NCBI GenBank assembly: GCA_030432235.1
Contig: JAUIHT010000001.1
Span: 806,001-870,000 of the forward strand
DNA: 64,000 bases
Source of the DNA: Verrucomicrobiia bacterium
Lineage (GTDB): Bacteria; Verrucomicrobiota; Verrucomicrobiia; Opitutales; Cerasicoccaceae
Direction of reading: 5' to 3'
Shown in pieces: positions 1 through 64,000 of the stretch. Both the position numbers and the translations under genes were made by a program. Position 1 is the stretch's first letter. Each line of letters begins with the position of its first letter. The notes beneath the pieces were generated by a model that saw nothing but the letters and a program-made list of their open reading frames with translations, was not told the DNA's origin and did not search any database.

Positions 1-159
1 ACCACCGGTACTTACGCCGGTGTCGGGTTCCCCACGTCTGAGGGCTGGGTCTACGAGGAAGTCGCCGGCTTCGCCCCCGACGTCAACAAGCTCATCTCCA
101 TCTACGAGGGGGAAGCCACGGATGTGACCTTTATCCCGGTGCCAGCCTCCATCAAGTAA
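1..159 (+). CDS. 3' end of an unidentified protein (5' end outside window)
   Basis: The first 52 codons read open from base 1 in frame 1 and stop at TAA 157-159. The fragment is acidic with Gly and Tyr-rich stretches and ends VPASIK. It lies 19 bp before the first ExbB-like gene on the same strand, so it is probably the preceding gene of the TonB operon. In other bacteria a DUF3450 periplasmic coiled-coil protein often sits here, but this short fragment shows no coiled coil, so I do not assign a family. Confidence 0.6.
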   Translation, partial: TTGTYAGVGFPTSEGWVYEEVAGFAPDVNKLISIYEGEATDVTFIPVPASIK

Positions 160-178
160 GCCTTTTGCTCCTCAAGCT

Positions 179-1564
179 ATGAAACATCTTATATGCTTTC
201 TCTTTGCCGCGTTGGCCGTCACGGCTTCGGCGCAACAAAACTACCAGGCCGCCTCGCAAAAGGTGCAGGACGACCTGAAGAGCGCTCTGGAAGAGCTGGC
301 CAAGACCCGCAACGAAATCGCGAGCGAGCAGATCGAGCTTAACCGCGAGGTCAACAACCTCGAGGGCGACGTCATCTCCAAGACTCGCGAGGTCGAGCAC
401 TTGCAGATGCAGGCCGACAATCGCGCCGTCGGTGTCAGCGCTCTGACTCAGGAAGTGCAGTCCCGTCGCGACGAAATGGACTACATCTCCGGCCTGCTGA
501 ATGAGTTTGTCCGCAGCTTCGAGACGAAGATCCATATCTCTGAAACGCAGATTTACGAAGACGCCATCAAGGAGGCGCGCCTCTCCATCGAGGACATCAA
601 CCTCAACCAGTCCGAGAAGCTCGAACTCCAGATGGACATCGTCAGTCTGGCCGTGGATCGCCTGGGCGAAGTCCTTGGGGGCATGACCTACGAGGGCAAG
701 GCCCTGACCGAGGGCGGTGTCCTGGAGTCCGGCAAGTTCGCTGCCATCGGTCCGACGGTTTTCTTCAAGAGCACCCAGAGCAACGCCACCGGCCTGAGCA
801 TGCTCGAGGTTAATAGCGCCGATTCCGTCGTGGTTTCCCTCGATCCGTCTTTCAACTCCGGCATCATTTCTCTTATCGAGAACGGCTCCGGTGACATCCC
901 GGCGGACTCCAGCCTGGGCAATGCCCTCAAGATGGAGCAGACCAAGGACAGCATCAGTGAGCACATCGGCAAGGGCGGTCTCTGGGGTATGGTTATTATC
1001 GTCCTCGGCGCCATCGCGGTACTGCTGGCCTTCTTTAAGATCGGTGACATCAGCGCGGTCAAGATGCCGCCGGTGGACTCCATCCAGGGCATGCTTTACG
1101 ACATTGATGCCGGCAAGAGCGACGAGGCTATGAAAAAAGCCGAGTCCATCCCCGGTATGACTGGCAAGGTCTTCCAGGACGCCGTAGCCAACGTCAAACA
1201 GCGCCGTTCCGTGCTCGAGGAAATCATGTTCGCGCGCTTGCTGGAAATCCGCCCGCGCCTGGAGCGCTACCTGGCCTTCCTCGCGCTGGTGGCCGCCGCC
1301 GCTCCCTTGCTCGGTCTGCTCGGCACCGTCACCGGTATGATCAAGACTTTTAATCTTATCACCATCTTTGGTACCGGGGACGCCAAGAAGCTTTCCAGCG
1401 GTATCTCCGAGGCCCTCGTCACCACCGAGCTCGGCCTCGCCGTGGCCATCCCGGTCCTGCTCGCCCACGGCCTGCTGAATCGCATGGCCAAGCGCAAGAT
1501 GGCCGACCTCGAGCAGGGTGCCGTGGCTTTCCTCAACGGTATCGAAGTGCAGAAGGAATCATGA
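179..1564 (+). CDS. MotA/TolQ/ExbB proton channel family protein with N-terminal coiled coil (TtpC-like)
   Basis: 461 residues. A signal peptide (about residues 1-19, cleaved after TASA) is followed by a periplasmic coiled coil (about 20-110, rich in E, Q, K, R heptads), a mixed region, and then the MotA/TolQ/ExbB core. Membrane segments are visible near residues 265-285 (GMVIIVLGAIAVLLAFF), 360-385 and 405-430. The core carries the family signature PLLGLLGTVTGMIKTF and the helix TTELGLAVAIPVLLAHG. Standard ExbB proteins are about 200-250 residues, so this is the long form known in gamma-proteobacterial TonB2-type systems as TtpC, which helps couple the proton channel to TonB. It overlaps the next gene by 4 bp (ATGA), which suggests translational coupling. 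The function is inferred from architecture and operon context. Confidence 0.88.
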   Translation: MKHLICFLFAALAVTASAQQNYQAASQKVQDDLKSALEELAKTRNEIASEQIELNREVNNLEGDVISKTREVEHLQMQADNRAVGVSALTQEVQSRRDEMDYISGLLNEFVRSFETKIHISETQIYEDAIKEARLSIEDINLNQSEKLELQMDIVSLAVDRLGEVLGGMTYEGKALTEGGVLESGKFAAIGPTVFFKSTQSNATGLSMLEVNSADSVVVSLDPSFNSGIISLIENGSGDIPADSSLGNALKMEQTKDSISEHIGKGGLWGMVIIVLGAIAVLLAFFKIGDISAVKMPPVDSIQGMLYDIDAGKSDEAMKKAESIPGMTGKVFQDAVANVKQRRSVLEEIMFARLLEIRPRLERYLAFLALVAAAAPLLGLLGTVTGMIKTFNLITIFGTGDAKKLSSGISEALVTTELGLAVAIPVLLAHGLLNRMAKRKMADLEQGAVAFLNGIEVQKES

Positions 1565-2154
1565 ACCAGTCTTTCTGGGAGTTTGCTTATACCATCTGGT
1601 TGAGCGGCGGTATTCTGATGATACCGCTGTTCTTCCTGGCTGCGCTGGTATTTGCCAACTGCGTCCAACTCTACTTCTACATGAGCAAGCAGAACTTGCC
1701 CGCGGCCTCCAAGGAAGAGCTCGTCAGCTACATTCGCGAGCCGGAGAAGGCACCGGTAAACTATGCGCGTATCCTGCGCTACGTGACCGATTCCGACTGG
1801 GACGAGCCCACCATTCAGGCGCGCTTCAACGAGGTCTCTCTCGCTATCCTGGCTATCGTCGACCGGCGCATTACTTACCTGAACACCTTGGTCGCCTCCG
1901 CCCCGTTGATGGGGCTGCTCGGCACCGTCATCGGGATGCTCGTGACCTTCAGCGGTCTGGCCAGCAGCGGTGGGGAAACCGTCGATGTTGTCGCGGGAGG
2001 TATTTCGCAGGCACTCATCACCACGCAAACGGGCCTCATGATCGCGCTGCCGGGGCTCTTCGTCGTGCTCATCGTACAGCGCCGCAAACACAAGCTCGAA
2101 GCCGCGTTTTCCAAGCTTCGCAGCATGACACTGGCCACTTTAACCACCTCATAA
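1561..2154 (+). CDS. exbB: ExbB-type proton channel subunit
   Basis: 197 residues, the usual length for the compact ExbB/TolQ family. Three membrane segments are visible: near residues 10-35 (after [19 protein letters not shown]), 110-135 and 155-178. The family signature [19 protein letters not shown] and the third-helix motif [16 protein letters not shown] are intact. With ExbD (next gene, 4 bp downstream) it should form the inner-membrane motor that uses proton motive force to energise TonB. Its start overlaps the stop of the preceding long ExbB-like gene. Two ExbB-like proteins in one operon match the TonB2/TtpC arrangement rather than a plain TolQR system. Confidence 0.93.
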
Positions 2155-2158
2155 TTTT

Positions 2159-2560
2159 ATGCTACGCCGCAGCCTTGCCTCCGATGAAAGCGACAACGTG
2201 GAGATCAACCTCTCCCCGATGATCGACTGCGTCTTCATCCTGCTCATCTTCTTCATCGTCACCACGGTGTTCGTGGAAGAGACCGGCATTGAGGTCAACA
2301 AGCCCGACGCCGCCGCTTCCGTTCCGCTCGAAAAGAACAGCATCCTCATCGCCGTGACGGCGGACGGGCAGGTGGTCTACGGCGGGCGCGACATCGGCGT
2401 TGCCGGTGTCGGGGCCATCGTCAAGCGCCTGACCCAGCAGGAGGACATGCCCGTTATCATCCAGGCCGACGAAGGCGCCAACCACGGTGTCTTCGCCCGG
2501 GTCTACGGTGAGGCCAAGCTGGCCGGCGCCAAGCAAATCAATTTCTCGACCGTTCGCTAA
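2159..2560 (+). CDS. exbD: ExbD/TolR biopolymer transport protein
   Basis: 133 residues: a short cytoplasmic N-terminus, one membrane helix near residues 20-42 and a periplasmic domain. The helix carries the essential aspartate in [18 protein letters not shown], the residue thought to carry protons in ExbD/TolR. The periplasmic part contains the usual ITADGQV-like and [12 protein letters not shown] segments. It sits between exbB and tonB; its stop overlaps the tonB start (TAATG). Confidence 0.94.
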
Positions 2561-3237
2561 TGGCTGACGCCCCCATACACCACCGCGTCTTTGAGCCCGA
2601 CAAATCGCGGGTGGGCGGGCTTGGCTGGCCTATTGGCATTGTCGGCGCGGCGCTGGTCATGCTGGCCATTCCTATCAGCCAATTTCTGGGAGAGCAGCGG
2701 CCCGATGCAATGGAGATTCAAACCATTGAGATCGCCATGCCGCCTCCGCCGCCCCCCATCGAACGCGAAGAGCCTCCTCCTCCCCCCGAGAAGGAAGCCG
2801 AGCCGCCGGAGCTGGACACCCCGCCGCCGCAGCTCAGCCTGGAGCAGCTCGACCTGGCCCTCAATCCTGGTACGGGCGGCAGCCTTGCCGGTGATTTTTC
2901 CCTGGGCAATTTCGACGTCAACGAAGACACCCTCGGAGGTATCGACATTTTCGATGTCGAAGATCTCGACAGCAATCCCGGCGTTCGCCGCTCACCCCAG
3001 CCGCGCTTCGACCGCAGTTACCTGCGCGAGCATAAGGGTAAGACGGTCACGGCCCGTATCGAATTTATTCTCAACGAGAAAGGCATCCCGGAGAGCCCCA
3101 AGATTGCCTACATCAACCGGCCCGGAGGCGAGGACGCCTTGCTCGAGATGATTAAAAAATGGCGCTTCGACCCGCCCATGATCGGCGGTAAGGCGGTCAA
3201 GGCCCGCTACGCCCAGCCCTGGAACGGAAAACTCTAA
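2560..3237 (+). CDS. tonB: TonB energy transducer
   Basis: 225 residues. One N-terminal membrane segment (about residues 24-46, GWPIGIVGAALVMLAIPIS) is followed by a proline-rich periplasmic linker with PPPPPP and EPPPPPEKE runs (about 62-95), an acidic spacer and a C-terminal TonB domain (about 140-225). The C-terminal domain has the family pattern TARIEFILNEKGIPESPKI followed by a KKWRFDPPMIGGKAVKARY-like end. It should contact TonB boxes of outer-membrane receptors, most simply the receptor encoded at 4759. It starts inside the exbD stop codon. Confidence 0.94.
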   Translation: MADAPIHHRVFEPDKSRVGGLGWPIGIVGAALVMLAIPISQFLGEQRPDAMEIQTIEIAMPPPPPPIEREEPPPPPEKEAEPPELDTPPPQLSLEQLDLALNPGTGGSLAGDFSLGNFDVNEDTLGGIDIFDVEDLDSNPGVRRSPQPRFDRSYLREHKGKTVTARIEFILNEKGIPESPKIAYINRPGGEDALLEMIKKWRFDPPMIGGKAVKARYAQPWNGKL

Positions 3238-3248
3238 CCCTTTTGACC

Positions 3249-4610
3249 ATGAAACCAGCACTCATCAGCCTCACGCTTAGTTTTCTCTGCGCCCTCACGG
3301 CCAGTGCCCAAATCAGCTTAAAGCAGGGACAAGCATTCTGGGACGACCCGGACTTCCGGCAAAAGTTTATGGGCACCTACGGGCAGTTGCCCGATGTCGA
3401 GCCGGTTGTCAGCCGCGAAGAAAGCGCCTTCCTGCAGGGCGTCGTGCCACTGATTCGGGAAAATCCCCGCCAGGCGATCAAGGAGCTGAATAACGCGAAT
3501 TCGCCCCAGGCCACGGCGGTTTATGACTTCGCCATCGGTAACATCTTCTTTCAGGACGGCGACCTGACCAACGCCCGCGCGGCCTACAAGTCCGCCATCA
3601 AGAAGTATCCTGAGTTTCGCCGCGTTTACAAAAACCTTGGTCTGGTCGAAGTGCGCGATGGTAATTTCAGCGACGCCATCATCTACCTGAGCAAGTCGGC
3701 CGAGCTGGGCGACAAAGACTCCCGCACCTACGGCCTGCTTGGCTACAGCAATCTGCAGCAGGAAGCCTACATCCCGGCCGAGAGCGCCTATCGCCAGGCC
3801 ATCCTCTTCGACCCGGAAAGCATGGACTGGAAGCTCGGCCTGGCCCAGAGCCTCTTCGCCCAGGAAAAGTACGCCGAGGGGATCGCGCTCTTCGAGCAGC
3901 TTATCGCTGAGAACCCTGATCGCGACGATTTCTGGTTGCTGCAAACCAACGGCTTCCTCGGCAGCAAGCAGCCAATGAAGGCCGCTGAAAATCTCGAAAT
4001 GGTTTCCCGTATGGGCAAGCTTGATTCCGGCAGCTACGTGCTGTTGGGAGACATCTACCTGAACGCCCGTATGCCCGATCTCGCGTTGGGCGCCTACCAG
4101 ACCGCCGCGGGCATGTCGAAGAAGCCGGATGTCAAGACCCTGACCCGCTCAGCCTCCATCATGGCACAAATTGGCGCCACCGACGAAGCCACGGCCCTCA
4201 TCGACTCCATTCAGGAAGAGTATGCCGATAGATTGAGCAAATCCCAGAAGGTCACGCTGCTCAACCAGGAGGCCAAGATTGCCCGGCAGAAAGGTGACAC
4301 GGAAACCGCCGGCACCATTCTCGCCGAGCTGGTGGAAATCGACCCGCTCAACGGCGACGTCATTCTGGAAATGGCTGAATACGAAATGGCCCAGGGCAAT
4401 ATGGAGAAGGCTGAGTTCTATTTTCAGCGAGCCACCAATCTTGAGGACTACAAGGCGCAGGCACTGGTCGCTTATGCGAAGCTGAAGGTCAAGCAGGGCA
4501 AGTATAATGACGCCGTCAGTCTCCTCGATGAGTCGCTCGCTCTGGCTGCTTCCCCGCGCATTGAAGATTACCGTGACCGGGTGGCTCGTGCTGCCCGTAG
4601 CCTGCGTTAA
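3249..4610 (+). CDS. Secreted TPR-repeat protein of the TonB operon
   Basis: 453 residues from the ATG at 3249; an in-frame TTG two codons upstream would add only MT. A signal peptide (about residues 1-20, ending TASA) is followed by tandem tetratricopeptide repeats through the whole protein. Repeat fragments such as GDLTNARAAYKSAIKKYPEF, AYIPAESAYRQAILFDPES, YAEGIALFEQLIAENPD and KYNDAVSLLDESLALA are visible. Periplasmic TPR proteins commonly close exbB-exbB-exbD-tonB operons of this layout and are thought to be scaffolds, but the partner is unknown. The gene lies 11 bp after tonB and the operon appears to end here, with 148 bp to the next gene. Confidence 0.87.
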   Translation: MKPALISLTLSFLCALTASAQISLKQGQAFWDDPDFRQKFMGTYGQLPDVEPVVSREESAFLQGVVPLIRENPRQAIKELNNANSPQATAVYDFAIGNIFFQDGDLTNARAAYKSAIKKYPEFRRVYKNLGLVEVRDGNFSDAIIYLSKSAELGDKDSRTYGLLGYSNLQQEAYIPAESAYRQAILFDPESMDWKLGLAQSLFAQEKYAEGIALFEQLIAENPDRDDFWLLQTNGFLGSKQPMKAAENLEMVSRMGKLDSGSYVLLGDIYLNARMPDLALGAYQTAAGMSKKPDVKTLTRSASIMAQIGATDEATALIDSIQEEYADRLSKSQKVTLLNQEAKIARQKGDTETAGTILAELVEIDPLNGDVILEMAEYEMAQGNMEKAEFYFQRATNLEDYKAQALVAYAKLKVKQGKYNDAVSLLDESLALAASPRIEDYRDRVARAARSLR

Positions 4611-4758
4611 GCGATTAAACATTAAGTATTTATTATAGTCACATAATCGTAACATTTGTGAAATAGGCGTAACCTTTGACCATTAATATTGTGTCGGTCA
4701 TCGCTCATCTGTTTCTTCTCCACTTTTCGGATGCCTGGCGCCGAAAACTAGAATTCGT

Positions 4759-7700
4759 ATGATATTTTCTACCGCTCCGAGTCACCGCCACGCCGCTTAC
4801 AGGCGCTTGATTGTGCTGGCATTTGCATGGCTCACCGTGGTCGTTTGCGCACTGCATGCCAGATCCGCCGATGAGGCCCAGGGGCAGGACCTGGAGCAAC
4901 TGGAGACGGATGTCGGGCTGCCGGACGGACCCGTTTTGCAGGGCCTCAACTTCAGAGAGCCGGACTACCCGGATGCCCCCGCGCAGGAAGTCCAGAATGA
5001 CGAGGATTCACTCGCCCAGCAGAGTGCCATCACTCCCGGTGAGCAGGAGCGTGAAGACCCTGCTATGCCGGTAGATGAAAGCTACGATCCCATTCTCAAG
5101 GAAGGTGACCCCGGACAGTTGGCCGGACGCGTGGTCGACGCCGAAACCATTGCCTTTGTCGGCGATGTGCTGGTTTCCGTCACCGGCATGGACAAGACGG
5201 CGAAATCCGACGACTCCGGTAATTACCTGATCGAGGGTTTGCAGCCGGGCACCTACACGGTTGCCTTCTCCAAGCAGGGCTTTGTGCGCGTACGGGTTAC
5301 CGAGGTCGAAATTCTTCCCGGTGAGACGAAGAAACTCGATATGACCTTGCAGCCTGACTACGGCGGCGTGACTGAGCTCGATGCCGTCACCATGACGATT
5401 TCCTCGCTCGATACCTCCGAAGTCATCCTCCTGGCCGAGCGTAAGGAGGCTTATTCGTTCCAGGATTCCATCGGCTCCGACGATTTCGCCCGCTTCGGGG
5501 TGGACGATGCCGCCGGCGCTCTGGGCAAGGTGACCGGGGTGTCCATCCAGGATGGCAAGTACATCGTCGTTCGCGGGTTGTCCGACCGTTATAACAACAC
5601 CATGCTCAACGGCCTGTTGGTGCCGACGCCCGACCCCGACAAGAAGGCCGTCCAGCTCGACCTTTTCCCGGCCAAGCTTCTGGAGAACATCATCGTCACC
5701 AAGACCTTTACCCCGGACCAGCCGGGTGACTTCACCGGGGGTAGTGTTAACCTCATCACGAAAACCTTTCCCGATGCCTTCACTGCTTCGGCGTCCTTCT
5801 CGCTCGGCTTCAATACCAATGCGACGTTCAACGACGACTTCCTGACCTACGATGGCGGCATCTGGGATATGTTCGGCGTCGATGACGGTACGCGTGACAT
5901 CCCCGGTATCGCGGAAGAGTACCAAGTCATTCCCGGCCAGAGCTTCCCCATCGGCAGTGCCGAGTCCGCGTACGTGACCGAGGTCACGCAGGCCTTTAAC
6001 ACCACCATGACGCCTACCACCAAGGCACCCGGGCCTGACATCTCCTTTGGCGGCAGTGTCGCCGATTCTGGAGAGATAGGGGGCAAGCCGGTGGGTATCG
6101 TTGCGAGCTTCAGCTATGACCTGGAGAACGAGTACTATGGTAACGGCTTGGAGCAGCGTATCGACCCGGGTACCGGGGGACTGCTTTACAGCTATGATGA
6201 CCGCCAGGGCTCGCAGACTGTATTGCTGGGTGGTTTGCTCAGCGCCGGTTGGGAATTCGCCCCGGAGAACAGCATCAACTTCACCGCCATTTACAATCGT
6301 GCGACCGACAACGATGCGCGTATTCAGGACGGGGAGAAGTTCAACAACTCCAGCTTTCCCGTCGGTGGCACCGCCATCAGTCGCAGCCTTTCCTTCGTCG
6401 AACGTGAAATTTACACCTTCAGCCTGGTGGGCGACCACACCTTCACCGGCCTTAACGACATCAATTTGACCTGGGTGCTGTCCGAAGCGCACACTTCGCA
6501 GAACGAGCCGGATACCCGCTACTTCAATAACTACGTATCCGCCACCGGTAACCAGTTCATCGACCGTAACGGCCAGAACCCACAACGCCTCTGGCGTGAG
6601 CTGGAAGAAGAGCGGCCTACTGCCAAAGTAGACCTCACGGTGCCCTTGAAAGACTGGTGGAAAATTGAGGGTAACAATCTGTTCAAGACCGGTGGTTATT
6701 ACCTGCAAAGCAGCCGTACTTTCACTGAGACCGTTTACGAGTACAATCGTGCTGAAACTTCTACCAGCAGGAATCGTGTCGGTACCTCTCCGCCCAACCT
6801 GAACGATGATATGGAGGGTTTTCCAAACCCGGGCAACGCAGGCTTCCCGCCTTCTCCGCTAAGCCCCAACACCAACCCCTACTACGTTATCACTACGGCT
6901 CCCGGACAGGGTTACGACGGTTATGAGCGCGTGCGTGCGGGCTACGTCATGGCGGACCTGGCCATTTTTGAAAAGTGGCAGTTGCTCGGTGGTATCCGCT
7001 TCGAGCAGACGATCATCGCGACCAACGGCACCGTTCCGTCCAATATCGTTTCGAACATCTCCAATGCGTCCATCAAGCAGACCGATGCTCTCCCCGCGGT
7101 GGCGTTGACCTATGCCGTTACTGACGACGTCAATATCCGCGCTGCCTTCTCGCAGACCCTGGCCCGCCCGACGATGCGTGAAATTGCTCCGTACGGCTCG
7201 GTCGACTTCCTGGGTGGTGACGTTTTTCTGGGCAACCCCACGCTCCAACTTTCCAACGTCAACAACGTAGACTTCCGTGTCGAATGGTTCCCGGATGCCG
7301 GCGAGGTGCTGGCCTTCAGTTTCTTCTTCAAGGAGTTGGGCGGCCCTATCGAGCGTGTGCTCTATCAGGATCCGACATCTTCCGGCAGTAACCTGTTCCT
7401 CTCCCCCTTCAATGCCGACACCGGTACCATGTACGGGGTTGAGCTGGAAATGCGCAAGTCGCTGGCCTTCATCACGCCGGAGCTCGAAAACTTCTCCCTC
7501 AACGCCAACGCGACCATCATTGATGCCACCGTGGATGTCGGTGGCAGCTTCCAGTTCTCCGATCAGCCTGGAGCCTTCCAGGTCAACGTGCAGGAGCGTA
7601 ACCGTCGCCTGCAGGGGCAGCCCAAGTATATTGTCAATCTGGGGCTCAACTATGACAACCTGGACTGGGGCACCTCCATCAGCCTGAACTTTAACAAGAC

Positions 7701-7941
7701 CTCGGATATTCTTTACGCGGCTTCGGCCGACACCACGCAATTCCCTGACGTCTATGAGACGGGTGTGCCCACTCTCGACTTCATCATACGCCAGGCCGTA
7801 GCCGAGAACTGGACGGTCAGTTTTTCCGCCAAGAATCTGACCAATCCCAACTACGAACGCTATTATGCCAACGGCGTGATTTACTCAGTAAACGATGCTG
7901 GCCGCTCCTTCTCCATCGGCGCCAGTTACTCTTTCGAATAA
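4759..7941 (+). CDS. TonB-dependent outer membrane receptor with carboxypeptidase-like N-terminal domain
   Basis: 1060 residues. The N-terminus has a basic stretch and hydrophobic helix (about 14-33) that serve as signal sequence. Residues about 115-195 form a carboxypeptidase-regulatory-like beta domain (GQLAGRVVDAETIAFVGDVL, then YLIEGLQPGTYTV). The plug follows, with DDAAGALGKVTGVSIQDGKY and IVVRGLSDRYNNTMLNGL. The barrel runs to the C-terminus, with typical strands such as TDALPAVALTYAVTDDVNIR and SQTLARPTMREIAPYG. The protein ends SIGASYSFE; receptors usually end in an aromatic residue, so the final Glu is slightly unusual. The substrate is not predictable. It follows the TonB operon and is 39 bp before a secreted beta-helix-like protein, probably its partner. 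Confidence 0.93.
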   Translation: MIFSTAPSHRHAAYRRLIVLAFAWLTVVVCALHARSADEAQGQDLEQLETDVGLPDGPVLQGLNFREPDYPDAPAQEVQNDEDSLAQQSAITPGEQEREDPAMPVDESYDPILKEGDPGQLAGRVVDAETIAFVGDVLVSVTGMDKTAKSDDSGNYLIEGLQPGTYTVAFSKQGFVRVRVTEVEILPGETKKLDMTLQPDYGGVTELDAVTMTISSLDTSEVILLAERKEAYSFQDSIGSDDFARFGVDDAAGALGKVTGVSIQDGKYIVVRGLSDRYNNTMLNGLLVPTPDPDKKAVQLDLFPAKLLENIIVTKTFTPDQPGDFTGGSVNLITKTFPDAFTASASFSLGFNTNATFNDDFLTYDGGIWDMFGVDDGTRDIPGIAEEYQVIPGQSFPIGSAESAYVTEVTQAFNTTMTPTTKAPGPDISFGGSVADSGEIGGKPVGIVASFSYDLENEYYGNGLEQRIDPGTGGLLYSYDDRQGSQTVLLGGLLSAGWEFAPENSINFTAIYNRATDNDARIQDGEKFNNSSFPVGGTAISRSLSFVEREIYTFSLVGDHTFTGLNDINLTWVLSEAHTSQNEPDTRYFNNYVSATGNQFIDRNGQNPQRLWRELEEERPTAKVDLTVPLKDWWKIEGNNLFKTGGYYLQSSRTFTETVYEYNRAETSTSRNRVGTSPPNLNDDMEGFPNPGNAGFPPSPLSPNTNPYYVITTAPGQGYDGYERVRAGYVMADLAIFEKWQLLGGIRFEQTIIATNGTVPSNIVSNISNASIKQTDALPAVALTYAVTDDVNIRAAFSQTLARPTMREIAPYGSVDFLGGDVFLGNPTLQLSNVNNVDFRVEWFPDAGEVLAFSFFFKELGGPIERVLYQDPTSSGSNLFLSPFNADTGTMYGVELEMRKSLAFITPELENFSLNANATIIDATVDVGGSFQFSDQPGAFQVNVQERNRRLQGQPKYIVNLGLNYDNLDWGTSISLNFNKTSDILYAASADTTQFPDVYETGVPTLDFIIRQAVAENWTVSFSAKNLTNPNYERYYANGVIYSVNDAGRSFSIGASYSFE

Positions 7942-7980
7942 TCTCACTCAACCAACCTGTATCCAACCAGAAATAGAATC

Positions 7981-9690
7981 ATGAAAATCGAAAACATCAA
8001 AACTCGAGCCAGTGGTCTGCTCTGTGGTTTGCTTCTGACCGGTTCTGCCGCTTTCGCGGAAGTTCAGGTTACCAGCAACATCACGACTGACACTACCTGG
8101 ACTGCCGCAGAGGGTCCGTACATCCTTACGGACATCATCTACGTGACCAACAACGCCTCCCTCACCATCGAGGCTGGCACACTCATCAAAGGTGAACCCC
8201 GTACGCCGAATGAATTCGACCCCGGTACACTGGTCATCACTCAGGGTGCCAAGATCTTCGCTGAAGGTACGGCATCCAACCCGATTGTCTTCACCTCCAC
8301 AGAAGACGACGGCAACCTCGAGCCCGAAGACCGCGGCCTCTGGGGCGGCCTGATCCTCCTGGGTAACGCGGTGCTGAACACGGACGAAAGCCCGAAGTTC
8401 ATCGAGGGTCTTCCTCTCAACAACCTCGGTGCTTATGGTGGTAATAACAATGCCGACAACTCCGGTATCCTCCGCTACATCTCCATCCGTCACGGTGGCA
8501 GCAACTTGGCGGATGACAACGAAATCAACGGCCTCACCATGGGTGCCCTTGGTTCCGGTACCACCATCGAATACATCGAAGTCTTCGCCAACCTGGATGA
8601 CGGTTTCGAATGGTTCGGCGGCACGGTCAATACCAAGTACCTCGTTTCCGCTTTCTGCGGTGACGACAGCTTCGACTGGGACCAGGGTTTCCGCGGTATG
8701 AACCAGTTCTGGTTCACCATCCAGGCCGAAGATGCTAATCGTGCGGCTGAAATGGATGGCGGCACCGATCCGAAGAACGGCGCTCCGTACTCCACTCCCA
8801 TCGTTGCCAATGTGACCTACATCGGCTCCGGTGTGAACAGCAGCAACTCGGAGAACGACACCATGTTCTTCGACGACTTCTCCGGTGGTTTCTATTACAA
8901 CTCCATCTTCACCGACTTCGGTAACAGTGGGGTGACCTTCTCCGACGAAGAAGCTGGCGACAGCCCTCTGGAGCAGCTTGATGCTGGCAACCTCGCCCTC
9001 ATGAACAACATCTGGTTCGGTTTTGCCGCTGGTAACACCGAAGCCGGTATCGTCCCTGACAATCCGACCAAGGCTGGTTTCGAAGCCAACTTCGCTCGCG
9101 AGACCATCTTCGACACGGCAAACATCAACGAAATCGTTAATCCCGAACTCGCTGGTATCAGCCGTGTGGCTGGTTCCGAGGGTCTGGATCCCCGTCCGTC
9201 CAGCACGGGTCCTGCCACCATCATCGAGCTGATGTCTCTTGAGGACAGCTTCTTCACTGTTGTTGATTACGCCGGTGCCTTCAGCCCGACTGCTGACCTG
9301 TGGATTGCTGGTTGGACCGCTCTGTCCGAATACGGCTTCATCGGTAGCACCGACTCGACGCCTTATCTGGAAGAAGGCGCGGACGACTTCGGCGGTGGCT
9401 GGTACGGCACCTGGCTCGGTGACGTCAACCTCAACGCCTGGCCCTGGGTTTACAGCGCCATCGGCTGGTTCTATGCTGGCAATTCCGGCAATAGCAACGC
9501 CAGTAGCTGGCTCTACATGACGAACACCAAACTCGAGTGCTGGCTTTACAGCAGCGAGACCGTGTTCCCATGGGTTTATGGACAGCCTACGGGTGCAGCC
9601 GAAGGCTGGTGGTTCGTCGATGGCGACAGCGTCGATGGCTTCACGTACTTCTTTGGAAGTTCAGTGATTGAAATTGAAGACGAATTCTAA
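7981..9690 (+). CDS. Secreted beta-helix-like protein with Trp-rich C-terminal module
   Basis: 569 residues with a clear signal peptide (about residues 1-27, ending AAFA). The body has repeated strand patterns such as SLTIEAGTLIKGEP, GTLVITQGAKIFAEGTASNP and ILRYISIRHGG, which suggest a right-handed parallel beta-helix. Proteins of this type often accompany TonB receptors in Bacteroidota and Verrucomicrobiota; this is from memory and the molecular role is unknown. The last 90 or so residues are a separate Trp/Tyr-rich module (AWPWVYSAIGWFYAG, then FPWVYGQ) also seen in the proteins at 22891 and 25701. The gene is 39 bp after the receptor and is closed by a strong terminator, so the two genes probably form one transcript. 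Confidence 0.8.
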   Translation: MKIENIKTRASGLLCGLLLTGSAAFAEVQVTSNITTDTTWTAAEGPYILTDIIYVTNNASLTIEAGTLIKGEPRTPNEFDPGTLVITQGAKIFAEGTASNPIVFTSTEDDGNLEPEDRGLWGGLILLGNAVLNTDESPKFIEGLPLNNLGAYGGNNNADNSGILRYISIRHGGSNLADDNEINGLTMGALGSGTTIEYIEVFANLDDGFEWFGGTVNTKYLVSAFCGDDSFDWDQGFRGMNQFWFTIQAEDANRAAEMDGGTDPKNGAPYSTPIVANVTYIGSGVNSSNSENDTMFFDDFSGGFYYNSIFTDFGNSGVTFSDEEAGDSPLEQLDAGNLALMNNIWFGFAAGNTEAGIVPDNPTKAGFEANFARETIFDTANINEIVNPELAGISRVAGSEGLDPRPSSTGPATIIELMSLEDSFFTVVDYAGAFSPTADLWIAGWTALSEYGFIGSTDSTPYLEEGADDFGGGWYGTWLGDVNLNAWPWVYSAIGWFYAGNSGNSNASSWLYMTNTKLECWLYSSETVFPWVYGQPTGAAEGWWFVDGDSVDGFTYFFGSSVIEIEDEF

Positions 9691-9715
9691 GCCGAAATCG
9701 AATCCTTCCTTTTTC

Positions 9716-9750
9716 AAAGCGCGTCGTGACAACCCACGGCGCGCTTTTTT
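9716..9750 (+). terminator. Rho-independent terminator after the beta-helix gene
   Basis: Arms at 9716-9728 and 9735-9747 pair over 13 bp with a single G-U wobble around a 6-nt loop, and the 3' arm runs into TTTTTT followed by GTTTTT. It ends the receptor and beta-helix transcription unit. Confidence 0.85.
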
Positions 9751-9788
9751 GTTTTTGACGCGCACGGTGCGCTGGCGAGTCTTGGGAC

Positions 9789-10525
9789 ATGAGCGATAAC
9801 CCAAGCCTGCGGACACTTCTCGAGGCGGTGACACGCCTGAACCGCCAACTGGCGACCATGGACTTTTCCTCGGTCGCCACGCAGGTCTATAACCCGCTGG
9901 AGTACGCCAGCGAGCCATACACGCTCTATTTGAGCAAGTATGCCACCGGCGCCAAGCGCGTCTTGTTCATGGGCATGAATCCGGGACCTTTCGGCATGGC
10001 CCAGACGGGGGTGCCCTTTGGCGAAGTCGCTGCCGTGCGTGACTGGATGGGCGTGGAGGCGTCCGTGGGGCAGCCGCCCAACGAGCACCCCGCGCGCCCG
10101 GTGCAGGGCTTTGATTGCCCGCGCTCGGAGGTCAGCGGGCGGCGCCTTTGGGGGCTTTTCGCCGAGCGGTTTGGTCCGGCGGAAAAGTTTTTCAGCGAGC
10201 ACTTTGTGCTGAACTATTGTCCGCTGCTCTTTCTGCACGCCGAGGGTAAGCGTTGTCGCAACCTGACCCCGGACAAGTTCCCCGTCGGGTTGGCCGGGCC
10301 TTTGTACGCGGCTTGCGATGAGCACCTGCGCACCTTCGCCGAGACTATGCAGCCGGAGTGGGTTGTCGGGGTGGGGAAGTTCGCCGAGTCACGCGCGGCG
10401 GAGGCGTTGGCGGGCACGGGTATTAAAATCGGCACCGTACTGCATCCCAGTCCGGCCAGCCCGGCGGCTAATCGCGGCTGGGCCGAGCAGGCCACCCGTC
10501 AACTGGAGTCCCTTGGTATCTGGTG

Positions 10526-10526
<1 letters not shown>
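9789..10526 (+). CDS. SMUG1-type uracil-DNA glycosylase
   Basis: 245 residues, the normal length for SMUG1. The two catalytic motifs are visible: GMNPGPFGMAQTGVPFG (about residues 61-77) and HPSPASPAANRGW (His219 onwards). The middle contains the conserved NYCPLLFL. The family removes uracil and hydroxymethyluracil from single- and double-stranded DNA in base-excision repair. Among bacteria SMUG1 occurs only in some lineages. The stop overlaps the next start (TGATG). Confidence 0.9.
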
Positions 10527-12115
<1,589 letters not shown>

Positions 12116-12166
12116 TACAGATACTTCACTACGAAGCTGAATTCTCGTGCCTTTCCGATCTTTCTG

Positions 12167-13267
12167 TTAAAGAGTTAAGTTCAATTGCTTGCCGCCGGGT
12201 GGACGGAAGGCTTCTGTATTGAGCGGGGTGCGTTCGCGGTTGATGAGCCCGGAACGCCGCATGCCGAGGGAGAACATCTTTTTAAACGTGTCGGCCCAGA
12301 TGCCCTGTCCGGTCATGCGCTTGCCGAAGTCGCTCTGGTAGAGCTCGCCCTCACGCAAGTCTTTGAGGCGCTGGATGACACGGGCCTTTTTGGAGGGAAA
12401 CTCGCGATCGAGCCACTCCAGGAAGACCGGCTCGACGCTCCAGGGCAGGCGTAGCAGTGTGTAACCCGCACCAGTGGCGCCATGGTCGGCGGCCTGTTGC
12501 AGGATTTCCGGTACGCCCTCGTCGTTGAGCCCGGGGATGATGGGCGCGGTCATGACGCCTACGGGGATGCCCGCCTCGGCCAGCTTGCCGATGGTTTCCA
12601 GGCGTTGACGTGGGCTGGCGGCGCGGGGCTCGAGCTTGCGCGCGAGGTCGGCATCGAGGGTGGTGATGGTGATCATGACGGCGCAGCCCTGCCATTGGTT
12701 CATCTCTCTGAGCAGATCGAGGTCGCGGGTGACGAGCGCGTTCTTGGTCACGATGCCGACGGGATTGCGGAAGCGGGCCAGCACCCCTAGACAACCGCGC
12801 GTGATGCCCAGGCGCCGCTCCACCGGCTGGTAGCAGTCGGTCACGCCGCTCATGGCGAGGCATTCGGGTTGCCACCGGGGAGAGCTGAGCGCGGCCTCCA
12901 GCAGGCGTGGGGCCTCGTGCTTGACCATGATGCGCGACTCGAAATCGATACCCGCGTTGAAGCCCAGGTACTCGTGAGTGGGCCGGGCGTAGCAGTAGGC
13001 GCAGCCGTGTTCGCAGCCGCGATAGGGGTTCAAACTCTTGTTGAACGGGATGTCGGGACTGTTGTTCGTCGTAATGATGGAGACCGTCTTGTCCGGCAGG
13101 AATTGCGTCTCGACGCGGCGCTTGGCCAGCTCCTCGCGCTCGGGCGCGGTATTCCAATCGCTCAGGTCCTCCACCGTCGAGGATGACTCGAAGCGGTTGG
13201 CTGGGCGTAGGCCGGAGCCTCGTCCTCTGGGCGTGGAAGGCATACAGAAAAGTGAACTTATGTTCAC
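12167..13267 (-). CDS. Radical SAM protein of the PA0069/SplB-like group
   Basis: 366 residues. The iron-sulfur motif lies in NPYRGCEHGCAYCYARPTHE, the CxxxCxxC arrangement of radical SAM enzymes. The fold continues through ALSGVTDCYQP-like and VGVMTAPIIPGLNDEGVPE segments. This group is widely annotated as PA0069-family radical SAM proteins and is distantly related to spore photoproduct lyase; its reaction is not established. An alternative start lies eight codons in (13243). It is transcribed toward nhaC. Confidence 0.85.
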   Translation of the reverse strand: MNISSLFCMPSTPRGRGSGLRPANRFESSSTVEDLSDWNTAPEREELAKRRVETQFLPDKTVSIITTNNSPDIPFNKSLNPYRGCEHGCAYCYARPTHEYLGFNAGIDFESRIMVKHEAPRLLEAALSSPRWQPECLAMSGVTDCYQPVERRLGITRGCLGVLARFRNPVGIVTKNALVTRDLDLLREMNQWQGCAVMITITTLDADLARKLEPRAASPRQRLETIGKLAEAGIPVGVMTAPIIPGLNDEGVPEILQQAADHGATGAGYTLLRLPWSVEPVFLEWLDREFPSKKARVIQRLKDLREGELYQSDFGKRMTGQGIWADTFKKMFSLGMRRSGLINRERTPLNTEAFRPPGGKQLNLTL

Positions 13268-13331
13268 CTAATAAGCAAGCACGACTTTTAAATTCTTACC
13301 AGTGTAGTAGGCAGCCCCGCTATGCGCATAT

Positions 13332-13673
13332 CTATTCCGCCGCCTCTTCTTTATTGAATTTAATGGAGGACCAGTCGGTATCACCCTGACCACCAAACGG
13401 CTGCGGATTATTTTGTACCTTGAACTGAATCGTGTCGCCCAGCAGCGGTGCCTCCGATCCTTCCGCGAGGGGTGCGGATCCGGCTTCTGTGCTGACAGCT
13501 TGCCCGGGCTGGGCGATTGCGATCGTGGGCATCGCGGTATTCAGCCATGTGGGCTTCGCCTTCGAGTCATTTGCCATATTGACGACCAGATAGGTTTGGC
13601 AAAAATGGGCGGATAGCGGGAGCGCTGTCATCAACAGCACGCTGCCTACGATAGACATCCGAGTAATTTTCAC
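13332..13673 (-). CDS. Small secreted protein of unknown function
   Basis: 113 residues. A signal peptide is plausible (about residues 1-22, MKITRMSIVGSVLLMTALPLSA). The mature part is Ala, Pro and Gly-rich in the middle and ends acidic (FNKEEAAE). No family is recognised. It stands alone between the radical SAM gene and clpB; the 217 bp upstream of it, shared with clpB in divergent orientation, should hold promoters for both genes. Confidence 0.55.
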   Translation of the reverse strand: MKITRMSIVGSVLLMTALPLSAHFCQTYLVVNMANDSKAKPTWLNTAMPTIAIAQPGQAVSTEAGSAPLAEGSEAPLLGDTIQFKVQNNPQPFGGQGDTDWSSIKFNKEEAAE

Positions 13674-13890
13674 CCCTGAAACCTTAATGCTTTTGCCTCG
13701 TTCGACAAGGTAATTTAATATGACTCAGATTGGCAGAAATGAGCCAAAGTGGCACATTTTATGTTCGATGGATTGAATGGGGCTCGTAGATTTTGATTTG
13801 TTAAATGTTTTAAATCAAATTGTTATGAATATCTAAAAAGAGAATTTCAAACATGAGTAACGCGGCACAATATCTGCAAAAAAGTTCACT

Positions 13891-16530
13891 ATGAGTATTG
13901 ATTTTAACAAATTCACGGAGAAGGCCGCTGAGGCTTTCCAGGAGGCGACTGCGGAGGCCCGCCGTCGCCACAACCAGCAGATTGATGGCTGGCACCTGCT
14001 GTATGCTCTCGTCAACCAAGAGGGCGGAATCGTGCCTGCGCTTTTAGAGAAACTCGAAATCACCCCCAACGCCGCCAAGCTATCCGTCGAGAGGGAGCTG
14101 GAAAAGTTACCCACCGTGACTGGCAGCTCGGCTGCGGGGCAGGTCTACATTACCCAGACCCTTAACGACGCCGTGTCCGATGCCGAGGCTGCGGCCAAGC
14201 GCCTCAAGGACGAGTTTGTCAGCACAGAGCACCTCCTGCTTGGCCTCGCGAAGTCCAAGGACGCCGGGCTGTCGAAGTTTTTCCACAGCTACGGGCTGGA
14301 CGAAACCAAAGTCCTCGCTGTGCTCAAGGATGTGCGCGGCAACCAGCGCGTGACCTCGCAGAACCCGGAGGGCACGTACGACGCGCTCAAGAAGTACGGC
14401 ATCGACCTCGTCGAGCAGGCCAAGTCCGGCAAGCTCGACCCCGTCATCGGGCGCGACGACGAAATCCGCCGCGTCATCCGCATCCTTTCGCGCAAGACGA
14501 AGAACAACCCCGTGCTCATCGGCGAGCCCGGCGTGGGCAAGACTGCCATCGTCGAAGGGCTGGCCCAGCGCATCGTGCGCGGGGACGTGCCCGAGGGCCT
14601 GAAGGACAAGACCGTCTTCGCGCTCGACATGGCCAGCCTCGTCGCCGGGGCGAAGTTCCGCGGCGAGTTCGAGGAACGCCTCAAGGCCGTGCTGAACGAA
14701 ATCAAGTCCAGCAACGGCCGCATCCTTTGCTTTATTGACGAGCTGCACACCATCGTGGGCGCAGGCAAGGCCGAGGGCGCGATGGACGCCGGCAACATGC
14801 TCAAGCCCATGCTGGCGCGTGGCGAGCTGCGCTGCATCGGCGCCACCACCCTCGACGAGTACCGCAAGTACATCGAGAAGGACGCCGCGCTCGAGCGCCG
14901 CTTCCAGACTGTCCTCGTGGATCAGCCCACGGTCGAGGACACCATCTCGATCCTGCGCGGGCTCTGCGAGCGCTTCGAGCTGCACCACGGCGTGCGCATC
15001 CAGGACGCCGCGCTCGTGCAGGCCGCCGTGCTCTCGCACCGCTACATCGCCGACCGCTTTTTGCCGGACAAGGCCATCGACCTCGTCGACGAAGCTTGCG
15101 CCGAAATCCGTACCGAGATGGACTCCCTTCCGGCGGAGCTGGACGGCTACAACCGCCGCGTCATGCAGCTCGAAATCGAGGAGCAGGCCCTCAAGAAGGA
15201 GAAGGACAGCGCCTCCAAGCAGCGCCTCGAAGACCTCCGTAAGGAGCTCGCCGACGTACGCGAAAAGGCCAACGCCCTGCGCACCCGTTGGGAGGCCGAA
15301 AAGGCCGAGCTCGGCAAGGCGCAGAAGGTCCGCGAGGAGATTGAAAAGGTTCGCCAGGAGATGGAACAGGCCGAGCGCAACTACGACCTGCAAAAGCTGG
15401 CCGAGCTGCGCCATGGCAAGTTGCCACAACTCGAAGAACAGCTCAAGAAAGCCGAAGCTACCGAGCACGCCGGCGTGAAGAAGGGCGACGCCCTCGTGCG
15501 CGAGGAAGTTTCCCCCGAGGAAATCGCCGAGATCGTGGGCCGTTGGACCGGTATCCCCGTCAGCCGCCTGGTTGAAGGCGAAAAGGAAAAGCTCCTGCAC
15601 CTCGACGACATCCTGCACCAGCGCGTCATCGGGCAGGACGAGGCCGTCACGCTCGTCAGCGAGGCCATCCTGCGCGCGCGCTCCGGCATCAAGGACCCGC
15701 GCCGCCCCATCGGCTCGTTCCTCTTCCTCGGCCCCACCGGGGTCGGCAAGACCGAGCTGGCCAAGGCACTCGCCGAGTCACTCTTCGATACAGAGCAAAA
15801 CATCGTGCGGCTGGACATGTCCGAGTACATGGAAAAGCACAGCGTGGCCCGGCTCATCGGGGCTCCCCCCGGCTATGTCGGCTACGACGAAGGCGGGCAG
15901 CTCACTGAGGCCGTCCGGCGCAAGCCATACTCCGTCGTCCTCTTCGACGAAATCGAAAAGGCCCACCCGGACGTCTTCAACGCGCTCCTGCAAATCCTCG
16001 ACGACGGACGCCTGACCGACTCCCAGGGCCGCGTGGTCGATTTCAAGAACACCGTCATCATCATGACCTCCAACGTCGGCTCGCGCTTCCTGCTGGATGC
16101 CAAGGCCGACGCCGAGGGCGCGATCCCCGAGAGCGTTCGCGAGGCCGTCATGACTGAACTGCGCGCGGGCTTCCGTCCGGAATTCCTCAACCGCATCGAC
16201 GACATCATCCTGTTCAAACCCCTCGGGCTCGAACAGATCACCGCTATCGTCGACCTGTTGGTGGCCGACCTCAACCGCCGCCTGGAAGAACGCCGCATCA
16301 CCGTCACTCTGGATGACAAAGCCAAAGAGTGGGCCGCCGAACGTGGCTACGACCCGGTCTACGGTGCCCGCCCGCTCAAGCGCTTCCTCCAAAAGCAACT
16401 GGAAACCCAACTGGCCAAGGCCCTCATCGCGGGCGACGTTCCCGATGGCGCGGAGGTCACCGTCACGACCGATGGGGAGCGGCTAGAGGTCAAAAGCTCA
16501 AAGCCGAAAGTCGAAAGCAATAAAGTTTAA
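13891..16530 (+). CDS. clpB: ATP-dependent disaggregase ClpB
   Basis: 879 residues, full length for ClpB. Order: Clp N-terminal repeats (1-150), NBD1 with Walker A GEPGVGKT (211-218) and [12 protein letters not shown], the long middle-domain coiled coil (about 410-530), NBD2 with Walker A GPTGVGKT (614-621) and [16 protein letters not shown], and the C-terminal domain with [17 protein letters not shown]. ClpB rescues aggregated proteins together with DnaK. No CIRCE operator is seen upstream. The last dozen residues ([12 protein letters not shown]) form a tail absent from the two displaced copies of this 3' end found downstream at 17171 and 18402. A terminator follows after 8 bp. Confidence 0.97.
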
Positions 16531-16537
16531 CAAGCAT

Positions 16538-16566
16538 AGCCGTGGTCTATTGGGCCGCGGCTTTTT
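16538..16566 (+). terminator. Rho-independent terminator of clpB
   Basis: Arms AGCCGTGG (16538-16545) and CCGCGGCT (16555-16562) pair over 8 bp with one wobble, followed by a short T run. It is immediately beside the stop of the convergent gene at 16567. Confidence 0.75.
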
Positions 16567-17121
16567 CTATATTTGTGGTGTTTCTTCCTTGGCTGCGTCT
16601 TCAATATATTGAGCAAATACTTCGGCGAATTTTAGCGAAGCATCCTTATTGTCACTAAGGGCAAACAGGCTGACCACTACATTTTGGACCGAGAATATCA
16701 CCGTGTCAGTATACTTTGTAATCACATACGCCTGTTCGCCGATATCCACTTGTTCATAGTCTGATTCGGTCAGGCCATTTAGTTTACGTTTAAAGTAGCT
16801 ATCCGCTTTCTGGGCGCTTTCAAAGACATAAAGCTTAACCTCGAATGCACTGCTTTTATCGGTTATGGCTCCGAAATATTGGAAATTGCCGTAGCGCGAT
16901 ACGCCATAGCCCATACCAAACCCCTTGGAAGCCTTGGTTTCCGTGTCCAGAGGATCGTCAAGCATATCGATATCCATAGCCCACCCGTCGCCTAGGTCGC
17001 TGGTTGAGGGTATCATATCAATAATCTTTGTTTCAGACAAAGCGGCAGCATTTCCTTGGATAGGAACACTAATCAGAGCGAATAGTATGCAAATGATTTG
17101 TATGGATATCGTGGTTTTCAT
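16567..17121 (-). CDS. Secreted protein of unknown function lodged between clpB 3' ends
   Basis: 184 residues with a signal peptide (about 1-26, ending GNAA). The mature part has alternating strands and a helix-rich middle (FESAQKADSYFKRKLNGLTE). It ends near KEETPQI. No family is recognised. Its base composition is more AT-rich than clpB and codon use differs. It lies exactly between the intact clpB end and the first displaced clpB tail, in the opposite orientation, so it probably arrived with the event that duplicated the tail. Confidence 0.65.
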   Translation of the reverse strand: MKTTISIQIICILFALISVPIQGNAAALSETKIIDMIPSTSDLGDGWAMDIDMLDDPLDTETKASKGFGMGYGVSRYGNFQYFGAITDKSSAFEVKLYVFESAQKADSYFKRKLNGLTESDYEQVDIGEQAYVITKYTDTVIFSVQNVVVSLFALSDNKDASLKFAEVFAQYIEDAAKEETPQI

Positions 17122-17170
17122 GGTGGGATATAGTTTCCTTTAACAAGGTGCTTCTGAACATGCAGTGGGT

Positions 17171-17335
17171 AAAGCCAAATGTAGGTGGGCCGCCGAGCTT
17201 GGCTACGATCCGGTCTACGGCACCCGCCTGCTCAAGCGGCTCCTCCAGGGGCAACGCGAGACTCAGCTCATCGAGACTCTCATCGCCGGCGACGTACCCG
17301 ACGGAGCTAACGTGAGTGTCACGACGGATGGGTAG
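17171..17335 (+). pseudogene. Displaced clpB 3' end, copy 2
   Basis: Reading from 17171 gives 54 codons homologous to the ClpB C-terminus: KAK, then WAAELGYDPVYGTRLLKRLL, then [20 protein letters not shown], and a stop at 17333-17335. Compared with the intact gene (from about 16320) it has several amino acid changes, one inserted codon and a premature end. It has no start or upstream domain and cannot be a gene on its own. It is the more diverged of the two extra tails. Confidence 0.88.
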
Positions 17336-17439
17336 CGGCACTTGGAGTCCCAGGTACTGTGCGCATTAGCTTTTGTTACAATTCGAATACCCAAGGCATA
17401 TGGTTTGACATCCAGTTATTGTTTTACCTGAATTTACTT

Positions 17440-18393
17440 ATGAACGCTACACTTACTACTACTCTGTTTTGCCTTGGTTTTACCGCACTCTCACCAGGCG
17501 CAACACACGATCTTTTCGTGACGGATTCACGTGGTGGGACTAACGATGCCATCTTGTCCTATGATTTGGATAATGGCATCTCCTCTACGCTGAATGCCGC
17601 GGATGGCGATTTGAACACCTATTACGACAGTGGTGGCGACGACCCTTTCTTCAAGGGCATGGACGCCAACGAGTCCGGGGTTTTCTGGTCGAATAGCGAT
17701 AACAATATTTTGTTTCAGGGGATGAATGATTTGTCTCCAACGACACTGTATTCCTCTCAGACGAACGATTTGGAAATTGTGGCAGTACACGGCACATCGC
17801 TCTATTGGCACAGTGAGGATACCGACACCATCTATAAGGGTGGGACCGACGGCGTGACCGCGCGGACCGTCGTGGCGACCGGTGTGTCTACGGTGACCGA
17901 CATGGTGGCTACCGATGACTATATTTACTATACGAACAATACCGATGATGTTCGCCGTGTGAGTACCTCTGGAGGTAGCCCGGAAGTGCTCTTCAGCGTC
18001 CCGTTTGCCTTTGCACGACTTCGGGGGATTGATGTCTACAACGACGCCATTTACGTAGCGGAGTATGATGTGAATACTCTCTACATGGCGAATCTCGATG
18101 GCTCCGGCGTGGCTGAAGTCCCGGGCCTCACCGTCCTGCATACCACGGATCTGGATATCGCCAATGACATCCTCTTTCTGCTTAGCGATGGTGGCAGCGT
18201 CAGTGCCAAGGACCGCATCACTGTTTTTGATCTGAATAACATGAGCAATAACGGACTGCTGGTGGAAAACCTTGAGTTGTCCAGTGGTATGGCTGTCTTG
18301 CCGACTATACCTGAGCCTCGGCATTATGTTTTGTTCATCGGCCTGGTCACTGGCTTGGCCTGCTACCGGCTGCGACGGAAAGTCAATAAGTAG
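17440..18393 (+). CDS. Secreted beta-propeller-like protein with PEP-CTERM-like C-terminus
   Basis: 317 residues from ATG 17440; the frame is open upstream to a GTG at 17359, but the ATG puts a signal peptide (MNATLTTTLFCLGFTALSPG) at the N-terminus. The body has repeated short segments of the TDTIYKGGTDG, DYIYYTNNTDDVRRVSTSGG and DTLYMANLDGSG type, as in YWTD or DUF5050-like propellers. The C-terminus reads IPEPRHYVLFIGLVTGLACY then RLRRK, a PEP-plus-helix-plus-Arg signal for exosortase-type sorting. It is sandwiched between displaced clpB tails 2 and 3. Confidence 0.75.
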   Translation: MNATLTTTLFCLGFTALSPGATHDLFVTDSRGGTNDAILSYDLDNGISSTLNAADGDLNTYYDSGGDDPFFKGMDANESGVFWSNSDNNILFQGMNDLSPTTLYSSQTNDLEIVAVHGTSLYWHSEDTDTIYKGGTDGVTARTVVATGVSTVTDMVATDDYIYYTNNTDDVRRVSTSGGSPEVLFSVPFAFARLRGIDVYNDAIYVAEYDVNTLYMANLDGSGVAEVPGLTVLHTTDLDIANDILFLLSDGGSVSAKDRITVFDLNNMSNNGLLVENLELSSGMAVLPTIPEPRHYVLFIGLVTGLACYRLRRKVNK

Positions 18394-18401
18394 CTGTCGT
18401 G

Positions 18402-18560
18402 CGCGGCTACGACCCGGTCTACGGCGCCCGCCCGCTCAAGCGCTTCATCCAGAAGCAACTGGAAACCCAGCTCGCCAAGGCCCTCATCGCCGGCGACGTG
18501 CCGGACGGCGCGAAGGTGACCGTCACGACGGACGGGGAGCGGCTGGTGGTCAAAGGGTAG
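18402..18560 (+). pseudogene. Displaced clpB 3' end, copy 3
   Basis: Fifty-two codons plus stop match the intact ClpB C-terminus almost residue for residue: [20 protein letters not shown], then [20 protein letters not shown], then TTDGERLVVKG. Most nucleotide differences from the intact gene are at third codon positions. That pattern implies the copy was recently part of a working ClpB and was cut off, rather than copied from the present gene and left to drift. It begins 9 bp after the stop of the preceding gene. Confidence 0.92.
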
Positions 18561-18662
18561 GGGGGCGTCTCAAATTTCGCATTTCGAATGCTATATTTTT
18601 ATAGAGCAATATTTCATTTCTTAATTGCAAAAAAAAATTAGGTACCAGACATTGCAATATTT

Positions 18663-19520
18663 ATGGATGCGTGGGAAGATTACATCACAATCAAGACATC
18701 ATCAGAGCCCAAATTTGAGAATTTGGGCCCAGCCTCTGAATATCTGGCTTCAGATCAGAGAAAAGATCTCTGGAATGATCTAGATTATAATAGTGCCCTT
18801 GCCCGTGATATTTATCCACTTCCGGTAACGAAGGACAGAGAGGGCTATTATGGTACGGATCATTTTAGTTATTGGGCTAGCGGACTTAAGGATACGCTAT
18901 TGCAGTTAGAAATGGCTAGGAAGTACAACCAGACTATCAGCTCCTATTTAGACTTAGGCTGTGCATCTGGACGTGTTATACGGCATTTTGCTACGCAGTT
19001 TCCGAATATTAAGACTTTTGGATGTGATATTAATAGGCATCATACTGAATGGTGTAATTTATTTCTCCCAAAGAACCTGACGGTCTTTAATAACTCGTCC
19101 ATTCCTTCTCTGCCCATTAGCAGTTCGAGCCTTTGTCTGATTAGTGCTTATTCTGTTTTTACTCATATTGAGGCTATGGAGACTGCATGGATAATGGAAA
19201 TTGTACGCATTTTGCGCCCCGGGGGGTTGGCTTGGATTACAGTTTCTACTCAGGAAACACTTCATGATATGAATGAGCACTGGCCCCTGTGGAGACCTAT
19301 AATGAATCACCCTGACAAGGATAAGATTCTTGATGAAAAAAGATCGTTCAGTGGGAATCGGGCCGTTTTCCGATACCGTGGTGATAGATCATATTCAAGT
19401 AACACATTTTACAAAGCAGATTACATTAGAAAAGTTTGGAGTCGATTCGCCGATATTTTAGAAATTCGTCGTCGCTGCCCTCAATTTCAGGACGTTGTAA
19501 TTTTGCAAAAGCCATACTGA
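18663..19520 (+). CDS. Class I SAM-dependent methyltransferase, substrate unknown
   Basis: 285 residues. The SAM-binding motif I is YLDLGCASGRVIRHFAT (about residues 98-114), followed by the acidic motif FGCDINRHH and the later strand VRILRPGGLAWITVSTQE. This is the methyltransferase type 11/25 layout. The gene is markedly AT-rich compared with clpB and its start is preceded by an A-rich stretch, both signs of acquisition. It lies directly after the third clpB tail. Similar methyltransferases are common in polysaccharide or secondary-metabolite gene sets, but no such neighbours are present, so the substrate is open. Confidence 0.78.
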   Translation: MDAWEDYITIKTSSEPKFENLGPASEYLASDQRKDLWNDLDYNSALARDIYPLPVTKDREGYYGTDHFSYWASGLKDTLLQLEMARKYNQTISSYLDLGCASGRVIRHFATQFPNIKTFGCDINRHHTEWCNLFLPKNLTVFNNSSIPSLPISSSSLCLISAYSVFTHIEAMETAWIMEIVRILRPGGLAWITVSTQETLHDMNEHWPLWRPIMNHPDKDKILDEKRSFSGNRAVFRYRGDRSYSSNTFYKADYIRKVWSRFADILEIRRRCPQFQDVVILQKPY

Positions 19521-19833
19521 TTGTTTGAGGAGATAAGGCAATAATGGCGTCAGGTTAATCATTCAATATTTGGTATCCTTTGGCTTTGCCCGCCTCCTTC
19601 CGCGCAAAGCGGTGTTTCCTGATGAGGGCTGAAGGTCCGATATATGGATTTATCGGATGGGGTATGCGAGGGTTAGGCCGGGCTCAGCCCTCGGGATTGG
19701 TTTAGGACGGGGCTGTCCTGGGGCGTTACCCCAGGCTGTTATATTGCGGGCCGTTGGCCCTACACAGCCATTGTATCATGAACACGGATGCCTTGGCGGT
19801 TCGCACACTCACCACAGGCGAGGCATCCCTGCC
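19521..19833 (+). repeat. Intergenic region with a cluster of four GC-rich hairpins (REP-like)
   Basis: No convincing gene lies here. Four short palindromes follow one another: GGGCTCAGCCC (19680-19690), AGGAC/GTCCT (19704-19719), CCTGGGG/CCCCAGG with a 5-nt loop (19717-19735, overlapping the previous arm) and GGGCC/GGCCC (19748-19760). None is followed by a T run, so they do not look like terminators. The density suggests a repetitive extragenic palindromic element between two secreted-protein genes. Confidence 0.5.
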
Positions 19834-20442
19834 TTAAGCAGCACGCTTCCGCCAGCGACGCAGCCCGGCGGCGCCGAGGGCGAGCCCGGCCAGGCCGAGG
19901 GTGACCGTTTCGGGCTCGGGTACGATGGTGAGCGTGAGCGGGTAGGCGTATTCACCGTCAGTCATTTGGATGTTCGTACCCAGTGTTATATTCAGATTAT
20001 TGGTATAAAAGGCATCGAAGTCGATGATGTAGGTTCCCGCGGGTATGGTAATGGTGCTGCCGGTGGAGAGCGTGGGGGAATCGCCGCTTCCGTAAACGAT
20101 GGTGACGGGTTGGGGGATGGTGCCCCCGTAACCCGTAGTGAGGGCGACCGTCAGGTAGGGCTGGAGGCCGCTGATGTTGCCGCCATAAACCAGGGATGGG
20201 CCGCCCAGGTTTTCTGTGGAAAGAGCACTGCCTGAATCGTAGTCCGTTTCGAAGTTCAGGTACATGCCCTTGTTTTCGATACTGGCGTCGGGCAGGGTAA
20301 AGGTGAAGATCAGCGTTTTGTCCAGCGTCAGGCTTCCGTTACCGCTCGAGTCCGTGGTGAGATTACCAATACTGGAAAGGCCGAAGGCGCTTGTTTGGGC
20401 CAGTAGTCCCAGAAAGATTAGAAGTTCATGCGATTTTTTCAT
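19834..20442 (-). CDS. PEP-CTERM secreted protein
   Basis: 202 residues from the ATG at 20442, which places a signal peptide (MKKSHELLIFLGLLAQTSAF) at the N-terminus; an upstream in-frame ATG at 20475 is less likely. The mature part is a Thr, Ser and Gly-rich beta protein. The C-terminus carries VPEPETVTLGLAGLALGAAG followed by LRRWRKRAA, a standard PEP-CTERM sorting signal (PEP motif, transmembrane helix, Arg cluster). In other species an exosortase cleaves this signal; no exosortase gene is in the window. Confidence 0.85.
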   Translation of the reverse strand: MKKSHELLIFLGLLAQTSAFGLSSIGNLTTDSSGNGSLTLDKTLIFTFTLPDASIENKGMYLNFETDYDSGSALSTENLGGPSLVYGGNISGLQPYLTVALTTGYGGTIPQPVTIVYGSGDSPTLSTGSTITIPAGTYIIDFDAFYTNNLNITLGTNIQMTDGEYAYPLTLTIVPEPETVTLGLAGLALGAAGLRRWRKRAA

Positions 20443-21110
20443 GACGGAATGGTATTTAGGGAAGAGATGTAGCATTCGACATTAGATTCACCGAAGCTGG
20501 ATTTATTCCAAATGATGGCCCTCGACTGCAATTCCCATATGCCTCGGCGCCTACTTGAACAGCGCAGCCAGGTTTGCGCACGTGCGGGCGATATCCGGCC
20601 TGGTCGAGACAAGGGACGCCTTGCTACCAAGAATTACCAGGGAGACTTCATGTGGACGACAACGAGTGAGTCCGGCGTAGGTTTACGGACCTTTCTTGTG
20701 TGCCTTGCGGATGTAATTTTTTTCAAAAAAATGCGCCAACGAATCCAACGGTTCCAACCGAACCAAAATCCCCAACGTAACGCTTGGTGGGGTGTGTTAT
20801 GCTGGGGGCATGATTGAAAAACGAAACCGAAGAAGCATTGAAAAACGGAGAGCGAAGCGCGTTCGAAAAACAAACGATGCCGGGCATCCGCCGTAGCGGG
20901 GCAAGCGTCTCACCGAAGGGTGGGGCCGGAGCTAGCGCGACCGAAACGAATACCCGACCGCCGCCTGTGGCGTCCATGCGCACGTGACAGGGCAGAAGCT
21001 TAAAAGGCGGTTGGGGGAACGACGGATTGCCGCAGGCGACGACTTCACCGGACGGCTGTTCTTTGAGAGTATTGTGCGGAGATTCTCCGTGGCATAGCTG
21101 CGCGGGTAGT
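20443..21110. other. Intergenic region without a convincing gene
   Basis: ORFs of 101 codons (plus) and 156 codons (minus) overlap here, but neither has a plausible start region, domain or signal. The stretch holds short repeats: ATTGAAAAACG occurs twice (about 20813 and 20839), a perfect palindrome GATGCC-G-GGCATC lies at 20876-20888, and a T7-C-A7 palindrome near 20716. It may be a decayed gene or a dispersed intergenic repeat of this genome; the window alone cannot decide. Confidence 0.4.
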
Positions 21111-21254
21111 GCACAAAAAAGCCGCGGCGGTGAAGCTACGGCTTTCGTGAAAGGGACTGGGTTTGGCTTTAAGCCCTGCGCTTCCGTTGCCACACGGCGA
21201 GCCCGAAGATGCCGAGTCCGGCGAGGGCAGCGTACGTCGAAGGCTCAGGAACGA
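21111..21254 (-). repeat. 144-bp direct repeat, copy A: PEP-CTERM 3' end plus terminator
   Basis: Nearly identical to 21702-21846. On the minus strand the repeat covers the last codons of the gene at 21169 (from VVPEPSTYAALAG onward), the stop, a short 3' untranslated stretch and the terminator hairpin. The upstream halves of the two genes are unrelated. Confidence 0.9.
21116..21147 (-). terminator. Rho-independent terminator (copy A)
   Basis: On the minus strand AAAGCCG pairs with CGGCTTT (plus-strand arms 21141-21147 and 21120-21126), followed by a T run and GTGCAC. It ends the PEP-CTERM gene at 21169. Confidence 0.75.
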
Positions 21255-21585
21255 CGGTTAGACTGCCTTGCGTCGATGGGACAACGCTATCCTGAAAAGA
21301 GTACACGCCTGCCACGGTGAAGGTCTGTTCGTATTCAAAGCCGGTACTGCTTATCGTGGGTGAGCTGATCGCGCCACCACCATCGGGCTGGGAGATGAAG
21401 GTGACATTATGGCTGCCGGGGTCGTCCCAGGTCCAACGCACGGTGGTGCCGGGGGTGATATCCATATTTCCGATATCTCCGGTGGAGAAGCCCCAGGGGA
21501 TGTTGACGATAGCAGGAGCGGCGCTGGCGAACAGGCAAAGCCCTGCGAGGATGAGTGTGGTTTTGTTGAGTAGTTTCATAAGCAT
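21169..21585 (-). CDS. PEP-CTERM protein with a cupredoxin-like domain lacking copper ligands
   Basis: 138 residues from ATG 21585, chosen because AAGGA lies 7 nt upstream; ATGs at 21603 and 21579 are also in frame. A signal peptide (about 1-25) is followed by a plastocyanin-like beta domain: ITPGTTVRWTWDDPGSHNVT and later TFTVAGVYSFQDSVVPSTQG. In copper plastocyanins the last segment reads roughly YxCxxH; here Cys and the second His are replaced (FQDSVVP), so a copper site is unlikely. The protein ends VVPEPSTYAALAGLGIFGLA then VWQRKRRA, a PEP-CTERM signal. Confidence 0.8.
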   Translation of the reverse strand: MLMKLLNKTTLILAGLCLFASAAPAIVNIPWGFSTGDIGNMDITPGTTVRWTWDDPGSHNVTFISQPDGGGAISSPTISSTGFEYEQTFTVAGVYSFQDSVVPSTQGSLTVVPEPSTYAALAGLGIFGLAVWQRKRRA

Positions 21586-21701
21586 GTGCGTTCCTTGGCG
21601 CACCTGTGCTTGCTGTCAAACTGCATGGCTGTTTCTAGGGGGCATATGCCTTCTCCTAGTTACCTTTTGCTCGGGCCATAGGTTTTCCTCGCGCTGTTGT
21701 G

Positions 21702-21846
21702 GTGCACAAAAAAGCCGCGGCGGTGAAGCTACGGCTTTCGTGAAAGGGACTGGGTTTGGCTTTAAGCTCTTCGCTTCCGTTGCCACGTGGCGAGTCCTAG
21801 GATGCCGAGTCCGGCGAGGGCAGCGTAGGTCGAAGGCTCAGGAACG
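21702..21846 (-). repeat. 145-bp direct repeat, copy B: PEP-CTERM 3' end plus terminator
   Basis: Partner of 21111-21254, about 591 bp away in the same orientation. It covers the C-terminal sorting signal of the gene at 21762 and its terminator. Differences are scattered, roughly ten by eye. Confidence 0.9.
21707..21738 (-). terminator. Rho-independent terminator (copy B)
   Basis: Same hairpin as copy A (AAAGCCG/CGGCTTT on the minus strand, then T run). It ends the PEP-CTERM gene at 21762. Confidence 0.75.
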
Positions 21847-22325
21847 ATGCTGAGCGTGATGGTGTCGCTGGGCAGCGTCCAGGTATAGTCACCGGGGGTG
21901 AGGAGCATGCCGTCGAAGCTGGCGGCGGTGGCGTCAATGGTGATGGGGTCGTTGCTGCTGTAGCTGTCCAGCAAACCGATGGTGCCGGGAGAGCCGAGGA
22001 GGAGCAGGTCGCCGGTGTTGGTGGTTAGTTGGACCGGAGAAGCGTCTCCAAACACACCGCCGGCGCTACCGCCACTGTAGATGCGCAACGTCTGTGCGGA
22101 GCCGGGCGAGGCGATGTTGAAGTTAGCCTCGCCGACCCCGGAGAAGATGTAGCCGTTGGCCGCGCCAGTGGCGCCAGGGGTCAGCCCGGTGAGGTTAATA
22201 GCGCCGGTGCCGCTGAAGACCGCCTCGCCGCCAACATCGGTGACGGTAATGGTCAGGGCCGCGTGGGAAAGAGTGCATGCCGAAAACAAGGCAATGCACG
22301 TAGCAGTAAGTCGTGCAATAGTCAT
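21762..22325 (-). CDS. PEP-CTERM secreted protein
   Basis: 187 residues with a signal peptide (MTIARLTATCIALFSACTLS, then HA). The mature part is Gly, Thr and Ser-rich, low in charge and predicted all-beta. The C-terminus VPEPSTYAALAGLGILGLAT followed by WQRKRRA is the sorting signal, almost identical at DNA level to that of the neighbouring gene. Upstream (22326-22543, 218 bp) no gene is seen. Confidence 0.85.
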   Translation of the reverse strand: MTIARLTATCIALFSACTLSHAALTITVTDVGGEAVFSGTGAINLTGLTPGATGAANGYIFSGVGEANFNIASPGSAQTLRIYSGGSAGGVFGDASPVQLTTNTGDLLLLGSPGTIGLLDSYSSNDPITIDATAASFDGMLLTPGDYTWTLPSDTITLSIVPEPSTYAALAGLGILGLATWQRKRRA

Positions 22326-22543
22326 TAGTTCATCTGCATAACGTATTTAGGAAATATGTCAACGAGCTATAACAGTCGACGTCGCATGACAGCGTCGTGC
22401 GCGACCAGGGTTTTTGATGCTTTTTTAACCAAAGAGGGCAGTAATGGAGCGGTTTTCGGGGTGTTTTTGTCGAGGATTCGTAAAATGGTTTTGGCCATAT
22501 GCTTTGAGGTTTTCAAATTATACGAATTGGGTAGTTTGGCCTT

Positions 22544-22861
22544 ATGACAAACACACTCACCATGCCACCGATGAAGTCATCCGCCCTCTCCGCTGAAATC
22601 ATTCACAAGCTGATCGCCGAGGAGCTGCCGGGCTGGTCCCTGGAAAAGGACCGCCTGACCAAGCTTTTCGAGTTCAAGGATTTTTCCGAAGCCCTCGGGT
22701 TCATCGTGCGCGTCGGTGCGGCGGCGGAGAAGCTCGACCACCATCCGGAGTTGTTCAATGTCTACAGCCGTGTGAGACTCGCGCTCTACACTCACGATGC
22801 CGGCAACAAGGTGACCAAGCGCGACATCGACCTGGCCCGCGCGATTGAAAGGTTATTGTAA
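22544..22861 (+). CDS. 4a-hydroxytetrahydrobiopterin (pterin-4a-carbinolamine) dehydratase
   Basis: 105 residues or slightly fewer (in-frame ATGs at 22544, 22562 and 22571). The family pattern is intact: FKDFSEALGFIVRVGAAAEK, then LDHHPELFNVYSRVRLALYT with the catalytic His pair, then GNKVTKRDIDLARAIE. The enzyme dehydrates 4a-hydroxytetrahydropterin made by aromatic amino acid hydroxylases. No hydroxylase is nearby, so the role here may be general pterin recycling. Confidence 0.9.
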   Translation: MTNTLTMPPMKSSALSAEIIHKLIAEELPGWSLEKDRLTKLFEFKDFSEALGFIVRVGAAAEKLDHHPELFNVYSRVRLALYTHDAGNKVTKRDIDLARAIERLL

Positions 22862-22890
22862 GCTTCCTGTGCTATCGTTACAGGGATCTT

Positions 22891-23355
22891 ATGAAATCGA
22901 TAGCAGCGCTTCTTTTCCTTACGTTCTGCACCACACTTGGTCTGCACGCGCAGAATACGGCCATCGAAGGTAATTTCCAAGAGGTGGAAATCCCCAGCGG
23001 GATGGTCTCTTCGGTGGCGGGCAACTGGAACGTCATCTACCTGCGCTCCTTTGGCACCCTGACTGTGGTACAGGGCAACTACAACCTCGTCTTTGCCGAG
23101 GCGGACTCGTCCGTGCTTCAGGTGGAAGGTAACGGCAACCGCGTTATCTATGATGCGGAAATCCCCGAGGACGTCGTCGTCATCCGACCGGGGGAATCCA
23201 TCAATTTCTGGGCTTACTTTGGACAGTGGCCCTGGGTGTACGTTGCCGACAAAGGCTGGTACTACCTCGAGCCGTCACTTTTGGGACTCTGGGGTTATCC
23301 GAATGATCCCGACAATCCCGTTATGCTCTTCCTCGCGCCCGGCCCGAACTTCTGA
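22891..23355 (+). CDS. Small secreted protein with Trp-rich C-terminal module
   Basis: 154 residues with a signal peptide (MKSIAALLFLTFCTTLGLHA). The middle has a repeated short-strand pattern (AGNWNVIYLRSFGTLTVVQG, NYNLVFAEADSSVLQVEGNG) like a small beta-helix or beta-solenoid. The C-terminus (INFWAYFGQWPWVYVADKGW, YYLEPSLLGLWGY) has the PWVY...GWYYL pattern also found at the ends of the much larger proteins at 7981 and 25701. Function unknown. Confidence 0.72.
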   Translation: MKSIAALLFLTFCTTLGLHAQNTAIEGNFQEVEIPSGMVSSVAGNWNVIYLRSFGTLTVVQGNYNLVFAEADSSVLQVEGNGNRVIYDAEIPEDVVVIRPGESINFWAYFGQWPWVYVADKGWYYLEPSLLGLWGYPNDPDNPVMLFLAPGPNF

Positions 23356-23381
23356 TCTCTGGGGCTGCGCACCCCGCATGC

Positions 23382-24254
23382 TTAGGAAAAAGCGGCTTTG
23401 GCCATGAGCTTGGGCACGTCGGTCTTCCTGAGCTTGGGGCGTGAGGCGAGGGTGTCGTAATCCTGCGCGGCGATTTTCTGCAGGATGGTAGTGCCGCCGT
23501 GCCAGGTGAGCTTGATTTCCAGACTGAGCGGGAAGGGCAGGGCTTTGCCCAGAGGCTTGCCTTGATCGAAAATGGACTGCGCGCGGTCGACCTGGAACTT
23601 GAGGCAGTCGCGCAGGGGCTGGGGAGTGCTGGGCTGGTCGAACATCGCGCGGTCCACGCCGAACTTGGGCCAGTCCTCTTCGGGGATGTAAATGCGGCCG
23701 TCCTTGCGGATGTCCACGCCGACGTCCTGCCAGAAGTTGGCAAGCTGGAGCGCGGTGCAGATGTGATCGGACCACTGGAACCACTGCTCGTCATGGTGGC
23801 CGTGCAGAATGAGCACGAGCCGTCCGATGGGGTTAGCGCTGCGTCGGCAGTAGTCCAAAACCTCGGCGTGGGTGGCGTAGCGGAGCTTGAGGCAGTCCTG
23901 CTTGAAGGCGCTGAGAAGGTCTTTAAACAATTGGACGTCAGCCTTGGTTTCGCGAATGGTATTTGCCAGGGCGAGGAATATCCAGGCGTATTGGGGGTCG
24001 AGGGGGCCGACACCCTCGGCGGCCTTGTCCAGCTCGGCCTCGAAGGCGTCGAGGCGGTCCACGCGCTCCTGCGGGGTGGGGGCGCCGGATTCGCCCCAGC
24101 CCTCGTCGGCGATATCATCGGCGGTGCGGGCAAAGGCATACACGGCGCTGACGTGCGGGCGGATGTGTTTGGGCACCAACCGGGCGACAGGGAAGTTCTC
24201 ATAATGCTCCCGCGTCAGGGCGTGGCAACGTGCGTAGGCCTCGGGCAAGTCCAT
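23382..24254 (-). CDS. hpnC: Squalene/phytoene synthase-family protein, HpnC type
   Basis: About 290 residues from the ATG at 24254 (MDLPEAYARCHALTREHYEN); longer in-frame starts at 24299 and 24359 would overlap the promoter region of the divergent gene. The HpnC opening FPVARLVPKHIRPHVSAVYA is followed by the first aspartate motif in ARTADDIADEG and the second in NFWQDVGVDIRKDGRIYIP. HpnC converts presqualene diphosphate to hydroxysqualene in bacterial hopanoid synthesis, acting between HpnD and HpnE. The neighbouring divergent hpnA supports this role. HpnD, HpnE and squalene-hopene cyclase are not in the window. Confidence 0.83.
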   Translation of the reverse strand: MDLPEAYARCHALTREHYENFPVARLVPKHIRPHVSAVYAFARTADDIADEGWGESGAPTPQERVDRLDAFEAELDKAAEGVGPLDPQYAWIFLALANTIRETKADVQLFKDLLSAFKQDCLKLRYATHAEVLDYCRRSANPIGRLVLILHGHHDEQWFQWSDHICTALQLANFWQDVGVDIRKDGRIYIPEEDWPKFGVDRAMFDQPSTPQPLRDCLKFQVDRAQSIFDQGKPLGKALPFPLSLEIKLTWHGGTTILQKIAAQDYDTLASRPKLRKTDVPKLMAKAAFS

Positions 24255-24324
24255 AAGGGCGGCAGAATATGTTTGCGGCTGGCATCGTAAAGCTAACATA
24301 TCGTTTCTTTTCAAAGCGTCACTT

Positions 24325-25335
24325 TTGAGCGAGTCCCAGCAGCCCCGAGTCCTTGTCACCGGTGGAACCGGCTTTGTCGGTTCGGCGGTGGTGCGGCGTT
24401 TGCTCGATGCTGGCTACCCGGTGCGTGCGCTGGTGCGGGAGAACAGCCCGAACCTGCGCAATCTCGAGGGCCTGGATGTTGAGCGGGTCCACGGGGACAT
24501 CACCCGGCGAGAATCCCTGGAGGCAGCGGCGGCCGGCTGCGGTGTGATTTTTCACCTCGCGGCGGATTATCGCCTGTGGGTGCCCAAGCCGGAAACGATG
24601 TACGCGGCCAATGTCGAGGCCAGCCGGGGCCTCATCGAGGCGGCGGCCCATGCCGGGGTCGACCGCGTGATTTATTGCTCCAGTGTGGCGACGCTGGGCC
24701 ATTCGCCCAACGGTAAACCTGCCAACGAAAACACTCCCGCCCGCCTGGAGGACATGGTCGGGCACTACAAGCGCTCTAAGTTCCTAGGTGAACAAGCCGC
24801 CCGTGAGGCGGCGGAAGCCACCGGCGTGCCGGTCGTCTACGTACACCCCTCCGCGCCGGTTGGCCCCCGTGACATTCGCCCGACCCCCACCGGACGCATG
24901 GTGCTGGACGGCATCTCGGGCAAGCTGCCCGCCTTTGTCGACACGGGCCTGAATATCGTCCATGTGGACGATGTCGCTACGGGCATTTTGCTGGCTCACG
25001 AGCGCGGAGCCCCGGGCCAGCGCTACATTCTGGGCGGGCAGAACATGACTTTGCGCGAGATTTTCAACGAACTGGCCGAGCTGGCGGGCTGTAAACCGCC
25101 GCGATTGGAGTTGAACCCGACCTTGCTGACCCCACTGGCGTTCCTCAGTGAGCTCGGGGCGCGCATCACCCGCCGGGAGCCCCGTCTGCATCTGGATGTG
25201 CTGCGCATGGCGCGCAAGCGGATGTTCTTCAGCAGTGCCAAGGCTGAGAAAGAGCTGGGCTATCGGGCCCGCCCCGCGCACGACGCCCTGTCAGCCGCCG
25301 CCAACTGGTTCCGCGAAAACGGCTACTGCCGCTGA
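24325..25335 (+). CDS. hpnA: Hopanoid-associated sugar epimerase HpnA
   Basis: 336 residues. An NAD(P)-binding Rossmann motif TGGTGFVGSAVVRRLLDAG opens the protein, and the short-chain dehydrogenase catalytic segment is MVGHYKRSKFLGEQAA (YxxxK). Conserved blocks VIFHLAADYRLWVPKPETMY and HPSAPVGPRDIRPTPTGRM are typical of HpnA. The predicted start is a TTG at 24325, giving MSESQQPRVLVTGGTG; no ATG exists before the Rossmann motif. HpnA is linked to hopanoid side-chain assembly, but its precise reaction is unsettled. Divergent from hpnC. Confidence 0.87.
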   Translation: MSESQQPRVLVTGGTGFVGSAVVRRLLDAGYPVRALVRENSPNLRNLEGLDVERVHGDITRRESLEAAAAGCGVIFHLAADYRLWVPKPETMYAANVEASRGLIEAAAHAGVDRVIYCSSVATLGHSPNGKPANENTPARLEDMVGHYKRSKFLGEQAAREAAEATGVPVVYVHPSAPVGPRDIRPTPTGRMVLDGISGKLPAFVDTGLNIVHVDDVATGILLAHERGAPGQRYILGGQNMTLREIFNELAELAGCKPPRLELNPTLLTPLAFLSELGARITRREPRLHLDVLRMARKRMFFSSAKAEKELGYRARPAHDALSAAANWFRENGYCR

Positions 25336-25700
25336 GGCTAATACCCTGAAAAACGGAAAATCTGAAAGCTTGAAAGGGGCCGAACCTCCGGTGCTCCCGG
25401 GCCACCGATTCATCCGGGGTATCCATAGTCTACGGATTATCCCTGAATGAATGTTCTACAGGCTTTTCCTGAGGGCTTCCGGTTTTTACAAGCTCTTGAC
25501 GGAAAACCGCTCCGGCATGGTAGAAAAGTTTGACTCAGTGCCCCCGAAAGCCCATTTTGACGGGCCTTAAATCGATATCGCCCGTGTTTGATTTGTGCTA
25601 TGTTGGGAAAGCAAAAGAATGTCCGTGGACCGGACTCTACACCACTGGGCAGACATCTTTCTCCGTAATTCCCCCTCCATCCCGGTTTCTTTGACAAGCT
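25336..25700 (+). other. Leader/intergenic region before the giant secreted protein
   Basis: No gene is supported in these 365 bp. Possible promoter-like elements are present (TTGACG at about 25496 with GGTAGA 17 nt later), but they are weak. A short inverted repeat (AAGCCC/GGGCCTT, near 25547) is not followed by a T run. The long distance to the start at 25701 leaves room for regulation I cannot identify. Confidence 0.3.
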
Positions 25701-28700
25701 ATGAAGCAAAATCTCGTCCGTTCCATCCTGTCACGAACACTCTTTACGCTGCTTGGCTTCACGGCAGCCATCACCGGCCCCAACGCCCTGGCCACCATTA
25801 CCTGGCCGGATGTCGATAACGAGGAATTGCCCCTCGCTACGGTGTTTCCCCAAGACATTAACTCAACCGTGGCTTTTACGGGAGATTCTATTGCCTACTC
25901 GAGTAGTGACACGACCGTTTGCACCGTCGATGCGACGGATCCTAATAATCCGGTGTTTCAGTTCAGCCGTTTCGGCCTCGTCACCGTCTGGATCGTGGAA
26001 ACCACCGGTGGCCTTGAGACTGACCGGGTAGCACAGACCTTTGGGGTCGTCCCAACCGATCCCGGTATTGCTACGGCCACCTTGACCTTTAACGACGTAG
26101 GAGAGGGCAATGTGGTTGGTAGCGGGTCGGACACTACCCTGGTGGGCACCGGTCCCGGTGGCGTCAAGCTCACCTACACTTTCGATGATCCCGACGTAGC
26201 GAGTATTTCGGGTAATATCCTGACAGCTCTTGCGCCTGGCACCGTCAATGTAACGCTGAACTTCGTTGGTAATGCGACCTTTGCTCCGGCGAACTCAATC
26301 ACCAAGACCGTCACGGTCAAGGAAGGGCAGACGATTACTTTCCCGGCCATCGCGGACAGGGCCTATAATCCGGAGGAGAATTTCATTGTGCTCAATGCAA
26401 CCTCGAGCAGCGGCCTGCAGGTGTCCTATGAGATCATCGCGGGAGACACCGGCACTATCCAGAGTGGCGGCGTGAGCATCTCCGGGGCGGGCCCGCTGAC
26501 AATCCGTGCCACTCAGGTGGGGGACGGTGATTTCGCGGCAGCAACCAGTGTGGACCGTTCCTTCACGGTGACGCGTGGCGAGCAGGAAATCACCTTTTTC
26601 GGCGAAACGGGGTCCCTGGTGGAGGATGGCGCGATTTCCAATAAGACCATTGGCGACGATCCTTTTACCCTCACCGCGATTACCGACAGCGGGGAACCCG
26701 TGGATTACTCCATTGTCAGTCTCACCCCCAATCGCCCGGCTGTGACGCTCGAGGGCAATACGATCACCGTCAGCAGCAACGCGGCCAATACCGCCGAAGT
26801 GGTGGTTCAGGCCATCGCTCCCGTGACGCCGAACTATAATGCCTCTCCAGCCGTTACCCGCACATTTCAGGTGCGCCTCAACCAGACCATCACTTTCGAC
26901 AGTTTCGCCGGAAACACACTAGGCGATCCGGCCATCAATCTAGGCACCAAGGCCTCCTCCACCAGCGGCAACGTCGTTGATTTCGAGGTGGTACAGGGTG
27001 ACGTGTCCATCCTTCCCGGCACGCCCCAGCGACTGGCCATGTTTGGCATCGGCATCGTTACCCTGCGCGGGACAGCAGACGCCGCGGACGACCCGCTTCT
27101 GGACGATCCCCTGTACAATGCGGTTTCGGATACGGTGACTTTTGTGGTCGGAGGTATCGAAACCACCACCGGCCCCGGCTTCCTGGACTTGTGGAAGTGG
27201 CGTAATCCCCCCGAGTCGACAACGGAAGATTACAATGGCATTTCACTCGGCCCGGACGGTGATGATATCGTTGCCGTTGGCGATAGCGGTATGATCGCAC
27301 GTTCCCTCGATGGTTTTACCTGGACCACGCAGACTGTCGGGGCGGAGGACCTCAATGATGTTGCCAGCAATCCGGTGAACGACAACTACGTGGCTGTCGG
27401 TAACAACGAAACAATCTTGCTGTCCACGGATGGTGTGATCTGGAGCGCGGTTACGGTGCCTGCTGGTATCGGTGATCTGCTCGCCGTCGGCTACGGCGGA
27501 ACCACCGGCTATGTAGCTGCCGCCTACGATGGAGCCACGACCACTATTGTCACCTCGACGACCGGTGCGGACGGCACCTGGGCGGTCGATGCGACGTACC
27601 CCGGTGATGTCTCCGATGTCCAGATCAACGCGATCGAGTTCAGCGACACACTCGACCAATGGATTCTGGCGGGGAACGTCGGCACCATCGTTACGATGGA
27701 TGATATTACCGGCGTCTATACCGTGCAGCGCAGCGGGCCCAGCGAAAACCTCTACGGCATTCACACGCTAGATGATGGCAGGGTCTATATTGTCGGCGAC
27801 GCCGGCATCGTCCTGAGCACCAGCGATCCGAATCTCTCGAACTGGAGCAAGCCGTTCTCGGGGACCGATTACGCGCTCTACGACATCTTTTCGGGCAACG
27901 GATACCTGGTTGCGGTTGGTGAAAACGGGCGCGTGCTTACCTCTCTGGTCAATAACGGGACCCTCTGGACGGAAAGCGTTTCCCGCTTTCCGCTCGATAT
28001 GCGGTCGCAGGTTTACTTTGAAGGCCTCTTCATCAGCGCGGGGCAGAATTACTCCATTCTGACCTCGGCCACCGGTCTGGAGTGGACGCAGATCAGCTCC
28101 TCCTCGGACGGTAGTCTGAACGACGTGGCCGGTACGGATACCGCCATCATCGCCGTCGGGGATGCCGGGCTTATCCTCCGCTCCGATGATGGTGGTGATA
28201 GCTGGACCGAAATCGTATCCGGCACCGTGGAAGAGCTGAATGGCGTCGTGGCCACTGAAGATGAAATCATCATCGTGGGCAACAACGGCACCGTCCTCAA
28301 ATCGTCCGACGACGGCTTGACCTGGACCCCCAAGGGTACGCTGACTACCAATCTCCGCGATATCGCAGTCTACATTGATGACTCCTCGGCAAAGACCTAC
28401 GTCCTGGTCGGTGAGAGTTCCACGATTGCCTATTCCATTGACGACGGCGAGACCTGGACCCGCAACAATTTTGGCACGGTCAGCTTCAACGCCGTTACCT
28501 ACGCCAACAACCGCTTTGTGCTTGTCGGCGATAATGGCACGATCATGAGTTCGCCCACCGGCACCACCGCCTGGGATACCGAAACCTCAAATGTCACCAG
28601 TAACCTCTACGGAGTTGCGGGCAGCAGTGAAACCGGCGACATTGGCTTTGTCGTCGTGGGCGCCGACGGTACCATCCTGACATCCCAGGCCGGGGACGAC

Positions 28701-31700
28701 TGGGCCACCCGTATATCCTCGTTCACCGATGATTTACTCGACATCGTTTTCGCCGACGGGGTCTTCGTGGCCGTAGGCGAGCGCTACGCCTTTGTCGCCT
28801 CCGAGGACGGCATTAACTGGTCTTCCCAAGTGTCCGGTTCGCTCAATTACCTCAATGGCGTGGCTTTTGCCGGCGATATATATATCGCGGTGGGGGACTA
28901 TGGCGCCATTCTCACGGCGGATAGCGTCTTGCCGACAGGCTTGGACACCTGGCAGTTGCGCAATCCGGTGGGCGACGGCGAGAACATCAACGATGTCGTT
29001 TTCGGCAACAACAGCTTCGTTGCCGTGGGGGACAACGGCTCGCTCTACGTCTCTACCGATGGCGAGAACTGGGAGAAAAAGGAAATTAACGAAACCGTTA
29101 ACGGCCAGTCTCAGCCGCTAACCGCGGATTTAAAGGGGGTTGCCTACGGAAATGGCCTCTACATGGCTGTAGGGGGCACCCGTGTGCTTCGCTCTACCAA
29201 CGCTATCAACTGGCAGACAGTGTACGTCTGGACGGCCGACTTGCTCGGCATCTCTTTTGGCAATTCCCAGTTTGTGATAACCGGCGACGCCCGTACCATC
29301 CTTTCTACTGTGGATGGCACGTCCTGGAGCTCGACCCGTTTAGGGGTTCAGCCTGAGACCGGTGCGGCCCTCTACGACGCTGCCTATAGCGAGGAACTTG
29401 GTTTCTGGACGGTGGCTGGTGATCCCGCCCAGTGGGAGCCCATCGACGGCAACTTATTTGACGGCGAGTATCCCACGATGACCCAGGTCTTCACCTCCGT
29501 CAACGGGATCAACTGGCAGCGTCAGGTGGTGCCGATGATCAACGATACGGATTTCTACACCGGGTCGATGCGGTCGGTTTCGGCCGGTTTTGATGTTGCC
29601 GGTGATCCAGTCGTTCGGACATTCGGGCACAATGCCGGGGTAGATAACAACGATCTGATCAGCTATAACGGCACCTCTTGGGTATTCGGTGGCGGCGAAG
29701 CCGTCGATATCAACGGGTCGGTCTACACCGAGGGCAATGGTCAGCCCGGCTTTATTTATGTCGGTGAACTCGGCGCCATCGGTGGCCAGGAGCCTAGCTT
29801 TATTACCTTCCCGGGTATTACCAGCACACTCAACGGCATAGCCTTCGGCAAGCAGACATACATCGCGGTCGGCGACAGTGGCCGCATTCTCAGTTCCACG
29901 GATGCCCGCTCCTGGAGCGTGCGTTCCAGCGCCAACCTGGCTGCGCTGAACGCCGTGGTAGTCAATTCCCAGGGCAAGTATGTCGCCATCGGGGCCGACG
30001 GCACACTCCTGAATTCAGAGGATTCCATCTCCTGGACGGCTGCTACGTCTGTGCCTACCGCCTATCAGTCGACCAGCTTCTTTGATGTCACCACCACCGA
30101 TTCGTTCTTTGTGGCCGTCGGTGATAACGGCTCCGTCCTGATTTCCTACGATGGTGATGTCTGGGACTCCAGAGCGGTCCCGGCATTGTACGAACTTTAC
30201 GCAGTGACTTACGGGGATAACACGATTGCGGCCGTTGGCGCGGGTGGTGAAATCGTAACGTCTCCCGATGGAGACAACTGGTTCAGTGGCGAAACAGGCA
30301 CGACGAATCATTTGCGTGCGATTCATTACGCGGATGGCCTTTTCGTTGCCGTCGGTGAGGGCGGCACCGTTTTAACCAGCCCGGACGCGCAGACCTGGAC
30401 CGCGCGTACATCCGGGACCACCCAGGCACTCTACGGTGTCGGTTACGGTGAGGTGGATGGCGTCGGCAGGTGGCTCGTCGTGGGGGTGAGTGGCATTGTT
30501 CTGACCTCTGATGATGGGGGAGCGACCTGGACGAGCCAGTTCTCCGGCACGGACAACACCCTGACCAGTGTGTCCTACGGCCTTGGCAACTTCTTTGTCG
30601 TCGGCAGTGCCGGCACCGGGCTGACCTCCACGGATGCGGAGGAGTGGTTCCGCCGTCCGACCTCCACCGGCTACCGTCTCAACGGCGCGACGTATTTCAA
30701 CGGCGTCTTTACCGCTGTGGGCGATTCCAGTACGATTATTACTTCGGGGGATATTCAGCCGCGTATCGATCAGACCATCAAGTTCCAGTTCATCTCCAAC
30801 AAGATTATTAGTGATACGACTCCCTTCCTAATCGAGGCCTCGGCCACTAGCAGGTTGCCGGTAAGCTTCGAAGTTTTGAGCGGGCCGGCGAGCATCGTCA
30901 ACGGTAACATGGTGCAGCTTGACGGTACGACCGGGGAGGTGACCATCCGGGCCAGCCAGGCGGGGAATGTCCGCTACAATCCCGCCACGTCAGTGGATCA
31001 GGCCTTTAATGTTCGCGAGAAGAATCAGGTCATCACCTTTTTCGGCCAAGTAACATCGACTGGTAGCGGTAGTATCTCCGGTAAGATATACGGTGAAAAC
31101 AACAACCAGTTCACGATAAGAGCGACGGCAGACAGTGGCCTGACGCCCACCTTCACCGTGCTCTCCGGTCCGGCCTCGGTCAGCAATGCCGGGGGAGGCT
31201 TTGGCACGGTCACCCTCAGTGGCGCCGGGCACGTCGTATTGCAGGCCCAGCAACTGGGCAACGACACCTACAACCCGGCGGAAGTGGTCACACGCGAGTT
31301 TGATGTGGCGAAGGGCACCCAGACCATCACCTTCCCCAGTGCCGGCCCCTTCGAGGTAGGAGACCCCAACTATACGTTACAGGCCGAGGCCAGCAGTGGA
31401 TTGACGATTACCTATTTCGTGGTTAGCGGGCCGGGGACCATCGTCAAGGACAACGAACTTCAGTTTACCGGCAGCGGTGAAATCATCGTGCAGGCCAGCC
31501 AGGCTGGTGATGAAAATTATGAGTCAGCCCCGCCGGTAATCCAGTCCTTCACGGTGCAGCCGTCCAGTGTGGGGAGCAACTGGACCGCACGCACCAGCCC
31601 TACCACGCAGGACTTGCTTTCAGTTAACTTCCTCGGTCAGCAGTTCCTGGCCAGCGGCAACAACTCGGTCGTACTCAGCTCCGTTAGCAGCACTACCTGG

Positions 31701-34700
31701 ACGTCCCGTTCGGGTGGTAGCAGTGCGATTCGGGACATCGCTTTGGGCGGGGTGCCGGCTCTCTACGTTGCCGTCGGGGAGGAGGGTATTCCACAGACTT
31801 CCACAGACGGCCAGAACTGGGATGTGGTCACCTCTTCCTTGTCCGCCTCCTTGAACGGGATTACCTATGGTGGCGGCCGTTTTCTCGCCGTGGGTGATGG
31901 CGGTTTTGCTGCGGTTTCCACCGATGGTTCAGAGTGGACCGAGGTAAGTACCGGTGCTTCAACCGATCTGCAGGATGTTATTTTTGCCAATGAACATTTT
32001 ATCGCTGTGGGCGAGAATACCGTCCTCGTCTCCGACGACTTTGGTAGCACATGGGAAGTATCCACCTTCAGTACGGGTTTCAGTCTCAATGCGATTGGGT
32101 ACGGGAATGGAACCATCGTGGCCGTGGGGGACAGCTTCCTGGTTTTGACCTCCACCAACGATGGGAACTCCTGGCAGGTGCGTCCCGCGGCGGCAGATAC
32201 GGATTTGTTGGACATCACCTATGGCTCTGGTCGTTTTGTGGCCGTGGGCGCCGAAGGGGGGATGTTTACTTCCAGCAACGCTATTAACTGGGTCTCCCGG
32301 GATGCGGGCACGACGAATGATTTGAACGGGGTTGCCTTCGTCGAAAACATCTTCGTGTCGGTCGGCGATGGTGGGGTTATCCTGACTTCCGGATCACCCA
32401 CAACGAAGGAAGAGCAGACGATAAACTTCCAGGCCATTGCGGAGCCAACTACTGGTAGCCTCACGACTCAACTAGTGGCACGTTCCTACGACTCCACAAA
32501 CGCATCCACCAATCTGCAGGTCTCCTTCTACGTCGTCGAGGGCGACGCTACGATCAGTAATGTTACGCTCGCTCCGAACGGACAGACTCGGGCCACCCTG
32601 ACCCTATCCGGGAACCCTGGCGACATCACGGTGGTCGCCAGCCAGAATGGCGATAGCAATTTCTATGCGGCTGAGAATAAGGAACGCACCCTGGTCATTG
32701 CAGGCGAGAGCCAAACCCTCAGTGACCTGACTCCTCCGGCCGGGGCCTTGTCCTACACGACGGTTCCCATCACCCTGTCGGCAGAGTCCGTGGATTCGAC
32801 CACTGGCGATCCCACCGGTTTGGCTATCAGGTTTGCACTGGTATCGGGTGACGCAACCGTGAGCGGCAGCACTTTGACGCTGGGCACCGACTCTATTGGT
32901 ACCGAGGTGGTTGTTCGTGCGTACAACTCTGGAAGCGATGCCTATATCGCCCTTTCGGAGGAGATTACGTATAATGTCGTGCGTGAAACCACCTCGATTA
33001 CCTTCGAGAAAATCCCGAACAAGGTTGTTTCTGATGAGGCCTTCAAGATTGTAGCGCAAACCTCCAACGGAGAAGATGTGGCGATTCGTATTATTTCCGG
33101 TTCCAATCTGGCCTCCCTGCGCTCCGAGGATATCCTGGATGAAGCCGGCAACACGACCTATACTCATACGGTAACCCTTCAGGGCGGGGATGACGATGTC
33201 GGAATTGTCACCATGGAAGCTTATACGACTTCGGCCAACAAGGTTCAGGCTCCCGCAGTCACCCGTAGTTTCGTCATTTCGCGTTTCGAGCAGAAGATCA
33301 CCTTCGCCGAAGTTGGAGATAAGACATTTGGCGATGCGCCGTTCAACGTAAACGCGGTGGCTGATAGTGGTGGGGATGTCACCCTGACCCTGGCTGATAC
33401 CGAGATCGCCACCCTCGATACGGATACGAACGAGGTCACCATAAAAGGTGCCGGCACGATCAAGATTTCCGCCCGGGCCACCTACTCGCCGGACTTCGCC
33501 TACGGGCCGGCGGAAGCGGAGCTGACCGTTACCGTGGCCAAGGCCAGCCAGGTTTTGCGATTCGAGGAAATTCCAGACCAGTTTGCCACTAACGGTACGG
33601 TTATCTCTCTGCGCGCCAGGACCCACATCAATGATAATGAACAGCCCGCCGACCAGACCACGTACCCCATCGTGTTCAGCGTGGTCAAAGGGGCCGCTAT
33701 CGTGAACTTGGATAATACCGCGAAGACCCTCACGTTAACGGGTGTTCAGGGGCAGGTGACCATCCAGGCCGCCCAGGCGGGTAGCAAGGACGTCAACGCC
33801 GCCACTCCTGTGGAGCAAAGCTTCGCGGTGTCCTCTTTTGGTAAGGTACCTTTCTCCGGTGACGGCATCATGGAGGGGTCCACCTACGGCAACGGCCGTC
33901 ATGTGGCGGTCGGGCAGGAAGGCTTTATCTTCCGCTCCACTAGCGACGCTGAACCTCGCAGTTGGGAGTTTATTGCCGGTCCCACGACACAGGGCCTGTA
34001 TGATGTGGCATTTGGCAACGGCATCTTTGCCGCCGTCGGATTCTTTGGGACCGTGATCACCTCTTCGGATGGCGAAAACTGGACCTTGAACGAGGTCAGC
34101 CAGCCGGTTCTTCTTAACTCTGTAGCCTACGGTAATGGCCGATTCGTGTCCGTGTCTTCCGGCGGCATCGGCTATGTGTCCACCAATGGCACTTCATGGG
34201 GTGAGGTGAATACAGGGACCATTAATCCCCTGACTGAGATTGCCTATGGCTTGGCTTCAAACGGCACGCCACAGTTTGTGGCGGTTGGCCCGGTAGGAAC
34301 GATTGTGACCTCGCCGGACGGCAACTCTTGGACGGTACGTAATGCCGGTACGCAGCTCAGCCTCAACGGGGTGACCTACGGCAGTGGGATGTTCGTCATC
34401 GTGGCGGATCGCAGTACCTACCTGTTCTCCCAGGACGGAGGCGTCACCTGGCGCCGTCGCTCCGTGCCTACGGAAACTCTGGCGGAAGACACGAGCCTGC
34501 AAAGTGTGGCCTTCGGCGCGACTTCCTTCCGTGTGGTCGGACCTGATGGCCTGATTCTCACTGCCACGCCCGAGGCAATTGTCGATCCGCTCTCGGATGA
34601 TTTGACCAGTCGCTGGGTCAAGGATGTGTCTCTGGGAACGTCGACTCTGAAGGATATCTCCTTCGGTGGAGACCGCTTCGTCACCGTCGGTGAGGATGTA

Positions 34701-35024
34701 TCGATACTCATCTCGCTGCCACAATTCGGTTTGCGTTCCGCCCTGAGCACCGGCGGCGGCTACCGCTGGAGCTCCTGGATGGGCTGGCTCTATGGCATGA
34801 ATGCGCCCTGGTATTACCACTTTAATCTGGGCTGGCTCTACGTCCAGGGTCCGGAATCGAGCATGTGGGCCTATTCGCCCGACCTCGGATGGGTGTGGAC
34901 CAGCAAGGATGATTATCCCTGGATTTTCCTGATCGATACGGGTGTTTGGCACCTCTATGATGTGGATTCCGTCAGCCCACGCTACTTGTATAATACAAGC
35001 ACGGGCACGTGGGAGTCGTTCTAG
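25701..35024 (+). CDS. Giant secreted protein: Ig-like repeats, three BNR/Ycf48-like propeller blocks, Trp-rich C-terminus
   Basis: 3107 residues. A signal peptide (about 1-31) precedes alternating modules. Ig-like/MBG-like repeats occupy about 32-490, 1690-1955 and 2235-2710, each opening with a QTITF or QEITF strand and containing ATSSSGLQVSYEI-like segments. BNR/Ycf48-like propeller repeats occupy about 493-1688, 1956-2234 and 2712-3010, with dozens of copies of a VAVGDNGxIxxSxDGxxW pattern. Residues about 3018-3107 form a Trp/Tyr-rich end (WMGWLYGMNAPWYYHFNLGW, then SPDLGWVWTSKDDYPWIFLI). The whole frame is open without interruption. Such proteins are probably surface or extracellular adhesins or scaffolds; this is inference. 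The gene is monocistronic. Confidence 0.9.
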   Translation: MKQNLVRSILSRTLFTLLGFTAAITGPNALATITWPDVDNEELPLATVFPQDINSTVAFTGDSIAYSSSDTTVCTVDATDPNNPVFQFSRFGLVTVWIVETTGGLETDRVAQTFGVVPTDPGIATATLTFNDVGEGNVVGSGSDTTLVGTGPGGVKLTYTFDDPDVASISGNILTALAPGTVNVTLNFVGNATFAPANSITKTVTVKEGQTITFPAIADRAYNPEENFIVLNATSSSGLQVSYEIIAGDTGTIQSGGVSISGAGPLTIRATQVGDGDFAAATSVDRSFTVTRGEQEITFFGETGSLVEDGAISNKTIGDDPFTLTAITDSGEPVDYSIVSLTPNRPAVTLEGNTITVSSNAANTAEVVVQAIAPVTPNYNASPAVTRTFQVRLNQTITFDSFAGNTLGDPAINLGTKASSTSGNVVDFEVVQGDVSILPGTPQRLAMFGIGIVTLRGTADAADDPLLDDPLYNAVSDTVTFVVGGIETTTGPGFLDLWKWRNPPESTTEDYNGISLGPDGDDIVAVGDSGMIARSLDGFTWTTQTVGAEDLNDVASNPVNDNYVAVGNNETILLSTDGVIWSAVTVPAGIGDLLAVGYGGTTGYVAAAYDGATTTIVTSTTGADGTWAVDATYPGDVSDVQINAIEFSDTLDQWILAGNVGTIVTMDDITGVYTVQRSGPSENLYGIHTLDDGRVYIVGDAGIVLSTSDPNLSNWSKPFSGTDYALYDIFSGNGYLVAVGENGRVLTSLVNNGTLWTESVSRFPLDMRSQVYFEGLFISAGQNYSILTSATGLEWTQISSSSDGSLNDVAGTDTAIIAVGDAGLILRSDDGGDSWTEIVSGTVEELNGVVATEDEIIIVGNNGTVLKSSDDGLTWTPKGTLTTNLRDIAVYIDDSSAKTYVLVGESSTIAYSIDDGETWTRNNFGTVSFNAVTYANNRFVLVGDNGTIMSSPTGTTAWDTETSNVTSNLYGVAGSSETGDIGFVVVGADGTILTSQAGDDWATRISSFTDDLLDIVFADGVFVAVGERYAFVASEDGINWSSQVSGSLNYLNGVAFAGDIYIAVGDYGAILTADSVLPTGLDTWQLRNPVGDGENINDVVFGNNSFVAVGDNGSLYVSTDGENWEKKEINETVNGQSQPLTADLKGVAYGNGLYMAVGGTRVLRSTNAINWQTVYVWTADLLGISFGNSQFVITGDARTILSTVDGTSWSSTRLGVQPETGAALYDAAYSEELGFWTVAGDPAQWEPIDGNLFDGEYPTMTQVFTSVNGINWQRQVVPMINDTDFYTGSMRSVSAGFDVAGDPVVRTFGHNAGVDNNDLISYNGTSWVFGGGEAVDINGSVYTEGNGQPGFIYVGELGAIGGQEPSFITFPGITSTLNGIAFGKQTYIAVGDSGRILSSTDARSWSVRSSANLAALNAVVVNSQGKYVAIGADGTLLNSEDSISWTAATSVPTAYQSTSFFDVTTTDSFFVAVGDNGSVLISYDGDVWDSRAVPALYELYAVTYGDNTIAAVGAGGEIVTSPDGDNWFSGETGTTNHLRAIHYADGLFVAVGEGGTVLTSPDAQTWTARTSGTTQALYGVGYGEVDGVGRWLVVGVSGIVLTSDDGGATWTSQFSGTDNTLTSVSYGLGNFFVVGSAGTGLTSTDAEEWFRRPTSTGYRLNGATYFNGVFTAVGDSSTIITSGDIQPRIDQTIKFQFISNKIISDTTPFLIEASATSRLPVSFEVLSGPASIVNGNMVQLDGTTGEVTIRASQAGNVRYNPATSVDQAFNVREKNQVITFFGQVTSTGSGSISGKIYGENNNQFTIRATADSGLTPTFTVLSGPASVSNAGGGFGTVTLSGAGHVVLQAQQLGNDTYNPAEVVTREFDVAKGTQTITFPSAGPFEVGDPNYTLQAEASSGLTITYFVVSGPGTIVKDNELQFTGSGEIIVQASQAGDENYESAPPVIQSFTVQPSSVGSNWTARTSPTTQDLLSVNFLGQQFLASGNNSVVLSSVSSTTWTSRSGGSSAIRDIALGGVPALYVAVGEEGIPQTSTDGQNWDVVTSSLSASLNGITYGGGRFLAVGDGGFAAVSTDGSEWTEVSTGASTDLQDVIFANEHFIAVGENTVLVSDDFGSTWEVSTFSTGFSLNAIGYGNGTIVAVGDSFLVLTSTNDGNSWQVRPAAADTDLLDITYGSGRFVAVGAEGGMFTSSNAINWVSRDAGTTNDLNGVAFVENIFVSVGDGGVILTSGSPTTKEEQTINFQAIAEPTTGSLTTQLVARSYDSTNASTNLQVSFYVVEGDATISNVTLAPNGQTRATLTLSGNPGDITVVASQNGDSNFYAAENKERTLVIAGESQTLSDLTPPAGALSYTTVPITLSAESVDSTTGDPTGLAIRFALVSGDATVSGSTLTLGTDSIGTEVVVRAYNSGSDAYIALSEEITYNVVRETTSITFEKIPNKVVSDEAFKIVAQTSNGEDVAIRIISGSNLASLRSEDILDEAGNTTYTHTVTLQGGDDDVGIVTMEAYTTSANKVQAPAVTRSFVISRFEQKITFAEVGDKTFGDAPFNVNAVADSGGDVTLTLADTEIATLDTDTNEVTIKGAGTIKISARATYSPDFAYGPAEAELTVTVAKASQVLRFEEIPDQFATNGTVISLRARTHINDNEQPADQTTYPIVFSVVKGAAIVNLDNTAKTLTLTGVQGQVTIQAAQAGSKDVNAATPVEQSFAVSSFGKVPFSGDGIMEGSTYGNGRHVAVGQEGFIFRSTSDAEPRSWEFIAGPTTQGLYDVAFGNGIFAAVGFFGTVITSSDGENWTLNEVSQPVLLNSVAYGNGRFVSVSSGGIGYVSTNGTSWGEVNTGTINPLTEIAYGLASNGTPQFVAVGPVGTIVTSPDGNSWTVRNAGTQLSLNGVTYGSGMFVIVADRSTYLFSQDGGVTWRRRSVPTETLAEDTSLQSVAFGATSFRVVGPDGLILTATPEAIVDPLSDDLTSRWVKDVSLGTSTLKDISFGGDRFVTVGEDVSILISLPQFGLRSALSTGGGYRWSSWMGWLYGMNAPWYYHFNLGWLYVQGPESSMWAYSPDLGWVWTSKDDYPWIFLIDTGVWHLYDVDSVSPRYLYNTSTGTWESF

Positions 35025-35075
35025 GATCGAGATTAGGCGTTGCCTTGTCGGACTGACTCCCTCTCATAGGCGTAC

Positions 35076-36062
35076 ATGCTAGAGGAATCTTATCGTAAAG
35101 CCGCCATCGAGGCGGTCCTGAATGCCATGCGCCTGTGCGAGAACGTGCGCGGCAAACTCGACAGTGGTGCCTCCATGGAAAAGGCCGACCTGTCGCCTGT
35201 CACGGTGGCGGATTTCGGCGCGCAAGCGGTCGTGCTTCATGCCTTACACCAGGCTTTCCCCGATATCCCGGCCGTCGGCGAGGAGGATGCCTCCGACCTG
35301 CGTGGCGAGGAAAACGCCGCCCTGTGCGAGCGTGTCGTCGCGGAGGTGAACGCCGTCACGCCCGGTCGGGATGCCGATTCCGTTCTGGCTGCGATTGATC
35401 GCGGCAACCATCCGGGGGGCCCGAAGGGGCGTTTCTGGACGCTCGATCCCATCGACGGCACCAAGGGATTTCTGCGCAAGGACCAGTACGCGGTCGCGCT
35501 TGCCCTCATCGAGGACGGCGTCCCTGTTTTCGGAGTCCTGGGTTGCCCTCAACTGCCAGTTCAATGGACGGAACCGGATGGTGCGCGTGGGTGCCTTTTC
35601 GTCGCGCAAAAGGGCAAGGGCTGCCAGCAGCTCGATGCCTCAGGCCAGTTAGTCGACCCGGTGAGGGTGGATATGGTGGTCGATGCCTCGGAAGCGGCTT
35701 TTTGTGAGTCGGTCGAGAGCGGCCACTCCAAGCACGACTGGTCCGCCGCTGTGGCCGAGCGTCTGGGGATTGCCCGGGACTCGGTACGCATGGACAGCCA
35801 GTGCAAGTATGCCGCCATCGCACGCGGGGATGCCTCGATTTACCTTCGCCTGCCTACGCGTCCCGGCTACGAGGAGAAAATCTGGGACCACGCCGCCGGC
35901 TGCCTGTGTGTCCAGTTGGCAGGAGGCCGTGTGACGGATATTACCGGGGCCGATCTCGACTTTTCTCAGGGCAGCACCCTCAAAAACAACCGCGGCGTCA
36001 TCGCCACCAACGGCCATCTCCACGACGAAGTCGTCGCTGCGGTGCAGGCGACCCAGGCGTAG
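35076..36062 (+). CDS. 3'(2'),5'-bisphosphate nucleotidase (HAL2/SAL1 type)
   Basis: 328 residues of the inositol monophosphatase superfamily. Metal-binding motifs are visible: VGEEDASDL, then FWTLDPIDGTKGFLRKDQYA and KIWDHAAGCLCVQLAGGRVT. The order and the GTKGFLR sequence are typical of HAL2/SAL1-like phosphatases that convert 3'-phosphoadenosine 5'-phosphate to AMP, rather than of inositol monophosphatase. This removes a by-product of sulfate assimilation and sulfotransfer. It is 51 bp after the giant gene and is probably an independent unit. Confidence 0.87.
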   Translation: MLEESYRKAAIEAVLNAMRLCENVRGKLDSGASMEKADLSPVTVADFGAQAVVLHALHQAFPDIPAVGEEDASDLRGEENAALCERVVAEVNAVTPGRDADSVLAAIDRGNHPGGPKGRFWTLDPIDGTKGFLRKDQYAVALALIEDGVPVFGVLGCPQLPVQWTEPDGARGCLFVAQKGKGCQQLDASGQLVDPVRVDMVVDASEAAFCESVESGHSKHDWSAAVAERLGIARDSVRMDSQCKYAAIARGDASIYLRLPTRPGYEEKIWDHAAGCLCVQLAGGRVTDITGADLDFSQGSTLKNNRGVIATNGHLHDEVVAAVQATQA

Positions 36063-36077
36063 CAGCTTGCAGGAAAC

Positions 36078-36096
36078 CTGGGGCTCCTCGCCCCAG
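36078..36096. terminator. Perfect hairpin between convergent genes, possible bidirectional terminator
   Basis: CTGGGGC and GCCCCAG pair perfectly around TCCTC. It lies between the stops of the convergent genes at 36062 and 36103. No T run follows on either side, so termination strength is uncertain. Confidence 0.4.
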
Positions 36097-36102
36097 CCCC
36101 CA

Positions 36103-36321
36103 TTAATAGTTGCCGCCGGAGGTATAGCCGCTGGTGGTGGCGGAGGTTTTGTGGCCGCTGGTGTCGGTGGAGTCGTCGTCCAGCTCGTCGACCATCTGCC
36201 CGACCGGGCCCTGCCCGCTTTCGATGCGTTTGGCGGCGGCGCGACCGGCCAGCGCGTACCAGCAGCCGCTTTGCAGCAATAGGCCGGCCAGCAAAAAGGT
36301 AAGGATAAATAAGCGTTTCAT
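36103..36321 (-). CDS. Small lipoprotein
   Basis: 72 residues from the ATG at 36321. The N-terminus MKRLFILTFLLAGLLLQSGC is a lipoprotein signal peptide with the lipobox LQSGC, so Cys20 would be lipidated. The mature part carries the acidic segment DELDDDSTD and a Ser, Thr and Gly-rich tail. The frame is open far upstream, but only this start gives a signal sequence. It is 7 bp downstream of galE on the same strand and is probably cotranscribed. Function unknown. Confidence 0.75.
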   Translation of the reverse strand: MKRLFILTFLLAGLLLQSGCWYALAGRAAAKRIESGQGPVGQMVDELDDDSTDTSGHKTSATTSGYTSGGNY

Positions 36322-36328
36322 CGTCTTA

Positions 36329-37321
36329 TTAACGGTCACCGTAGCCGTCGGGATTGGCGGAGTGCCAGCGCCAGGCGGTTTCGACAATCTTGTCGATGGT
36401 GTCGAACTTGACCACCCAGCCGAGCTCCTGCTTGGCTTTGGTGGAGTCCGCGTAGAGCGCGGGCGGGTCACCGGCGCGGCGTTCTACCTCGACCACAGGC
36501 ACCTTTTTGCCGGTGGCTTTCTCGACTGCGGCAATGACCTCGCGGACGGAGTTGGGGGTGCCGGTGCCGAGATTGTAGAAGTACTGCGCGCCGGGCTGGT
36601 CGAGCTTGTCGAAGACGGCGATGTGGGCGCGGGAAAGGTCGTCCACGTGAACGTAGTCGCGCAGGCAGGTGCCGTCGGGGGTGTCGTAGTCGGTGCCGAA
36701 AATCTTGATGTTCTCGCGTTTGCCGGTGGCGGCGTCGATGACCAGCGGAATGAGGTGGGTTTCTGGATCGTGGTCCTCGCCAATGGAGCCGTCCTCGGAA
36801 GCTCCGGCGGCATTGAAGTAACGGAAGGCGGCGAAGCTGAGCCCGTGTGCATGAGCCAGGGACTTGAGCAGGTTTTCGACGTCGAGCTTGGTCTGGCCGT
36901 AGGGATTGATGGGCGCCTGGGGCAGATCCTCGGTCATGGGCAGGCGCTCGGGTACACCGAATGTGGCGCAGGTGGAGGAAAAGACGAACTTCGTCACGCC
37001 GGCATCCAGCATGGCTTCAAGCAATCGCAGGGTTTCCACGAAGTTATTCTCGTAATACTTCAGCGGGGCGGTGACGGACTCGCCCACGTAGCAGTAGGCC
37101 GCGAAGTGCATGACCAACTCGATCGCTTCGCTTTCGAGGATGTCTTTGACCTTTTCCTTGTCGCCGAGGGAGACGTCATAGAAGGGCACGCCCTCCGCCA
37201 CAGCCTTGCGGTGGCCGTAGACCAGGTTGTCGAGGATGACGGGCTGATGCCCGGCCTCCAGCAGTTGTCTTACGCAATGGCTACCAATGTAGCCCGCACC
37301 TCCAACGACCAATACTTTCAT
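36329..37321 (-). CDS. galE: UDP-glucose 4-epimerase
   Basis: 330 residues. The NAD motif is MKVLVVGGAGYIGSHCVRQL, the catalytic segments are FSSTCATFGVPE and INPYGQTKLDVENLL (YxxxK), followed by FRYFNAAGASEDGSIGEDHD and CLRDYVHVDDLSRAH. These are the standard GalE signatures. The enzyme interconverts UDP-glucose and UDP-galactose for polysaccharide synthesis. The intergenic region 37322-37507 is shared with the divergent ketosynthase gene. Confidence 0.93.
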   Translation of the reverse strand: MKVLVVGGAGYIGSHCVRQLLEAGHQPVILDNLVYGHRKAVAEGVPFYDVSLGDKEKVKDILESEAIELVMHFAAYCYVGESVTAPLKYYENNFVETLRLLEAMLDAGVTKFVFSSTCATFGVPERLPMTEDLPQAPINPYGQTKLDVENLLKSLAHAHGLSFAAFRYFNAAGASEDGSIGEDHDPETHLIPLVIDAATGKRENIKIFGTDYDTPDGTCLRDYVHVDDLSRAHIAVFDKLDQPGAQYFYNLGTGTPNSVREVIAAVEKATGKKVPVVEVERRAGDPPALYADSTKAKQELGWVVKFDTIDKIVETAWRWHSANPDGYGDR

Positions 37322-37507
37322 CGGGGTGGGTCGTAGCAGTCTTCGGATGTCCGGCGCAAGCCGATAAAGCCTTGTCGCCGGAAACAGCAGTATTGATGGC
37401 CGAGGCGACGATGAAAACTGTTGGATTCCCCGACATGTGAAGGGTGAAGAGGAATGAGAAAAGCGTTGGACAAATCGTAAAAGGCGGGCAAGCTACCGGA
37501 TTCTCCC

Positions 37508-38746
37508 ATGTCAACCCGTCCCCGCATCGTCATCACCGGCATCGGCCTGACCGCGCCCAACGGCAACACCCTGGCCGAGTACCGCGCCAACCTGTTGGCG
37601 GGCCGCGCGAACATCCAGAACATCGACATGCGCTACATGGGGCAGGTACACGCCGGCGTGTGTGACTACGATGCGCGCAAGTATCAATCGCGCAAAGAGA
37701 TACGCAACGGAACGCGCGCCGGGAGCGTGGCTATTTACTGCGCGCGCGAGGCCCTGGCGGACTCCGGGCTGGACTGGGAGTCGGTCGACAAGAGCCGGGT
37801 AGGGGTCTATCTGGGCACGACGGAGCACGGCAACGTCGAGACCGAGAACGAGATCCACAATATTTCGCAGTTCAACTACGACACCAAGTTCTGGACGCAT
37901 CACCACAATCCCCGCACCGTGGCGAACAACCCGGCGGGCGAGGTGACCATGAACCTGGGCATCACCGGGCCTCACTACACCATCGGGGCGGCCTGCGCGG
38001 CGGGCAACGCCGGTCTCATCCAGGGGGCGCAAATGCTTTCTCTGGGCGAGTGCGACCTGGCTGTTACCGGGGGCGTTAGTGAGAGTATTCACACTTTCGG
38101 CATCTTTGCAGGCTTCAAAAATCAGGGGGCTCTGGCCCACCATGAGGACCCCAACCAGGCCAGTCGGCCCTTCGACAAGGGCCGCAACGGCATTGTCGTG
38201 AGCGAGGGCGGCTGTGTTTACCTGCTGGAGCGTCTGGAGGATGCCAAGGCCCACGGGGCGAAGATTTACGGTGAGCTGGCCGGCTGGGCTATCAATTCCG
38301 ATGCCACCGATGCCGTCCTGCCCAACCCCGTTCGCCAGGCCGAGTGCATGCGCCTGGCCCTCTCAAGGGCGGGCCTGGAGCCCGGCGACATCGATATCGT
38401 CAGTACTCACGCCACAGCTACCTCCATGGGGGATATTCAGGAAGTTACGGCCCTGAAAGAGGTTTTTGGCGAGTCTTCCCGGACGCGCATCAACAACACC
38501 AAGAGCTTCATCGGGCATGCCATGGGGGCTGCCGGAGCCCTGGAACTGGCCGGGAATATCCCTTCCTTCGAGGATGGAAAGGTCCATGCCACCATCAACG
38601 TGGATGAGCTCGATCCGGAGTGCACTTTGCCTAATCTGGTTCTCAATCAGGCCGAAAGCGTCGAAAAGGTTGACACTATCCTGAATAATTCTTTCGGTAT
38701 GCTCGGAATTAATTCAGTGCTTATTGTGCGGCGTTACTCTGAGTAA
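37508..38746 (+). CDS. Beta-ketoacyl-ACP synthase (KAS II-like)
   Basis: 412 residues, thiolase fold. The catalytic triad Cys-His-His is present: Cys163 in IGAACAAGNAGLIQGA, His301 in VSTHATATSMGDIQE and His337 in NNTKSFIGHAMGAAGALELA. It condenses acyl-ACP with malonyl-ACP. Twenty-four bp after its stop comes a dedicated acyl carrier protein and then an FAD-dependent phytoene desaturase-like oxidoreductase, so this is probably not the housekeeping FabF but part of a small dedicated pathway. Confidence 0.88.
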   Translation: MSTRPRIVITGIGLTAPNGNTLAEYRANLLAGRANIQNIDMRYMGQVHAGVCDYDARKYQSRKEIRNGTRAGSVAIYCAREALADSGLDWESVDKSRVGVYLGTTEHGNVETENEIHNISQFNYDTKFWTHHHNPRTVANNPAGEVTMNLGITGPHYTIGAACAAGNAGLIQGAQMLSLGECDLAVTGGVSESIHTFGIFAGFKNQGALAHHEDPNQASRPFDKGRNGIVVSEGGCVYLLERLEDAKAHGAKIYGELAGWAINSDATDAVLPNPVRQAECMRLALSRAGLEPGDIDIVSTHATATSMGDIQEVTALKEVFGESSRTRINNTKSFIGHAMGAAGALELAGNIPSFEDGKVHATINVDELDPECTLPNLVLNQAESVEKVDTILNNSFGMLGINSVLIVRRYSE

Positions 38747-38770
38747 CGCCTGCTTTCTTATTCAGAGAAC

Positions 38771-39028
38771 ATGACTAAAGACGACGTAAAGCAAATCGTG
38801 TTGGATATTATCGCCGAAATCGCTCCGGATGAAGACCTGAGCGACGTAAAGCCGGACGTGCGCCTGCGGGACCAACTCGATTTGGATTCCATGGACTTTC
38901 TCGATATTGTCATGGAGCTGCGCAAGCAGCATGGCATCGAAGTGCCCGAGGATGATTATCCCCAACTGGCCTCGCTGGATAGCTGCGCGAACTATCTGCA
39001 ACCCAAGTTCGAAGCCCTGAACGCCTAA
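38771..39028 (+). CDS. Acyl carrier protein
   Basis: 85 residues. The phosphopantetheine attachment serine is Ser40 in DQLDLDSMDFLDIVMEL. The sequence is acidic and helical, as expected. It starts 24 bp after the ketosynthase and probably serves that enzyme and the following oxidoreductase. The motif DLDSMDF differs slightly from the usual DSL of primary-metabolism ACPs. Confidence 0.92.
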   Translation: MTKDDVKQIVLDIIAEIAPDEDLSDVKPDVRLRDQLDLDSMDFLDIVMELRKQHGIEVPEDDYPQLASLDSCANYLQPKFEALNA

Positions 39029-39049
39029 TGGCTGTCGGGTCATGCCGTC

Positions 39050-40459
39050 TTGAAGCGCGCGCTCGATACGCTTGAAGAGGCCGACGACGTTATTCTCGGA
39101 GCGGGTTTTTCCGGCCTGTCCGCCGCGCTACGCCTGGCGCAGTTCGGACGGAAGGTCGTTGTTTTGGAAAAACACACCCTGCCGGGTGGGCTGAACTCCT
39201 ACTACTACCGGCCCGGCAAGTACGTCTACGACTCCGGCCTGCATGTGCTGACCAATCGCTGCCCGGTCTCCCGCCGCTGGGGCATGCCTTTCGTCTACCG
39301 TCAGCTCGGCCTGAGCGCGGAGCAACTGCCGCTCCACGCACCCACGGCGCCGTCGCTGGTGCGTTTGGGGGATTGTTCGCTGGAAACGCCTGTCGAGGGA
39401 GAGGCCCTTCTGGAAAAAATAGCCGCCGACTATCCAGCCCAGTCCGACGGCTGGCGCGCCCTGTGGGCGTTGCTGCGGCAGGACCAGCTCGAGCCCGCGC
39501 TGGCGGCGACCCCGGCCCGCGAGGTGCTGGAGCGCTATCTTGGCGACGCCCAGCTCATCGACCTGCTGCGGCTGCCGGTTTTCCTCTATGGCGGTTATTC
39601 GGCGGGCGACATCAGTTTCCTGATTTTCCGCAATATCTTCCGCTCGCTCTTCATCGAGGGGGTGGGGCATCCTGGTTCCATCAAGCCCTGGCTGGACTCC
39701 CTCGTGTCTGCGCTCAAGGCAGCCGGAGGGGAGGTGTTTTACCGGGCGCCGGTGGTGGCCATCGAGCATCAGGATGGGGCCGTTCAGGCTGTCCGGCTGG
39801 AGTCCGGCCAACGCATCCGTGCGGGCAATGTGGTGTCCTCCATCGGCTGGGCGGAAACCCGGCGGCTGTTGGAGTCCGCCCCGGATGACGCCCCCACGGC
39901 ACAGACGGCGTGCATTTCAGCGGTGGAAACGACCTTCTGCCTGAGCCGCGAGGAGGCCGCGCAGGCCTGTCCGCATCCCATGGTCTTCTTCCATGCGGAC
40001 GAGCGTTTCGACTGGGACCCCGCCGCGCATCCGTTTCAAAGCTACAGCATCTCCTGTGCGGCGCATTTCGATTTCCCCGAGGAGCCGGAGTACTGCTTTT
40101 TTAAGATAGCCGCCTACCTGGGTGGTGAGGGCTGGCTGGGGCTCGACGAGGACACGTACTCGGAGAAAAAGGAGGCCGCGCGGGCGCGTCTGGAGGCTGA
40201 ACTCCGTGAAAAGCTTCCTGGGCTGCTCCACATTCCCGATGACGCGGTGAACGAAACCATGACGCCACGGACGGTCCACCGCTACACCAGTCACGTCGAC
40301 GGGGCCATCTACGGGGGCGCCGACAAGAGCTTTTCCGGGGAGACCAGGCACCGAAATCTGTTTCTGGTGGGCAACGACCAGGGCGGCATCGGAGTGGTCG
40401 GGGCGCTGATCAGCGGAATCGTAGTGGCCAACCTGAAGATTTTGACGGGTGGCCGTTGA
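39050..40459 (+). CDS. FAD-dependent oxidoreductase of the phytoene desaturase/carotene isomerase type
   Basis: 469 residues. The dinucleotide-binding motif ILGAGFSGLSAALRLAQFG lies near the N-terminus, followed by VVVLEKHTLPGGLNSYYYRP and SGLHVLTN, and a C-terminal NLFLVGNDQGGIGVVGALIS. These fit the CrtI/CrtO/retinol-saturase superfamily. The start is TTG at 39050; an ATG at 39028 is in a different frame. The context (KS and ACP genes immediately upstream) suggests it desaturates or isomerises an acyl chain bound to ACP. The product is unknown; this is inference from gene order. Confidence 0.82.
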   Translation: MKRALDTLEEADDVILGAGFSGLSAALRLAQFGRKVVVLEKHTLPGGLNSYYYRPGKYVYDSGLHVLTNRCPVSRRWGMPFVYRQLGLSAEQLPLHAPTAPSLVRLGDCSLETPVEGEALLEKIAADYPAQSDGWRALWALLRQDQLEPALAATPAREVLERYLGDAQLIDLLRLPVFLYGGYSAGDISFLIFRNIFRSLFIEGVGHPGSIKPWLDSLVSALKAAGGEVFYRAPVVAIEHQDGAVQAVRLESGQRIRAGNVVSSIGWAETRRLLESAPDDAPTAQTACISAVETTFCLSREEAAQACPHPMVFFHADERFDWDPAAHPFQSYSISCAAHFDFPEEPEYCFFKIAAYLGGEGWLGLDEDTYSEKKEAARARLEAELREKLPGLLHIPDDAVNETMTPRTVHRYTSHVDGAIYGGADKSFSGETRHRNLFLVGNDQGGIGVVGALISGIVVANLKILTGGR

Positions 40460-40477
40460 TAGGGAATAACTTAGCGC

Positions 40478-40606
40478 CTATTGGCCTCCTAAAAACAACC
40501 AGAGGTTGAAAATCAGGGCGAAAATCAAGATCGCCACCAGAATATAGCTCATGGGCCAGGGCTTTTTTGCCGACTCAGGGCCTTGATTTTCCGATTTCTG
40601 AGTCAT
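40478..40606 (-). CDS. Small single-pass membrane protein
   Basis: 42 residues from the ATG at 40606 (an in-frame ATG at 40675 would give 65). A hydrophilic N-terminus (MTQKSENQGPESAKKPWP) is followed by one hydrophobic helix (SYILVAILIFALIFNLWLFL) and GGQ. No family is recognised. It lies between the oxidoreductase and the histidine kinase in opposite orientation. Confidence 0.5.
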   Translation of the reverse strand: MTQKSENQGPESAKKPWPMSYILVAILIFALIFNLWLFLGGQ

Positions 40607-40710
40607 TGGAGCCCTGTCATGCATGTTTTTCCTGGAAGCGCAATTGGATTTGCCATGAAGCCGCTTGTTCTCCATATAGCTTTGATTCGTCGTTACACTG
40701 TCATTGATTC

Positions 40711-43455
40711 ATGAGCGCTACCACCGATTTTAATCCAGTCGGATTGACGGAAGCGCTGCCTTGGCCCTTCCTGGCTTGCAGGCGGGACGGTACGCTGTTG
40801 CACGCGAACAAGCATTTCAAGCAACTGACTGGCGGCAAGATTCCTCTCTGTAAGAAGGGAACTATCAAGGGGTTATTTACGGAAATGCCGGGTGAGCGGG
40901 CACCGGACGAGATCATACAGGAGGTCACGGGAAAAGCGGCCTGGCATGGCAAATGGAGTCTTCGCCGAGGCAAGGAGAACCAGGTGATCGAGTATCTGGT
41001 GCAGGTCGACGAAAAGGACGACAGCGTCGTTTGGATCATCGCACTGGAAAACCCGGTGGTGAACGGTCAAATGATCCTGAGCAGCAAGAGCGAGCTGCGC
41101 CTGCTGCAAATCCTGATGGATCACACGCTGGACTATGTATTTTTCACCGATATCAGCGGGCGCTTCATCATCACCAACCGTGCCTTCCAGCAGGCTCTGG
41201 ATGTGCCGCATCCGGGTTTTGAAATCGGCAAGAAGATGGCGGACTTTGTCTCCCGCGAAACTGCCCGCTGGGTGGCCGAGACGGATGCCAATGTACTGAG
41301 CACGCTCAAGCCCCTGATCAACCACCAGGCGATGTTCCGCCTCAAGGGCGGCGAGGGCCACTGGCTGCAGACGACAAAGATGCCCGTCTTCGACAGTCAC
41401 CGTAAGTGCATCGGCCTGGTCAACGTCAGCCGCGACGTCACCGACGCCAAGCAGTACGAGGAGATGCTCCACGAGGCCCTGCAGAAGGCCGAACAGGCCA
41501 GCCGCGCCAAGAGCGACTTCCTGGCCAACATGAGCCACGAAATCCGCACGCCCATCAACGGCATCATCGGCATGAGCGAGCTTTGCCTCGAAACAAAGCT
41601 GACCGGCGAGCAGGAGAGCTACATCGACTCCGTCCTGAGCTGCAGCAACACGCTGCTGACCATCGTCAACGATATCCTCGACTTCTCCAAGATCGAGGCC
41701 GGTCAGCTCCAGATGGAGATCATCCATTTCAACCTCGTCACGGCCATCGAGGAAGCCCTGGACCAGTTTGTGCCGTCGGCCCGGGAACGCGGGATCGAGC
41801 TTGTGGCGGACCTGTCTCCCTCCATCCCGGCTTATGTTCGCGGCGATCCCACACGCCTGAAGCAGATTTTGAACAACCTGCTGTCCAACGCGGTCAAGTT
41901 CACCGACGAAGGGGAAATCCTGGTGCGCGTGGCCGTACCGGGCGGCACCCACACGAAGCCGCGCATTCAACTGACAGTGAATGATACCGGGGTGGGTATT
42001 CCGGGGGATCGCATCGCCACCATTTTCGACAGCTTCACCCAGGCGGACAGCTCCACCACCCGCAAATACGGGGGTAGCGGGCTGGGGCTGGCTATTTGCC
42101 GGCGCCTCGTCGGCTTGATGAATGGCAGCATCAGCGTCGAAAGTGAGCAGGGCAAAGGCACGACCTTTACCGTTGAAGTGGAGTTTGAAGCTTCTTCCCG
42201 TCGCGACCCGCTGCCCTTTACACAGCTTGGCCGCCTCAAGGGCATGCCCGTGCTGATCATCGACGACAACAAGACCAACCGGAAAATCCTCATGGATCTG
42301 TGCCAGAGTTGGGGGTTCAGTCCGAAGGAGGCCGAGACGGGCTTGCAGGGGCTGGAAATCCTCGATCGCGCCGCGGCGCGGCACAATCCGGTGCGACTGG
42401 TCCTGCTCGACCACCAGATGCCCAATCTCAGCGGGCTCGACGTCTGCGCCCTCATTTCCAACCGGCCGGAGCTGCGCGATGCCCGTATTATCCTGCTGTC
42501 TTCCTCGCTTTCTCACGAGGAGATGGAGCGCGCGCGACGGCTCGGGGTCAGCAACATGCTGTCCAAGCCCGTCAAGCAGAGTGTCCTGCTCGACATCGTG
42601 CTGGAGGCCTTCAACCTTGTCTCAGCCTCGGCCAAGAAAAAAGCCGGTTCCCACGCGCCCTTCCAAACGGAATCCATGCCGCCCCTGCGCATCCTCCTGG
42701 CCGAGGACAATCCGGTCAATCAGGAGGTCACGATGCAGCGGTTGCGCAAGCTGGGGCACGACGTCACCCTGGTATCCGATGGGGCCGCAGCCGTGCACGC
42801 CTGCGAGGAAGTACGCTTTGACCTCATCCTCATGGACGTGCAGATGCCTGTTATGGACGGTATCGAGGCAACCCGCAAGATTCGCCAGGTCGAGCAGGAC
42901 GAGGACTACCGCACGCCCATCGTGGCCATGACCGCCCGTGCCATGAAGGGGGACGAGGACGCCTGCCTGGATGCCGGGATGGATTACTACATGGCCAAGC
43001 CTTTCCGCGCGGCCAAGCTGCGGTCCGTGCTCGAAAAACTGGGGGACTTCGCAGAGCTCGGGGTTGTGGCCTCACGCGAGCTTTCCGAGCCGATATCCGA
43101 CGAGGCGTACACCATCGAGGAAGCGGTTGCCACCATGCAGGATGAGGAGCTGGAGGACCTGATGGCTGCCGCGGAGGTCTTTTTGGTGCATTACAAACAG
43201 GATTTGTCCGATATCAAAACCGCCTGCAAGGCGCGTAAGCTGGACGAGGTGAACCACATTGCCCACAGCATCAAGGGGGCTGCCGGGCTCTTCAAGGCCA
43301 GCCGCCTGCGCCGCCTGGCCAACCGTATCGAAATGGCCGCCCGCCAGCAGAACGTGGAAGTCGTCGACGAGCTGGTGCCCGCGCTGGAAAAAGCCCTCAT
43401 CGAGCTGTCCGGGGAAATCCATGATTTTCTCAGCAAGCGTGCTTCTTCGCGATAA
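40711..43455 (+). CDS. Hybrid sensor histidine kinase with two receiver domains and an Hpt domain
   Basis: 914 residues, no membrane segment, so cytoplasmic. Order: two PAS domains (about 10-125 and 128-250), a short coiled coil, HisKA with phosphoacceptor His276 in [20 protein letters not shown], HATPase with [16 protein letters not shown] and [19 protein letters not shown], a first receiver (Asp567 in LLDHQMP), a second receiver (Asp709 in [13 protein letters not shown]) and a C-terminal Hpt (His852 in [14 protein letters not shown]). This is the BarA/ArcB-like phosphorelay layout. The cognate output regulator is not identified. Genes downstream include clpS and the pilus-type cluster, but no direct partner is obvious. 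Confidence 0.93.
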
Positions 43456-43507
43456 GTGCAGCCGGGGCTTGAATCCGGGGCACGGTTCCTTAGATTAAAG
43501 CCCGGTT

Positions 43508-43798
43508 ATGCCTGCTTCCACCAAGACGGTTGAAAATCCCGACACGGACACCAGTGTGGCCGAGTTGCTGCCTTGGCAGGTGATCGTGATGAATGACCCG
43601 GTGAACCTGATGTCCTACGTGGTCATGGTCTTCCGGCGGGTTTTCGGCTTCGATGTGGAAAAGGCCCGCAAGCACATGCTGGAAGTCCACGAGCAAGGTA
43701 AGTCCGTTTTGTGGAGCGGTGAGCGCGAGCAAGCCGAAACCTACGTCTATCAACTCCAGGAGTGGCAGCTCAACGCCTGCCTGAGTCGCGATGGCTGA
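43508..43798 (+). CDS. clpS: ATP-dependent Clp protease adaptor ClpS
   Basis: 96 residues. The ClpS signature WQVIVMNDPVNLMSYVVMVF is followed by HMLEVHEQGKSVLWSGERE and AETYVYQLQEWQLNA. ClpS binds N-degron substrates and delivers them to ClpAP or ClpCP. Its last codons overlap the next gene by 8 bp, so the two are translationally coupled. Confidence 0.94.
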   Translation: MPASTKTVENPDTDTSVAELLPWQVIVMNDPVNLMSYVVMVFRRVFGFDVEKARKHMLEVHEQGKSVLWSGEREQAETYVYQLQEWQLNACLSRDG

Positions 43799-44267
43799 GA
43801 TTCACCTCAACATCACGCTGAATCCTTTCTTCCTCAGTCACATGAGGGGGATTGTCGATACGGTCTCGCGCAGTCTGAAGCGCCGACCGGCGGTGGCTCT
43901 GCGTCTGGGGGAAGACGCGGACGAAGACTTGCGGGAAGCCTGGATGCAGGGCCTGCTGGAGTCACTGCAGACGGATCTGGATGCGCTCAACGACCTGTTT
44001 ATGGAGCTGGGCGCCGGTGGCGGCCTGCTGAATGTCAGTGAAGAGCAGGCGGAGAAGATGCTCCGCTCCGCCTCCGCGCTGCGCCTGCGCCTGCGCGAAT
44101 CGTGCTTCAAAGGCCTTTCGGAGGATGCGCTTGAGACCGGCAAGGTGGATTTTCACCAATTTTCGCCCGAGGATCAGCGTGTTTATGGTGTGTACCTGTT
44201 TCTGGCGCATTTACAGGAGCAGTTGATCGCCGAGTTGGACCAGTCGGCCAGCGACTGGCAGGAATAA
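43791..44267 (+). CDS. Protein coupled to clpS, DUF2017-like
   Basis: 158 residues, mostly helical and soluble. Features such as WMQGLLESLQTDLDALNDLF and ALRLRLRESCFKGLSEDALE are visible. The gene overlaps clpS. In Actinobacteria a DUF2017 protein commonly follows clpS and has a similar size and helical pattern, but I cannot confirm that family from sequence alone. A role connected with ClpS-dependent proteolysis is an inference from the coupling. Confidence 0.6.
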   Translation: MAEIHLNITLNPFFLSHMRGIVDTVSRSLKRRPAVALRLGEDADEDLREAWMQGLLESLQTDLDALNDLFMELGAGGGLLNVSEEQAEKMLRSASALRLRLRESCFKGLSEDALETGKVDFHQFSPEDQRVYGVYLFLAHLQEQLIAELDQSASDWQE

Positions 44268-44315
44268 GATGGCAGAAAAAGTGCGAAAGAAGCTTTTCAG
44301 CCCATGCTTTTTGCG

Positions 44316-44321
44316 TACTAT
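44316..44321 (+). promoter_or_regulatory. Candidate -10 element of the 6S RNA
   Basis: TACTAT lies 7 nt upstream of the first base of the predicted RNA at 44329. The -35 position (around 44294, TTTTCA) is poor. No other element is seen. Confidence 0.5.
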
Positions 44322-44328
44322 ACGCATT

Positions 44329-44512
44329 GAACCTTCTTCTGTGTTCGATAACGCAAAACGTCTCTTATCCTTTTCTATTAATTAGGGAGCTAGCCCCGGG
44401 CGGTGGCTGTCAGGCCGTAAACCGGAAGACAAAAGCTGCACGGATAGCACCCACCTTGACGAAACAAGGTATTAGAGCGTTTCATTAAGAAAACGGCACG
44501 AGAGGAAGGTTC
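44329..44512 (+). ncRNA. ssrS: 6S RNA candidate
   Basis: A 184-nt stretch folds by eye as 6S RNA. The closing stem pairs GAACCTTCTTCTGTG (44329-44343) with CACGAGAGGAAGGTTC (44497-44512), 15 bp with one bulged G. A second stem pairs AAACG-T-CTCT (44356-44365) with AGAGCGTTT (44474-44482). A large open bubble follows; its 3' strand holds the hairpin ACCTTG/CAAGGT, comparable to the ACCTTGAACC hairpin of E. coli 6S. The apical arm pairs GGTGGCTGT with ATAGCACC. The length equals that of the E. coli RNA. 6S RNA mimics an open promoter and sequesters sigma-70 holoenzyme in stationary phase. The 3' end lies 11 nt before the next start codon, so its closing stem contains that gene's GGAAGG. Covariance search was not possible here. 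Confidence 0.72.
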
Positions 44513-44523
44513 TCGATTTTTCC

Positions 44524-45063
44524 ATGATTCCCAACCGTCCACTAGTTCTTCGCAGCAACCGGTTTTTAGGATCGGCCCTGATTGAAAAGGGCCTCCTCAA
44601 GAACGAGGACCTCGAAGCTGCCAACGAGCGTCTCCTGGAAGCCATTCAAAGCGGTGACGCGCGTACGGCCAACCTCCTCAACATCCTCCTGTACGACCTG
44701 CGCATCCTCGAAGAACCTGATTTGATCGATGCCATTATGGAGGATGAGGACATCGGTATCATCGATTTGGGGAATTACGATCTGTCCTTTCTGGTTGAGC
44801 ACCCCATCGACATGGACCTGTGCTGGGCCACCTATACCATCCCCTTTGACCAGGTGGAGGGCTTTACCATGATTGCCAGCGCCTACTACCTGAGTAAGCC
44901 GGCCGTAAGTTTCTGGGAGGAGCAATTCCCGGGGCCGGTGTTATGGTATGTCAGCTCCGTCGGTTCAATCGCGGAGGCTATCGAGCGCCATCTGGCGGAA
45001 AATCCACCCGAAGAAGCTGCTGCGCAGGAGGGAAGTCCAACTCAGGCAAAAGAGAAGGCGTGA
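44524..45063 (+). CDS. Stand-alone GspE/PilB N-terminal (MshEN-like) domain protein
   Basis: 179 residues. The first 75 residues match the N-terminal domain of type II secretion/type IV pilus ATPases (FLGSALIEKGLLKNEDLEAA, then LLNILLYDLRILEEPDLIDA). No ATPase domain follows; instead there is an acidic beta-rich half and an Ala/Glu-rich tail. A similar N-terminal domain opens PilB encoded at 48703. It may be a regulator or localisation factor of the pilus machinery. The only Shine-Dalgarno-like sequence (GGAAGG) lies within the 3' arm of the 6S RNA candidate. Confidence 0.7.
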   Translation: MIPNRPLVLRSNRFLGSALIEKGLLKNEDLEAANERLLEAIQSGDARTANLLNILLYDLRILEEPDLIDAIMEDEDIGIIDLGNYDLSFLVEHPIDMDLCWATYTIPFDQVEGFTMIASAYYLSKPAVSFWEEQFPGPVLWYVSSVGSIAEAIERHLAENPPEEAAAQEGSPTQAKEKA

Positions 45064-45143
45064 TGGGGGAAATAGCCTGTTATTTTGAAGAAAACGTTAA
45101 TTTTGCTCAATTACTGGCTATTGCGTCCGAAATACGTTATTGA
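45063..45143 (+). CDS. Possible 26-codon coupled ORF
   Basis: ATG at 45063 overlaps the stop of the preceding gene (TGATG) and the frame runs 26 codons (MGEIACYFEENVNFAQLLAI, then ASEIRY) to TGA 45141-45143. It ends 17 bp before the ATG of the response regulator. It could be a coupling peptide or chance; no family is recognised. Confidence 0.25.
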   Translation: MGEIACYFEENVNFAQLLAIASEIRY

Positions 45144-45160
45144 GTAGTATTACTTTTATT

Positions 45161-46492
45161 ATGGGTAAGCGTGTACTCATTCTCGACGACGATGCGGACT
45201 TCAACAATCTCCTGACGGATATATTCAGTCAGGCGGATTACGATGTGACCTCCGAGCGCGACCCCGAGGTCGCGGTTGACCTGTTAAGCCAGTCAGAATT
45301 CGACCTGGTGGTGACCGACCAGAAAATGCCCGGGCTGAGCGGCGAGGAGTTTATACGCGAGGTCAAATCCTCCAAGCCCGAGATTCCCATCATCATGGTG
45401 TCGGGCTATCTGGATAACGATACTATCCGTCGCCTGATTAAGGACGGTGTCGGCGGCGTTTTCCTCAAGCCCCTCAATGTGTTCTCACTTTTGAAGCGTA
45501 CCGCTGCCCTCATCGAAGAGCGGGATGCCGGCCGTCGCCGTAAATCCAAATCCGATGAAGAACAGTCGACGGAGCTCGAGCCCGAGGAGTACCAGCACGC
45601 TTTGCCCTTTGGTTTTACGTCCTTGCCCTGCAAGTCTCCGCTTTCCCAGGAGTTCGCGAAAAAGCTGTATTCGCTGCGCAATTTCAAAACGAACCTCATC
45701 ATCATCGCGCCCACGGGGTCGGACATCTCCGCCTACGTCGAGGATCTGAGCGGCTTTTCCCAGCCCGGAGAAGAAGCGTTCGTCTATGCCGATACCCGTA
45801 AACTCGACAATGCGGGGCTACTGGCCCAGATCGAGGAAGGCTCACGCTCCGGTGCCAACCGGGTCACGGTGGTTATCAACCACGCCGAGCGGCTGAGCGG
45901 TAGCCAGAAGAAAGCCATCTTTGCCGCCTCATCCAAGGAAGAGCCTTTCGACCAGCTCGCGCAGCCCCTGCGCTTTATCTTTCATGTGCCCAGTGATCTC
46001 GACGAACTCTACGACAACGGGGAAATTGATGACGACCTGTATATGTTCATGGGCACCTCGGAGGTGAAGGCGCCCGCGCTCAACGAAATCCGCGAGGATA
46101 TTCCGCTGCTGGCCTACAGCCTGTTGAAGGCCGAATGTGAAGCCCGCGGTACGGCGGTTCCTTCGCTGGAGCCACCCGCACGGGTCTTTTTGCGCGACTT
46201 CGATTGGCAGGGTAACGCGGCGGAGCTCAAGCGTCATGTGGTTGCCATGGCCGATAAGGACACCTCCCAGCTTTCCCGTGGGGATTTGCAGGAGATTGCC
46301 GCGGCCCAGAAGACCAACAGCACCGGCAAAGGTCTGGATCTGCGCTACGAATTGGAAAATTTCCGCGCGGACCTCTGCAACGCCGCGCTCCTGCTTTGCG
46401 CTAAAGATGTCAATCTGGCAGCATCCATGCTTGGTTTGCCTGCTGAAGTAATCGTATCGAACAAGCAGCCGGAAGCGACTACTCAGAAATAG
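45161..46492 (+). CDS. Response regulator with ATPase-dead NtrC-like AAA domain
   Basis: 443 residues from ATG 45161 (an in-frame TTG exists at 45140). An intact receiver domain (about 1-120) carries the acidic pocket LILDDDADF and the phosphoacceptor in LVVTDQKMPGLSG. The rest follows the NtrC enhancer-binding AAA domain but is degenerate: the Walker A position reads IIAPTGSDISAY, lacking GxxGxGK, while later helices survive as NEIREDIPLLAYSLLKAE and FLRDFDWQGNAAELKRHVVA (compare the PGNVRELEN block of active members). No GAFTGA loop is seen. The DNA-binding end is also weak. It probably works by protein contact, perhaps with the pilus machinery; this is inference. Confidence 0.75.
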   Translation: MGKRVLILDDDADFNNLLTDIFSQADYDVTSERDPEVAVDLLSQSEFDLVVTDQKMPGLSGEEFIREVKSSKPEIPIIMVSGYLDNDTIRRLIKDGVGGVFLKPLNVFSLLKRTAALIEERDAGRRRKSKSDEEQSTELEPEEYQHALPFGFTSLPCKSPLSQEFAKKLYSLRNFKTNLIIIAPTGSDISAYVEDLSGFSQPGEEAFVYADTRKLDNAGLLAQIEEGSRSGANRVTVVINHAERLSGSQKKAIFAASSKEEPFDQLAQPLRFIFHVPSDLDELYDNGEIDDDLYMFMGTSEVKAPALNEIREDIPLLAYSLLKAECEARGTAVPSLEPPARVFLRDFDWQGNAAELKRHVVAMADKDTSQLSRGDLQEIAAAQKTNSTGKGLDLRYELENFRADLCNAALLLCAKDVNLAASMLGLPAEVIVSNKQPEATTQK

Positions 46493-46515
46493 GATTCAAA
46501 GACTACCATTACGAT

Positions 46516-47184
46516 ATGCAGTTGCCAGCGCCCACGGTTACCGGATCGATAACGTTTTCCTCCGACTTTCAACAACTGTCCCTCGACGGTTCTCCGGGGG
46601 ATGCGGATGCGTTGGCGATTTTTCTGCCCACGTTGGTGCGCTCGGCCAGCACCTGCGGTGATATACTGGAGCTGGGCACACTCACCGGCGTGGAAGGCTG
46701 GGGTGGGGGATCCGCATTTCGACTTTCCCTCGGGCCGGACAAAGTGGCGTATCAGCATCTGGGAGATGTTTATGACCCCGGTGCGCTGGATGAAGACGGT
46801 TCGCATACGGACGATTGGCGCCACTTCCCTCTGCTGGGTGAGCCATCGCATCTGTTGGGTTATCTGGCGGACCAGACGGGCATGCTGTGGTCTGGCATTC
46901 GTGACAGCGAGACCAACCAGTGGCAGCAGAAGTTCCTCTCCGCCGATCTCGAGCAGGAGGCGGTTCAGAAAGCGACCATGATGGTGCTGCAGGTCGATAT
47001 CCTGCTCAAGGATCACGATCTCCCCCGTCGGCGCGGACGCCTGAGCTTTACCGAGGGCGCTTTCTGGTCCTGGGCGGCGTCCAATGATGATTACCTGATG
47101 GCGGCCTGCTCCGGGGCAACCTCCGCGACGTTGAAGGCCATGGGGGCGGCAGGGGAGGCTTTCCTGTTGAATTCAGCCGAATGA
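46516..47184 (+). CDS. Protein of unknown function between two response regulators
   Basis: 222 residues, soluble and acidic, no signal peptide. Motifs seen are GDILELGTLTGVEGWGGGSA and GAFWSWAASNDDYLMAACSG. No family is recognised. It lies 23 bp after the first degenerate response regulator and 154 bp before the second, in the same orientation, so a shared process is likely. Confidence 0.6.
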   Translation: MQLPAPTVTGSITFSSDFQQLSLDGSPGDADALAIFLPTLVRSASTCGDILELGTLTGVEGWGGGSAFRLSLGPDKVAYQHLGDVYDPGALDEDGSHTDDWRHFPLLGEPSHLLGYLADQTGMLWSGIRDSETNQWQQKFLSADLEQEAVQKATMMVLQVDILLKDHDLPRRRGRLSFTEGAFWSWAASNDDYLMAACSGATSATLKAMGAAGEAFLLNSAE

Positions 47185-47338
47185 TAGAGGCCGATAAGGT
47201 CAGTACCTTGGTCAATCAGAGCCGTGCGGGGATTACTCCCGGCAAAAGGCGCAAATGGCTTGAAACTGTGATTTATTCGGGCCATTCTTATGTTTTCGGG
47301 TAAAATAATGCCCACTTGGTAAGTAAAAGGTATAGCTG

Positions 47339-48676
47339 ATGGCGCAGAAAATTCTGGTATTAGACGACGAGGAAAATTACGCCGAAATGCTTGAGTCTCT
47401 GCTTGAGCAGCACCTCTTCATCGTAGACTCCGCCACCAAGCCTGAACTTGCCCTCAAAGCGCTCGAGGAAAAGGGCTACGATCTGGTCATTTCCGACTAC
47501 AAGATGCCGGTGATGGACGGTGCGGACTTCCTGCAGAAAGCCCGCGAGATCAATCCGGACCTGCCTTTCATCATCGTATCCGGCCTGATGAACACGCCGG
47601 AGCTGGTCAAGGTGGCCAACATGGGCGTTACCCTGGTGTTGGAAAAGCCCATCGATATCGAGAACTTCATCGCCCAGGTAAAGCATTTCGTCGAACCGGT
47701 TTCCGAGGAAGAATACGCCCGCAGCCGCAAGGCAGAGGAGGGCACCCATGCTCCGGTGGCTGACGGACGTAAGTTCATCAAGACCTATCCTTCCGACTGC
47801 AAACATGTCTCGGACTCGTCTCTGCTGATGCAGTTTTTCCTCCAGGATTTGTGGGATTCGGTGCAGGAGCAGAACCACGTCTTCGTCCGTACCCCGGTCG
47901 GGGCTGAGGCGGAGCTGCTTTTGGCGGAGGTCAACCGTTGGAAAGATGCCGGAGAGGTTCCCTCGCTTTTGCTCAGTGCCGGTTCTCCTGTCGGGGCGGC
48001 TTTAGCCAGCCTGAAAGCGTATTGCCAGCGGGAAAAGCGCGCGCCCATTATCGGTGTGACCGGCTTCGCGGGCGCCTCGATGGAGTCACAGGCGTCGCTG
48101 GTAGACGTCATCCGGGAGGCTTCCGAAGAGTTCACTTTTCTGTATTTCATCGATGCACCGCTGCTCCTGAAGGAGAAGCCGCCGATCAACGAGGAGCTCT
48201 ACGAGCTGATTCAGGAAAGCCTGTGCGACTTTCCTCCCCTCAGTCTGAGGCCTTCCGATTTGGCCCACTATCTTCTACGCTATCTGCCGCGCGTTGCCGC
48301 CGCGGAAGGCCAGACTCCGCTGCAGGGATTTTCCCCCGAGGCGGTCAAGGTGCTACTGGAGCACACCTGGCCGGGCAATTTCAGCGAGCTGTTAAGCGTT
48401 CTGCGCGTCTGCGTGAATCGACAGAGCGGCGGACCCCTGTCCGGCGAGATTGTCGGCAGCGTGCTCGCGATCTCTGAAGAGGGCGAGACGCCTTTGCTGG
48501 AAAAGCGCCTGCGTCAGGCCCAGGGATCGTTTTTGTCCATGGCCCTAATCGAAAATGGAGGCTCCCTGGCCGGTCTTCTTGAAAGCTCTTCCCTCGATTA
48601 CCCGGGCATCAACGGCCAGGACTCTCCCGAGTCGCTGCCGCTGCTTTTTCCTGATTTGGCGAACTCGACTGATTAA
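47339..48676 (+). CDS. Response regulator with ATPase-dead NtrC-like domain (second copy)
   Basis: 445 residues. The receiver is intact ([18 protein letters not shown], then [17 protein letters not shown]). The following region resembles an NtrC-type AAA domain without its motifs: no Walker A is visible, yet [20 protein letters not shown] and [20 protein letters not shown] with ELLSVLRVC clearly correspond to the LPPLRERPEDIPLLA and WPGNVRELENVL blocks. It shares little sequence with the protein at 45161 beyond this plan. It lies 26 bp before pilB. Confidence 0.77.
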
Positions 48677-48702
48677 CCAATCCATCCCGGTACCGTCTAA
48701 CT

Positions 48703-50574
48703 ATGCCTCTTGCACGCATCCAGGCCTCCGTCGTCACTCAAGTTCAGAAGCTGGGTTTGCTGACCGAGGAGCAGGCGGCTGAAATTATTGCTTCGCCCGA
48801 GGAGCTTTCGGGGGATGCGGTGGAGAATCTTCTCACCACTGATTTCGGCGTATCGGAGTTTCAGATGCTGGTCGCCAAGAGTCGCGCGGTTGGCCTGACG
48901 CCTTTCAACGCGGTCAAGTTCACGCCTGACGAGCGCACCTACGAAAAGCTGGATCGCGAATTCTGCGTGGAGAACGGCATCCTGCCCGTTGGCATGATCG
49001 GCCACCATATGGTCATCGCCGTTTCGAATCCCTTCGACCTCTCGGTCATCAATCGTGTGCAGGACACCACCCGCCGCAAGGTGGTGGCATTGCTGGCCCT
49101 GCAGCGCCAGATCAAGGACCGGCTTGCGGTTTCCGACTCCCAGGATGTCCCTGTGGCCGAAGGCTTCGGCGACGTCGTCGAGGCCCTCGACATGGAGTTC
49201 AACATCGACGACGCCGACCTGGAGGAAGGCGAGGATGTCGAGGAATCCGCCCCCATCATCCAGTTGGCCAATCGCATTATTGAGGATGCCTATTACTCCG
49301 GTGGCAGTGACATCCATATCGAGCCCTTTGAAAAGGAATGCCGCGTGCGTGTGCGTGTGGACGGCGTCCTGACCGAAAAGCTGACCGTTCCCAACAAGGT
49401 GGCCGCGGCGCTCCTGGCCAGAATCAAGGTCATGTCCAACCTCGACATCGCTGAAAAGCGTCTGCCGCAGGACGGCCGTATCGTTTTCAAGCAGTTCACC
49501 AAAAAGCCCATCAACATCGACCTGCGCGTATCCACCGCCCCGCTGAACCACGGTGAGGGCACGGTTATGCGTATCCTTGATAAGTCGAAGTCCACGCTGC
49601 CGCTGCCGGCCCTGGGCTTCGAGCAGGAAAACCTCTCCAAGTACCGCGACTGCATCGAGCGACCCTACGGCATGGTGCTTCACTGCGGGCCCACCGGCTC
49701 AGGTAAGTCGATGACCCTTTACTCGGCGCTCAACGAAATCAACGACCCGGGCATTTGCATCCGTACGGCTGAGGATCCGATCGAGTACACTCTCCCCGGG
49801 CTCTGCCAGATGCAGATGCAGCGCCGCATCGGACTGACCTTTGCCAGCGCCCTGCGCGCCTTCCTCCGTCAGGACCCCGACATCATTCTGGTGGGGGAAA
49901 TTCGTGACCAGGAGACCGCCAACATCGCGGTGGAGGCTGCGCTCACCGGTCACATGCTCTTCAGCACCCTGCACACCAACGATGCGCCGGGCACGGTGGC
50001 TCGTCTGACCGATATGGGCGTCGAGCCCTTCATGATCTCGGCTTCACTGGTCTGTGTCTGCGCCCAGCGCCTCATGCGACGCGTCTGCAAGAGCTGCAAG
50101 CAGCCCTATGAGCCCGAAGGCCGGGAGCTGGAAATTCTCAAGAAAGCGATTCAGTTCGAAAGCGGCACCATCTACCGCGCCAACCGAAACGGTTGCCCCG
50201 CATGCGACGGCAAAGGTTACAAAGGCCGCGTCGGTATCCACGAATTGATGACCAGTAGCGAGCAGCTCATCGAAGGCATCAACAAGGAGTTGGAAACTGC
50301 CGAGCTGAAGAAAATCGCCATGTTCAACGGCATGGCCACGCTCCACATGGACAGCATGTGCAAGGTACGCTCCGGTATCTCCAGTATGGAAGAAGCCATC
50401 GCCACCGTGCCGCCCGACATGGAAGACCTCGAGGCCTTGGCGGAGGAATTTGCCCTCCAGGCCGAGCTCAAGGCGCGCAAGGACGAAGACCGCAAGAAAG
50501 AGTTGGAGCAGATTCGAGCCAAGCGCGCCGCGACTAAGGAGCAGTCCGAACAGGTCGTGCAGGAGCAGGCTTAA
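48703..50574 (+). CDS. pilB: Type IV pilus assembly / type II secretion ATPase (PilB/GspE family)
   Basis: 623 residues. An N-terminal MshEN domain (about 1-150) precedes an acidic linker and the GspE ATPase: Walker A GPTGSGKS (329-336), Asp box [20 protein letters not shown] and His box [21 protein letters not shown] zinc motif follows ([10 protein letters not shown] and [20 protein letters not shown]). An unusual charged tail of about 50 residues ([20 protein letters not shown]) closes the protein. The gene could be GspE rather than PilB; no PilC, PilT or prepilin is in the window. Upstream regulators appear dedicated to this ATPase. Confidence 0.9.
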
Positions 50575-50694
50575 TGGTGCGGATTGTGTTAGCGCGAAAT
50601 AGCACCCGCATTTTCTGCCAATTATGACTTGCCAAAGCCCCGTGAGGGTGCATTTTGGAGCGTTTTCCTGAAGCTGGTTTCCAGCTCAGTATCT

Positions 50695-50770
<76 letters not shown>

Positions 50771-50775
50771 ATACT

Positions 50776-50806
50776 AAATGGCTGTAGTTAAGCCATTTAT
50801 GGTTTT
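50776..50806 (+). terminator. Hairpin terminator after tRNA-Lys
   Basis: AAATGGCT (50776-50783) pairs perfectly with AGCCATTT (50791-50798), then ATGGTTTTT. It ends the tRNA transcript and lies just inside the presumed element. Confidence 0.65.
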
Positions 50807-50841
50807 TGGCTCATTGCGATTTCCCGCACGTGTAAATCCCA

Positions 50842-50863
50842 CTTGGCCACTTCTTGGCCACTT
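50842..50863 (+). repeat. Tandem 11-bp direct repeat near the left attachment site
   Basis: CTTGGCCACTT occurs twice without a gap (50842-50852 and 50853-50863), one helical turn apart. Position and spacing suit arm-type integrase or excisionase binding sites; this is inference. Confidence 0.5.
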
Positions 50864-51172
50864 TTTTGAGGGGTGTATACTGCTTGCTTTCGGTAGAATG
50901 GGCTGTTTTTTCTTCCAACTCTAAATTTTTCGGTGAGCAGTTCACTGGTTTGATTTTAGCTTCACCTGAATTTTATATCACTGATATATAAGGGGGAGAA
51001 AAGTATGCCACCTATATTGTTAGGTGGCAGTTGAGTATTGATTTTCCACTATAGGATATGACGCACTGAAAAATCACATAATGTTTTTGTTGCAATTTTT
51101 AGGGAGAGTTTTTACTGAACATAAGATTACTTGTTGGTCACCTGTCAAAAATGCTATAAAAGAACCCATCTA
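50864..51172 (+). promoter_or_regulatory. Leader of the defence operon with two inverted repeats
   Basis: No gene is seen in these roughly 300 AT-rich bases. TATATC-ACT-GATATA lies at 50974-50988. A stronger inverted repeat TGCCACCTA/TAGGTGGCA with a 6-nt loop lies at 51006-51029, about 145 bp before the methyltransferase start and with no T run. Either could be an operator for the operon or for control by the methyltransferase or by the XRE-type regulator at 59023. Confidence 0.45.
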
Positions 51173-52609
51173 ATGATATCACCGATTGTCGATGTGCCTC
51201 CGATTGATAACGAACCGTCTTTGCAGAGGGCGTTATGTAACGGTGATACTATCGCCGAATCAGGGCCGGTGATAAGGTTTGTAGATCTATTTGCAGGATT
51301 GGGGGGATTCCATGTTGGATTATCGCGTTTGGGTTGCGAGTGTGTCTTTGCAAGTGAGTTGGACTCTGATTTGAGAAAAATTTACGAAGAGAATTTTGCT
51401 CTGAGGCCATGTGGAGATATCAGGAAAGTAAAAGCTAAAGATATTCCTGCTCACGATATCCTCTGCGCAGGATTTCCTTGCCAGCCCTTCTCTAAGGCAG
51501 GCGAGCAGCTTGGGTTAGATTGCGAGGAGTCTGGCGACCTGTTTCGAAGAATTATAAAAATAGCCCGTTTCCACAAACCTAGGCTGATTTTATTGGAGAA
51601 TGTCGCAAATTTGCCGAAACACGACAATGGCCGGACATGGGAAAAAAGATTTCGGAGGCGGCTGGAAAATGCGGGCTACAATGTTACCGAAAAAGAGTTA
51701 TCTCCCCATCAATTTGGTATTCCACAAATCAGGCCTCGATTCTTTGTTGTTGCAACACTTGATTCACTTGATGGCTTTGAATGGCCAGAGCCCCAGACCG
51801 ATCTAAGCGATTTATCTATTAGAACGGTATTAGAACAGGATCCGACGGATGCACGTAAGCTTTCGGAATTGCATCAAGAGGCAATCAACGTATGGCAGGA
51901 ATTTATAGATGCGTTTCCTTCGGATGAGGAACTGCCTTCTTTTCCAATTTGGTCTATGGAGTTTGGTGCTACCTATCCATATGAAGATAGTACGCCATTT
52001 AATTCAACTAGCCAGTTGCTTAGCCGTAGGAAAGGCTCTCATGGCGTGCCGCTTAACCAATTCTCTCCGGAAGAGCGTTTTGAATACTTGCCATCTCACG
52101 CCAGAGTAAAATCCGATAAGTTTCCGGATTGGAAAATTCGCTTCATCGAGCAGAACAGAGAGTTGTATAGAAAAAACAAAGACTGGATCGATTGTTGGTT
52201 GCCCAAGATTCTAAAATTTCCCTCAAGCCTACAAAAGTTAGAATGGAACTGTAAGGGTGAAGTCAGGGAGCTTAGCCGCTACATTCTTCAGTTGAGGGCT
52301 TCAGGCATTAGAGTCAAACGCCCGACTACGGCACCTGCGCTCGTAGCAATGACAACATCCCAAGTGCCTATAATTGGTTGGGAGAGTCGCTACATGACTG
52401 CTAAGGAGTGTAGTCGACTTCAATCACTTGATGAATTAAGCAGTTTGCCCAGCAATACATGCGCTGTTTTTAAGGCGCTTGGTAATGCTGTTAACGCTGA
52501 ATTGGTAAGGCTCATTGCAGAGCGTTGCATTACTCACTTACAAAACGGCTCCTCTACCTTAAATGCGAAATCAAGACTCAAGACTGTTACCTCTACAGAA
52601 CCAGTCTGA
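51173..52609 (+). CDS. DNA (cytosine-5)-methyltransferase
   Basis: 478 residues from ATG 51173; a TTG at 51131 would add 14 residues. C5-methylase motifs appear in order: I FVDLFAGLGGFHVGL, IV FPCQPFSKAGEQ with catalytic Cys103, VI LLENVANL, VIII QFGIPQIRPRFFVVA and X FKALGNAVNAELV. The target recognition region between VIII and X is long and gives no readable specificity. It is the first gene of the five-gene operon and overlaps the next by 47 bp. In this context it probably marks host DNA for the nucleases downstream. Confidence 0.93.
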   Translation: MISPIVDVPPIDNEPSLQRALCNGDTIAESGPVIRFVDLFAGLGGFHVGLSRLGCECVFASELDSDLRKIYEENFALRPCGDIRKVKAKDIPAHDILCAGFPCQPFSKAGEQLGLDCEESGDLFRRIIKIARFHKPRLILLENVANLPKHDNGRTWEKRFRRRLENAGYNVTEKELSPHQFGIPQIRPRFFVVATLDSLDGFEWPEPQTDLSDLSIRTVLEQDPTDARKLSELHQEAINVWQEFIDAFPSDEELPSFPIWSMEFGATYPYEDSTPFNSTSQLLSRRKGSHGVPLNQFSPEERFEYLPSHARVKSDKFPDWKIRFIEQNRELYRKNKDWIDCWLPKILKFPSSLQKLEWNCKGEVRELSRYILQLRASGIRVKRPTTAPALVAMTTSQVPIIGWESRYMTAKECSRLQSLDELSSLPSNTCAVFKALGNAVNAELVRLIAERCITHLQNGSSTLNAKSRLKTVTSTEPV

Positions 52610-54146
52610 GACCGTAAGCATACGGCCCGGCGTTAGTGTGCTTTCTGTATTGAAGCACCTGAACTACAAGCCGTGGTATGCGTTGGCTGAATTCGTTGAT
52701 AATTCAATTCAAAGCACGCTTCAAAATCTAGATGAATTGCGCTCAAAAGAGGGTGAAGATTATGTGTTGAAGGTCGACATTGAATTGGAAGAGTATGATG
52801 AAGGGCGTATCATAATTCGTGATAATGCCGCTGGTATCAAATACGAAGACTACCACCGTGCATTTAGACCCGCTGAGATCCCGCCAGATCGGTCCGGATT
52901 GGCTGAATTTGGCATGGGTATGAAAAGCGCGGCATGTTGGTTTTCTCCTCAGTGGAGTGTTCGTACGTCAGCTTTAGGTGAAAATGTTCAGCGTGAGATC
53001 CGCTTTAATATCGAGGAAATCATCACTGATTCTGTTGAAGAACTAACAATACTCACGACTGAAGAGGGAGAAGAATCTCATTACACTGAAATTACGCTCA
53101 CTGCTTTGCACAAACTTCCTTCTGGCCGAACACTGTCAAAAATCAAGGAGCATTTGACTGACATCTACCGTGTATTCATACGCGAAGGTATATTACAATT
53201 AACATTCAAGGGTGATGTTCTGGACTACGAAGAGCCGCCGATTCTTGAGGCACCAATGTATAATGCGAATAATGAGCCAGAGGGTGATCCACTTGTATGG
53301 CGTGTGTCTTTGGATGATTTTGATTTTGGAGATGAATTGAAGGCTACGGGATTTGCGGCATTACGTGCTGAAGGCAGCACTAAATATTCTGGTTTTTCAC
53401 TCTTTCGTAGGAATCGAGTCATTGAGGGGAGTGCGGATGAGAAATATAGGCCACAGCATATTTTTGGTGCTCCGAATTCCTATGTATACCAAAGACTCTT
53501 TGGCGAAATTCATTTAGAGGGATTTGACGTTTCACATACAAAAGATGGTTTTCGTTGGGATGAGAATGAAATGCCATTTTTGGAGTTGCTCAAAGAGAGA
53601 CTTAATCAATCACCACTCCCGTTGCTGCGTCAGGCAAATAATTATAGAGCGAATCCTCCTAGGCGAGAGGTAGAAGAGGTTGCGGAGCAAGTGACCGAAA
53701 GAACAGTTATGTCTTTGAGCCTCGCACGTGAAGCAATAGAGAAAACTTTTACAGATCAAGTAGAGGAGGGGCCTCCCGAAAGCGTAGAAGACATGAGATT
53801 GGTCTCAACTCGCTACCTAGATTTAGATTTTGAGAATAAGAAATGGCGCATTGTGCTAGAAATGTCTGATGAATCCTCTGTGGGTGACTTTATTTCGCTG
53901 TCAGAGTCGGTTATTGAGAATGAAGATGGAGGAGGAAGGGAATTGCTGGGAGTTAGGGTTTCTCTTTCTCACCCATTCATGCGTAGATTTGTTGGGATTG
54001 ACAGTGAAAAGCTTGAACCAGTGATTAGGTTAGTAGCAGCATTTGCACTATCTGAAAAGCTCGCAAGGGATGCTGGTGTCAGGCGTTGTGGTACTATGCG
54101 ATTAAGATTTAACAAAATTATCAAGGATGCCCTTTCGCGAGGATAA
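52563..54146 (+). CDS. GHKL-type ATPase (MutL/MORC-like)
   Basis: 527 residues. The GHKL ATP-binding motifs are visible: N box ALAEFVDNSIQS (Asn47), G1 IIIRDNAAGI and G2 LAEFGMGMKSAACWFS. The glycine motif followed by KSA resembles MORC and MutL rather than histidine kinases. A transducer-like middle (GFSLFRRNRVIEG) follows, then a C-terminal part of unknown fold. No phosphoacceptor His domain is present. It overlaps the methyltransferase by 47 bp and the next gene by about 20 bp. Similar ATPases sit beside Z1-domain proteins in known defence loci, where they are thought to act as ATP-gated clamps. Confidence 0.88.
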   Translation: MRNQDSRLLPLQNQSETVSIRPGVSVLSVLKHLNYKPWYALAEFVDNSIQSTLQNLDELRSKEGEDYVLKVDIELEEYDEGRIIIRDNAAGIKYEDYHRAFRPAEIPPDRSGLAEFGMGMKSAACWFSPQWSVRTSALGENVQREIRFNIEEIITDSVEELTILTTEEGEESHYTEITLTALHKLPSGRTLSKIKEHLTDIYRVFIREGILQLTFKGDVLDYEEPPILEAPMYNANNEPEGDPLVWRVSLDDFDFGDELKATGFAALRAEGSTKYSGFSLFRRNRVIEGSADEKYRPQHIFGAPNSYVYQRLFGEIHLEGFDVSHTKDGFRWDENEMPFLELLKERLNQSPLPLLRQANNYRANPPRREVEEVAEQVTERTVMSLSLAREAIEKTFTDQVEEGPPESVEDMRLVSTRYLDLDFENKKWRIVLEMSDESSVGDFISLSESVIENEDGGGRELLGVRVSLSHPFMRRFVGIDSEKLEPVIRLVAAFALSEKLARDAGVRRCGTMRLRFNKIIKDALSRG

Positions 54147-56361
54147 CTTAAAATTGCTATATACTATGAGTACTTTATCTGTTTTTCGGAATGATGGCGA
54201 GAATCTAGCATGGAGCCCGCAAATAGGCGAAGAAGCATTCTATGTTGTCGATAATAAGCTAGGGGACGATCATGAGGCAAAGGAACTTATATTGCAGCAA
54301 TCGACAAGAATTCTTCAAAAGTGTGTAAGGCCTGACGGGGGAGAAGCTTCTAGTACTGGCCTTGTCGTCGGATATGTACAAAGCGGAAAGACTTTATCTT
54401 TTACAACAGTTGCTGCTTTGGCAAATGACAATGGCTATAGATTAATAATCGTGATTGCTGGAATGACTAAGGAATTGTCAAAGCAATCTTATGATCGCTT
54501 AATTCAAGATCTAGGTGTTGAGCGCACGCCTTTTAGTAAGTGGGCTGAATTTTTTGAGCCTACAGATAATGATGTATCAACTTTTCGTGATGTCTTGAAT
54601 GCGGCACTTGATGAAGTAACCCCCCCTGAAGATAAACGTACAGTTATTATTACTTTAAAAAAGAATCATATAAGGCTTTCTAGTTTAAACTCAATTTTGG
54701 AGCAACTTCATGAAGTGGTTAATGTGCCTTGTCTTATTATAGATGATGAAGCAGATCAGGCTAGCCTAAATGCATTGGTCCGAAAGAATGAGTTAAGTAC
54801 AACATATAGTCAGATTAGAAGATTGAGGGAGTTGCTCCCTATGCATACTTTTCTTCAGTATACGGCAACTCCTCAAGCCCCATTGTTAATTAATATCATA
54901 GATGTGTTGTCACCTGACTTTGCTGAGGTAATTGAACCGGGTATTGAATATGTAGGAGGAGAATCGTTTTTTACCCCTAATACCTCCTATATCGAGGATA
55001 TTCCTGCGTCTGAGATTTCGACTCAAAACAATCTTCTTGTAGAGCCGCCAGAGAGTCTCATAAAGGCTATGAGCCTTTTTTTTATTGGCGTTGCATCAGG
55101 TTATATTCGAAGGGATTCAAATCCTCGAAACCGCTCTATGATGGTTCATCCGACACATAGAACGGTCGGTCATGCGCAATACTACAACTGGGTGCGTGAA
55201 ATAAGGCAAACCTGGATTGATACTCTAAGGCTTGATGATGGTGATGCTGATAAGGCTGAATTACTCGAAGAATTTTCAGAGGCGCATGCTGACATTGCAC
55301 TAACAGTAAATGATTTGGAGCCATTTAATGAAGAGTTTGTTAATAGGCTTCTTTTGGGGATTCTAAATACTGAACTTAGAATGGTGAATTCATTAGCCCA
55401 GGCGCGTAACATTAGATGGCGTAACCAGTATTCGTGGATTCTGGTCGGGGGGCAGGTTCTTGATAGGGGATTTACAGTTGAGGGACTTACTGTTACATAC
55501 ATGCCACGTGGTCCCGGTGTCGGGAATGCAGATACTGTTCAGCAGAGGGCTAGGTTCCTTGGCTATAAAAGGAGTTACTTGGGCTTTTGTCGCGTCTTCT
55601 TGGAAAGTAATGTATCCTTAGTTTATAGTCGGTATGTTCGGCATGAAGAGGATTTGAGGAATCGATTAATGGAACATATTTCAACAGGAGAGTCATTAAG
55701 TGACTTTCGTAGAGTGTTCCTTCTGGATTCTTCAATGCGACCAACAAGACAGGCTGTAATAGATATTGACTATATCAGGCCACGGTTTTCATCAGGCTGG
55801 TATAATCCAGCAGCTCCTCACGAGGCAGATGTAGATGAGAATAGATCTATTGTTCAGGCATTTATAAATAATCATGCTAATTCTTTTGTTGAAGATGAGG
55901 GAAGTGAAGAGAGATTGCCGAGTCATCGTCATTTGGTAGCAACAACCATAACTCTCTTGGAGGTCTATGAACAATTACTTGCGCAATTACAATTTCGAGA
56001 TCCAGAAGATAGTCCCAAATGGCTTACGGTGCTTATTTTGATTGATAGATTTTTATCAACAAATGAAGATGCTGCATGTGCGGTTTTTCAGATGAGGCCG
56101 AGCGAGAGAATCTCATATCGTTCTGCTCCGAATGGTAAAATTGCTAATCTTTTTCCGGGGGCGTATCCAGATACTAGGGGCGCAGTATATAGAGGTGACC
56201 GTTATATTAGGCAAAGCCCAGTTACTGTCCAACTGCATCGTATTACTTTGAGGAATGGCCCACGAAGTACCGATGCGGTTATTGCTGAAAATGTAGCAGT
56301 GCCGGGAATTTGGATGTCATCTGATGTACAATCAGGTGAATATATAGTACAACCTCAATAG
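54127..56361 (+). CDS. Z1-domain protein (superfamily 2 helicase-like ATPase)
   Basis: 744 residues from ATG 54127, or 731 from ATG 54166. Helicase-like motifs: Walker A GYVQSGKTLSF (from Gly82), Walker B CLIIDDEADQAS, motif III LQYTATPQAPLL and a late block VGGQVLDRGFTVEGLTVTYM with DTVQQRARFLGYK. This arrangement, with the Q-S-G-K-T loop and the DDEAD box, is that of the Z1 family. It is the core gene of the operon. Homologous Z1 proteins are linked with GHKL ATPases, DUF4420-type nucleases and methyltransferases in bacterial defence loci. The biochemical activity is unproven. Confidence 0.9.
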   Translation: MPFREDNLKLLYTMSTLSVFRNDGENLAWSPQIGEEAFYVVDNKLGDDHEAKELILQQSTRILQKCVRPDGGEASSTGLVVGYVQSGKTLSFTTVAALANDNGYRLIIVIAGMTKELSKQSYDRLIQDLGVERTPFSKWAEFFEPTDNDVSTFRDVLNAALDEVTPPEDKRTVIITLKKNHIRLSSLNSILEQLHEVVNVPCLIIDDEADQASLNALVRKNELSTTYSQIRRLRELLPMHTFLQYTATPQAPLLINIIDVLSPDFAEVIEPGIEYVGGESFFTPNTSYIEDIPASEISTQNNLLVEPPESLIKAMSLFFIGVASGYIRRDSNPRNRSMMVHPTHRTVGHAQYYNWVREIRQTWIDTLRLDDGDADKAELLEEFSEAHADIALTVNDLEPFNEEFVNRLLLGILNTELRMVNSLAQARNIRWRNQYSWILVGGQVLDRGFTVEGLTVTYMPRGPGVGNADTVQQRARFLGYKRSYLGFCRVFLESNVSLVYSRYVRHEEDLRNRLMEHISTGESLSDFRRVFLLDSSMRPTRQAVIDIDYIRPRFSSGWYNPAAPHEADVDENRSIVQAFINNHANSFVEDEGSEERLPSHRHLVATTITLLEVYEQLLAQLQFRDPEDSPKWLTVLILIDRFLSTNEDAACAVFQMRPSERISYRSAPNGKIANLFPGAYPDTRGAVYRGDRYIRQSPVTVQLHRITLRNGPRSTDAVIAENVAVPGIWMSSDVQSGEYIVQPQ

Positions 56362-57362
56362 TGAAATTTTTTATGTTGAGTGACTTAATCAGTATATACG
56401 AAAAATTGCAAATTCCGGTTCGTGCTTCAAGCGATATAGAGGAGTTTTTTACTGAGTGTATAGAAAATTGCGAGGGTTGGTATATTGGTAAGTCTTGCGA
56501 GAATACCCCAGTTCTAATCGTTAAGGCTAATGGGCCTAACTATCTGCGAAACCTGCCATATATTCAGCTAGAAAATTTACGAGTTTCTCACGGGGTGCTA
56601 TGTGATATGCGGTTTGATGATAAAAATGTCATACGAGACGAATACTCGATAATAGAGTGTTTGAGTGCTGAGTCAGATCTTCAAGTTTGTTTCTTGACTA
56701 TAGTTGAGGGTATTTCGACATGCCTAAGGGGTGATTGGAAAGTAGAGGATTTGGAGGCACTTATCGTAAACTTAGTGAATTTATTTAGAATTGTCCGAAA
56801 GCCACGGAATAAATCCATAGCAGGTCTTTGGGGTGAGCTTTTTACTATAATAGAATCACCTAATTCAGAAGCCATGATAAATGCATGCCATACCGATGTA
56901 AGTGAACGATATGATTTTAGTTCAGGCCATTGTCATCTTGAGGTGAAAGCAACTTCAAGCAGTGTGCGTAGTCATGTTTTCAAGCTTGAGCAAACAAACC
57001 CACCAAGCGGCTCAAGAATATTTATATGTTCCTTATTGCTTAATAAGCGCAATAACGGTCTTACTTTGGGTGAGCTATGGGATTCGGTAAGAAAAGCAAC
57101 AAGTGATCCAAGTCTTAAAATGAAGATCGAACGAGTCTGTATGGAGGCACTTGGCAATGAGATTGCAACTGCTCGTGGTGTAGGTTTTGACTACAATTTT
57201 GCCAAAGAGCATATTGCGTTCTTTAATGCTGAAGATGTACCTTGTCCTTCACCTGATCTGCCAAATGGTGTTTCAGAAGTGTCATTTCGCTCTGATCTCA
57301 CATTCAGTAAGCAAGTGGCCGGGGGCGATGATTCGGTTTTTTTGGAATTTTTTGCCAAGTAG
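56361..57362 (+). CDS. PD-(D/E)XK motif protein (DUF4420-like)
   Basis: 333 residues from GTG 56361, which overlaps the Z1 stop (TAGTG); ATG 56373 is the alternative. The nuclease core reads GLWGELFTIIESP, then Asp185 and Glu194-Val-Lys196 in RYDFSSGHCHLEVKATSSS, the D...ExK pattern. Proteins of this kind regularly follow Z1 genes. It would be the DNA-cleaving or DNA-sensing partner of the Z1 ATPase. Confidence 0.82.
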   Translation: MKFFMLSDLISIYEKLQIPVRASSDIEEFFTECIENCEGWYIGKSCENTPVLIVKANGPNYLRNLPYIQLENLRVSHGVLCDMRFDDKNVIRDEYSIIECLSAESDLQVCFLTIVEGISTCLRGDWKVEDLEALIVNLVNLFRIVRKPRNKSIAGLWGELFTIIESPNSEAMINACHTDVSERYDFSSGHCHLEVKATSSSVRSHVFKLEQTNPPSGSRIFICSLLLNKRNNGLTLGELWDSVRKATSDPSLKMKIERVCMEALGNEIATARGVGFDYNFAKEHIAFFNAEDVPCPSPDLPNGVSEVSFRSDLTFSKQVAGGDDSVFLEFFAK

Positions 57363-57373
57363 ATTATTACAAA

Positions 57374-58255
57374 ATGGCATATTGGTTATTTAAAATTTCT
57401 GAGCAGGATCTCTATCCAGACAAACCGGGTATTAGCTATGTATTTGACAATACACATTCTGTTCGGGTTAAAAAAGGTGATACTTTTCTCTACCTCGATA
57501 AGGCTAGAGGGTACTCTTTTACTGCTACGGGAACTGTGGGCAGGATAGCAGAAAGAAAGCCAACGTTAAAAGAGTCAGAAAGAACTCGAAAAATTAGAGT
57601 AGTCTACACCGCTCATCTCGCGGATGTCATTTGGTTTTCTAGTCCGCTATCTATATCGCCCACGAAAATAGAAGGGAAAAGGGTTCGTGCACAACTTGGT
57701 ATACGGGATGTGAATTTGCTGGGGTGGTCACAATCAATACCATCGCTCAATGAAGAAATGTATTCATCGATCATTGATATAGCTGAGTTAAAAGGCCTAT
57801 TCCGGGTTGAAGGTTCCAGCCGTTTTTCTATTCCGGATACTTGGGGTAGAGCGAAATCACGTCCTGCGATGACCGGCTTCTCGGCTCTTGTTTTAGGGCG
57901 CAGTTTGTACAGTTGCATCGTCTGTGGAACACAACAGCCTGGCTTGGTTGATGCCGCGCATCTTAGCCCATATGCTACGGACATAGAAAATAGAGCAAAT
58001 CCAGCAAATGGGATATGCTTGTGTAAGTACTGTCATCGTGCGTTGGACCTGAGGCTTATTGCAATTTCACCTAGTGGTGAATTATTAGTTTCGCCAGAGA
58101 TAAAAGACCCGGTTGCGGAATTTCATTTTGCACAAATTGACGCCGGTACAAGAAGGCGTCTATTGCTGGGCGTTGATCCGGCTTTTTTGGAACTTACAGT
58201 AAAGTGGCACAATGAATATTTATATTCAAAAGCCACATCGAGAACATCCTCGTGA
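57374..58255 (+). CDS. HNH endonuclease with N-terminal EVE/PUA-like domain
   Basis: 293 residues. The N-terminal 150 residues (MAYWLFKISEQDLYPDKPG, then VRVKKGDTFLYLDKARG, GTVGRIAERKP) resemble the EVE/PUA-like fold that reads modified cytosines; this is a pattern judgement. The C-terminal HNH domain has complete residues: Cys181 and Cys184 (CIVC), His196 in DAAHLSPYATD, Asn212 in NPANGICLCKYCHRALD, Cys217, Cys220 and His221. It closes the operon 11 bp after the PD-(D/E)XK gene. Related Z1 loci are often closed by AIPR or Vsr proteins instead. Confidence 0.82.
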   Translation: MAYWLFKISEQDLYPDKPGISYVFDNTHSVRVKKGDTFLYLDKARGYSFTATGTVGRIAERKPTLKESERTRKIRVVYTAHLADVIWFSSPLSISPTKIEGKRVRAQLGIRDVNLLGWSQSIPSLNEEMYSSIIDIAELKGLFRVEGSSRFSIPDTWGRAKSRPAMTGFSALVLGRSLYSCIVCGTQQPGLVDAAHLSPYATDIENRANPANGICLCKYCHRALDLRLIAISPSGELLVSPEIKDPVAEFHFAQIDAGTRRRLLLGVDPAFLELTVKWHNEYLYSKATSRTSS

Positions 58256-58272
58256 AGCCTGCATTCATTGTT

Positions 58273-58941
58273 TTACCACTTCACTATCAAATCTACTTGG
58301 ACTTTTCCCTTGCCTCTGCAATCCGGGCAACGGGCATTGCCCTGCAAGTCGCTTAACTTACCATCACCAAAACATCTTGAGCATGGTTCCAGCCTGTAGC
58401 TTTCGAGTGTCCATTCTTCCCCCGCACGTAAGCGACTAACAAATTCATCACGTGAAAGTAAGGGGGGCTGTATCTCTACAAGCTCCTTCACGCTCTTCTG
58501 GGCACCTAGGGCGGTGGTGTAAGTACGCACATTGCCTGTTTTGATGGCGAAGATGCCAGAGATTGTTTCGCCCCCTACGGCATTCCAAGGTGACTCAGTT
58601 ACAAGCCAATAGAGGGTTGAGCGATCAGGCTGAGAGTAATTATAGGTGTAGGAGCCGCCACCGCCGCCATAGCTAGATGAACTGGATGATACCACACGGC
58701 TAACAGCTTTCATTGGATAAACAAGGTAGTTGGTGTCGCTTAGGCGCTGTAACACTTCAAAGGCTTCTGGCACTCCCGCTTCCTTCGATTGAACCGCTGC
58801 AAACACATTAAGTAGTTCAGTCTTGTCAGCGCCCACCTTGGATACCCTGAACTCTTTTACCGGATTATCGGCGGATACCAGATTGGGCATCAAGAACAGC
58901 AATGAAAGAAACACAGGGTATTGGACTATCACTGATTTCAT
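58273..58941 (-). CDS. Secreted protein with DnaJ-type zinc-finger C-terminus
   Basis: 222 residues from the ATG at 58941, which gives a signal peptide (MKSVIVQYPVFLSLLFLMPN, then LVSA); an ATG at 58977 lies upstream. The middle has a Ser/Gly/Tyr run (SSSSSYGGGGGSYTYNY). The end has two CxxCxGxG units, CSRCFGDGKL and CPDCRGKGKV, as in the DnaJ zinc finger. A CxxC pair with a signal peptide is unusual. It converges with the defence operon (17 bp between stops) and has no obvious link with it. Confidence 0.65.
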   Translation of the reverse strand: MKSVIVQYPVFLSLLFLMPNLVSADNPVKEFRVSKVGADKTELLNVFAAVQSKEAGVPEAFEVLQRLSDTNYLVYPMKAVSRVVSSSSSSYGGGGGSYTYNYSQPDRSTLYWLVTESPWNAVGGETISGIFAIKTGNVRTYTTALGAQKSVKELVEIQPPLLSRDEFVSRLRAGEEWTLESYRLEPCSRCFGDGKLSDLQGNARCPDCRGKGKVQVDLIVKW

Positions 58942-59022
58942 ATCCAAGGGGATTTGAGTTCCATGAAAAACACACACGAACGTATGTATCCGAGAGTGTG
59001 CCTTGCAAGGTAAAATTTATGA

Positions 59023-59247
59023 GTGAGCAGCATTAAAAAGAAGTTTGGCCAGAGCGTGTATCGACTGAGGCAGGGAAGGGGCCTATCTCAGATGGAACTG
59101 GCTGCAAGAGCCGACCTACACCTTAATTCTGTCAACCGTATTGAAGCGGGTGAAAAGGATGTTCAGTTGGAGACCATCGAGAAGCTTGCCAAAGGTTTAG
59201 ACTGCAAGATGTCTGATATTTTCAGCGTCGTAGAAAAGCAGAAGTAG
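59023..59247 (+). CDS. XRE-family helix-turn-helix regulator
   Basis: 74 residues, a single HTH domain: FGQSVYRLRQGRGLSQMELA, then LHLNSVNRIEAGEKDVQLET. The start is GTG 59023. Divergent from the secreted protein and convergent with the terminase. Small XRE proteins of this size control phage lysogeny or restriction operons, so it is a candidate regulator of the element. Confidence 0.85.
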   Translation: MSSIKKKFGQSVYRLRQGRGLSQMELAARADLHLNSVNRIEAGEKDVQLETIEKLAKGLDCKMSDIFSVVEKQK

Positions 59248-59252
59248 AGCAC

Positions 59253-60560
59253 CTACGCTGCAAGTATTCGTTTCTTGGGGCGTTGGTAGAGCGCTCCTAG
59301 GACAGAATCCGCCCTATCGGGGCTCTGAAGCCCCCTAGAGGCCATTTTAGGCTTCGGCTCTACCTGTACCTGCCCCCGGCTATTGAGGGCGTATCTACGT
59401 GAGACCAATTGTTCATGCAGAACCTTATCATTAGGGAGGATCACGCCGCCTGACTTGATGAGCTGAGCCCCTAGCATCCAGATTTCAGTTCCGGTGTTTG
59501 CATAGGCTTCCGTATCCTTGGCGGGCTTTTCATTGCGTATACGGTTTATCTTCCATCCTAGCTCATTGAGACGGTCTAAAATGGGGATACCTAGCCCTGA
59601 TGCATCGGCGCTGATCTGGGAGGCGGACAAGCCCTCTTGCTTGAACAGACGTATAAACTCTCCACAGGCTGACATGGTATTACGATCACGCCATGCCTTG
59701 ACGATTTTCACCTGATTCCCCCTACGGACAGCCAAGACGTTCTCATCGCCCCCGGCAGCAAAATCGCAGAAGGCATGAGCGCTGCCATCCTCAGGTTCAG
59801 GAGGGTTATCCAAACATGCTTCAAGACTCGATAGGGGGATGACTGATTGTTCGCTGTCATCATCTGGAAACTCAGCGTAAATCATGCTGCGCACAAGCGG
59901 GCTATCTTCTCCGTATTTTTCGATTTGCTCCTGAATCCATGTATCCGAGATATGCGGGCAGTCATAGGCCGTAACTGTCATTTGATGGAAAAATCTCCTT
60001 TCAGACGTAAAGGCACGGTAGAACTTGCCTTTACGAGGGCCGGGAGAGCTAACCAGCACAAGGCGCTGAGGCTGGCAGCGCTCTATGGCTTGAAAGATTT
60101 CATCGGGTATCGACTTGGCCTCATCACAGATGACTAGCAGGTTGTCATTGTGCCATCCCTCAAACCGTCCCGCATCATCGGTAGAGAAGCCATAGATTCT
60201 CGATCCGGTCGGTGTTTCAATCTCCGTTTCAAGAAACTTCCAATCTGAGAACAGGTATTGATACTTTCGAAGCTCAGGAAATGCTTGCTCCTTCACTTGG
60301 CGAAAAACCCCGGCAGTGACAAGCGTAAGACTGCCCTTAAAGGCTACCGCGTGCCACAAGGCCAAAAGTGCGACTAGGCGGGATGTCTTTCCTGTGCCGT
60401 TAGCTGCCTTTAGCGCAAGACTGCTGCCCCGCTCGTTAACGGCTGCCATTGCCTCGATACACCAAGGGTAGAGGTTAACGTCCAAAACACCCATAGCAAA
60501 ACCATAAGGGAGGTGTAAGAGGCTCTCTATGTCATTCTGCGATACCAGCCCTTGTTTCAT
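59253..60560 (-). CDS. Phage-type terminase large subunit
   Basis: 435 residues from ATG 60560, which has AGGAGA four nucleotides upstream; an ATG at 60590 is also in frame. ATPase motifs: Walker A AANGTGKTSRL and Walker B LLVICDEAKSIPDE. The nuclease half shows CDFAAGGDEN, SADASGLGIPILDRL and a late DRADSVLGALY. These proteins package DNA into phage heads. It overlaps the small subunit gene by 29 bp. Capsid and portal genes are not present in the window. Confidence 0.87.
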   Translation of the reverse strand: MKQGLVSQNDIESLLHLPYGFAMGVLDVNLYPWCIEAMAAVNERGSSLALKAANGTGKTSRLVALLALWHAVAFKGSLTLVTAGVFRQVKEQAFPELRKYQYLFSDWKFLETEIETPTGSRIYGFSTDDAGRFEGWHNDNLLVICDEAKSIPDEIFQAIERCQPQRLVLVSSPGPRKGKFYRAFTSERRFFHQMTVTAYDCPHISDTWIQEQIEKYGEDSPLVRSMIYAEFPDDDSEQSVIPLSSLEACLDNPPEPEDGSAHAFCDFAAGGDENVLAVRRGNQVKIVKAWRDRNTMSACGEFIRLFKQEGLSASQISADASGLGIPILDRLNELGWKINRIRNEKPAKDTEAYANTGTEIWMLGAQLIKSGGVILPNDKVLHEQLVSRRYALNSRGQVQVEPKPKMASRGLQSPDRADSVLGALYQRPKKRILAA

Positions 60561-60969
60561 ACTGTCTCCTAGCCTCTGCAATCTTCTCAAGTGTTGCGTT
60601 GTCTATGCTGTGCCTATGGTTGACTGAACCCTCGTGCTTGTGGGCAACCTCTACGCGATTCTTGGCAAAGTCTTCCGGCTTTACGTGCTCCAGCCACCAC
60701 ATTGCCGATCTCACATCGCCATTCTTGGCCGCATCCCTTATAAGAGATAGGCGGACAGCAACGCCCTCAGCAATTGCCTTGTCTATGGCATCAGAAAACT
60801 CAGGAAAATGACGCCGCCATTCACAGAAGGTTTCGTACGATATGCCTGCCAGCGCTGAAGCATCCTTTAGGGGGAGGCCATCAGAGATATGCCCTAGAAT
60901 CTCTTTGGTAAGGCTTGGCGTGCGCTTCGTGGGTCTTCCGCGTTTTCTCCTTCGTGTTCGTACTTTCAT
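60532..60969 (-). CDS. Terminase small subunit-like DNA-binding protein
   Basis: 145 residues from ATG 60969 (ATG 60999 also possible). A basic N-terminus (KVRTRRRKRGRPTKRTP) precedes a helix-turn-helix (LPLKDASALAGISYETFCEW) and a helical part (RDAAKNGDVRSAMWWLEHVK). This is the usual layout of small terminase subunits and phiRv-like homologues. It is directly followed by the large subunit. An inverted repeat (TTGAAA/TTTCAA) lies at 60972-60987, just before the start. Confidence 0.75.
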   Translation of the reverse strand: MKVRTRRRKRGRPTKRTPSLTKEILGHISDGLPLKDASALAGISYETFCEWRRHFPEFSDAIDKAIAEGVAVRLSLIRDAAKNGDVRSAMWWLEHVKPEDFAKNRVEVAHKHEGSVNHRHSIDNATLEKIAEARRQYETRAGIAE

Positions 60970-60988
60970 TTTTGAAACTGGTTTCAAT

Positions 60989-61888
60989 TTACATCGCACA
61001 GACAGCTTCAGGTGGCCCTGACTCTGGCAAAACAGTCTCCCATTGGAACTGTTCTCGCCTCAATTGAGCGGCTGTTACTTTTCTCCTCCAATCACTTGCG
61101 GTTCTGGTATTCAGGCATTGGAGAATTAAATCCATAGGTGACGTTGTTCCGTTTTCAGCAGCTTCTTCTTCAAGAATTGCTATGGCTTCGTAAATGTCTC
61201 TAGGGGCATCTACTTCTACGGAAGGCGCAAAGGTGATCATCAAGTCTCGGTATGCTCTGTAGCACAGATTAAAATCCAATTCAGCTACTTGATCTCTACC
61301 ATTGGCTAAGTATCGCCTTAGGGGAGCATTTGATAGTTGGATTTCTATTCGTGAAATGTCTCCATTCCTATTTTCGCGCTCTAGTGTCTTATCGTACATG
61401 GCAAATCTTTTGCCTTCATAATCCCATGAGGCCGATCTGTCTCTGAATCTCGTGTTTGGTCTTCTGCACCTAGGGAATCGACAATTTCGGTGGGCACGAA
61501 TAAGCCTATCAGGTGGGAAGTGAAATTGCCAACAAAGGTCAACTCTCGTGTAATACTCTATTCCACTGGTAGTATTGGCAATATCACTGAGGACATGAAA
61601 CAGGCTGTCGATTGCTGTATCAACCTGCTCTTGATTCTCAATCAATCTTGCATTGTCACCATGTATAAGCCTAGGGAGCGATACCTTAACGGAAGTTATT
61701 GTGTCACTATATCCAGTTATGAATATTCCAAAAATTACATGGTGAGCACGAAAAGTTTCTCTATACGTTATGGGATCATCACAAATCTCAGGAGTTATCC
61801 GTGTTGACCAATGTGTCAGCTGCCAGTCATCATTTATTTCCGTTATTGGGAAATGGCATTTAAAGGAAATAGTATCGATCACGAACAT
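60989..61888 (-). CDS. Candidate replication initiation protein (phage G2P/X-like)
   Basis: 299 residues. N-terminal MFVIDTISFKCHFPI and the middle pattern YYTRVDLCWQFHFPPDRLI, then SWDYEGKRFAMYDKTLER and ISRIEIQLSNAPLRRYL, resemble replication initiators of the filamentous-phage G2P family, which carry an RVD, a K and RIE/RFE block. Catalytic Tyr residues cannot be assigned safely by eye. Its place beside terminase and winged-helix genes suits a small element with its own replication. Confidence 0.55.
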   Translation of the reverse strand: MFVIDTISFKCHFPITEINDDWQLTHWSTRITPEICDDPITYRETFRAHHVIFGIFITGYSDTITSVKVSLPRLIHGDNARLIENQEQVDTAIDSLFHVLSDIANTTSGIEYYTRVDLCWQFHFPPDRLIRAHRNCRFPRCRRPNTRFRDRSASWDYEGKRFAMYDKTLERENRNGDISRIEIQLSNAPLRRYLANGRDQVAELDFNLCYRAYRDLMITFAPSVEVDAPRDIYEAIAILEEEAAENGTTSPMDLILQCLNTRTASDWRRKVTAAQLRREQFQWETVLPESGPPEAVCAM

Positions 61889-61946
61889 ATCTCAAAGGTT
61901 TGGTGGTTTTACGTCGTTTAGCCCGGTGCTACTAGGGATTCCAAAG

Positions 61947-62348
61947 TTATTCAGCTACCAGAGATTCGATCACCTGATAATCTAGGCGATACAGCTTGGA
62001 TTTTGTGCCCTTCCTGTGATCAACCAGTAAGATTCTCATTTCTTCCAAAAGTCGGAAATAGCGTCGAATTGTTGATTCAGACATCCACGCGAGGGCATTC
62101 TTATTCAATTCTGGCAATGACCATTTGAGCCAGCTCTCTCCGTCTTTGATGATAAGATTGTTTCCGCGCTCTATAGCTTGGTGTAATGCCTGTACAATCA
62201 AGGCATGTTTAAATCCAATCCTACAGGCTAACGCCTTATCGCATAGAATGGGCTCATAGCCATTGTCTAGTAGAAGTTCACCGCCTCGAACAGTGATTCG
62301 ATGAAAGCGACTTGTCGAAAGAGATAGATTATAATTTCGTGCGCTCAT
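61947..62348 (-). CDS. Winged-helix-like DNA-binding protein of the element
   Basis: 133 residues. The C-terminal half looks like a winged helix: LPELNKNALAWMSESTIRRY, then FRLLEEMRILLVDHRKGTKS with YRLDY. Such proteins act as phage replication or regulatory factors. Its start overlaps the stop of the following excisionase-like gene by 4 bp (ATGA). Confidence 0.6.
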   Translation of the reverse strand: MSARNYNLSLSTSRFHRITVRGGELLLDNGYEPILCDKALACRIGFKHALIVQALHQAIERGNNLIIKDGESWLKWSLPELNKNALAWMSESTIRRYFRLLEEMRILLVDHRKGTKSKLYRLDYQVIESLVAE

Positions 62349-62557
62349 GCTAAAGCCTCCTGTTCAAGTTGCTCGATGTCGCTGAGGCGATATCTGACAA
62401 GGTGAGAACTTAAGCGCAATGCCCTTAGTGAGCCGTCGCGTTCCCGGCGTTTGATTGTCGAGATTGAGCAGCCCCATCGAATGGCAAGTTCGCCTCTGCT
62501 GAGGGTTGCTTGAGAGCTTTGGGGCTGGATAGGTGTGACATGCTTTATACTTAACAT
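62345..62557 (-). CDS. Excisionase/AlpA-like DNA-binding protein
   Basis: 70 residues from ATG 62557 (ATG 62575 also in frame). The HTH reads LSRGELAIRWGCSISTIKRR followed by RDGSLRALRLSSHLVRYRLS and DIEQLEQEAL, the MerR-like winged HTH of excisionases. It lies between the integrase region and the replication genes, as expected for a directionality factor. Confidence 0.72.
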   Translation of the reverse strand: MLSIKHVTPIQPQSSQATLSRGELAIRWGCSISTIKRRERDGSLRALRLSSHLVRYRLSDIEQLEQEALA

Positions 62558-62619
62558 GCCTTTATATTGCCACACATGCCCTGCCTCGTAAATTTATCGA
62601 GGTAGGGACGTGATCTGTT

Positions 62620-63177
62620 TTAAATCCTACCTTCTTTTTTCAATTTGCGTATTGCCTTATTGATGTCCTGAATTACATACCCGGACTCGGTGCTAAGCTT
62701 TCTCCATGCAGGCATTTCCTGAAGCACGCTATAAACATTACTTGTGCTAACTTTTTCTCCATTATCTTTGAGAATGAGGCAGGCGGTATATATGTGGTAA
62801 TCCTTTCCAGAACTTTCAAATCCCTTCCAGACTTCTTCCATTACTTGAAGCTTTTCTAGGCAAAGGCGCATTTGCTTAAAGAATTCAAAATCATACTCAG
62901 CTACAGCAACAGTTAGCACATTTGAAAGGTGTTGGCTCCATTGGGTCTTGTTGGCGATTGTAATTACTTCTGTATTATCACGATATATCTCACGTGAGAA
63001 CAAATTTATCTGGAAACAGAAAGCAAATACGTCTGAGTCAATGCCCCTGTAATTTTGGGTAATATCTCTATGGGTGCTTTCGACCCACTCATCATTGCAG
63101 TAGGGGTATGCGTCTGTAACCGCTTTTAGAACCTTCTTAACGGGAGCTGAGATCGGCTGTTGTTTTCCTCTACTCAT
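62620..63177 (-). CDS. Protein of unknown function next to the integrase
   Basis: 185 residues from ATG 63177 (ATG 63210 is an earlier in-frame option). It is helical and charged, with segments VKKVLKAVTDAYPYCNDEWV and ITQNYRGIDSDVFAFCFQIN, and ends IQDINKAIRKLKKEGRI. No family is recognised. It overlaps the integrase stop by 8 bp, so the two are cotranscribed. Confidence 0.6.
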   Translation of the reverse strand: MSRGKQQPISAPVKKVLKAVTDAYPYCNDEWVESTHRDITQNYRGIDSDVFAFCFQINLFSREIYRDNTEVITIANKTQWSQHLSNVLTVAVAEYDFEFFKQMRLCLEKLQVMEEVWKGFESSGKDYHIYTACLILKDNGEKVSTSNVYSVLQEMPAWRKLSTESGYVIQDINKAIRKLKKEGRI

Positions 63178-64000
63178 TTGAAGCAATTCTTTCAGGATTC
63201 GTTTCCTCAATTGGTATTGAGGGACTTTCTTTCTCGTTAAGCAAACTCCCTAGCCCAACAGTTACACGCTTCTTTTTGTCGGCGTAGAATTGGGCAGTGA
63301 TGGCAATATCGGAATGCCTGAGGGCGCGAGATGCGGCAAAGATGCCGTGTTCATTTACGATGATGCTCCCATATTCCTTCCTGAGTTCATGTAGGGGCTT
63401 GCGGGCAGTGATGCCTTTGGAGCGGAGCCACTTGATGAGATTGGAAAAGATATAGTTGCAGCGATATGTAGGGTAGGAGGTTCTTACCTTTGTGGGGTTA
63501 GGGGAGTGGATTACAAAAATGGATGTGCTCCTTGCTTTCATGCCTCTAAAGAAGGAGAGGACTTCCTCATCAAGATCGAGTTCGTCAATGCTGTCTTCGC
63601 TCTTGGCATCAAAATGCTCTGTGGGCTTTATGCTCAGAATGCCTTTTTCAAAGTCGAAGGCATCCCATTCCAGCTTATCAATCTCGTTTCGTCTCAACCC
63701 AGCCATGACAGCGAGATAAAAAACCTTCAGCTCCTCTAGGTTATCTTTTGGTAGTTCATTCATTGCATCACTGATGAGCCCCTTCAGATCGACTTTCGAA
63801 TGATAGCGGCACGATTGGCGGGGGTAAAAACTCACGCCCTCAAAAGGGAGAGGATCGGGCAACTCAACTGTAAGTAGATTGGTGTGCTTTTTGGCAAAAA
63901 GAGCCTTGGCCTGTCGCATGACGGAATTGCAGCTAATCTTGGCCTTTCGAATGGATACGGGCGTTTGCTCCCTACGGGCTACATAGTCATTTTTCCACTT
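63170..64000 (-). CDS. Tyrosine recombinase/integrase (5' end outside window)
   Basis: 276 residues are visible; the frame stays open past base 64000 (KWKNDYVARREQTPVSIRKA at the edge), so the start lies beyond. Catalytic boxes: AGLRRNEIDKLEWDAFDFEK (box I Arg), LHELRKEYGSIIV (His-x-x-Arg), ALRHSDIAITAQFYADKKKR (His and the Tyr nucleophile in QFY). It is transcribed toward the element interior from its right end. It should recombine the element at tRNA-Lys. Confidence 0.9.
   Translation of the reverse strand, partial: KWKNDYVARREQTPVSIRKAKISCNSVMRQAKALFAKKHTNLLTVELPDPLPFEGVSFYPRQSCRYHSKVDLKGLISDAMNELPKDNLEELKVFYLAVMAGLRRNEIDKLEWDAFDFEKGILSIKPTEHFDAKSEDSIDELDLDEEVLSFFRGMKARSTSIFVIHSPNPTKVRTSYPTYRCNYIFSNLIKWLRSKGITARKPLHELRKEYGSIIVNEHGIFAASRALRHSDIAITAQFYADKKKRVTVGLGSLLNEKESPSIPIEETNPERIASNE

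What the first reader, a model, noticed from the sequence alone, without database searches (positions are those of the whole stretch)
51173..58255. Five-gene methyltransferase-GHKL-Z1-PD-(D/E)XK-EVE/HNH operon: a variant defence system
Five genes on one strand are packed with overlaps (47 bp, about 20 bp, 1 bp) or an 11-bp gap, which implies one functional unit. Seen directly: C5-methylase motifs with Cys103, a GHKL site (N47, GMGMKSA), a Z1-type ATPase (GYVQSGKT, DDEAD), a D185...E194xK196 nuclease core and a complete HNH. From memory, loci with MutL-like ATPase, Z1 and DUF4420 proteins, often with AIPR or Vsr and sometimes a Dcm-type methylase, have been reported as phage defence (Mza group). 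This one has no AIPR or Vsr and ends in an EVE-like-HNH protein. I infer a self/non-self system in which the methylase marks the host, the GHKL and Z1 ATPases form an ATP-driven DNA-scanning complex, and two different nucleases act on foreign DNA.
Basis: partly seen in the sequence, partly recalled or inferred. Interest (0 to 1): 0.85.

Follow-up and report, generated by a model that had tools for sequence, protein, structure and literature searches.

The report
MORC-type restriction-modification operon plus EVE-HNH
Five adjacent bacterial genes form an anti-virus restriction-modification system whose four-gene core (DNA methylase, MORC ATPase, Z1 ATPase, nuclease) recurs across a dozen phyla and was predicted in 2008, while the fifth gene, probably a nuclease that senses modified DNA, is a rare local addition.

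Summary
All five genes, their overlaps and their motifs are present as described. They fall into two parts. (1) A four-gene core: 5mC methylase, GHKL ATPase, Z1 SF2 ATPase and DUF4420 PD-(D/E)XK nuclease. It recurs in this order in 47 related loci from about 12 phyla, plasmids and proviruses, with a methylase and GHKL lineage never seen in 95 more distant Z1 loci. All catalytic residues are conserved. By motif and predicted fold the GHKL protein is closest to eukaryotic MORC/SMCHD1 rather than MutL. This is the MORC-SFII-helicase-NRE-Dcm operon predicted by Iyer et al. 2008 (PMC2292703), re-proposed in related form in 2022 (PMC9523054); Mza is only a distant cousin. I found no experimental test in the searchable literature. 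(2) The fifth gene, an EVE-like-HNH protein, is not part of the conserved unit. That place is occupied elsewhere by Vsr, MTaX1, DUF3427-HNH or AspBHI-Mrr proteins, or by nothing. The only close relative found lies beside the same cassette on one provirus contig, reversed. The operon is cargo of a ~13.9-kb satellite-like element in a tRNA-Lys gene. Most likely it is an ATP-dependent restriction-modification system with an add-on modification-dependent nuclease: a new variant of a known, untested kind.

The parts
50695..50770 (+). tRNA-Lys(CTT) gene; its 3' half lies in the integration site
   Evidence: ARAGORN
50725..50820 (+). left copy (attL) of a ~96-bp imperfect direct repeat; right copy at window-based 64647-64741, just outside the window (L145)
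   Evidence: local alignment; 12-mer matches
51173..52609 (+). C5-cytosine DNA methyltransferase (478 aa; PCQ Cys103, ENV142-144, QxRxR185-189, GNAV437-440)
   Evidence: Pfam DNA_methylase 1.7e-61; PADLOC DruM-type/MTase_II ~248 bits; motifs conserved in an alignment of 37 sequences
52563..54146 (+). MORC-type GHKL ATPase with S5 domain and uncharacterised C-terminal domain (527 aa)
   Evidence: HATPase_c_3 1.1e-14; MORC S5 motif GFSLFRRNRVI, invariant G277/R282/R285 in 45 sequences; AlphaFold2 pLDDT 87; best structural neighbours SMCHD1 and MORC2/3/4
54127..56361 (+). Z1 superfamily-2 ATPase (744 aa; Walker A GYVQSGKT, DDEAD, QYTATPQ, DTVQQRARFLG)
   Evidence: Pfam Z1 8.9e-33; PADLOC Helicase_II 5.7e-53; 45-sequence conservation
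56361..57362 (+). DUF4420 / 'NRE' PD-(D/E)XK nuclease (333 aa, GTG start; E159-D185-E194xK196)
   Evidence: Pfam DUF4420 7e-22; E159, D185, K196 42/42, position 194 E 33 / D 9
57374..58255 (+). EVE-like domain (about 1-100) fused to a Zn-type HNH nuclease (H196, N212, H221; C181/C184/C217/C220); probable modification-dependent endonuclease
   Evidence: HNH_2 3e-11; EVE 0.018, sub-threshold; phmmer match to 6yex (VcaM4I), E=0.029, HNH part only; 42-43% identical relative in L115
59253..60590 (-). terminase large subunit of the mobile element carrying the operon
   Evidence: PHROG 2, 5.8e-25
60532..60999 (-). terminase small subunit
   Evidence: PHROG 4102, 7.3e-23
61947..62348 (-). DnaD-like replication protein
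   Evidence: PHROG 6493, 2.3e-11
63170..64000 (-). tyrosine integrase (459 aa in full; runs to window-based 64549 in L145)
   Evidence: Pfam Phage_integrase 1.5e-8 on the C-terminal part; full ORF

Best explanation
An ATP-dependent restriction-modification defence system of the prokaryotic-MORC type, carried as cargo by a phage-satellite-like element. Proposed working: the C5-methylase marks a host target sequence. A MORC ATPase dimer acts as an ATP-gated DNA clamp and the Z1 SF2 ATPase translocates on or remodels DNA; together they license the DUF4420 PD-(D/E)XK nuclease to cut DNA that lacks the mark. The fifth protein is a separately acquired EVE-like-HNH, modification-dependent (type IV-like) endonuclease that would attack foreign DNA whose cytosines carry other modifications and so escape the core. 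Shown here: gene content, intact active sites, conserved gene order, lineage-specific co-occurrence, MORC-like predicted fold, island context. Inferred: methylation, clamp, translocation, cleavage and protection; the specificity of gene 5.
For: The core recurs in 47 short-Z1 loci: GHKL directly upstream in 41/43 (the two exceptions have split GHKL or Z1 frames), DUF4420 directly downstream in 41/44, same-lineage methylase upstream in 32/39. Zero of 95 more distant Z1 loci carry that methylase lineage (>300 bits) or GHKL lineage (>400 bits). Pairwise identities correlate between components (GHKL-Z1 r=0.92, Z1-NRE 0.87, M-GHKL 0.75). Catalytic residues are invariant in 42-45 sequences. GHKL fold is nearest SMCHD1/MORC (Z 26.2-23.4) above Hsp90/TRAP1 (about 22). 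Vsr, a partner of 5mC methylases, lies beside 11 of 48 cassettes, which argues that the methylases are active. DEAD-Z1 proteins of CglI/NgoAVII are ATPases needed for restriction (PMC4267653). The only close relative found of gene 5 is also beside this cassette.
Against: No experiment supports any step. The EVE assignment is sub-threshold and the structure prediction of gene 5 failed (pLDDT 42). A 5mC-reading nuclease co-transcribed with a 5mC methylase would be self-toxic unless their specificities differ (precedent of conflict: PcaRCI/PcaRCII, PMC8989522). Methylase target domains look uniformly conserved, unusual for diversifying restriction-modification systems, so the methylase might do more than mark self.
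Confidence: 0.62

Rival explanations
1. Mza-like abortive defence: the complex senses infection (for example DNA structure or replication) and its nucleases damage host and phage DNA; the methylase tunes or restrains it rather than marking restriction sites.
For: Component types are shared with Mza (Z1, DUF4420, GHKL), which PMC9523054 calls validated. The methylase is not found upstream of 7 of 39 cassettes with enough upstream sequence.
Against: No AIPR or MzaA here; scores far below Mza cut-offs (14.6/850, 98/1500, 20/420 bits). A lineage-specific methylase is present in 32/39 cassettes.
Confidence: 0.17
2. Gene 5 is a functional fifth subunit rather than an add-on: its EVE-like domain reads the methylase's own mark (hemi-methylated sites or deamination products) and its HNH does Vsr-like repair or serves as a second cutting subunit of the complex.
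For: Only 11 bp after the nuclease gene on the same strand. Its only close relative found is beside the same cassette. In two Hymenobacter loci a DUF3427-HNH protein stands directly after Z1 with no DUF4420 gene detected. This genome has no Vsr.
Against: Absent from nearly all cassettes. In L115 it is encoded convergently and next to a Vsr gene, so it is not a Vsr substitute there. No match in 23 other cassette-bearing genomes (which itself carries no positive control).
Confidence: 0.13
3. The operon mainly serves its mobile element: a selfish restriction-modification module that stabilises the tRNA-Lys satellite or excludes competing phages.
For: It lies inside a ~13.9-kb element with tRNA-Lys direct repeats, integrase and terminase. 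Relatives lie on 9 IMG/VR contigs and 2 plasmids.
Against: Many relatives lie in genome contigs for which no mobile-element association was examined. Not exclusive with the best explanation.
Confidence: 0.08

Closest known systems
Prokaryotic MORC restriction-modification operons, third type (Iyer, Abhiman & Aravind 2008, PMC2292703)
   Same: GHKL-S5 MORC protein with the GhXhhpXXRhl motif, SF2 helicase with the (near-)DThhQXuRhFG motif, E-D-ExK nuclease 'NRE', cytosine methylase; Vsr in relatives
   Different: EVE-like-HNH as fifth gene. HNH nucleases are described there with SWI2/SNF2-type and paraMORC1 operons, not with this type in the text read
Putative defence system types I and II of the NLP study (PMC9523054, 2022)
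   Same: Core of Z1, DUF4420 (printed as DUF4220) and cytosine methylase; wide distribution; DNA-repair endonuclease (type I) or MORC association (type II)
   Different: Z1 there is about 925 aa against 744 here; type II carries AIPR; no EVE-HNH mentioned
mzaABCDE (Gao et al. 2020, as cited in PMC9523054)
   Same: GHKL ATPase, Z1 and DUF4420 components, distantly homologous
   Different: No AIPR or MzaA here; a methylase is present here; all scores far below Mza equivalog cut-offs
CglI / NgoAVII / BceSIV restriction-modification systems (PMC4267653)
   Same: Z1-containing SF2 ATPase working with a nuclease and a DNA methylase; ATP-dependent cleavage shown there
   Different: Nuclease there is PLD plus a B3 domain; no MORC, no DUF4420
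VcaM4I, EVE-HNH modification-dependent endonuclease (PMC7897488)
   Same: EVE(-like)-HNH order; weak HNH sequence match
   Different: VcaM4I is described as a single-protein restriction enzyme; the EVE part here is below threshold; gene 5 has a four-cysteine Zn-type HNH
VcSduA / paraMORC3 Shedu (PMC12137116)
   Same: GHKL ATPase controlling a PD-(D/E)XK nuclease, both active sites needed for defence
   Different: There fused in one protein with DUF4263; no Z1 or methylase

Membership tests
Prokaryotic MORC restriction-modification operon, type 3 (Iyer 2008) | MORC-family GHKL+S5 protein with GhXhhpXXRhl motif | tested here: met
   GFSLFRRNRVI at 277-287; G277, R282, R285 45/45, hydrophobic positions conserved; fold nearest SMCHD1/MORC2-4
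Prokaryotic MORC restriction-modification operon, type 3 (Iyer 2008) | SF2 helicase with C-terminal DThhQXuRhFG motif | tested here: met
   DTVQQRARFLG at 469-479, two positions off the formula (Q472, L478); family consensus DTIQQRARFFG
Prokaryotic MORC restriction-modification operon, type 3 (Iyer 2008) | additional RE-fold nuclease with E-D-ExK | tested here: met
   E159, D185, E/D194, K196 conserved in 42 sequences
Prokaryotic MORC restriction-modification operon, type 3 (Iyer 2008) | DNA methylase in the neighbourhood, conserved linkage | tested here: met
   same-lineage methylase upstream in 32 of 39 cassettes; 0 of 95 distant Z1 loci
Prokaryotic MORC restriction-modification operon, type 3 (Iyer 2008) | restriction and methylation activity | not testable with these tools
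   needs experiment
Mza system | MzaB, MzaC, MzaD equivalogs | tested here: not met
   14.6, 98.3 and 20.2 bits against cut-offs 850, 1500 and 420
Mza system | AIPR protein present | tested here: not met
   no AIPR Pfam or PADLOC hit among the five genes, and no AIPR Pfam hit in the downstream neighbours scanned
CglI-type restriction-modification | R protein with PLD nuclease and B3 domain | tested here: not met
   no such domains among the five proteins
CglI-type restriction-modification | SF2 ATPase with Z1 domain | tested here: met
   Pfam Z1 8.9e-33
EVE-HNH modification-dependent endonuclease (gene 5) | HNH nuclease domain with catalytic residues | tested here: met
   HNH_2 3e-11; H196, N212, H221 and four cysteines shared with L115
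EVE-HNH modification-dependent endonuclease (gene 5) | N-terminal EVE (PUA-superfamily) domain | tested here: inconclusive
   Pfam EVE top hit, 15.5 bits against cut-off 23, E=0.018; 0.12 for the relative; AlphaFold2 model failed
EVE-HNH modification-dependent endonuclease (gene 5) | cleavage only of modified DNA | not testable with these tools
   needs experiment

The most novel reading that the evidence does not exclude
A two-layer system in one apparent operon: a MORC-gated, ATP-dependent restriction-modification core that destroys DNA lacking its 5mC mark, plus a co-transcribed EVE-HNH nuclease that destroys DNA with foreign cytosine modification. The two specificities would have evolved not to clash, so a phage could escape neither by lacking nor by carrying cytosine modifications.
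Probability: 0.35. Interest if true: 0.6.

Novelty: new variant of a known kind. Interest (0 to 1): 0.42.

Why it matters
Bacterial MORC proteins are the proposed relatives from which the eukaryotic MORC chromatin ATPases arose, yet their biochemistry was described in 2021 as poorly understood (PMC8011034). This compact four-gene cassette, with a MORC-like predicted fold and conserved active sites in 47 loci, is a tractable system in which to ask what a bacterial MORC does to DNA. If gene 5 is modification-dependent, the operon also pairs mark-absence and mark-presence targeting, which normally conflict.

Tried and rejected
Filing as Mza: rejected, scores far below cut-offs and no AIPR. Gene 5 as a Vsr replacement: weakened, because Vsr and HNH genes coexist near the cassette in L024, L036, L058 and L115. 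A fixed five-gene unit: rejected. Structure of gene 5: AlphaFold2 with a two-sequence alignment gave pLDDT 42, unusable. Wider hunts for gene 5 relatives in viral contigs, plasmids, phages and about 790 further genomes gave only HNH-domain matches, very weak partial matches or L115; the scan that returned L115 used patterns taken from L115 itself, so its linkage to the cassette is partly ascertained. Profile searches of GHKL and Z1 alignments against PDB sequences gave nothing convincing. Methylase target-domain conservation as proof of one shared specificity: only suggestive, since control methylases behave similarly at higher identity. Structure of DUF4420 and of the GHKL C-terminal domain alone: not run for lack of jobs. 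Promoter scan: no excess over shuffles.
Full report
Observation. Pfam assigns C5 DNA methylase, HATPase_c_3, Z1, DUF4420 and HNH_2. The quoted motif residues are present and are conserved columns in homologues.

The conserved unit is four genes. From an alignment of four Z1 proteins (A1) I scanned genome and viral collections, called ORFs and typed neighbours. Forty-seven loci carry the short Z1 type (median 743 aa); record titles include Nitrospiraceae, Hydrogenedentota, Kouleothrix (Chloroflexi), Planctomycetaceae, Acidobacteria, Poribacteria, Bacteroidetes, Proteobacteria, Levyibacteriota, Actinobacteria, Spirochaetales and Binatia, and one locus is in another genome of the window's own phylum. 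GHKL lies directly upstream in 41/43 loci with enough sequence (the two exceptions have split frames), DUF4420 directly downstream in 41/44, and the same methylase lineage upstream in 32/39. None of 95 more distant Z1 loci has that methylase (best 90 bits against more than 300) or that GHKL lineage (best 228 bits against more than 400). Component identities co-vary. This is co-inheritance as one unit.

Active sites. GHKL E43, N47, D87, G91, G117, G119, K121, T175 and K327 are 45/45. DUF4420 E159, D185 and K196 are 42/42, with position 194 E or D. Z1 Walker A, DDEAD, QYTATP and motif VI are conserved. All four enzymes should be active.

The GHKL protein is MORC-type. It carries the motif that Iyer et al. 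use to define MORC, GhXhhpXXRhl, as GFSLFRRNRVI. An AlphaFold2 model from 36 sequences has pLDDT 87.4. Structural alignment ranks SMCHD1 (Z 26.2), MORC3 (24.8), MORC2 (24.5) and MORC4 (23.5) above TRAP1/Hsp90 (about 22) over residues 21-364; Foldseek's first hit is mouse Morc3. The margin over Hsp90 is modest, so motif and fold together carry the argument. The C-terminal part (about 365-527) is unassigned.

The fifth gene. Its HNH half is clear. Its N-terminal half has Pfam EVE as best but sub-threshold hit, also for its relative. The relative, 42-43% identical over its length, is in L115, an IMG/VR contig, beside the same cassette but on the other strand and next to a Vsr gene. No other full-length relative was found in 388 genomes of the phylum, 398 genomes of another phylum, 23 cassette-bearing genomes, phages or plasmids; searches carried no positive control. 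Elsewhere the place after the nuclease gene holds MTaX1 proteins (L047, L048, L051, L059, L070, L116), DUF3427-HNH (two Hymenobacter loci, where no DUF4420 gene was detected), other HNH proteins (L035, L036, L108), AspBHI-Mrr (L032), Vsr (L002, L028) or nothing recognised. Vsr lies near 11 of 48 cassettes. So the accessory slot is variable and often holds a nuclease, several of them of modification-sensing type.

Mechanism. Established relatives: CglI/NgoAVII show that a DEAD-Z1 ATPase drives ATP-dependent cleavage with a partner nuclease on DNA with non-methylated recognition sites (PMC4267653). In VcSduA a GHKL ATPase and a PD-(D/E)xK nuclease are both needed for phage defence (PMC12137116). 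By analogy the MORC protein probably forms an ATP-gated clamp and Z1 a translocase or remodeller that license DUF4420 to cut DNA lacking the methylase mark. This is inference. Gene 5 is best explained as an EVE-HNH modification-dependent nuclease like VcaM4I, which flips 5mC or 5hmC (PMC7897488). Because a 5mC-dependent HNH can clash with a resident 5mC methylase (PcaRCI/PcaRCII, PMC8989522), its specificity must avoid the product of gene 1.

Known versus new. Iyer et al. 2008 already described MORC operons with this SF2 helicase, the E-D-ExK nuclease, cytosine methylases and Vsr. PMC9523054 re-proposed a related core as a putative defence system, with Mza as a distant validated cousin. No experimental study of the MORC cassette turned up in the searchable library, which lacks most subscription journals. 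The new points are the EVE-like-HNH variant, the quantified four-gene core, and the MORC/SMCHD1-like predicted fold.

Context. Composition drops from about 58% to 41% GC at the operon. A direct repeat of the tRNA-Lys 3' half and adjacent sequence (50725-50820; 64647-64741 in window-based numbering) brackets a ~13.9-kb element with integrase, DnaD-like protein and both terminase subunits; no capsid or tail genes were recognised among the proteins scanned. The operon is satellite-like cargo next to attL.

Noticed in passing
window 50725-64000, continuing to window-based 64741 in L145: A ~13.9-kb element in tRNA-Lys with integrase, DnaD-like protein and terminase small and large subunits but no recognised structural genes looks like a phage satellite carrying the defence operon as cargo.
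   Followed up: partly
L024 (6336-11129) and L058 (7341-12163): In two Hymenobacter loci the DUF4420 nuclease gene was not detected and a DUF3427-HNH protein follows Z1 directly, suggesting nuclease exchange; the L024 copy also has split GHKL and Z1 frames.
   Followed up: partly
L109-L111, L114: On four IMG/VR contigs the stored contig ends at the DUF4420 stop codon, so the cassette lies at the very edge of predicted proviruses; this may reflect gene-based boundary calling.
   Followed up: no
window 51173-52609: The methylase scores best among PADLOC models with a Druantia DruM-type profile (248 bits, nearly full length); the target-recognition region holds many near-invariant residues across phyla, hinting at a shared target sequence.
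   Followed up: partly
L047, L048, L051, L059, L070, L116: MTaX1-domain proteins ('methylase-associated X1') recurrently follow the four-gene core, sometimes as about 600-aa proteins; function unknown.
   Followed up: no
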